The translations under genes and the position numbers were made by a program. 26,268 bases of DNA from a virus: positions 1 through 26,268 of the IMG/VR virus record IMGVR_UViG_3300048023_000500, one strand, 5' to 3'. This document shows, one piece after another, positions 1-26,268 of the stretch (position 1 is its first letter; each line of letters begins with the position of its first letter). Under the pieces are notes generated by a model. That model was not told the DNA's origin, searched no databases, and saw only the letters and a list, made by a program, of their open reading frames with translations.

Positions 1-78
1 ATGCAATACATTAGGCAATATAAAGAAGTTGAAGCTGCATTAGACGCAAGCCTTCCTGCGAATAAGCGCAAGAAGTAA
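1..78 (+). CDS. C-terminal end of an upstream gene, or a 25-residue ORF
   Basis: The first 78 bases are open in frame 1 and end in TAA. They encode a short, lysine-rich tail that finishes NKRKK. An ATG sits at base 1, but because the window begins there, this may be the 3' end of a longer gene cut by the window edge. I do not recognise the protein. It lies 19 bases before the RimK-like gene on the same strand. Confidence 0.4.
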   Translation: MQYIRQYKEVEAALDASLPANKRKK

Positions 79-97
79 ATTAGTTGAATTTAATATT

Positions 98-1552
98 ATG
101 AAATCTATATCTGAGTACAGAAGAAACCCACTCCCTCTCGAGGAAGAAGCAGAAGTTGTTCCTTATAACGAACTGCATGTGGTTGTCTTAGGTACAGGAG
201 ATGGTGACGGAACCTTTGCTGATATTGTTGAAGAAGTTTCTGTTAAGAGAGATATTAAATTTGATTTCGTTGATATATCAAAAGCATGGATTGCCGATTC
301 CGATATTGATATTGGAACTGTAAAGATTCGTAATATTGACGGCAAGAATAAAGATATTGAAATAGAAACTCATAACTCAATTGTATTTGTAAGAGCAGGT
401 GCAATCGGAACGCTTACCTCTCAAGCATTCGTATCTTCTCTACAGGATATTGGTTTCTTACTTGTTAATGATTTAGAATCTATGTTAGTTTGCGATAACA
501 AAATGTCCAACGCATTATTGTTAGGTCGTAATAATATACCGATTCCAAGAACATCATCTATACCCAACGAACATTCAATTGAAGACGCTCATAAACGAGT
601 TGGTGGAAAGTTCCCTGTTATTGTTAAAACACTAAAAGGTACTCAAGGTGTTGGTGTAATGAAGATTGATAGTATGTCATCTTTAACAGGTGTATGTCAA
701 TCGTTATGGAAATACGATGCTGATTTATTAATACAAGAATTCTTTGAAATGAAATCAGATATTCGTACACTACTTGTTGGTGGTAAAATTATTGCAGCAG
801 CAGAAAGAATACAAGCACCAGATAACAAAGACTTTAGAAACAATGTTCACCAAGGTGCAACAACAGAACCATACGATTTATCAAAGAAAGAGATCGCAGT
901 AATTAAAGCAGCCGCAAGAGCAACAGGAGCTGTATATTGTGGAGTAGATCATTTTGTTGATAAGAAAGGTAATCCTTATATTATTGAAGTAAATGGTTCT
1001 CCAGGTATTCGTTCTCACTTTGAAGGTTACGATCCTTGGACAGAAGAGAAACAAGGTAAAGTATCTGATAAGAAAGTTGTAGAGACAATTATACAATTCT
1101 TTTCTAAGGATGTCAATAGAAGACCAATCTTTAGACAAGAAGCAGGTTATATTGAAACGATTATATTTAAAGGTATGGAAAAGAATCCTGTACGTGCAAA
1201 GTTTGATTCTGGTAACAGTGCAAAGGCAAGTATGCTCCATGTTGATAAAATGGAAACAAAAGGTAAAAAGGTATTTTGGGAAAAGAACGGTTATAAGTTT
1301 GAGAGTGAAGTAATATATGTCTCAAAACCAACTCGTGGTCAAAAACCATTTGATACAAGACCTGTAGTTGAACATGAGATCTTTTTCAATAACAAGAAAC
1401 ATATTGCTGAAATCGCATTGTCATTAAAAGATACTGCATCAGAAATGTTAGTGAATAGAAAGTTAATGACTAAGTTCAAAATTGCAGTCAATCCAAACAG
1501 ACGATTTATATTATCAAACAAAACAGATAGAAACGACAAATCGGATCACTAA
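98..1552 (+). CDS. RimK-type ATP-grasp ligase fused to a retropepsin-like (RimB/Zn_protease family) domain
   Basis: Two domains are visible. Residues about 125-335 form an ATP-grasp ligase of the RimK type: a lysine in VIVK (177), a glycine loop GTQGVGV (181-187) and the metal-binding IIEVNGSPG (295-303). RimK enzymes add glutamate to the C-terminus of ribosomal protein S6. Residues about 350-472 match the retropepsin-like family often listed as ATP-dependent zinc protease and typified by RimB: the catalytic-type turn reads DSG (D370-G372) where bacterial relatives have DTGA, and the TRP..EHEI and NPNRRFILS blocks follow. In bacteria the two activities are usually separate genes, so this is a fusion. 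RimK-like genes are known in marine T4-like phages. The start has no clear ribosome binding site. Likely role (inference): covalent modification and trimming of a host or phage protein tail. The next gene begins at the last base of the stop codon. Confidence 0.85.
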   Translation: MKSISEYRRNPLPLEEEAEVVPYNELHVVVLGTGDGDGTFADIVEEVSVKRDIKFDFVDISKAWIADSDIDIGTVKIRNIDGKNKDIEIETHNSIVFVRAGAIGTLTSQAFVSSLQDIGFLLVNDLESMLVCDNKMSNALLLGRNNIPIPRTSSIPNEHSIEDAHKRVGGKFPVIVKTLKGTQGVGVMKIDSMSSLTGVCQSLWKYDADLLIQEFFEMKSDIRTLLVGGKIIAAAERIQAPDNKDFRNNVHQGATTEPYDLSKKEIAVIKAAARATGAVYCGVDHFVDKKGNPYIIEVNGSPGIRSHFEGYDPWTEEKQGKVSDKKVVETIIQFFSKDVNRRPIFRQEAGYIETIIFKGMEKNPVRAKFDSGNSAKASMLHVDKMETKGKKVFWEKNGYKFESEVIYVSKPTRGQKPFDTRPVVEHEIFFNNKKHIAEIALSLKDTASEMLVNRKLMTKFKIAVNPNRRFILSNKTDRNDKSDH

Positions 1553-1923
1553 TGAAAAAATTTACAGAGTGGAAACATGAAGGCTTTGGATTATATGAAG
1601 GAGTTACTGTTCCTTTAGAAAGCCCTATGATTGAATTGGAAGAAGAACCAGAATTAAATACACCTAAACGTTCGAGTGGAGATAAGAAGTATGTTGTCTA
1701 TGTTAGAAACCCTGACACAGGTAATATCAAAAAGATTGAGTTCGGTGATGAGAAAGGTGGGCTTACTGCTAAAATCAATGATAGAGACGCAGCTAAGAAT
1801 TTCGCAAGCAGACACAATTGCGATACTAAAACAGATAAAATGTCTGCAGGATACTGGGCCTGTCGATTACCTAAGTATGCAAAGGAACTTGGTCTCAAGG
1901 GAGGTGGTAGTTATTTCTGGTAA
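1552..1923 (+). CDS. Small conserved phage-type protein with His/Cys-containing core
   Basis: A 123-residue protein whose ATG shares the final A of the upstream stop (TAATG), suggesting coupled translation. The N-terminal third is acidic and probably flexible. The core (about 45-120) reads as a compact domain with YVVYVRNP, GNIKKIEFGD, a RHNC segment and a GYWACRLPKYAKELGL ending. From memory this resembles a small domain repeatedly seen in marine myoviruses and giant viruses (a DUF5872-like family), but I cannot verify that here. No catalytic motif is evident; the paired H-C and C residues could bind metal, which is only a guess. Its last 20 bases overlap the proposed start of the next gene in another frame. 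Confidence 0.75.
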   Translation: MKKFTEWKHEGFGLYEGVTVPLESPMIELEEEPELNTPKRSSGDKKYVVYVRNPDTGNIKKIEFGDEKGGLTAKINDRDAAKNFASRHNCDTKTDKMSAGYWACRLPKYAKELGLKGGGSYFW

Positions 1924-2173
1924 GCCATATACGGATATTGGTGATATTCGTACATTTGATATTAATGAAGATCAGGCAGAGTTTGTTTGGCACAGAGATA
2001 AAGAAGACCGCATGGTTGAAGTTATATCAGGAAATGGTTGGCAATTTCAACCAGAAAATTGTTTACCATTGTTATTAGAACCAGGAATAAGATTTAAGAT
2101 CGAAGAAGGTGAATACCATCGTTTGATTAAAGGCATTGATAATTTACAGATTCGGATAACGAAACTGTTATAA
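1904..2173 (+). CDS. Small cupin-like protein
   Basis: The reading frame contains about 88 residues that look like a single small cupin barrel: WHRDKEDRMVEVISG, GWQFQPEN, LEPGIRF and GEYHRLIKG, with the conserved glycines and histidines of cupin motifs 1 and 2. Small cupin-like proteins of this kind recur in marine T4-like phages; their function is unknown. The start is uncertain. No ATG fits, so I take the GTG at 1904, although the purine-rich stretch AAGGGAG lies right against it; a TTG at 1889 and a non-canonical ATT at 1913 are alternatives. The frame is open further upstream to 1676, but that part runs inside the previous gene and is probably a shadow. The stop overlaps a TATAAATA late-promoter motif. 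Confidence 0.6.
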   Translation: MVVISGKPYTDIGDIRTFDINEDQAEFVWHRDKEDRMVEVISGNGWQFQPENCLPLLLEPGIRFKIEEGEYHRLIKGIDNLQIRITKLL

Positions 2174-2176
2174 ATA
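2169..2176 (+). promoter_or_regulatory. T4-type late promoter motif TATAAATA
   Basis: An exact TATAAATA, the late promoter core recognised by the T4 gp55 sigma factor, lies 31 bases upstream of the ATG at 2208. The motif before 5818 has exactly the same gap, which supports a real signal rather than an AT-rich coincidence. It would drive the late gene block starting at 2208. Confidence 0.6.
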
Positions 2177-2207
2177 AACATAGAACATATAATAATAGGA
2201 ATAAGGA

Positions 2208-2690
2208 ATGGCTGACGGAAGTTTTAAATTAGTTGATATGGACGATAAGAGCTATAAAAACGCTTTAAAGCTTGCCAAGAGTGCAAAGCTTAATCCGTTT
2301 ACTAAAAAGACATCAACAGGAATGGAATTGAGTGTCTTTGGTAGTAATAGAGATATAATGAAATTTTTAAAGTCATTACCAGAACAATACACAGGGGAAA
2401 ATAAAATGCCTAGTTGGAAAGAAATTATCGAGAGCAAAATCGAAGAAAAGATTATGGCTCGTTTACAAAACGAAGAAGATTCTGAATATCAAGAATTCTT
2501 CAAAAAAGCATTAAAAAAGTTTGGAGTCGAAAGTCCAGCAGAACTTGAAAGCGATGAGAAGAAAAAAGAATTCTTTGATTACGTAGACAAGAACTGGAAA
2601 GGAGACAACGAAAAGGCCGAGGATACTGAAGCTTCAGATACTCTTGAGCCAAAGAAAAAGAAATTAGCTGCCAGTAATTGCGGTAGTTAA
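2208..2690 (+). CDS. Conserved phage protein of unknown function, possibly virion or core associated
   Basis: A 160-residue charged protein. The first 65 residues form an apparently folded N-terminal region rich in lysine. A middle segment (about residues 95-130, reading YQEFFKKALKKFGVESPAEL then FFDYVDKNWKG) is a helical motif I associate with proteins of other marine phages. The C-terminus is acidic, then ends in a lysine run. No enzymatic motif is seen. A good ribosome binding site (AATAGGAATAAGGA) precedes the ATG, and a T4-type late promoter lies 31 bases upstream, so late expression is likely. A role in head assembly is only inferred from that context. Confidence 0.75.
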   Translation: MADGSFKLVDMDDKSYKNALKLAKSAKLNPFTKKTSTGMELSVFGSNRDIMKFLKSLPEQYTGENKMPSWKEIIESKIEEKIMARLQNEEDSEYQEFFKKALKKFGVESPAELESDEKKKEFFDYVDKNWKGDNEKAEDTEASDTLEPKKKKLAASNCGS

Positions 2691-2715
2691 TTCTATTATA
2701 TAATAGGAGTAAATT

Positions 2716-2955
2716 ATGTTTTTGATTGATTGGATTAAAGGCTTATTTTGTAAAGATGAAACTCCTGCTAAAGTAGACCCAGTAAAGGAGCCAAAGAAGG
2801 CTGCTGTTGCTAAAGGTCCTAAGGTTACTAAAGCTGCGTTAGGTAAACTAACAAAAGCTGACCTTGAGACAGAAGGTCGTAAAGCAGGTATTGAACTTGA
2901 CAAAAGAAAAAAGAAAGCCGAATTAGTTGATGAACTTTATAAAGTTTTAAAATAA
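2716..2955 (+). CDS. SAP-domain-like small protein
   Basis: A 79-residue protein with a hydrophobic N-terminus (FLIDWIKGLFC, residues 2-12), then a lysine/proline/alanine linker. The C-terminal module (about 40-79) carries the helix-turn-helix pattern of SAP-type or Rho-N-like motifs: LTKADLETEGRKAGIEL followed by KKKAELVDELYKVL. Such modules typically bind DNA or other nucleic acid. A strong GGAG ribosome binding site precedes the start. It sits among late genes, so a DNA-associated virion or packaging role is possible, but no direct evidence exists here. Confidence 0.7.
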   Translation: MFLIDWIKGLFCKDETPAKVDPVKEPKKAAVAKGPKVTKAALGKLTKADLETEGRKAGIELDKRKKKAELVDELYKVLK

Positions 2956-2973
2956 TAAATTAGGAGAATAACA

Positions 2974-3270
2974 ATGGCACTATGGGGAAAAACAGACGCT
3001 GCAGCTAGCGTACCAAAGTGGCTCGAAACTGCCGCAGGCAATACTAATAAGTCAAACGACGAAGACAATGCAGTCTTTGTTGACTTAACAGAAGCAGGCG
3101 TCGCAGCTAACAGAGCTAAAGGTCTTAAAGGACCAGGTTGGTGGTTATATCATACAGCCAATGGCCGTCACTTCGCGGAATGCTTAGTTCCGATGAAAGT
3201 ATCAGCAGCTAATGCTGGTGACTTAGGTGTAGACGGTACAGGTGATGATACAGTTGTAGCTGACGCTTAA
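2974..3270 (+). CDS. Putative virion structural or decoration protein
   Basis: A 98-residue, alanine- and glycine-rich protein with the patterns MALWGKTD at the start, VFVDLTEAGVAANRAKGLKGPGWWLY in two consecutive blocks near the centre, and HFAECLV. This layout resembles a small protein family repeatedly annotated as structural in marine T4-like phages, as I recall it. It has a very good ribosome binding site (TTAGGAGAA) and is followed by a probable terminator, both fitting a highly expressed late protein. No enzymatic residues are evident. The call rests on pattern memory and context, not on a search. Confidence 0.6.
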   Translation: MALWGKTDAAASVPKWLETAAGNTNKSNDEDNAVFVDLTEAGVAANRAKGLKGPGWWLYHTANGRHFAECLVPMKVSAANAGDLGVDGTGDDTVVADA

Positions 3271-3293
3271 CTTTAAATAGTTAGCCTTTTATT
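3265..3293 (+). terminator. Possible intrinsic terminator
   Basis: An imperfect hairpin with arms GCTTAACT and AGTTAGC (one bulged T, loop TTAAAT) spans 3265-3285 and is followed by CTTTTATT. It begins inside the stop region of the putative structural gene. The stem is AT-rich and short, so termination may be partial. Confidence 0.4.
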
Positions 3294-3296
3294 GTT

Positions 3297-3671
3297 ATGA
3301 ATTTGACAGAATCAACCTTTCTGCTTTACGCGATGAAACACTATGACAATCCTCAGTGTACTGAGTTGTCAGAGTTCGAAGAAGATATAAAGAGATTTCA
3401 ATATCTCCGTAAACTTCTGAGTCGTTATAGACAAGATGACGAATTAAAAGAAAGGTTAATTCTGAACCATCTCATTGTAATATTCAATGTGTTTGGACAG
3501 GCGGCAACAAATATGTTATTTATGCGGTTGCATGAATATCACGAATATTTAAAACCATTCGTAGAGTATTTGAATTTTATGCCAGAAGTATTAGTATATG
3601 ATGAAATTGGAATAAGCTCAGAGTCAATAACTGGTGATGAGTTTATAATACAAAGGTTGAGGGAAATTTAA
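3297..3671 (+). CDS. Conserved phage hypothetical protein, helical
   Basis: A 124-residue protein that reads as mostly alpha-helical, with aromatic-rich segments (TFLLYAMKHYDNPQC, then YLRKLLSRYRQDDELKERL and LILNHLIVIFNVFGQAA). The hydrophobic middle (about 60-80) might be a buried helix rather than a true membrane span because asparagine and histidine interrupt it. I recall similar proteins in marine myoviruses, without assigned function. It follows a possible terminator by only a few bases and has no clear ribosome binding site. The next gene starts directly after its stop codon, suggesting coupled translation. Confidence 0.75.
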   Translation: MNLTESTFLLYAMKHYDNPQCTELSEFEEDIKRFQYLRKLLSRYRQDDELKERLILNHLIVIFNVFGQAATNMLFMRLHEYHEYLKPFVEYLNFMPEVLVYDEIGISSESITGDEFIIQRLREI

Positions 3672-4433
3672 ATGGTAGTAGATTTATTCTTAGTATACTC
3701 ATTTATCAAAAGGTTGGTGACACCCTTTAATAAGTGGGCTGCATATAAAGAAGGGATTATTGATGATAAGGGTAATATCCTAATCAAACGTAAGGACTTC
3801 TCGAAGAATGCGCAGAAAGCGGCGTTTGGTAACTTTGACCAAATGATTCTTAATCTGAAGAAACTACTTGCTAAACTTCCTGGCGGTCAAACTAAGTTAG
3901 CATCATATGCATCAGCTTTATGGTTGATACGTGAGCAACAAAGAGTTGAAGCCACAAACTATTTAACAGAAGAATCAGTTGAAGAAGATATAGAAAAATC
4001 TTTGGAACGATTCGTTGAAGAAAATGGTTCTTTAATTGCTGAAGCAGCAAAACGAGAAATCGAAGAAGAACCTACGAATAATGTCGGCGGTGGAAATATT
4101 GCCGGCTTAGGAGTAGGTCCTGATGGAGAACCAGGAGTTTCTAAAAAGAATCAAAAGAAACACAAGAAGCGTATTCGAGATATTATGGGTACGGTTAATG
4201 TTAAAGAAGATGCTGTTGCTCAAGCTCAATTAAAAGCAAGACAAGCATCTGAACTTGACTTGATGAAAGATCGTCAAGACAAAGAAAAAGAAAGAATTAA
4301 ACTAAAGCACGCTTCGGAGGCTGAAAGACAAAAAGCTCAAGACGAAGTCGAAAAAGAGCGTGAGAAACGTAAACAAGAACGCGATAAAGAGCGTGCTGCA
4401 GCAAAACAACAAATGGGATCAGCTGCTGGTTAA
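3672..4433 (+). CDS. Conserved phage protein with long charged coiled-coil tail
   Basis: A 253-residue protein. The N-terminal part (about 1-100) is a conserved-looking block: DLFLVYSFIKRLVTPFNKW, then FDQMILNLKKLLAKLPGG and YASALWLIREQQ. The middle is acidic with a glycine-rich hinge (GGGNIAGLGVGPDGEPG, about 138-154). Residues about 190-248 are an almost uninterrupted run of charged residues with strong coiled-coil character, ending in a small alanine/glycine tail. The N-terminal block resembles proteins of marine T4-like phages that I recall as uncharacterised. Head core or scaffold function is conceivable from the charge pattern and position, but this is inference. The ATG follows the previous stop codon directly. 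Confidence 0.75.
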   Translation: MVVDLFLVYSFIKRLVTPFNKWAAYKEGIIDDKGNILIKRKDFSKNAQKAAFGNFDQMILNLKKLLAKLPGGQTKLASYASALWLIREQQRVEATNYLTEESVEEDIEKSLERFVEENGSLIAEAAKREIEEEPTNNVGGGNIAGLGVGPDGEPGVSKKNQKKHKKRIRDIMGTVNVKEDAVAQAQLKARQASELDLMKDRQDKEKERIKLKHASEAERQKAQDEVEKEREKRKQERDKERAAAKQQMGSAAG

Positions 4434-4447
4434 TTAAAGGAAAAGAT

Positions 4448-4942
4448 ATGAAATCATTTAATGCATGGGAACAAGAACAATTAGACGAAGGTAAAGTTAC
4501 CGTTGCCAAACTAAAAGTTGGAACAACTGTAACACCTATGTGGAAAGGCCGTAGTGCAAAGAACTATGGTATTTCAGGATTGCCTGTTTATGACGGAAAA
4601 GTAAAGGTTCTCGGAATGGGAATTGTTCCTTTTGGTAAAAAGGCAGAAAAGAGACATGTAATCGGAAGAGATTACAAAGACGTTCAAGCCAAGTACAAAG
4701 AAATTTGGAATACGGAAGAAATCCGTTATGGTCGTTTTTGGAATGCTCAACATCGCATGAAAACTTTCTTTCAAACAATCTCATCAGAAGATAAGAAAAT
4801 CAAACCAGGATTTGTATGTTGGATTTGGGAAGTAGTAGATGGACCTGATAAAGGTAAAATCCATTATTGCTTTATTGATTCTGATGACAGATGGGCAATT
4901 TCATTTATGAACAAGTCCGCTGAATTTGAAATGATTAGTTAA
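4448..4942 (+). CDS. Hypothetical protein
   Basis: A 164-residue protein, well expressed by appearance (AAAGGAAAAG ribosome binding site before the ATG). It is basic, likely beta-rich in its second half (GFVCWIWEVVDG, KIHYCFIDSDDRWAISF) and carries no motif that I recognise. Hydrophobic segments long enough for membrane insertion are absent. It lies in the late-gene block between the coiled-coil protein and another small unknown. A virion-associated role would fit its neighbours but is not shown by the sequence. Confidence 0.75.
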   Translation: MKSFNAWEQEQLDEGKVTVAKLKVGTTVTPMWKGRSAKNYGISGLPVYDGKVKVLGMGIVPFGKKAEKRHVIGRDYKDVQAKYKEIWNTEEIRYGRFWNAQHRMKTFFQTISSEDKKIKPGFVCWIWEVVDGPDKGKIHYCFIDSDDRWAISFMNKSAEFEMIS

Positions 4943-4947
4943 TAACT

Positions 4948-5304
4948 ATGCCTAGTTATGATAAGGTACTTGAATTAGCAGAAGTACTTAAATTTGATTC
5001 TGATAATGTCATTAAGAAAGTAACACTTAATGTTAAAACTTATGATGTATCAGTAGGAAGTTCAATATATTCGGTACAGCCTATGGTTGCTAATTTAACG
5101 GCTGAAGATCGTGCAAATACAGAAGTAACGAAAGTAACCACAGCAGACACCGCAGTTAATATTGGTTTGTGGGGATATGAATATGCAGGCGGCGATGATT
5201 ATTATAATAACGTTATCAATTCTGCCAATAGTGCGATAGACAAAGTGGCAAGCCTTTTAGAATTTCAAGGTACATCCACTGTTGACATAACAACGTTAAC
5301 ATAG
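4948..5304 (+). CDS. Hypothetical protein, possibly structural
   Basis: A 118-residue acidic protein starting 5 bases after the previous stop, without a visible ribosome binding site. It is rich in threonine, valine and asparagine (NVIKKVTLNVKTYDVSVGSS, AEDRANTEVTKVTTADTAVN) and contains a glycine/tyrosine cluster (WGYEYAGGDDYYNN). These patterns suggest a beta-rich fold such as occurs in virion decoration or tail proteins, but no specific family is recognised. The gene is immediately followed by lysozyme. Confidence 0.7.
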   Translation: MPSYDKVLELAEVLKFDSDNVIKKVTLNVKTYDVSVGSSIYSVQPMVANLTAEDRANTEVTKVTTADTAVNIGLWGYEYAGGDDYYNNVINSANSAIDKVASLLEFQGTSTVDITTLT

Positions 5305-5315
5305 AGAGGAACAAA

Positions 5316-5783
5316 ATGTTTTTTAGAGATACAAAATTAGACAGAGAAGCTGTCTTTGAACAATTAAAAATAGACGAGGGTGTGGTGTATGAAATCTATC
5401 ACGATCACCTGGGATACCCTACTTTCGGAGTTGGCCACTTGGTACTCGAATCCGATGCTGAATTCGGCGCTGCTGTCGGAACTCCAGTTGATGAAGAACG
5501 AGTTAAGGACTGCTTCGAGCGTGACCTTGACCTCGCCATCTCAGAATGTAATGCTTTATACGAAGATGGGATATTTGAAGATTTACCAGACGAAGTGCAA
5601 CAGATCCTGGTTAACATGATGTTTAATATGGGTAGAACCAGACTAAGCAAGTTTAAGAAAATGCACGAAGCCATTCTCAAAGGAGATTGGAAAGAAGCCG
5701 CTGTTGAGGGTAGAGATTCTCGATGGCACAAACAAGTAACTAATCGAGCAGAGAGATTAATGGCTCGTTTAGAGAATGTATAA
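5316..5783 (+). CDS. T4-type lysozyme (GH24 muramidase)
   Basis: A 155-residue endolysin of the T4 lysozyme family, close to the 164 residues of T4 lysozyme. The catalytic triad is plain: E21 in KIDEG, D30 in YHDHLGY and T36 in PTFGVGH, with the same spacing as E11, D20 and T26 in T4. The later helices NMMFNMG and RDSRWHKQVTNRAERL match the INMVFQMG and KSRWYNQTPNRAKR regions of T4. It cleaves the beta-1,4 bond between N-acetylmuramic acid and N-acetylglucosamine during lysis. No signal peptide is present, so release would need a holin or other membrane lesion. The ribosome binding site AGAGAGGA is strong. Spanin-like genes follow two genes later. Confidence 0.93.
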   Translation: MFFRDTKLDREAVFEQLKIDEGVVYEIYHDHLGYPTFGVGHLVLESDAEFGAAVGTPVDEERVKDCFERDLDLAISECNALYEDGIFEDLPDEVQQILVNMMFNMGRTRLSKFKKMHEAILKGDWKEAAVEGRDSRWHKQVTNRAERLMARLENV

Positions 5784-5786
5784 ATA
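5779..5786 (+). promoter_or_regulatory. T4-type late promoter motif TATAAATA
   Basis: An exact TATAAATA overlaps the lysozyme stop codon and lies 31 bases before the ATG at 5818, the same gap as for the motif at 2169. It would drive the prohead-core-like gene and the spanin-like pair. Confidence 0.6.
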
Positions 5787-5817
5787 AATTTACTACAATA
5801 TAATATGGAGAAGAAAC

Positions 5818-6126
5818 ATGCCAGTAAATGATATAATTTCACAAGCGTTAGATAACAATCCGTTAAACCTTAAAAAGGCTTTTGACGATGAGATGACATC
5901 TCGAGTAAGAACTGCGTTAAATCAGAAGTACCAAGATATGACTGATGAAAATCCAGCAGTTGCAGAAGTTGAAACAATGGCAGGATTAGCCGCAGAACCT
6001 GAAGTAGCCGCAGAACCTGAAGTAGCCGCAGAGCCTGAAGGTATTGAAGGAATCGTAGCCGATGAAGTTGATGTCCATTCAGGACAACAAGTAGAGTCAG
6101 TAGAAGAACCTACCGAAGAACAGTAA
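5818..6126 (+). CDS. Prohead core protein candidate (gp67-like)
   Basis: A 102-residue protein. Its N-terminal 40 residues are helical and have the pattern VNDIISQALDNNPLNL then KAFDDEMTSRVRTALNQKY, typical of the small prohead core (gp67-type) proteins and scaffold N-termini of T4-like phages. The rest is a strongly acidic, proline/alanine/glutamate tail like that of gp67, with a threefold AAEPEV-type repeat (bases 5989-6042). Core proteins fill the prohead and are later proteolysed. It has a good GGAG ribosome binding site and a T4-type late promoter 31 bases upstream. The T4 neighbours gp21-gp23 are not in this window, so the assignment rests on composition and the N-terminal pattern only. 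Confidence 0.5.
   Translation: MPVNDIISQALDNNPLNLKKAFDDEMTSRVRTALNQKYQDMTDENPAVAEVETMAGLAAEPEVAAEPEVAAEPEGIEGIVADEVDVHSGQQVESVEEPTEEQ
5989..6042 (+). repeat. Three tandem 18-base units in the acidic tail
   Basis: The unit GCCGCAGAACCTGAAGTA occurs at 5989-6006 and 6007-6024 with no change, and a third copy at 6025-6042 differs at a few bases. It encodes AAEPEV repeats in a probably disordered tail. Near-identity of the units suggests recent duplication and possible length variation between relatives. Confidence 0.85.
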
Positions 6127-6127
6127 A

Positions 6128-6511
6128 ATGTTTAACCAATTATTCATAGGAATTATATTGGTTCTCGGTTTAGGTGGTTATTGGCTATATAACGAAAACG
6201 TAACTCTTAAAGAGAACGCCATTAAATTGGAGTCTGCTGTTGCTGAACAAAAAGCAACTATGGCTGCAATGCAAGAATCTTATGAGAGACAAGGTCAATC
6301 GTTATCCAACTTACAACGTAATTACAATGTAATAGAACAAGAGAAAGATCAGTATCTTGCGATATTTAGTAAACACAATTTTGATAAACTCGCAACCGCG
6401 AAACCTGGCCTTATGGAATTAAGATTCAATAATGGTACCCAGGCAGTATTTGAGGACATAGAGAATGACAGTAAAGCTATTAGCAACCTTGACTCTCCTG
6501 ACGTTCCTTAG
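6128..6511 (+). CDS. Inner-membrane spanin-like protein (Rz-type)
   Basis: A 127-residue protein with a single N-terminal membrane segment (about 4-22, LFIGIILVLGLGGYWLY) followed by a coiled-coil-prone region (about 25-80, glutamate/lysine/glutamine rich). This is the layout of an i-spanin: anchored in the inner membrane with a periplasmic coiled coil. The next gene overlaps its end by 47 bases in another frame and encodes a lipoprotein, as in many Rz/Rz1 pairs, and lysozyme is two genes upstream. Spanins fuse inner and outer membranes in the last step of lysis of Gram-negative hosts. Function is inferred from topology and context. Confidence 0.6.
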   Translation: MFNQLFIGIILVLGLGGYWLYNENVTLKENAIKLESAVAEQKATMAAMQESYERQGQSLSNLQRNYNVIEQEKDQYLAIFSKHNFDKLATAKPGLMELRFNNGTQAVFEDIENDSKAISNLDSPDVP

Positions 6512-6992
6512 CGGTTGTAGTACCTTACAAAATGTATTTGGTACTAAACAAGTTGAGATCGTAACAAAACCAGTCAAGATAGAAATTATCCAACCTACGT
6601 TACCTCGTCCTATTGATTTAGCAAATCCAAAGTGGTATGTTGTATCAGAAGCAATCATTACGAATCCTTGTAAAGGTCTACCTACGGGTGAGATAGATGA
6701 CGATGGAAAACCTAAAACCAAAAGGCCGAAGGATTGTACCTTAGAAGAAAGAGAACATCCAGATTGGCCTGTAGGATATACATACCTAGATCGTTTCCTA
6801 GATGAAATGAAAAAGAAAAATAATGGTGATGTTGTATTTGTGGCAATGACGGTTGGTGATTATAAAATGATGTCCCAGAACACTCAAGAGTTAAGAAGAT
6901 ACATTCGTGAACTCGGAGAAGTCATAGTTTATTACAGAAATGTAACGATTGATGACGAACCTGCTGCAGGTCTTGCAGTGGAGAAAAAATAA
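6465..6992 (+). CDS. Lipoprotein, outer-membrane spanin candidate (Rz1-type)
   Basis: A 175-residue protein with a signal peptide and lipobox: KLLATLTLLTFLSGC, so the mature protein would start at the acylated cysteine 18. The gene starts inside the preceding i-spanin-like gene, in a different frame. A proline-containing segment (VKIEIIQPTLPRPIDLANP) follows the lipid anchor, then a folded domain with NPKWYVVSEAIIT, FVAMTVGDYKMMSQN and ELRRYIRELGEVIVYYRNVT. It is much longer than typical Rz1 proteins, so it may combine an o-spanin role with another function. The folded domain resembles lipoproteins of marine myoviruses as I recall them. An alternative is a host-surface or superinfection-exclusion lipoprotein. 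Confidence 0.65.
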   Translation: MTVKLLATLTLLTFLSGCSTLQNVFGTKQVEIVTKPVKIEIIQPTLPRPIDLANPKWYVVSEAIITNPCKGLPTGEIDDDGKPKTKRPKDCTLEEREHPDWPVGYTYLDRFLDEMKKKNNGDVVFVAMTVGDYKMMSQNTQELRRYIRELGEVIVYYRNVTIDDEPAAGLAVEKK

Positions 6993-7035
6993 AACTACTT
7001 TATTTTCAGAATGTCATTATTTAGGTCAGGTTAGT

Positions 7036-7043
7036 TATAAATA
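7036..7043 (+). promoter_or_regulatory. T4-type late promoter motif TATAAATA
   Basis: An exact TATAAATA in the short gap between the lipoprotein and the coiled-coil membrane protein, 42 bases before the ATG at 7086. It sits directly upstream of a sigma70-type promoter, so the same gene could be read both early and late. Confidence 0.5.
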
Positions 7044-7047
7044 TCCA

Positions 7048-7076
7048 TTGACTAATAATGGATTTTGTGATATAAT
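7048..7076 (+). promoter_or_regulatory. Sigma70-type promoter, TTGACT-17-TATAAT
   Basis: The -35 TTGACT (7048-7053) and the -10 TATAAT (7071-7076) are separated by exactly 17 bases. Only 9 bases separate the -10 from the ATG at 7086, so a transcript would be almost leaderless for that gene unless the downstream ATG at 7101 is used. Confidence 0.75.
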
Positions 7077-7085
7077 AATTCCACA

Positions 7086-7604
7086 ATGGATACCAAGCCT
7101 ATGAGCGATATAGATCAGAATCTTTCTGGTGTAAAAACCGATGTTGCGTTAATCAAAAAAGACATCAAACAAATAGAGAAGTTTTTCTCTAAGTACGAGT
7201 ACATCATCGAAAAGTCAGGTGAACGCGATAAGCGTATTGCCGTTCAACACGAGATACTTAACGGTGTTGCAGACAAGATAGAAAATCTTGACATTAAAAT
7301 AGAACAAACCAAATTTGATACAGCAAAGGATTTGGCAATAGTTCACGACAGATTAGAACAGTATAGAGCTTCTTCAAGAGAAGATCATCAAAGACTATCT
7401 GATAACAACGCAGCTCATCGCAAAGAACGCAATCAAGAGATCATGGATGCGTTAGGTAAATTAAACGGTAATCTCGATAAACGTATATCGGAGATGGAAG
7501 GTAGAGTAACCAGCCTGGATCGTTGGAAATGGTACATGATGGGTATGGGAGCTATTCTTATATTCATAATCACCAAATTGGATATTCCTAAAATATTTGG
7601 TTGA
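7086..7604 (+). CDS. Coiled-coil protein with C-terminal membrane anchor, possible holin or lysis accessory
   Basis: A 172-residue protein. Residues about 8-145 are highly charged with long heptad-like stretches (KKDIKQIEKF, VADKIENLDIKIEQ, KRISEMEGRVTSLDRW). Residues about 147-168 form a single membrane segment (WKWYMMGMGAILIFIITKL). This tail-anchored topology resembles XhlA-type lysis-associated proteins, whose last part also reads SLxxWxWY followed by a membrane span. Similar proteins occur in marine phages. Because it lies after lysozyme and a spanin-like pair, a holin or lysis-accessory role is plausible but unproven. An in-frame ATG at 7101 is an alternative start; neither start has a good ribosome binding site. 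Confidence 0.7.
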   Translation: MDTKPMSDIDQNLSGVKTDVALIKKDIKQIEKFFSKYEYIIEKSGERDKRIAVQHEILNGVADKIENLDIKIEQTKFDTAKDLAIVHDRLEQYRASSREDHQRLSDNNAAHRKERNQEIMDALGKLNGNLDKRISEMEGRVTSLDRWKWYMMGMGAILIFIITKLDIPKIFG

Positions 7605-7629
7605 CAAGCTGCTAATTATTTGTTATAAT
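7601..7629 (+). promoter_or_regulatory. Consensus sigma70 promoter, TTGACA-17-TATAAT
   Basis: A perfect -35 (7601-7606) overlaps the stop codon of the preceding gene and a perfect -10 (7624-7629) follows after 17 bases. It lies 35 bases upstream of the primase ATG, giving a leader of ordinary length. It probably drives primase and the nucleotide-metabolism genes. Confidence 0.85.
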
Positions 7630-7664
7630 ATACACTAATAACAGATTTTTCGGATTTTTATATT

Positions 7665-8690
7665 ATGCTAGACTTTGTTGATATTCAGTACGCACAGCAT
7701 TTAGCTGGTCGTCTCGACCGATATCGTATCAAAAATACAAACCCTTATAAGATCAACTTTCGTTGTCCACTATGCGGCGATTCAAAAAAGAACAAATCTA
7801 AAGCCCGTGGTTGGCTTCTTGAACGCGAGAATAAGTTATTTTATTATTGTCATAATTGCGGTGCAAGTCATATCTTCGGTAATTTTCTTAAGGCAGTTGA
7901 CCCATTAGCATACAACGATTATGTGGCAGAAAAGTTCATAGGTAAAGCCAATAATACGATCTCAACAGAAACATCAACTCTAGAGTCCACCAAATTCGAA
8001 GAACCAAAATTCTCTCATACGGATCCATTAAAAAAGTTAAAAAAAATCAGCCAGCTTGATTATAACCACCCAGTAAAGAAATATATAGATAAAAGGTCTA
8101 TTCCTTCTAAGCACCATTATCGACTTTACTTTGCTCCTAAGTTTAAAGAATGGATTAACGGCATAGTACCAAATAAGTTTGAGAACGTTAAGAAAGACGA
8201 AGCTCGACTTGTAATACCGTTCTTGGATAAAGACGGCAATTGTTTCGGAGTATCGGCAAGATCTATGGATCCTGACGCATTCCTTCGTTATATTACTATT
8301 ATGTTCGAAGAAGTACCTAAACTGTATGGACTCGACAAAGTAAACTTTAACGAAAAGTATTATGTAGTTGAAGGAGCACTTGATAGTATGTTTCTATCAA
8401 ATGCAATCGCAATGAATGGAGCAGATGGTAATACCAATTCGCTCGAAAGGGTGGATAATGCAGTCTTCGTCTTTGATGCTGAACCTCGTAATTTAGAGAT
8501 TCACAAAAGGATGGAACGTGTAATTGATGCAGGTCACAGTATTGTGATATGGCCACATAATGTACCTGGCAAAGATATTAATGAAATGGTTCTTGATGGA
8601 AGTATATCTTGCGTTGAGAGTTTAATGAGAACAATAACATATAAAGGTTTGGAAGCTAAATTGAAATTTCAACAATGGAAAAGGACATAG
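7665..8690 (+). CDS. DNA primase, T4 gp61-like
   Basis: A 341-residue primase, almost the length of T4 gp61 (342). The N-terminal zinc-binding domain has two CxxC pairs, C34/C37 (CPLCGD) and C62/C65 (CHNC), separated by the KARGWLL segment. The catalytic TOPRIM part is in the second half: E236 in VVEGALDSMF and the acidic pair D271/E273 in VFVFDAEPR, followed by GKDINEMV. It makes short RNA primers for lagging-strand synthesis and in T4 works with the gp41 helicase, which is not in this window. It follows a consensus sigma70 promoter, in line with early expression, and ends 6 bases before ThyX. Confidence 0.92.
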   Translation: MLDFVDIQYAQHLAGRLDRYRIKNTNPYKINFRCPLCGDSKKNKSKARGWLLERENKLFYYCHNCGASHIFGNFLKAVDPLAYNDYVAEKFIGKANNTISTETSTLESTKFEEPKFSHTDPLKKLKKISQLDYNHPVKKYIDKRSIPSKHHYRLYFAPKFKEWINGIVPNKFENVKKDEARLVIPFLDKDGNCFGVSARSMDPDAFLRYITIMFEEVPKLYGLDKVNFNEKYYVVEGALDSMFLSNAIAMNGADGNTNSLERVDNAVFVFDAEPRNLEIHKRMERVIDAGHSIVIWPHNVPGKDINEMVLDGSISCVESLMRTITYKGLEAKLKFQQWKRT

Positions 8691-8696
8691 TATATA

Positions 8697-9395
8697 ATGA
8701 AAGTAAAATTGATTAGTCATAGTCAAGCACCTGCGATAGTAGGGTCTCCCTCTGAACAACTTGATGGAGATAATTCTTTATTAGGTTTGGTCGCGTATTG
8801 CGCAAGAGTTAGTAATCCTAATAATCAAAACAACACAACAACAAATAGTAAGCTTGTTAATTATTTAATCAAGCACAAACATTGGTCTCCTTTGGAAATG
8901 GTCAGTGTTTGTTTAGAAGTAGAAACAACGAGAGATATTGCTCGTCAATTATTAAGACATCGTAGTTTCTCCTTTCAGGAATTTAGTCAACGATATGCAA
9001 ACCCATTAGAAGATTTAGAAATGGTAACTCGTGAGGCAAGGTTTCAAGATCCAAAGAATCGTCAGAATAGTATTGCTATTGATACGGACGATGAGAAACA
9101 GCGAAGAATAGCAGAAGATTGGAGAATGAAACAAAAGACCTTCATTCGAGAAACAGAAAAATTATATAAATGGGCAATTGATAAAGGAATCGCAAAAGAA
9201 CAAGCAAGAGCGGTTTTACCAGAAGGCAATACAGTCTCAAGATTATATGTTAATGGTACACTAAGATCATGGATTCATTATATTGAATTACGATCAGGTA
9301 ACGGTACTCAGCTAGAACATATGGATCTTGCTATAGAATGCGCAAGAGTAATTACCAATATCTTTCCCTTAACCAAAGAATATGTACAAGAATAA
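8697..9395 (+). CDS. thyX: Flavin-dependent thymidylate synthase ThyX
   Basis: A 232-residue ThyX. The signature RHRx7S is present: R87-H88-R89 then seven residues and S97 (RHRSFSFQEFS). Further family patterns are CARVSN near residue 35, HWSPLEM at 62-68 and the C-terminal LEHMDLAIECARV. The enzyme methylates dUMP to dTMP using methylene-tetrahydrofolate, FAD and NADPH and returns tetrahydrofolate directly, so no dihydrofolate reductase is needed. It stands in front of NrdA and NrdB, the classic phage nucleotide-synthesis cluster. The serine hydroxymethyltransferase gene further downstream could supply its carbon donor. Confidence 0.95.
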   Translation: MKVKLISHSQAPAIVGSPSEQLDGDNSLLGLVAYCARVSNPNNQNNTTTNSKLVNYLIKHKHWSPLEMVSVCLEVETTRDIARQLLRHRSFSFQEFSQRYANPLEDLEMVTREARFQDPKNRQNSIAIDTDDEKQRRIAEDWRMKQKTFIRETEKLYKWAIDKGIAKEQARAVLPEGNTVSRLYVNGTLRSWIHYIELRSGNGTQLEHMDLAIECARVITNIFPLTKEYVQE

Positions 9396-9409
9396 TAACG
9401 GAGTAAAGA

Positions 9410-11197
9410 ATGCAGCATTTAGGAATTGAAATACAGACAAGCAGAGATAAGAAATTAGGAGAACAGTCATTTAAATTATTGAAAGACTATTATTGTAGAG
9501 ACGATGAAAGATCTCCGCAAATGGCTTATGCTCGAGCAGCTGTTGCATTCTGTGGTGGTAATTTAAAACTTGCACAAAGAATATATGATTATGTATCTCA
9601 AGGATACTTTATGTATTCTTCTCCTGTACTTTCTAATGCAGTCTTAAAAGGAGAGAAAGCAAAAGCATTACCTATTAGTTGTTTCTTAACATATGTACCT
9701 GATACATTAGATGGATTAATTGACCATACAGCAGAGTTAAGATGGTTATCTGTTAAAGGTGGTGGAGTAGGTGGTCATTGGTCTGATATTCGAGCAGTAT
9801 CTAAAAAGGCTCCAGGTCCTATGCCATTTTTACATACCGTTGATGCTGATATGGTTGCTTATCGTCAAGGCAGAACAAGAAAAGGTTCTTATGCAGCCTA
9901 TATGGATATTGACCATCCAGATATTGTAGAATTTATTAATATGCGTATTCCTACAGGAGACGTAAACAGAAAGAATTTAAATCTTCATCATGCCGTTAAT
10001 TTATCTGATAAATTTATGGAAGCAGTACGTGACGGCAAACAATGGGGTTTATTAGATCCTAATGATAAATCAGTTCGTGAAATGACTGATGCTCGTAAAC
10101 TATGGGAACTTATATTAGAAACAAGGTACCGAACAGGTGAACCTTATGTTAACTTTATTGATACTGCTAATGCAGCATTACCTCAAGCTCAAAAGGATTT
10201 AGGTTTATCAATTAAAGGATCTAATCTATGTAATGAAATACACCTTGTGACCAACGAAGAAAGAACAGCGGTATGTTGTTTATCTTCAGTTAATTTAGAA
10301 ATGTATGACGAATGGAAAGATACTAATATGGTTAAAGACCTTATTGTATTCTTGGACAATGTATTACAGTTCTTTATTGATAATGCAGGTGATGAAATTA
10401 GTAAAGCAAGATACTCTGCTCAACAAGAAAGATCTTTAGGTCTCGGTGCAATGGGATTGCATTCTTATTTTCAAAGACATTCAATTGCATTTGAGAGTAG
10501 TGAAGCCGTTGAAGCAAATGAAGAGATCTTTGAATATATCAAACAAAAGTCGGTTGAAGCAACTGAAGAAATGGGTAAACGTCGTGGTGAAGCACCAGAT
10601 ATGAAAGGCACAGGACGTCGTAATGCTCATATGTTAGCAATTGCTCCAAACGCAAATAGTTCTATGATTGTAGATACCTCACCAAGTATTGAACCTTGGA
10701 AGGCAAACGCATTTACTTCGAGAACAAGGGTGGGTAGTCACCTAAATAGAAATCCATATCTTGAAAAGGTATTGGAAGAACGAGGCAAAAATACAGATGA
10801 AGTATGGTCAACTATTATTACAAATGGTGGGTCAGTACAGCATCTAGAATTCTTAGATGATCATGTAAAGAATGTTTTCAAGACAGCAATAGAATTAAAT
10901 CAACATGCATTAATTAAGCTAGCAGGAGACAGACAAAAGTATTTATGCCAAGGACAATCTTTAAACATCTTTTTTCCAGCAGGAGCTGATAAGAGGTACT
11001 TACATACAGTACATTATCAAGCTTGGGAACAAGGATGTAAAGGACTATATTATTTAAGAACAGAATCTTCTAACAAAGCAGAAAACGTTTCCGAGAAAGT
11101 GAAACGCGAAAAGTTAGATGACATTATTAACACAAACGCAGTACAATTCGGGAAATCAGAAGAGGAACAAGATGAATGCGTAGCATGCCAAGGATAA
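9410..11197 (+). CDS. nrdA: Ribonucleotide reductase class I large subunit NrdA, lacking the ATP cone
   Basis: A 595-residue NrdA. The active-site cysteines are C91 (LPISCF), C274 within SNLCNEIHL together with N272 and E276, and C289 (TAVCCLSS). The radical-transfer tyrosines lie in GLYYLRT near residue 555, and the C-terminal redox pair is C590/C593 (CVAC). It reduces ribonucleoside diphosphates with the radical delivered from NrdB. E. coli NrdA has about 760 residues; here the N-terminal ATP-cone domain is missing, so the overall-activity control by dATP is expected to be lost, as in some other phage enzymes. The ribosome binding site CGGAG is clear. NrdB follows after 5 bases. Confidence 0.95.
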   Translation: MQHLGIEIQTSRDKKLGEQSFKLLKDYYCRDDERSPQMAYARAAVAFCGGNLKLAQRIYDYVSQGYFMYSSPVLSNAVLKGEKAKALPISCFLTYVPDTLDGLIDHTAELRWLSVKGGGVGGHWSDIRAVSKKAPGPMPFLHTVDADMVAYRQGRTRKGSYAAYMDIDHPDIVEFINMRIPTGDVNRKNLNLHHAVNLSDKFMEAVRDGKQWGLLDPNDKSVREMTDARKLWELILETRYRTGEPYVNFIDTANAALPQAQKDLGLSIKGSNLCNEIHLVTNEERTAVCCLSSVNLEMYDEWKDTNMVKDLIVFLDNVLQFFIDNAGDEISKARYSAQQERSLGLGAMGLHSYFQRHSIAFESSEAVEANEEIFEYIKQKSVEATEEMGKRRGEAPDMKGTGRRNAHMLAIAPNANSSMIVDTSPSIEPWKANAFTSRTRVGSHLNRNPYLEKVLEERGKNTDEVWSTIITNGGSVQHLEFLDDHVKNVFKTAIELNQHALIKLAGDRQKYLCQGQSLNIFFPAGADKRYLHTVHYQAWEQGCKGLYYLRTESSNKAENVSEKVKREKLDDIINTNAVQFGKSEEEQDECVACQG

Positions 11198-11202
11198 ACG
11201 AA

Positions 11203-12411
11203 ATGGAAGTTTTAATTTACACGAAATCCAATTGCCCTTTTTGCGAAAAGGCAAAGGCCTGGTTCAGTCAACATGGGATTGGATATACTCAGGTAGTATT
11301 AGACGATGAGGAGCAAAGACTTGCTTTTTATCAAAGAGTATCGAACGGTAAGGAAGTAAGGTCCGTACCTCAGATTTATATTAACGACGAACATATAGGT
11401 ACATACAACGACCTAATGGCAATAGCAGACAAGTTAGTCAAGAAACAAGGTGGTCTTTTAGAGTTCTCTGAAACATACAAACCGTTTCACTATCCTTGGG
11501 CTGTTGAAATTACAACAAGACATGAAAAGGCTCATTGGATTGAAGATGAACTTGATCTGTCTGAAGATGTTGCCGATTGGAAAGGTGGTAAGATTAACGA
11601 AATAGAAAAAGATTATATTACAAACATCTTACGTCTATTTACTCAATCAGATGTTGCCGTTGGACAAAACTATTACGATCAATTTATTCCTAAGTTTAAG
11701 AATAACGAAGTTCGTAATATGTTAGGATCATTTGCAGCAAGAGAAGGTATTCATCAACGTGCTTATGCGTTATTGAATGAAACATTAGGTTTACCTGATT
11801 CTGAATACCATGCATTCCTAGACTATACAGAAATGGCTGATAAGATTGAATATATGAGAAAGGCAGACACGGCAACATTACGCGGTCTTGGTCTATCTTT
11901 AGCAAAATCTGTATTCAATGAAGGTGTTGCTTTATTTGCTTCTTTCGTTATGTTACTTAACTTTCAACGTTTCGGTAAAATGAAAGGTATGGGTAAAGTA
12001 GTAGAATGGAGTATTAGAGACGAATCAATTCACGTTGAAGGTAACTCTAAATTATTTAAAGCTTTTGTAAAAGAACATAGTCGTGTTGTTGACGATGCGT
12101 TCAAAAAAGAAATTTATGAAATGTCAAAAGACATTGTTGACCTTGAAGATAAGTTCATTGATCTTGCCTACGCTATGGGTGATATTGAAGGCCTTGAAAA
12201 ATCCGAAGTAAAAGAATATATAAAATATATAACGGACAGAAGATTATTACAATTAGGCATGAAACCAAACTTCAAGGTAAAAGAAAATCCGTTACCTTGG
12301 TTGGAATGGGTACTGAATGGTGCTGACCATACAAACTTCTTCGAAAATCGTGTAACTGAATATGAGGTTGCTGGTTTAGAAGGAAGCTGGGACGATGCCT
12401 ACGCAGCTTAA
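11203..12411 (+). CDS. nrdB: NrdB small subunit with N-terminal glutaredoxin fusion
   Basis: A 402-residue fusion. Residues 1-80 are a dithiol glutaredoxin: active site C11-P-F-C14, cis-proline in SVPQIYI (about 56) and the GTYNDL ending. Residues about 85-402 are the class I di-iron radical subunit: ligands D150, E181 and H184 (EGIH), E240 and E274/H277 (ESIH), with radical tyrosine Y188 at the position of Y122 in E. coli. The fusion places the electron donor of NrdA on its partner subunit. I choose ATG 11203, 5 bases after the NrdA stop, because AAGGATAAACGA provides a ribosome binding site and the glutaredoxin begins there; the frame is also open from an ATG at 11176 inside nrdA. Grx-NrdB fusions are known in a few bacteria and phages but are uncommon. 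Confidence 0.92.
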   Translation: MEVLIYTKSNCPFCEKAKAWFSQHGIGYTQVVLDDEEQRLAFYQRVSNGKEVRSVPQIYINDEHIGTYNDLMAIADKLVKKQGGLLEFSETYKPFHYPWAVEITTRHEKAHWIEDELDLSEDVADWKGGKINEIEKDYITNILRLFTQSDVAVGQNYYDQFIPKFKNNEVRNMLGSFAAREGIHQRAYALLNETLGLPDSEYHAFLDYTEMADKIEYMRKADTATLRGLGLSLAKSVFNEGVALFASFVMLLNFQRFGKMKGMGKVVEWSIRDESIHVEGNSKLFKAFVKEHSRVVDDAFKKEIYEMSKDIVDLEDKFIDLAYAMGDIEGLEKSEVKEYIKYITDRRLLQLGMKPNFKVKENPLPWLEWVLNGADHTNFFENRVTEYEVAGLEGSWDDAYAA

Positions 12412-12421
12412 GGCGTAGAAA

Positions 12422-13624
12422 ATGATAGATCATAAACATTTCCATAAAGTAGTTGACACTTTAAAGGACGAAGGTAAATACAGAGTTTTTAACGACATAG
12501 TTCGTGATAAAGGAAACTTTCCAAAGGCAACTTGGTATTCACCTTACTCTCCTAAGACAATTGTTAACTGGTGCTCAAATGATTATTTGGGTATGGGACA
12601 AAACAAGTATGTAATTGACGCAATGCAAACCGCATTGTTAAAGACAGGAAGTGGTAGTGGGGGTACTCGCAATATTGGCGGTACCTCTCATTATCATGTT
12701 ACTCTTGAATCTGTAATAGCAAACCTTCATCAAAAAGAAAGCGGATTATTATTTACATCAGCATATGTTGCTAACGAATGGACGCTGATTGCTTTATCTC
12801 GTATTATTTCAGATATCTGTTTTATTTCCGATAATAAAAATCATGCCTCAATGATTATGGGTATGAAACATAGTCGCGCTCATAAACATATATTTCAACA
12901 TAATGATATGGAATCTTTAGAAGAATGTTTACAAGTTACTGTAGAAGCAGGGTATACTCCATGTATTGTATTTGAATCTGTATATAGTATGGATGGAGAT
13001 GTTGCTCCTATTGAAGCTGTTTGTGATTTAGCAGATAAGTATAATGCAATTACATATATAGATGAAGTACACGCCGTTGGACTATACGGTGAACATGGCG
13101 CAGGTTACTGCGAAAAATTAAATATATTAAACAGAGTAGATATTGTAAATGGAACTTTGGGAAAAGCGTTTGGTTGTCATGGAGGTTATATTGCTGGTGA
13201 TAGTATTGTTCTTGATGCTATACGATCAGTCGCAAGTGGATTTATTTTTACAACAAGTATGTCACCTGTTATGGCTGCAGGCGCAATTGCCAGCATACGG
13301 TATCTATCCGATCATAACGATTTAAGAGAGACACATCAGGAAAGAGCAAATACATTAAGACAGTTGTTTATTGATAATGATATTGAGCTTCATCCAAACA
13401 GTTGCACTCATATATTGCCAGTCATGGTTAGAGATGCAAAGAAATGTAAACTAATGTCAGATAGGTTATTAAACGAACATGGATTATATGTGCAACCAAT
13501 TAATTATCCAACAGTCGATGTTGGTTCTGAACGACTCAGAATTACACCTACTCCCTTACATACTAATGGTATGATGGAAGACCTAATAGTTGGACTCAAA
13601 GAGACATTTGATTACTTCAAATAA
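12422..13624 (+). CDS. hemA: 5-aminolevulinate synthase (ALAS)
   Basis: A 400-residue PLP enzyme of the alpha-oxoamine synthase family that reads specifically as ALAS, not KBL or Bio[14 protein letters not shown] (49-60), [14 protein letters not shown] (76-89), the [14 protein letters not shown] block (215-228) and the lysine motif NGTLGKAFG with K248, the PLP-binding residue also numbered 248 in Rhodobacter capsulatus [14 protein letters not shown] (273-282) is characteristic. It condenses glycine with succinyl-CoA to 5-aminolevulinate, the first step of heme synthesis in alphaproteobacteria. Length is full (Rhodobacter about 405). It starts 10 bases after nrdB with AAGG as ribosome binding site and is followed 8 bases later by the alternative oxidase. 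The closeness to alphaproteobacterial enzymes suggests acquisition from such a host. All catalytic residues I can check are kept. Confidence 0.93.
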
Positions 13625-13632
13625 ATAATATT

Positions 13633-14196
13633 ATGAAAGATACGTTTGCGAAAAGTATGACAAAGTTTTTTCGGTTCTTTGCCGATACATTCTTTGCCAA
13701 AAGATACGGACATAGAGCAGTTGTTCTAGAAACGATAGCAGGCGTTCCCGGCATGGTCGCAGGAATGTGGATTCATTTAAAAAGTTTACGAAAAATGCAA
13801 ACAGGATATGGTCCGATGATTCGTGAATTGCTTGAAGAAGCTGAAAATGAAAGAATGCATTTAATGTTCTTTATTGAAATCGCAAAGCCAAATGTATTTG
13901 AAAGATGGTTAATATTAATAGCCCAAGGAATCTTTTGGAATTTCTATTTCCTTATGTATGTATTCTTTCCAAAGACCGCTCATCGAATGGTTCATTATTT
14001 TGAAACAGAAGCTGTTCGTAGTTACACCGATTATATTAGTGAAATTGAATTAGGCAGAATGGAAAATCCACCTGCTCCTCAATTAGCAATAGATTATTAT
14101 AATATGAAACCAAATGCAACACTGAAAGATATGATTAAGAAAGTTCGAGCAGACGAACAAAAACACAGTGATGTAAATTGGAGGTACTCAGAATGA
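13633..14196 (+). CDS. aox: Alternative oxidase (AOX/PTOX family di-iron quinol oxidase)
   Basis: A 187-residue protein carrying all four di-iron helices of alternative oxidases: E33 in LETIAGVPGM, E73 and H76 in EEAENERMHL, a glutamate in the ETEAVRSYTDY block (124/126) and E175/H178 in RADEQKHSDVN. The segments around 36-50 and 90-112 give the hydrophobic helices by which AOX sits on one face of the inner membrane. It oxidises quinol and reduces oxygen to water without pumping protons. It lacks the long plant-type N-terminal extension, as bacterial enzymes do. Cyanophages carry a plastoquinol oxidase of the same family, but here the partner gene is ALAS, pointing to a heterotrophic respiring host. 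Its stop overlaps the next gene by 4 bases (ATGA). Confidence 0.93.
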   Translation: MKDTFAKSMTKFFRFFADTFFAKRYGHRAVVLETIAGVPGMVAGMWIHLKSLRKMQTGYGPMIRELLEEAENERMHLMFFIEIAKPNVFERWLILIAQGIFWNFYFLMYVFFPKTAHRMVHYFETEAVRSYTDYISEIELGRMENPPAPQLAIDYYNMKPNATLKDMIKKVRADEQKHSDVNWRYSE

Positions 14197-15092
14197 AATG
14201 GTTAACACTGTTTACTTCACTTACTTTAGCATCTACTGCTGCATACTTTAGTATTGTCGGTTTAATGACAATCTTTAGCGGTGCCTTTGTAGGTATTGCG
14301 ATTATGGCAACAGTGTTAGAGTTTGGTAAACTTGTCTCCGCGGCATGGTTACATTACGAATGGGATAGAATCAATAATTTAGTTCGTGGTTATTTTACAG
14401 CCGCTGTTATTGTCTTAATGTTAATTACAAGTATGGGTATATTTGGATTCCTTTCTAAAGCTCATATTGATTCTGCTTTAACTGGAGATACATATTCTCT
14501 CGAAGCAAGTATCATTGATACAAGAATAGAAGCAGAGCAATCAAAACTAAATGCAGCACAAGAAAGAATTAAAGGATTAGATTACGTATTACAAACATCA
14601 AGACCTGAAGATCGTAACTATGTCAATGGTCGTCAAACAGAAGAAAGAAATAATTTAGCAATAACTATTGACAAAGCAGTAGTAAATATTGTAAAATATA
14701 ACGAACAGAAGTTACCTATACAGAGACTTCAGTTAGAACAAGAATCAGAACTCGGACCTGTTAAATATATCGCTGATATGATTTACGGATCTGAGGCAGA
14801 AGAATATTATGACAATGCTGTCAGATGGATCATACTTATAATTATATTCGTATTTGATCCTTTGGCAATAATGTTATTAATAGTAAGCACAGCAGCCTTT
14901 AAACGTGAACGTGAAACTCCACTTAAACCGTTAGTTGATAATAGTCAAATAATGAATATGGAGATTAAAGAAAAGGACAGTGGATTAAAGGTCGAAGTTA
15001 ACGACGTAAAAGAAACTGTGGAGATTAAAGAAAACAAAAGTGGTTTAGTTAAGAAAGGATTAACCACTACATTGAAAAGAAGAAAAATATGA
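14193..15092 (+). CDS. Multi-span membrane protein with internal coiled coil, unknown function
   Basis: A 299-residue protein with probably four membrane segments: three in the first 95 residues (about 3-20, 24-42 and 67-87) and one near residue 215-240 (WIILIIIFVFDPLAIMLLIV). Between them lies a long soluble, glutamine/glutamate-rich coiled-coil region, and a charged lysine-rich tail follows. I recall proteins of the same architecture in many marine T4-like phages without a known role. Start: ATG 14193 overlaps the AOX stop and has GGAGG 8 bases upstream, which is better than the ATG at 14178. Being translationally coupled to AOX it could be a membrane partner, but its presence in phages lacking AOX, as I remember it, argues for an independent role. 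Confidence 0.75.
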   Translation: MKWLTLFTSLTLASTAAYFSIVGLMTIFSGAFVGIAIMATVLEFGKLVSAAWLHYEWDRINNLVRGYFTAAVIVLMLITSMGIFGFLSKAHIDSALTGDTYSLEASIIDTRIEAEQSKLNAAQERIKGLDYVLQTSRPEDRNYVNGRQTEERNNLAITIDKAVVNIVKYNEQKLPIQRLQLEQESELGPVKYIADMIYGSEAEEYYDNAVRWIILIIIFVFDPLAIMLLIVSTAAFKRERETPLKPLVDNSQIMNMEIKEKDSGLKVEVNDVKETVEIKENKSGLVKKGLTTTLKRRKI

Positions 15093-15505
15093 GTATTAAA
15101 AAAATAATGTGGGGCGGATTAGGAATGTTAAGTTTAGGAGTTGCCTATATTGGTGTAGTGATGCCAGGTATTCCTTTTAGTATTCCTGCTGTATTTGCGG
15201 CTTACTGTTTCGCAAAGAGTTCAGATAGAATGCATAACTGGTTATACAATCATAAACTGTTTGGTCCCTTTTTAACAAACTGGGAAACAAAGAAAGTATT
15301 TCCACAAAAGGCAAAGTATATGATGTTAGGATTTATGGCATTTGCTTTATTGTGTATGATTGTATTTACAGGCAATTGGAAAGCGGTTGCATATTCAGGT
15401 ACATTTATGGCACTGGGTGCAGCTTGGGGATGGCGCTATCCTTCAACTCCCGAAGAGTATGACCGTCGTAAAGCAGCGGGAGAAAGGATCGGTTTATTTA
15501 AATGA
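15089..15505 (+). CDS. DUF454 (YbaN-like) inner-membrane protein
   Basis: A 138-residue membrane protein. The family pattern is visible: GLGMLSLGVAYIGVVMPGIP (10-29), then AYCFAKSSDRMHNWLYNHKLFGPFL in two adjoining blocks (38-62) and NWE, followed by two more hydrophobic helices (about 77-95 and 100-113). DUF454 proteins such as E. coli YbaN sit in the inner membrane and have no established biochemical role. I know of no phage example, although a search could show otherwise. It starts on the last bases of the upstream gene (ATGA overlap) and the next gene starts on its own stop codon, so it is part of the AOX-linked operon. The C-terminus (GWRYPSTPEEYDRR) is soluble. Confidence 0.85.
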   Translation: MSIKKIMWGGLGMLSLGVAYIGVVMPGIPFSIPAVFAAYCFAKSSDRMHNWLYNHKLFGPFLTNWETKKVFPQKAKYMMLGFMAFALLCMIVFTGNWKAVAYSGTFMALGAAWGWRYPSTPEEYDRRKAAGERIGLFK

Positions 15506-15783
15506 GCGAAAAAGACAAGCTACCATTTGATGATGACGGCAGAATAGATTATCATAAGTGGATGCGGATTAATGCTTTTATTAAAAAATTGCATGATATG
15601 CATTATTTAGAGCAAGAACGTAAAGCTTACGAAGAACAAAAGGCTTGGGTTGATAGAAGAAACGAAATGTTACTCGATATTGATATGATTGATAAAGTAG
15701 TAGACATGATGGACGATTATCCTGAAGCTGAGAATATTATTAATAAAATTATGAGAAGGTTAGATAATGACAAAAAATATTGA
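15502..15783 (+). CDS. Small charged hypothetical protein
   Basis: A 93-residue protein in the same overlapping operon (ATGA junction with the DUF454 gene). It is mostly helical in appearance, rich in lysine, glutamate, tyrosine and methionine (KLHDMHYLEQERKAYEEQKAWVDRRN, taken as two neighbouring blocks; DKVVDMMDDYPEAENII). No known motif or membrane segment is seen. It is translated through the start of the next gene, which begins 17 bases before its stop. Confidence 0.65.
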   Translation: MSEKDKLPFDDDGRIDYHKWMRINAFIKKLHDMHYLEQERKAYEEQKAWVDRRNEMLLDIDMIDKVVDMMDDYPEAENIINKIMRRLDNDKKY

Positions 15784-15955
15784 GCGGTACAGTAACGCAA
15801 CTCCAGAACAAGTGAAAGAATGGCACGAAGAAGATTATTGGATGAAGATGGATTTTAATCCTTTAGTTATGTGTGTTGTGATTCCAACGATTATTCAGCT
15901 TGCGGCTATGGGTATGATGTTTGCTGTAATGTTTATGAATAGTCTTTTATTTTGA
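15767..15955 (+). CDS. Small single-span membrane protein
   Basis: A 62-residue protein with a soluble, acidic N-terminal half (ATPEQVKEWHEEDYWMKMD) and one membrane segment at about 33-60 (VMCVVIPTIIQLAAMGMMFAVMF). It starts inside the preceding gene. A small membrane protein of this kind may act as a subunit or modulator of a larger membrane complex; its position behind AOX and DUF454 makes that possible but nothing in the sequence proves it. Confidence 0.6.
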   Translation: MTKNIERYSNATPEQVKEWHEEDYWMKMDFNPLVMCVVIPTIIQLAAMGMMFAVMFMNSLLF

Positions 15956-16113
15956 TAAAGGAAGTTCTTAAAGCTCTAATAGGAGTAGGTAAGTTACCAG
16001 ATAAGCCACCTGTGCTTACGTTAGGTACTATACTTACATTTGGTTTTTTAATTATATTTGGATTTCTAGGAATAGTAGCATCGTTACTCTTTTTAGCAAG
16101 TTTATTAATTTGA
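15952..16113 (+). CDS. Tiny membrane protein (TTG start)
   Basis: A 53-residue frame with TTG overlapping the previous TGA stop (TTGA). The N-terminal 25 residues are basic and soluble (KEVLKALIGVGKLPDKPP), the rest is a single hydrophobic segment (LTLGTILTFGFLIIFGFLGI, continuing to LLI). The coupled junction and clear one-helix topology favour a real gene; the rare start and absent ribosome binding site lower confidence. Confidence 0.45.
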   Translation: MIKEVLKALIGVGKLPDKPPVLTLGTILTFGFLIIFGFLGIVASLLFLASLLI

Positions 16114-16121
16114 GGTAAATT

Positions 16122-16298
16122 ATGGCAATGATATATGAAAGTCCCGATAAGGGTAAGACAGTATACGCAAGAGAGATAGGACAACCGTTTAATACAAGAC
16201 GGTGTATCAAATCTCCTGCGGTGGCAGAGGAGCCATTGTATGAACGATTGGCAAGAGAGAAGAACGATCGAATTTGTGGAGAAGGGAGATCCGTTTAG
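16122..16298 (+). CDS. Small hypothetical protein
   Basis: A 58-residue soluble protein with a good ribosome binding site (GAGG, 7 bases before ATG) placed right after the preceding stop. Composition is charged (PDKGKTVYAREIGQPF, YERLAREKNDR). No motif is recognised. It overlaps the next small gene by 59 bases in another frame, which is unusual but both have ribosome binding sites. Confidence 0.5.
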   Translation: MAMIYESPDKGKTVYAREIGQPFNTRRCIKSPAVAEEPLYERLAREKNDRICGEGRSV

Positions 16299-16368
16299 TA
16301 AAGATTTATTATTAGCATGTTCATTAGGACTCAATGTAGGGTTCCTAATAGCACTAGTATTTTTATAG
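16240..16368 (+). CDS. Tiny single-span membrane protein
   Basis: A 42-residue protein: a charged N-terminus (MNDWQERRTIEFVEKGDPF) followed by one hydrophobic helix (LLLACSLGLNVGFLIALVFL) ending at the stop. GAGGAG lies 8 bases before the ATG. It starts within the previous small gene in another frame. The next gene follows after 9 bases with its own AGGAAAAAG ribosome binding site. Confidence 0.5.
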   Translation: MNDWQERRTIEFVEKGDPFSKDLLLACSLGLNVGFLIALVFL

Positions 16369-16377
16369 GAAAAAGAA

Positions 16378-16707
16378 ATGAAGAATGATTATGTAATCGT
16401 GGATACTATCTCTGTATTTAAACAAAGATACATATTACCACGTAAAGCTGTTGAAGCGTTTAATGAAGAAGTAACTTGTACTGATAAGTTAGCAAAGTTA
16501 TGGTCTCACGAAGCTGTTGAAGCTGAAGAGGTAAAGGAATTCAGTCAAAGATGGTTAGGAGAAACTGTAACCAATATAGATTTTGCTGATACTGAAAAAG
16601 TACTTAAACTCTTTAAAGAAGATAACGAACAATTATCTGAAGAATGGACTCAAGCAAAACAACTTGACTACATTAACGATTGGGAAGATAAAACTCCAAA
16701 GTCGTGA
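16378..16707 (+). CDS. Hypothetical protein
   Basis: A 109-residue acidic soluble protein beginning DYVIVDTISVFKQRYILP, with a strong ribosome binding site (TAGGAAAAAG). Proteins with a similar DYVIxDTIS...RYxxP opening occur in other marine phages as I recall, without known function. The rest is helical and acidic. Its stop overlaps the GTG start of the glutaredoxin gene (GTGA), so the two are probably translated together. Confidence 0.7.
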   Translation: MKNDYVIVDTISVFKQRYILPRKAVEAFNEEVTCTDKLAKLWSHEAVEAEEVKEFSQRWLGETVTNIDFADTEKVLKLFKEDNEQLSEEWTQAKQLDYINDWEDKTPKS

Positions 16708-16946
16708 TATACATATACGGCAATAAGTCTTGTCAATTCTGTGATAAGGCAAAAGAAAAAGCATTTGATTTCTACGGTGAGTATAAATTCCTTGACATTG
16801 GGCTCACAATGTATTATAATCAATTGAAAGAATTAAACGTAAGTACAAATGTGTTACCTCAAATCTTTGAAGACGAAAGGTATATAGGTACTTTTTATCA
16901 CTTCGTAAAGGAGTGTCAATATAAAATGAGTGAGGACTTAGATTAA
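16704..16946 (+). CDS. Glutaredoxin (dithiol, CxxC)
   Basis: An 80-residue glutaredoxin. The active site is C10-Q-F-C13 after a beta strand (MIYIYGNKS), and the cis-proline is P52 in VLPQIF, followed by the GTFYHF segment that closes the glutathione site. The start is GTG, overlapping the preceding stop. Dithiol glutaredoxins reduce ribonucleotide reductase and other disulfides using glutathione. Because NrdB already carries a fused glutaredoxin, this second one may serve other targets. It is not a monothiol CGFS type, so a direct Fe-S carrier role is less likely even though IscU lies downstream. Confidence 0.85.
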   Translation: MIYIYGNKSCQFCDKAKEKAFDFYGEYKFLDIGLTMYYNQLKELNVSTNVLPQIFEDERYIGTFYHFVKECQYKMSEDLD

Positions 16947-16949
16947 ATA

Positions 16950-18110
16950 ATGTTAGACGAAAGAATCAATAAGATATATCAAAAAGAATTATCACGCCAA
17001 AAATTAACCACAGAACTAATTGCTTCAGAGAACTTTGCTTCGAAGGCAGTTATGAAACTTTGTGGTTCAGAGTTTACAAACAAATATGCAGAAGGATATC
17101 CAGGAGCTCGTTATTATAACGGTTGCGAATTTATGGATGAAGTTGAAACAATAGCAATTGACCAACTAAAAGAATTGTATGGTTGTGAATTTGCGAATGT
17201 TCAACCACATAGTGGAGCAAATGCAAACCTTGCTGTATATAAAGCATTCTTAACACCAGGAGATACAATCCTTGGAATGGATTTAGCAAGTGGTGGACAT
17301 TTAACTCATGGAGCACCTGTTACGATTTCAGGTAAATGGTTTAATGCTCATACTTATGGTGTTGATGAAAATGGTTTAATTGATTATGATGAAGTTGCTC
17401 GATTAGCTTTAGAACATAAACCTAATATTATCGTTGCTGGTGCAAGTGCATATCCTCGTCAAATTGATTGGCAAGCCTTTCGAGATATTGCTGATGATGT
17501 TGGTGCACTACTTATGGTTGACATGGCTCATTATTCTGGTTTAATTGCCGGTGGTGTATATGACAATCCTGTTCCTTATGCCGATGTTGTTACTTCTACA
17601 ACTCATAAAACACTTCGTGGTCCTCGTGGTGGAATTATATTATGGAACAATCCTGATTATACAAGAAAGATTAATGGAGCAATATTTCCAGGTACTCAAG
17701 GTGGTCCATTAATGAATATCATTGCTGCCAAAGCACAAGCATTCATTGAAGCAAATCAACCTTCATTTAAAGATTACTCAAGAAAGGTAGTTGAGAACGC
17801 ACAGGCATTAGCAAAAGTATTAAATGATAGTAAAACATTAAGTGTATTATCAGGTGGTACTGATTCTCATATTATATTGGTAAGTTTAGTTGACTCTGAA
17901 TTGAGTGGAAGAGAAGCTGCTGATATCTTAGAGAAACATCGTATTACAGTCAATAAGAACGGTATTCCTAATGATCCTCGAAACTTTAAAGAGACAAGTG
18001 GAATTCGTATCGGAACAGCCGCGGAAACAACTCGTGGCAAAACTAAAACTGAATGGGAAGAACTCGGTCATCAAATCGTTTCTATCCTTGAGGATCCAAC
18101 ACAATGGTAG
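16950..18110 (+). CDS. glyA: Serine hydroxymethyltransferase
   Basis: A 386-residue PLP enzyme. The PLP lysine is K220 in the signature [14 protein letters not shown] (215-228); TELIASENF (21-29), [11 protein letters not shown] (48-58), [10 protein letters not shown] (84-93) and [13 protein letters not shown] (190-202) are all in place. It converts serine and tetrahydrofolate to glycine and methylene-tetrahydrofolate. Bacterial enzymes usually have about 415-430 residues, so this one is slightly shortened, mainly toward the C-terminus, but it ends with the expected [12 protein letters not shown] substrate-binding block, then a short tail. It starts 3 bases after the glutaredoxin stop. Products link to two neighbours: methylene-folate for ThyX and glycine for ALAS (inference). 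Confidence 0.94.
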
Positions 18111-18241
18111 ACCACCCAACAATGGAAATCATATTTAGACAGTTACAAGATCCAATGATCTTTGGTCTCTTAGCAATATTTCTAACGCCAATGATCTTTG
18201 GTGCAATCACTGTTTATTACAGTTTAAAAAATTCAGGATGA
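18104..18241 (+). CDS. Tiny single-span membrane protein
   Basis: A 45-residue frame that starts on the last codons of glyA (or, less likely, at the internal ATG 18122). One hydrophobic helix ([21 protein letters not shown]) is preceded by a short soluble N-terminus. Its stop forms an ATGA junction with the next small frame. Coupling on both sides supports translation. Confidence 0.45.
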
Positions 18242-18330
18242 AATACAACAGATTAGCTTCCGCATCTTACGGCGAAGGTCGTAGGTATTTTAAATGGTGG
18301 TTAACAGTTTGGTGCCGTAGAAATGTATAA
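18238..18330 (+). CDS. Tiny basic peptide
   Basis: A 30-residue frame starting at an ATGA junction. It is basic and aromatic (GRRYFKWWLTVWCRRNV). It could be a real small peptide or a chance frame in a short gap; only the coupled junction supports it. The stop overlaps a TATAAATA motif in front of iscU. Confidence 0.35.
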   Translation: MKYNRLASASYGEGRRYFKWWLTVWCRRNV

Positions 18331-18333
18331 ATA
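18326..18333 (+). promoter_or_regulatory. TATAAATA motif directly before iscU
   Basis: An exact T4-type late promoter core ends only 5 bases before the iscU ATG. T4 late transcripts start about 6 bases downstream of the motif, which would place the start at the ATG itself and produce a leaderless message. It may therefore be chance in AT-rich DNA. Confidence 0.3.
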
Positions 18334-18338
18334 GTTCT

Positions 18339-18782
18339 ATGGCTTATTCTAAAAAAGTTTTAGACAGATTCGAAGCAGTAACTAATAATCCTGCCGCACA
18401 TGGAGTTGGAAGGTTTGATCCTAACGACCCTAATGTTGCTACAGGAATGACAGGTGCACCTGCTTGTGGAGATGTAATGAAACTCGATCTCAAATTAAAT
18501 CCTGAGACCGAAGAAATCGTTGATGTTAAATTTAAAACTTATGGTTGTGGTTCAGCAATCGCAAGTTCATCAATGTTTGTTGAGATGTTAATTGGTAAAA
18601 CAGTAGAAGAAGCAAAACTAATTAAAGATCGTGAAATCGCAGAAGCTTTAGAACTACCGGCTATTAAGATACATTGTTCTGTATTGGCAGAGGACTCAAT
18701 TAAGAAAGCAATTGAAGATTGGGAAGAAAAGAAAGCAGGTCGTAATGAATCGTGGATTGAGCGTCATACCAAAAGGACATAA
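18339..18782 (+). CDS. iscU: Fe-S cluster assembly scaffold IscU
   Basis: A 147-residue IscU-type scaffold. The three cluster-binding cysteines are C43 (APACGDVMKL, with D45), C70 (KTYGCGSAIASSS) and C113 (KIHCSVLAEDSIKKA, with H112). The LPPVK motif, by which IscU is handed to the HscA chaperone, reads LPAIK (106-110). The N-terminus is slightly longer than in E. coli IscU (128 residues), with an insert where other proteins have ENPRNVG, and the C-terminus has a basic extension (KKAGRNESWIERHTKRT). No IscS, HscA or ferredoxin gene is in the window, so host partners would be needed. This is an unusual phage gene; its likely role is to sustain or redirect Fe-S cluster assembly during infection. 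Confidence 0.94.
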   Translation: MAYSKKVLDRFEAVTNNPAAHGVGRFDPNDPNVATGMTGAPACGDVMKLDLKLNPETEEIVDVKFKTYGCGSAIASSSMFVEMLIGKTVEEAKLIKDREIAEALELPAIKIHCSVLAEDSIKKAIEDWEEKKAGRNESWIERHTKRT

Positions 18783-18787
18783 CTCAA

Positions 18788-19270
18788 ATGTATGAATATA
18801 AAACAAAATTAATTAAAGTGGTGGATGGAGATACTGTAGATGTCGATATTGACTTGGGCTTTGGTGTTTGGCTTCGCAACGAGCGTGTACGTATTATGGG
18901 AATTGATACACCTGAGTCTCGTACGCGTAACAAGGTTGAAAAACTATTTGGAAAAGCAGCAAGCAAAAGACTCAAAGAACTATTAGGTAAATCACCAGTT
19001 CTTAAAACACAAATTGCCAGAAACGGCGAAGATATGAAAGGTAAGTTTGGTCGTATCCTCGGAGACTTTGATGTATATTGTCCAACAACAGATGGATGGA
19101 GACCAGTAACTATAGTGATGGCTGAAGAAGGTCATTGTGTACCATACTTCGGTGGATCTAAAGGTGATACTGAAGCTGCTCATTTAAAGAATAGAGAAAA
19201 GCTATTGTCAGAAGGTGTTGTTGACCAAAAGGCTTACGACAAATTAATGGCAACAGGCAAGTATAGTTAA
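18788..19270 (+). CDS. Staphylococcal-nuclease-like (SNase/TNase) endonuclease
   Basis: A 160-residue SNase-fold nuclease. The signature VVDGDTVDVDI (11-21) supplies acidic calcium ligands, RVRIMGIDTPES (33-44) supplies R35, D40, T41 and E43, and KGKFGRILGD gives the second catalytic arginine R89, matching R35, D40, E43 and R87 of staphylococcal nuclease. No signal peptide is present, so it would act in the cytoplasm or in the virion. Phages of marine bacteria often carry such genes, perhaps for host DNA breakdown and nucleotide recycling. It begins 5 bases after iscU and is followed by a consensus promoter. Confidence 0.9.
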   Translation: MYEYKTKLIKVVDGDTVDVDIDLGFGVWLRNERVRIMGIDTPESRTRNKVEKLFGKAASKRLKELLGKSPVLKTQIARNGEDMKGKFGRILGDFDVYCPTTDGWRPVTIVMAEEGHCVPYFGGSKGDTEAAHLKNREKLLSEGVVDQKAYDKLMATGKYS

Positions 19271-19287
19271 AATAATGAAAATAACCA

Positions 19288-19316
19288 TTGACATTTTGAG
19301 TAAACTATAGTATAAT
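19288..19316 (+). promoter_or_regulatory. Consensus sigma70 promoter, TTGACA-17-TATAAT
   Basis: Perfect -35 (19288-19293) and -10 (19311-19316) with a 17-base spacer, in the gap after the SNase gene. Only 9 bases separate the -10 from the ATG at 19326, so the message would be almost leaderless. Confidence 0.85.
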
Positions 19317-19325
19317 ATACAGTAT

Positions 19326-19616
19326 ATGAGATATAATAATAACAATGGTGGGCTGTCAGTCGACTTGACTCCAAGAAAAAGACATCCAAAAGATAAAAGA
19401 CCTCCAACTCCAATGCCATTTGATATTGGGTTGAGAAAGTTTAAGAAGAATGTTGAAAAGGCAGGAATCTTAAAAGAACTTAGAGCAAGGGAGTATTACG
19501 AGAAACCTACTGCGAAAAGGAAAAGAAAAAAGGCTGAGGCTGTAAAAAGACATCAGAAGAAATTGCAGAGCGAAATGAGAAGTTTCAATGCAAGAGGTCA
19601 AAGACATTACAGATAA
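19326..19616 (+). CDS. Small basic hypothetical protein
   Basis: A 96-residue very basic protein with a long lysine/arginine-rich C-terminal half ([28 protein letters not shown]). The N-terminus carries an asparagine run and [21 protein letters not shown] nucleic-acid-binding role is plausible from charge alone. It is controlled by its own consensus promoter, with an almost leaderless start; no in-frame ATG further downstream fits better. No family is recognised. Confidence 0.65.
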
Positions 19617-19639
19617 CTGAAATTATTTCGTAAAAACTA

Positions 19640-19668
19640 TTGACATTCTCTAATATCTTTGTTATAAT
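19640..19668 (+). promoter_or_regulatory. Consensus sigma70 promoter of the non-coding segment
   Basis: Perfect TTGACA (19640-19645) and TATAAT (19663-19668) with a 17-base spacer. The expected start, 7-8 bases after the -10, falls on about G19676, exactly where the terminal stem of the downstream RNA begins. Confidence 0.88.
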
Positions 19669-19675
19669 ATAATTT

Positions 19676-19867
19676 GAGACGGTGGGAATTAAACCATGAC
19701 GGCGAGATGGAATCACGGAGTTAATAGCTCTACCATTTAGGACCCACGACGGCTACCGAGTTCAGGAGCAACTTTTGAACTACCGACCGACTTACCGAAC
19801 GACGAAAGTTTTGAGGTAGGTCAACTGAGTAGGGATCTAACGCCAACGAACCAACCACTGTCTCCCC
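19676..19867 (+). ncRNA. Candidate structured non-coding RNA or long structured leader
   Basis: A stretch of about 190 bases without a credible gene, directly behind a consensus promoter. By hand count about 97 of 192 bases are G or C, well above the AT-rich surroundings. The ends pair over 10 bases with one G-U: 19676-19685 (GAGACGGTGG) with 19855-19864 (CCACTGTCTC). Inside are a hairpin 19759-19764/19776-19781 (AGTTCA/TGAACT), a long hairpin 19789-19796/19815-19822 (GACTTACC/GGTAGGTC, one G-U) extended by 19797-19800/19808-19811, and a stem 19705-19710/19733-19738 enclosing GGAGT/GCTCT. A local GTGGG/CCCAC pairing (19682-19686/19743-19747) competes with the terminal stem. No known family (tRNA, tmRNA, 6S, RNase P) is recognised. 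It could be a free RNA or the leader of the gene at 19890. A 14-codon frame starts at 19696 but looks incidental. Confidence 0.65.
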
Positions 19868-19889
19868 TTATTTGAATAGAGTTTATAAT

Positions 19890-20306
19890 ATGGCATTAGC
19901 AAGAGGTCTATCAACGATTTCCACTCGGAAACGTAAAGTAAAATTAACAAAAGCAAAATTGGCTCAGTATGAGATTGATTGGCGCAAGCATAATAAATGG
20001 TGTAAGTCTAAAGGTCTTCACGATTTGCGTTACTCTACTCTGAATGAATATATAAATTATTGTCTAGGAAAGGTCAAACCTAAATCTGAATTTAAGCCTT
20101 ATCAGCCACCTAAAACTTATCGTAGAGAGGATCCAAAATATCCTAGTATGGAAATTTCTGCGAATTCTGGAGGTCAAGGTACAAAGAAAGAATCTCCTAG
20201 ATATACTGGTACATTAATAAAAGGTATTGCCACGATGCATAAATCAAACGCAGTTCCTGTTATTAATCAAAAGGAAGCAACAGAAATAGCGAGGATGGCA
20301 AAGTAA
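19890..20306 (+). CDS. Hypothetical protein
   Basis: A 138-residue protein. The N-terminus is basic (STRKRKVKLTKAKLAQYEIDW), a WRKHNKWCKSKGLHDLRYST segment follows, and the second half is proline- and lysine-rich, probably flexible. The resemblance of the first part to a small DNA-binding helical unit is a guess. ATG 19890 is preferred; the frame is also open from a TTG at 19872. There is no good ribosome binding site, and the structured RNA segment lies immediately upstream, so translation may depend on it. The ATG of the next gene overlaps the stop by one base. Confidence 0.65.
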   Translation: MALARGLSTISTRKRKVKLTKAKLAQYEIDWRKHNKWCKSKGLHDLRYSTLNEYINYCLGKVKPKSEFKPYQPPKTYRREDPKYPSMEISANSGGQGTKKESPRYTGTLIKGIATMHKSNAVPVINQKEATEIARMAK

Positions 20307-20512
20307 TGACCTATTGGGAATATAAATTTGAGATCAATGAACAAGGTATCAAACTAACCGATAAGGCAGACCCTAACGAAACATATATGGTCTGCATAGA
20401 TAAAACTCCACTTAATGTTGGAGATACATTCACATTAGAATTGGATGAACACAATCGTATGTTCTTTAAGAAAGACGGACCTGTTCAGACTCAATTAAAT
20501 TTTGGATTTTAA
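20306..20512 (+). CDS. Small hypothetical protein
   Basis: A 68-residue beta-rich protein (YWEYKFEINEQGIKL, DTFTLELDEHNRMFFKKDG) whose ATG shares the last base of the previous stop. No known motif. The next gene starts immediately after its stop. Size and pattern suggest a small single-domain fold, possibly an early regulatory or inhibitor protein, but nothing specific supports this. Confidence 0.65.
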   Translation: MTYWEYKFEINEQGIKLTDKADPNETYMVCIDKTPLNVGDTFTLELDEHNRMFFKKDGPVQTQLNFGF

Positions 20513-20782
20513 ATGGCAACAAAGAACGACATAACGGGTGATTCTCTAACAAGCAAAACATCTACCAAAGCGTATGATGATGGTTGGGATAGAATCTTTG
20601 GTAAAAAGGATGACGCCGATTTAGGTCTCGAAGGAGATACAAGAGAAGCAGTCCATCCTGCTGAAGTACGATATCCTCATTTGAGAGATAAAGACTTTAG
20701 GTATAAACAACAGGACTTAACGGAACTGAACGCTGACGGCAACGAAGAACGTGGTCGTTACGGTGAAGATTTATCTAAATAA
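20513..20782 (+). CDS. Small conserved phage-type protein with DITGD...WDRIFGKK motif
   Basis: An 89-residue acidic protein. Its N-terminal NDITGDSLTSKTST, then AYDDGWDRIFGKK, is a short motif I recall from uncharacterised phage and bacterial small proteins. The rest is polar and likely disordered (ADGNEERGRYGEDLSK at the end). It follows the previous gene with no gap. A consensus sigma70 promoter follows its stop and separates it from DNA ligase. Confidence 0.65.
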   Translation: MATKNDITGDSLTSKTSTKAYDDGWDRIFGKKDDADLGLEGDTREAVHPAEVRYPHLRDKDFRYKQQDLTELNADGNEERGRYGEDLSK

Positions 20783-20785
20783 CTA

Positions 20786-20814
20786 TTGACATTCATTATG
20801 ATTTAGATTATAAT
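20786..20814 (+). promoter_or_regulatory. Consensus sigma70 promoter, TTGACA-17-TATAAT
   Basis: Perfect -35 (20786-20791) and -10 (20809-20814) with a 17-base spacer, lying 31 bases upstream of the DNA ligase ATG. Confidence 0.88.
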
Positions 20815-20845
20815 GGTTCTATAAATTTGATAAAGTAATTATAAT

Positions 20846-22123
20846 ATGAAAACAGATCCATGGAAATTAATACAGTTACTTGAGAGAGATAACAGTCGAC
20901 TATATAAAGAAGATATGTTGTCTCAATATATTGATGATGAAGGTCTCGTCAAAGGTTTATTATATTGTTTAGATAATATGATAACCTTTGGTGTTGCCGA
21001 TATACCTACAAGTCAAAACGACGGTCCTGGTCTTTCTGCTGAGGATTTCTATGTCCTCGCGGACCAGCTTCGTAACCGTGAATTAACAGGTCATGCTGCT
21101 CGAGATGCAATTGTTGCCTTAAGAGAACAAGCAACAAACGAACAATGGAATGATTGGTACCGTAGAATCTTAATTAAAGACCTTAGATGCGGTGTATCTC
21201 TTAAGACAGTTAACAATGTCAGGAAAGGAACCATCCCTGTATTCACTTGTATGCTTGCCCACAGTGGTGACAACAATCCTAAAAAGATTACAGGAGATTG
21301 TGTTGTAGAATATAAGTATGATGGAGTAAGAGCCATTATTATTGTAGAAAATTCTAACGCAACGATCTATTCTCGAAATGGTAAACAACTCAAAAACTTC
21401 CCACATATAGAAGAAGCATTCAGCAATAAAATGTTTGATGATCTTGTCTTCGATGGTGAAGTTATGTCTGCTGATTTCCAAACACTAATGAAACAAGTAC
21501 ATCGTAAAGAAGGTGCTGAAACTCATGATGCTTATTTTGCATTATTTGATTTCATACCTCTTGATGAATTTAAGACAGGCAGAAGTTCATTGCCTTTATT
21601 GAAGAGAAAAGAATTATTAAAAGGATTTGAAATATCAGAATATTTTAAAGATTGTATTTTATTAACTGACTATACAGTTCTTAACATCGAAGATGATGCT
21701 GATAAATTCAAAGAGATTAATAATATAGCAATAGAAAAAGGGTACGAAGGTATCATGGTCAAACCTATTAATGGAATGTATGAATGTAAACGTTCCTATG
21801 GTTGGTTGAAAATGAAACCTTATATTGAAGTAACATTAACAGTAACAGACATTGAAGAAGGAACTGGTAAAAATGAAGGAAGCACAGGAGCACTTGTATG
21901 CGAAGGTCTCGACGAGGGTAAACATATCAAAGTTAATGTTGGCACAGGTCTTAGCGATGCTAACAGGGATGATATTTGGAATAATGCTGACTCTGTACTT
22001 GGTCAACTAGTTGAGATAAGAGCTGATGCAGTTACAATAAGCCAAGATTCAGATGATATATACAGTTTAAGGTTTCCGCGATTTAAATGTTTTAGAGGTT
22101 TTGAACCAGGAGAAAAGCTATGA
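20846..22123 (+). CDS. ATP-dependent DNA ligase (T4 gp30-like)
   Basis: A 425-residue ligase. The adenylated lysine is K157 in EYKYDGVRA (motif I); RNGKQL follows, then FDGEVMS (motif III, glutamate), a FALFDFIPL segment in the position of motif IIIa, EGIMVKP (motif IV) and YGWLKMKP (motif V). The C-terminal oligonucleotide-binding region runs from about residue 335 (TLTVTDIEEGTGKNEG, ... VNVGTGLSD). The N-terminal 150 residues form the helical DNA-binding part (RDAIVALREQ, LIKDLRCGVS). It seals nicks using ATP, mainly joining Okazaki fragments in T4-like replication. It is shorter than T4 ligase (487) but all catalytic motifs are present. It has its own consensus promoter. Confidence 0.93.
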   Translation: MKTDPWKLIQLLERDNSRLYKEDMLSQYIDDEGLVKGLLYCLDNMITFGVADIPTSQNDGPGLSAEDFYVLADQLRNRELTGHAARDAIVALREQATNEQWNDWYRRILIKDLRCGVSLKTVNNVRKGTIPVFTCMLAHSGDNNPKKITGDCVVEYKYDGVRAIIIVENSNATIYSRNGKQLKNFPHIEEAFSNKMFDDLVFDGEVMSADFQTLMKQVHRKEGAETHDAYFALFDFIPLDEFKTGRSSLPLLKRKELLKGFEISEYFKDCILLTDYTVLNIEDDADKFKEINNIAIEKGYEGIMVKPINGMYECKRSYGWLKMKPYIEVTLTVTDIEEGTGKNEGSTGALVCEGLDEGKHIKVNVGTGLSDANRDDIWNNADSVLGQLVEIRADAVTISQDSDDIYSLRFPRFKCFRGFEPGEKL

Positions 22124-22386
22124 CACAATATGATGAAACAGTAGAGAAGCAAAGAGTTATGCTCGAAGCTGAAGAATGGTCGATGCACGTAAAGTCGATT
22201 CATGTTCATTCTTTTAGTTCTATGTACTACGACGACCATCCTGAAGATACTGAAGGAAATAAAATGGTCACCGATGTAGAATACAATTGTGGATTAATTA
22301 AAAGGTCTCAAGGTGGAGATTTTGTTCGTAACTTTGGAAAAGAACTCAAAGGTGAACAATTATACGACCTGTATACAAGACAATGA
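22120..22386 (+). CDS. Small hypothetical protein
   Basis: An 88-residue soluble protein translated through an ATGA overlap with the ligase stop. It is acidic and histidine-containing (SIHVHSFSSMYYDDHPEDTEG) and has no recognised domain. Its own stop overlaps the next tiny gene in the same way, so ligase, this gene, the tiny membrane protein and the SleB-like hydrolase form a chain of coupled genes. Confidence 0.6.
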   Translation: MTQYDETVEKQRVMLEAEEWSMHVKSIHVHSFSSMYYDDHPEDTEGNKMVTDVEYNCGLIKRSQGGDFVRNFGKELKGEQLYDLYTRQ

Positions 22387-22478
22387 TTAAAAAGTTTTTA
22401 AACGATATTAAAGAAGAACTTAAATCTGCTCACTGGTTATGGTGGGTAGGACTATTTTGTTTATTGGTACTTTTATGA
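22383..22478 (+). CDS. Tiny single-span membrane protein
   Basis: A 31-residue protein with a charged N-terminus (MIKKFLNDIKEELKS) and a C-terminal hydrophobic helix (HWLWWVGLFCLLVLL). Both ends are ATGA junctions. Its position directly before a cell-wall hydrolase suggests a possible lysis-related membrane peptide, but this is inference only. Confidence 0.5.
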   Translation: MIKKFLNDIKEELKSAHWLWWVGLFCLLVLL

Positions 22479-22981
22479 TTAAATACATATCAGCAGCAAG
22501 CGTATTGCTTGTATCAGTATATGCCTATGCAGTAGATTATGATTATGTCACTACTCAAGATGAACATTGTATGGCAAAGAATATCTATCACGAATCTCGT
22601 TCTGAAAACTTAGCAGGTAAATATGCCGTTGCTGATGTTGTTTTAAATCGTGTACGTGACGATAGATACCCAAACTCTGTCTGTTCAGTTGTATATCAAG
22701 GCAAACATAAACCTTCTTGGAAAGACTCAGGTAAACTTGTACCTATAAGAAATGCATGTCAATTCAGTTGGTATTGCGATGGTAAGTCTGATGACGCCAT
22801 GGATGGTGATGCTTGGGCTGATGCATTGTATATTTCTTATCAGATAATTAATGAAGGTAAGCATCGCGGAATCACAGAAGGAGCAACTCATTATCATACG
22901 ACTTGGGTTGATCCGTATTGGGCTCCATCTTTACAACAAGTAGGAACGATAGGATCTCATATCTTCTACCGTGCAGACTGA
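22475..22981 (+). CDS. Secreted SleB/CwlJ-type cell wall hydrolase
   Basis: A 168-residue protein with a signal peptide (MIKYISAASVLLVSVYAYA, cleavage after about residue 19). The mature part has the Hydrolase_2 (SleB) pattern: AKNIYHESR with catalytic-type E40, ADVVLNRV, CQFSWYCDG and the TEGATHYHTTWVDPYWAPS region near the end. This family cleaves peptidoglycan (lytic transglycosylase or amidase in spore germination enzymes). ATG 22475 is chosen because the signal peptide begins there and an ATGA junction couples it to the tiny upstream gene; a GTG at 22439 would add a poor extension. A second, exported lytic enzyme alongside the cytoplasmic lysozyme suggests entry, release or SAR-like lysis. 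Virion association is also possible. Confidence 0.88.
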   Translation: MIKYISAASVLLVSVYAYAVDYDYVTTQDEHCMAKNIYHESRSENLAGKYAVADVVLNRVRDDRYPNSVCSVVYQGKHKPSWKDSGKLVPIRNACQFSWYCDGKSDDAMDGDAWADALYISYQIINEGKHRGITEGATHYHTTWVDPYWAPSLQQVGTIGSHIFYRAD

Positions 22982-23019
22982 ATAAATAATACCATAATAT
23001 ATTAGTTATGGAGTTAGTT

Positions 23020-23589
23020 ATGAGGGTAGCAGGTGTGGATTACAGTTTAAGTAGTCCAGCTATTTGTGTACATGAAGGTGAAGAATGGAGTTACGACAAT
23101 TGTACTTTTTACTATTATGTAAAACAAAAGAAGTTATTGATTGGAGAGAAAGGACAGTATCAAGCAACAATGTATCCAGATACATGGTTCAATGATCAAG
23201 ACAGATATGATATTATTGGATCGTGGTCTCAAGAAAAATGTTTTGAATGTGACTTTGTTGGAATTGAAGGATACGCATTTGGAGCAGTCGGTAGAGTATT
23301 TCAAATAGCAGAGAACTGTGGTTTATTTAAACATAAGCTATGGGAAAGAGATATACCATACGATGTATATCCACCAACAATGATTAAAAAGTTTGGTTGT
23401 GGAAAAGGTAATGCTGGTAAAGATTTAATGATTGAAGCGTTTGAAAAAGAAAATTCTATTGACATTCGCGAAAAATGTGGTATAATAAACAAATCGTGGA
23501 ATCCTATTACTGATATCGTAGATGCCTACTATATCTGTAAATATGGTTTCACTCAACTTAAAGAGAAGAAAGATGATAGTAATATTTAA
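23020..23589 (+). CDS. RuvC-like Holliday junction resolvase
   Basis: A 189-residue RNase H-fold nuclease of the RuvC type found in marine T4-like phages. The first catalytic aspartate is D7 in VAGVDYSLSSPA, the second acidic residue is the glutamate in GIEGYAFG (about 80), and the ITDIVDAYYI segment near the C-terminus supplies the last aspartates. The middle has PPTMIKKFGCGKGNAGKDLM, which corresponds to the substrate-binding lysine loop. It would cut branched DNA before packaging, the job of endonuclease VII in T4. ATG 23020 is favoured because GGAG lies 6 bases upstream; ATG 23008 is inside that site. It contains an internal promoter for the next gene. Confidence 0.82.
   Translation: MRVAGVDYSLSSPAICVHEGEEWSYDNCTFYYYVKQKKLLIGEKGQYQATMYPDTWFNDQDRYDIIGSWSQEKCFECDFVGIEGYAFGAVGRVFQIAENCGLFKHKLWERDIPYDVYPPTMIKKFGCGKGNAGKDLMIEAFEKENSIDIREKCGIINKSWNPITDIVDAYYICKYGFTQLKEKKDDSNI
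23459..23486 (+). promoter_or_regulatory. Sigma70-type promoter inside the resolvase gene, TTGACA-16-TATAAT
   Basis: Perfect -35 (23459-23464) and -10 (23481-23486) hexamers, here with a 16-base spacer, located within the 3' part of the resolvase gene and 86 bases before the kinase ATG. The codons are used for both purposes. Confidence 0.65.
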
Positions 23590-24193
23590 CGGACCCCCAG
23601 CTTCAGGTAAAGATGAAGCAGCTAGTTTATATAAAGAAAAGTTTGGTTTCGGAAATCTATCTTTCAAGTATCAACTCTTCAAGGAAACGATTAAACACTT
23701 TGAGGTTGATGAAAGATGGTTCATGGAAGGATACAACGACAGAGACCAAAAAGAGAAAAAGGAATTTGCCTTAGAAGGTATGTCTCGTAGAGAAGCAATG
23801 ATTCATGTATCAGAAGATATTATTAAACCAAAGAAAGGTTTAGATTATTTTGGTAGATCAGTTGCTGAAGAAATCGAAGAAGATAATAACTATGCATTAG
23901 CCGACGGTGGATTCGTTGAAGAATTAGAACCTATTATTGAAAAGGTAGGTGCTGAAAATATTGTCATAGTTCAATTAACAAGAGAAGGTCATGATTATTC
24001 TTCTGATAGCAGAAAGTATTTCAATGGCAATATAATTAGTGAAACAACAATTGGTCATCAAACTGAAGTTGATAAAGCATATGTTCTGAAAGAAGAAATG
24101 GACATTAGAACATATCGTATACATAATAATGGATCCTTACACAATTTACAGAAGGCATTAGAAAGTATACATAATGAAATTATTGGAGAATAA
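23573..24193 (+). CDS. Deoxynucleoside monophosphate kinase (T4 gp1-like)
   Basis: A 206-residue P-loop kinase. The Walker A motif GPPASGKDEAA (7-17) follows the first strand MIVIFN, and a later RREAMIHVSEDIIKPKKG region matches the nucleotide-binding core of phage dNMP kinases. It phosphorylates dNMPs to dNDPs for DNA synthesis, joining NrdAB and ThyX in precursor supply. I choose ATG 23573 because the strand before the P-loop starts there and AGAGAAGA lies upstream; the frame is also open from 23522. It overlaps the resolvase end by 17 bases and has an internal promoter upstream. The glycosyltransferase gene starts after a 2-base gap. Confidence 0.8.
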   Translation: MIVIFNGPPASGKDEAASLYKEKFGFGNLSFKYQLFKETIKHFEVDERWFMEGYNDRDQKEKKEFALEGMSRREAMIHVSEDIIKPKKGLDYFGRSVAEEIEEDNNYALADGGFVEELEPIIEKVGAENIVIVQLTREGHDYSSDSRKYFNGNIISETTIGHQTEVDKAYVLKEEMDIRTYRIHNNGSLHNLQKALESIHNEIIGE

Positions 24194-24195
24194 AA

Positions 24196-25164
24196 ATGAG
24201 TGTTATATATAAAGGTGAAGTAATCGAGTCAGAACTATCTAAGAACTCAAAAGGTGGAACTGAACTGATGAGACAGAGATTAATTGATAACATGGGTGAA
24301 GGTGTACTCGAAAAGGTTGCAGTACATTTATCAAGACCAAGAGAACTATATGATGATGTTCCAAATATACTTTGGTGTCATGATTTATCAGAAGACCCTG
24401 AAAACAAGATACTCAAAGATAGCGGATGGCAAAAGTTTTCTCACTTTGTATTTGTAACTGCATGGCAAAGAGATCAATACATTATGCGTTTTGGTATTCC
24501 TTACGCAATGTGTTCTGTTATTCATAATGCAGTTGAAGTCAAATACGATCCAAAAGAAAAAGATATGGAAACTATTCGTTTCGTATATCATACAACACCA
24601 CATCGTGGTTTAGAATTACTTGTTCCTATTTTTGTTTCTTTGGCAAAAGAGTTTGATAATATTCATCTTGATGTTTATTCAGGATTTGAAATTTATGGCT
24701 GGGAAGAACGTAACGAAGCGTATAAGCCACTCTTTGCACAAATCGAAGAACATCCTAATATGACTTATCATGGAGTTAAATCTAATGAAGAAGTTGTTGC
24801 TGCTTTAAAAGAATCTCATATTTTCTTATATCCTAATATATGGAAAGAAACATCTTGTATTGCATTACTTGAAGCAATCAAATCGCAAATGATTTGTATT
24901 CATCCAAATTATGGAGCTTTACCTGAGACAGGTGCTAATGCTACAATTATGTATGATTGGAATGAAGATATGAATCATCATGCAAATTATGCTTTTTCAG
25001 TAACAAAACAAGTCTTAACACAAATGAAAGAAGATCCTAATTATTTCCATGGATTTACTTTCTCTGACAGATTTAACTTGGCAAGAAATTCAATTGCCTC
25101 ATTTGCCACAATGTGGAATACTCTACTAAGGAACATCGGAGATGCCTACCAAGAACAAGGATAA
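24196..25164 (+). CDS. GT4-like glycosyltransferase
   Basis: A 322-residue GT-B glycosyltransferase. The N-terminal domain has NSKGGTELMRQRL (17-29), and WCHDLSEDPENK and VTAWQRDQYI follow. The nucleotide-sugar-binding C-terminal domain has HNAVEVKYDP, the VYHTTPHRGLELL block and the KETSCIALLEAIKSQ segment with the EX7E-type glutamates. The acceptor is unknown: it may modify phage DNA, virion glycans or host surface sugars. T4 DNA glucosyltransferases have a different signature, and no hydroxymethyl-cytosine pathway is visible in this window, so DNA modification cannot be claimed. Homologues occur in marine myoviruses as I recall. It overlaps the next gene by 23 bases. Confidence 0.82.
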   Translation: MSVIYKGEVIESELSKNSKGGTELMRQRLIDNMGEGVLEKVAVHLSRPRELYDDVPNILWCHDLSEDPENKILKDSGWQKFSHFVFVTAWQRDQYIMRFGIPYAMCSVIHNAVEVKYDPKEKDMETIRFVYHTTPHRGLELLVPIFVSLAKEFDNIHLDVYSGFEIYGWEERNEAYKPLFAQIEEHPNMTYHGVKSNEEVVAALKESHIFLYPNIWKETSCIALLEAIKSQMICIHPNYGALPETGANATIMYDWNEDMNHHANYAFSVTKQVLTQMKEDPNYFHGFTFSDRFNLARNSIASFATMWNTLLRNIGDAYQEQG

Positions 25165-25528
25165 CTTAATACATTTTCCTAAGATACATTCAAACCCACC
25201 GATTAATGAAGAAAGCGTTTCAGAAAGAATACGAGAATATAAAGAATCGTATTCTACAGAACTTGCGGAAATTATATGGGAAAATGTATTAGGAGAAATG
25301 GCAAGAGCAGGTTGTGAATTTGATTCTGACTTTGAAACTTATTTTCCGAGTATGATTTTAATCTTTGAAGCAATTCGTTCTTTACATCTACAAACAATGG
25401 GAGAAGAACATCAACTACAACCATTTGCATTACAGAACGTTGTGATAATGGATTCTAACGAAGAACGTGTAGCTGGTGGCCTCAAAAAGAATTTAGATGA
25501 AACCATTGACATTGACGAAGATCTTTGA
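25142..25528 (+). CDS. Conserved phage hypothetical protein
   Basis: A 128-residue acidic protein beginning inside the glycosyltransferase gene. It has LIHFPKIHSNPP near the N-terminus, a helical middle (REYKESYSTELAEIIWENVL) and LIFEAIRSLHLQ. The same opening (LIxFPxxxxxP) occurs in cyanophage and other marine myovirus proteins as I recall. No function is known. AAGGAACAT upstream is a plausible ribosome binding site. Its last codons contain the -35 of the promoter for the RNase H gene. Confidence 0.75.
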   Translation: MPTKNKDNLIHFPKIHSNPPINEESVSERIREYKESYSTELAEIIWENVLGEMARAGCEFDSDFETYFPSMILIFEAIRSLHLQTMGEEHQLQPFALQNVVIMDSNEERVAGGLKKNLDETIDIDEDL

Positions 25529-25534
25529 TATAAT
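25506..25534 (+). promoter_or_regulatory. Consensus sigma70 promoter, TTGACA-17-TATAAT
   Basis: Perfect -35 (25506-25511) inside the end of the previous gene and perfect -10 (25529-25534), 17 bases apart, placed 30 bases upstream of the RNase H ATG. Confidence 0.85.
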
Positions 25535-25564
25535 AATACTTGTAAATTAAATAATGGATAAATT

Positions 25565-26268
25565 ATGATACTAGTAGACTATAATCAGGTTATGCTTGCC
25601 TCACTATTCGCAGGTATAGGTAACCACACTAACATGGAAGTAGATGAAAATCTTCTTCGTCACATGTTCCTAAACTCAATCAGATTCAATCGAAAGAAGT
25701 TCTCAGGAGAATACGGTGAAATCGTAATCTGCGCTGATAACACTAATGTATGGAGAAAAGATTACTTTCCATATTATAAAGCAAATCGTAAAAAGAACAG
25801 AGACGAATCAGATCTTGATTGGAATGCACTGTTTGATGTCATTCATCAAATCCGTAGAGAGATTGAAGAATTCTTTCCATATAAGGTTGTATATGTTGAT
25901 CGTTGTGAAGCTGATGACATTATCGCAACTCTATGTATGGAGCATGGTACTGAACTGAATAATGGATCTGAAAAGATTCTTGTTCTATCAGGAGATAAGG
26001 ATTTCATTCAATTACAAAGGTACGCAAACGTAGATCAGTATAATCCTGTACTTAAGAAATGGGTAAGACATGCAAATCCTGCTCAATATATTACAGAACA
26101 TGTTCTTCGTGGTGATACTGGTGACGGTGTTCCAAATATTCTTTCAGCAGACAATTGTCTTGCAGTTGGTGATAGACAAAAACCAATGACTAAGAAAAGA
26201 ATTGAACTGTATAGTAAAACACCAGAAGAAATGGATGAAGAAACAAAACTAAGGTATAATCGTAATAA
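25565..26268 (+). CDS. rnh: RNase H / 5'-3' exonuclease (T4 Rnh-like), cut by the window edge
   Basis: The frame runs from ATG 25565 to the end of the window without a stop (234 complete codons); T4 RNase H has 305 residues, so the C-terminal part is missing. The flap-nuclease pattern is clear: MILVDYNQVMLAS with the first catalytic aspartate, LNSIRFNRKKF, ICADNTNVWRKDYFPYYKANR, CEADDIIATLC with paired aspartates, and LSGDKDFIQLQRYANVDQY. Each block aligns by eye with T4 Rnh. The enzyme removes RNA primers from Okazaki fragments and acts with DNA ligase, also encoded here. A consensus sigma70 promoter lies 30 bases upstream. Confidence 0.9.
   Translation, partial: MILVDYNQVMLASLFAGIGNHTNMEVDENLLRHMFLNSIRFNRKKFSGEYGEIVICADNTNVWRKDYFPYYKANRKKNRDESDLDWNALFDVIHQIRREIEEFFPYKVVYVDRCEADDIIATLCMEHGTELNNGSEKILVLSGDKDFIQLQRYANVDQYNPVLKKWVRHANPAQYITEHVLRGDTGDGVPNILSADNCLAVGDRQKPMTKKRIELYSKTPEEMDEETKLRYNRN

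Follow-up and report, generated by a model that had tools for sequence, protein, structure and literature searches.

Phage T4 carries two small RNAs that are annotated as stable, rnaC (species 1, 139 nt) and rnaD (species 2, 119 nt), and neither of them is known to have an assigned function. Other structured RNAs were recognized in marine metagenomes, such as manA (RF01745), wcaG (RF01761) and PhotoRC-II (RF01717), which are also present in cyanophages and adjoin genes that they may regulate (PMC2864571). The ornate RNAs GOLLD and ROOL are large, structured and partly linked to phages and prophages. Their structures have been reported (PMC12286853).

In the DNA analysed here, a stretch of 26,268 nt from virus record IMGVR_UViG_3300048023_000500 (referred to as the window), positions 19676 to 19864 of the plus strand very likely encode a selected structured RNA belonging to a new phage family, a conclusion that is inferred from sequence alone, the function being untested. 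This RNA is comparable to rnaC and rnaD in that all are small RNAs of T4-like phages with similar lengths. However, the two T4 RNAs lie in a tRNA cluster, rnaC has the tRNA-like T-arm sequence GGTTCGAATCC, and our covariance model of the new family (R1) found nothing in the T4 record NC_000866 at E values up to 10. The RNAs manA, wcaG and PhotoRC-II do not match the window or its homologues and, unlike them, one clade of the new RNA is placed behind the gene of ribosomal protein bS21 with a promoter after the RNA. GOLLD and ROOL are several times longer, and the Rfam scan gave no match to them at the new RNA. The 6S RNA is similar in length and also has paired 5' and 3' ends, but it forms one long hairpin with a central bubble whereas the new RNA is two-armed with a long-range helix, and again there was no Rfam match. 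We regard rnaC and rnaD as the nearest RNAs by kind and manA, wcaG and PhotoRC-II as the nearest by habitat, with no relative by sequence or by model. The family is new in the sense that no known family matches it; structured phage RNAs as a broader kind have been described before, and we do not claim a new mechanism.

The genes identified in the window encode NrdA, SHMT, NifU, a nuclease, bS21, a 138-aa protein of phrog_27048 and an ATP-dependent DNA ligase. The features of the RNA locus are the following.

19326-19616, plus strand: upstream gene, ribosomal protein bS21 (Pfam PF01165, 4e-17; phrog_21469)
19640-19668, plus strand: sigma-70 consensus promoter (TTGACA 19640-19645, 17-nt spacer, TATAAT 19663-19668)
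19676-19864, plus strand: structured RNA, 189 nt from the predicted +1 to the end of the terminal stem
19676-19685, plus strand: 5' strand of P1, GAGACGGTGG, pairing with 19855-19864
19694-19752, plus strand: arm A, near-invariant, an internal loop and then P3
19705-19738, plus strand: P3, variable hairpin (19705-19710/19733-19738, inner hairpin 19717-19722/19726-19731)
19760-19763, plus strand: 5' strand of P4, GUUC, long-range, pairing with 19848-19851
19764-19776, plus strand: 3-bp hairpin (19764-19766/19774-19776) with the conserved loop AGCAAC at 19767-19772
19780-19832, plus strand: P5 (19780-19783/19829-19832), compensatory changes in 4 of 4 pairs
19789-19796/19815-19822, plus strand: P6, optional hairpin inserted in P5, absent or replaced in many homologues
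19839-19846, plus strand: conserved unpaired stretch AACGCCAA, ACRCCAA in nearly all full-length homologues
19848-19851, plus strand: 3' strand of P4, GAAC, 99% of cells paired
19855-19864, plus strand: 3' strand of P1, CCACTGTCTC, both-sided changes in 8 of 9 modelled pairs
19865-19874, plus strand: weak U-rich tract CCCTTATTTG after P1
19890-20306, plus strand: downstream gene, 138 aa, function unknown (phrog_27048)

The promoter agrees with the consensus at 12 of 12 positions. Since the window contains seven perfect TTGACA-TATAAT sites on the plus strand (at 7601, 16792, 19288, 19640, 20786, 23459 and 25506), a promoter is by itself weak evidence for an RNA, and no comparable RNA was found behind the other six. 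The phage seems to depend on host sigma-70 consensus promoters, given these seven perfect sites in 26 kb. One of them precedes bS21 (19288-19326). Only about 10 nt separate its -10 box from the first ATG of the ORF, and the bS21 mRNA may therefore be leaderless or begin at a later codon.

The 189 nt behind the promoter have a GC content of 49.7% against 36.5% in the flanks. We take the region to be non-coding because five of the six reading frames are interrupted by stops and indels of 20 and 34 nt occur among the homologues, and a protein-coding reading was rejected. The folding of the window sequence was better than that of 200 out of 200 dinucleotide shuffles (z -2.8). The Rfam 15 scan at the gathering threshold gave 0 matches in the window, and a permissive scan returned only S774 with an E value of 7.6; on these scans a known RNA family was rejected. 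Scanning the homologues gave only tRNAs, and scanning the mini RNA and the arm-B module described below gave no match. ARAGORN called no tRNA or tmRNA gene in the window, nor at the position of the RNA in the homologues, and such an identity was rejected. The open literature that we searched contains no description of this RNA; subscription journals and most preprints were outside the search, and an earlier description cannot be excluded.

Homologues were collected from contigs fetched via the neighbouring ligase gene, by pattern scans, through the neighbouring genes and with the covariance model. They were found in about 65 viral contigs, many of them near-identical, with one copy per contig, and in the contigs fetched via the ligase gene the RNA occupies the same place. 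Model R1 scores 153.2 bits at 19677-19863 of the window and 116 to 174 bits in the homologues, with about 40 for the reduced forms. Identity among homologues is 79-94% in the aligned parts. The window RNA is 85-94% identical to most of them, compared with 68-89% for the flanking genes, and in most comparisons it is at least as conserved as these genes.

The larger contigs bearing the RNA encode a capsid protein Gp23 of the T4 type, which is why we consider the carriers to be uncultured T4-like phages, the host not being established. Gp23 of one of these contigs (G001) is about 65% identical to Gp23 of the Sinorhizobium phages phiN3 and phiM12, and equally to that of Stenotrophomonas phage DLP_6 and Methylophilales phage Melnitz. 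No match was obtained by BLAST against isolate phages, and R1 gave a best E value of 0.18 on the isolate T4-like phages T4, HTVC008M, Melnitz, phiM12, DLP_6, S-WAM1 and PhiW-14. A partial DNA pattern scan of host genome contigs gave only chance matches, and no copy was detected by R1 among 385 genomes drawn from a single class, a search without positive control.

The RNA is supported by covariation. In a structure-blind MAFFT alignment of the 32 distinct sequences, the whole tested structure had 96.6% of its cells paired, compared with 28-54% in the slid controls, and none of 500 shuffles reached as high a value. In this same alignment pairing reached 99% in P4 and 100% in P5, and 7 of their 8 pairs had changed on both sides. 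In an alignment fitted to the covariance model 98.7% of the cells were paired, with both-sided changes in 18 of 27 pairs. P1 was assessed in this second alignment, where the count leans to the structure. Its sequence is wholly different in other gene contexts and the complementarity is kept. Compensatory substitutions beyond chance, the membership test applied for a structured RNA, are thus present.

P4 is the clearest case, as it ranks first in an all-pairs covariation scan of the sequence-only alignment (z 10.6). Its 5' strand is GUUC in the window and GUCC, CUUC, AUUA, UUUC, AUCC or GUAC elsewhere, and each variant has its own complement behind the AACGCCAAA stretch. Ten distinct helices were observed, and at least 13 state changes, matching on both sides, were counted on a tree for which only the unpaired columns were used. 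The 3-bp hairpin next to P4 has 100% standard pairs, and its changes are one-sided only.

Arm A is composed of the outer pairs CC/GG (19694-19695/19751-19752), which become GC/GC in L470 and L471, a symmetric AYGAC/AYGAC internal loop (19696-19700 and 19746-19750) and the inner pairs GG/CC (19701-19702/19744-19745). In the loop (columns 20-24 and 88-92 of alignment A2) one of the two Y bases is usually U and the other C, and they are swapped between clades (AUGAC with ACGAC, or ACGAC with AUGAC), a correlation that is not of the Watson-Crick type. In many homologues the place of P3 is taken by a short stem capped by a GNRA loop.

The preliminary description, made without homologues, had proposed most of this locus. 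The promoter held exactly, as did the 10-bp terminal stem at the predicted start and the account of some 190 bases of about 50% GC without a credible gene; the hairpins at 19705-19738 (P3) and 19789-19822 (P6) are supported by the homologues. The hairpin drawn at 19759-19781 held only in part, since the 3-bp element remains and the rest is replaced by P4: L085, L102 and L470 cannot form the local pairing, and in them the bases corresponding to 19760-19763 keep their long-range partner. That description had also called for an Rfam covariance search, for homologues and for a covariation test of the named stems. The first agrees with its remark that no family was recognised, and the last shows compensatory changes in P1, P4 and P5. 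An own promoter was confirmed for 32 of the 37 copies inspected, and the separate transcript starting near 19676 is only predicted, as there are no transcript data.

Other structural proposals were discarded. A pairing of GGCG 19701-19704 with CGCC 19841-19844, seen in some minimum-energy folds, has no covariation and is broken by CACC in L022 and L046. A kink-turn for the CYRA/ACUG loop was rejected because the base after ACUG varies, leaving no GA pair.

One of the characteristics of the family is its modularity. Arm B is missing and arm A is kept in L447, L472 and L475, and in L472 and its near-copies a module similar to arm B, with its own closing stem, lies behind this mini RNA. In L493-L496 arm A is reduced to CC-ACGAC-GCUC-CUA-GAGC-AUGAC-GG inside P1 (59 nt in L493), and L497 has only the P1 hairpin, both arms being missing. 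From these reduced forms, the core common to all except L497 consists of P1 and the twin AYGAC motif, and the natural variants range from about 60 to 195 nt.

The RNA is found in at least three gene neighbourhoods with unrelated downstream genes, always on the coding strand just ahead of an ORF. It is placed between bS21 and the phrog_27048 gene (context 1), before a gene of 70-74 aa beginning MKWLAT, often behind an epimerase gene (context 2), or before a 447-aa gene (context 3). The context-3 protein (L472:9184-10527) has no Pfam family, and its C-terminus shows a weak match to a type II restriction enzyme model (PADLOC PDLC03418). In one contig (L451, about 2840-3000) an MKWLAT-type gene occurs without the family RNA, and there, behind a near-consensus promoter, lie a different closed hairpin RNA (AAGATATTAG...CTAATATCTT) and a tRNA-like sequence ending GGTTCGATTCC..CCA that ARAGORN did not call there.

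In the 32 promoter-bearing copies the promoter sets P1 at about +1, with 4-9 nt between the -10 box and P1; the sole exception is L126, with 15 nt. The other five (L092, L102, L471, L100 and L090) have no own promoter in front of the RNA, and their upstream bS21 gene has a perfect one, so that they may be co-transcribed with bS21, although this is inferred without transcript data. In L092, L102 and L471 the RNA is directly behind bS21 and a perfect promoter separates it from the downstream gene, which means that it is not the promoter-proximal leader of that gene; L100 and L090 have no promoter before or after the RNA. Most homologues have a T4-T7 tract within 1-3 nt of P1; the U-tracts of the window and of contexts 2 and 3 are weak.

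We favour, with a confidence that does not go beyond as likely as not and without transcript data, a stand-alone phage RNA acting mainly in trans through a bound partner. Action in trans is inferred because the neighbours change, one clade has its promoter after the RNA and no expression platform is clearly conserved. Further support is taken from the covariation, the three contexts, the spacing between promoter and P1, the T4-T7 tract, the identity of the RNA relative to its flanks and the single copy. Against it stand the read-through, the constant co-directional ORF, the weak U-tracts and the bare hairpin of L497, which retains the promoter. As no other promoter lies close to the genes directly behind the RNA, in the window and in most homologues, there must be read-through, and this suits a leader equally.

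A cis-acting 5' leader that controls the downstream operon, be it a riboswitch-like aptamer, a protein-binding attenuator with P1 and the U-tract as terminator, or a 5' structure protecting the mRNA from decay, remains a serious rival, although we lean slightly against it. It is supported by the position of P1 at the predicted +1, by the ORF within about 17-75 nt in promoter-bearing contexts, by the window genes lying just downstream without another nearby promoter and by the other candidate cis-regulatory RNAs of marine T4-like phages, manA, wcaG and PhotoRC-II (PMC2864571). Moreover, forms ranging from the bare 5' hairpin of L497 to arm A precede the same context-3 gene, and a hairpin that keeps its promoter suits an element of the mRNA 5' end. 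Nevertheless the downstream genes have no family in common, and in L092, L102 and L471 the downstream gene has its own promoter, so that the RNA is not in the 5' UTR of a regulated gene throughout the family, as would be expected of a riboswitch. An expression platform is not clearly conserved either: most context-1 copies have the U-tract, contexts 2 and 3 have a poor one or none, and pairing of the Shine-Dalgarno region is partial and inconsistent.

Alternatively, the element could belong to the 3' end of the bS21 transcript, ending, stabilising or regulating this mRNA, perhaps through bS21 binding its own message. This would agree with bS21 being directly upstream in the context-1 contigs that reach that far and with the five inspected copies lacking an own promoter behind a bS21 gene that has a perfect one. 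We find it unlikely, given the own promoter of the other copies, the many phages with a related bS21 that lack the RNA, and contexts 2 and 3, where no bS21 adjoins the RNA and which exclude bS21 autoregulation as a general role. Many other phage contigs (L391-L443) have a bS21 that is about 61-75% identical and no RNA nearby. A chance fold or a selfish, functionless hairpin is practically ruled out; for the short homologue L043 the single-sequence folding energy is no more than moderate (z -1.4), but three helices show compensatory changes that withstand shuffle and slide controls and recur on the tree, and the unpaired motifs are conserved across three contexts. Unless the alignments are wrong, covariation refutes a chance fold. 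A CsrA sponge, suggested by several GGA motifs, was rejected as GGA is not conserved in L126.

In the favoured trans-acting reading, host RNA polymerase would start the RNA at the sigma-70 promoter at P1, or co-transcribe it with bS21, and transcription would tend to end in the U-rich tract behind P1, with read-through to the next gene. The molecule is closed by P1 and comprises arm A, with its AYGAC/AYGAC loop and variable hairpin, and arm B, with P4, the AGCAAC hairpin, P5 and the optional hairpin, a fold that is shown by comparison. With both ends hidden by P1, a stable RNA of about 70-195 nt may accumulate. A partner from host or phage, as yet unidentified, would be bound by conserved nucleotides that are left unpaired in arm A, and in arm B if the copy has one, and through this binding the RNA would act in trans during the take-over of the cell.

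Few phage RNAs are known with a complex fold supported by covariation. Since this family has a common core and short natural variants, it can be directly made, probed and tested, and it indicates that reading the raw DNA of uncultured phages can reveal RNA genes missed by annotation. A bolder reading, which we consider no more than possible, is that of a modular trans-acting RNA made by the host polymerase, in which arm A would be an independent protein- or ligand-binding module used alone, with arm B, or beside a separate arm-B module. If true, T4-like marine phages would use such an RNA to re-programme a host machine, for example the ribosome or RNA polymerase.
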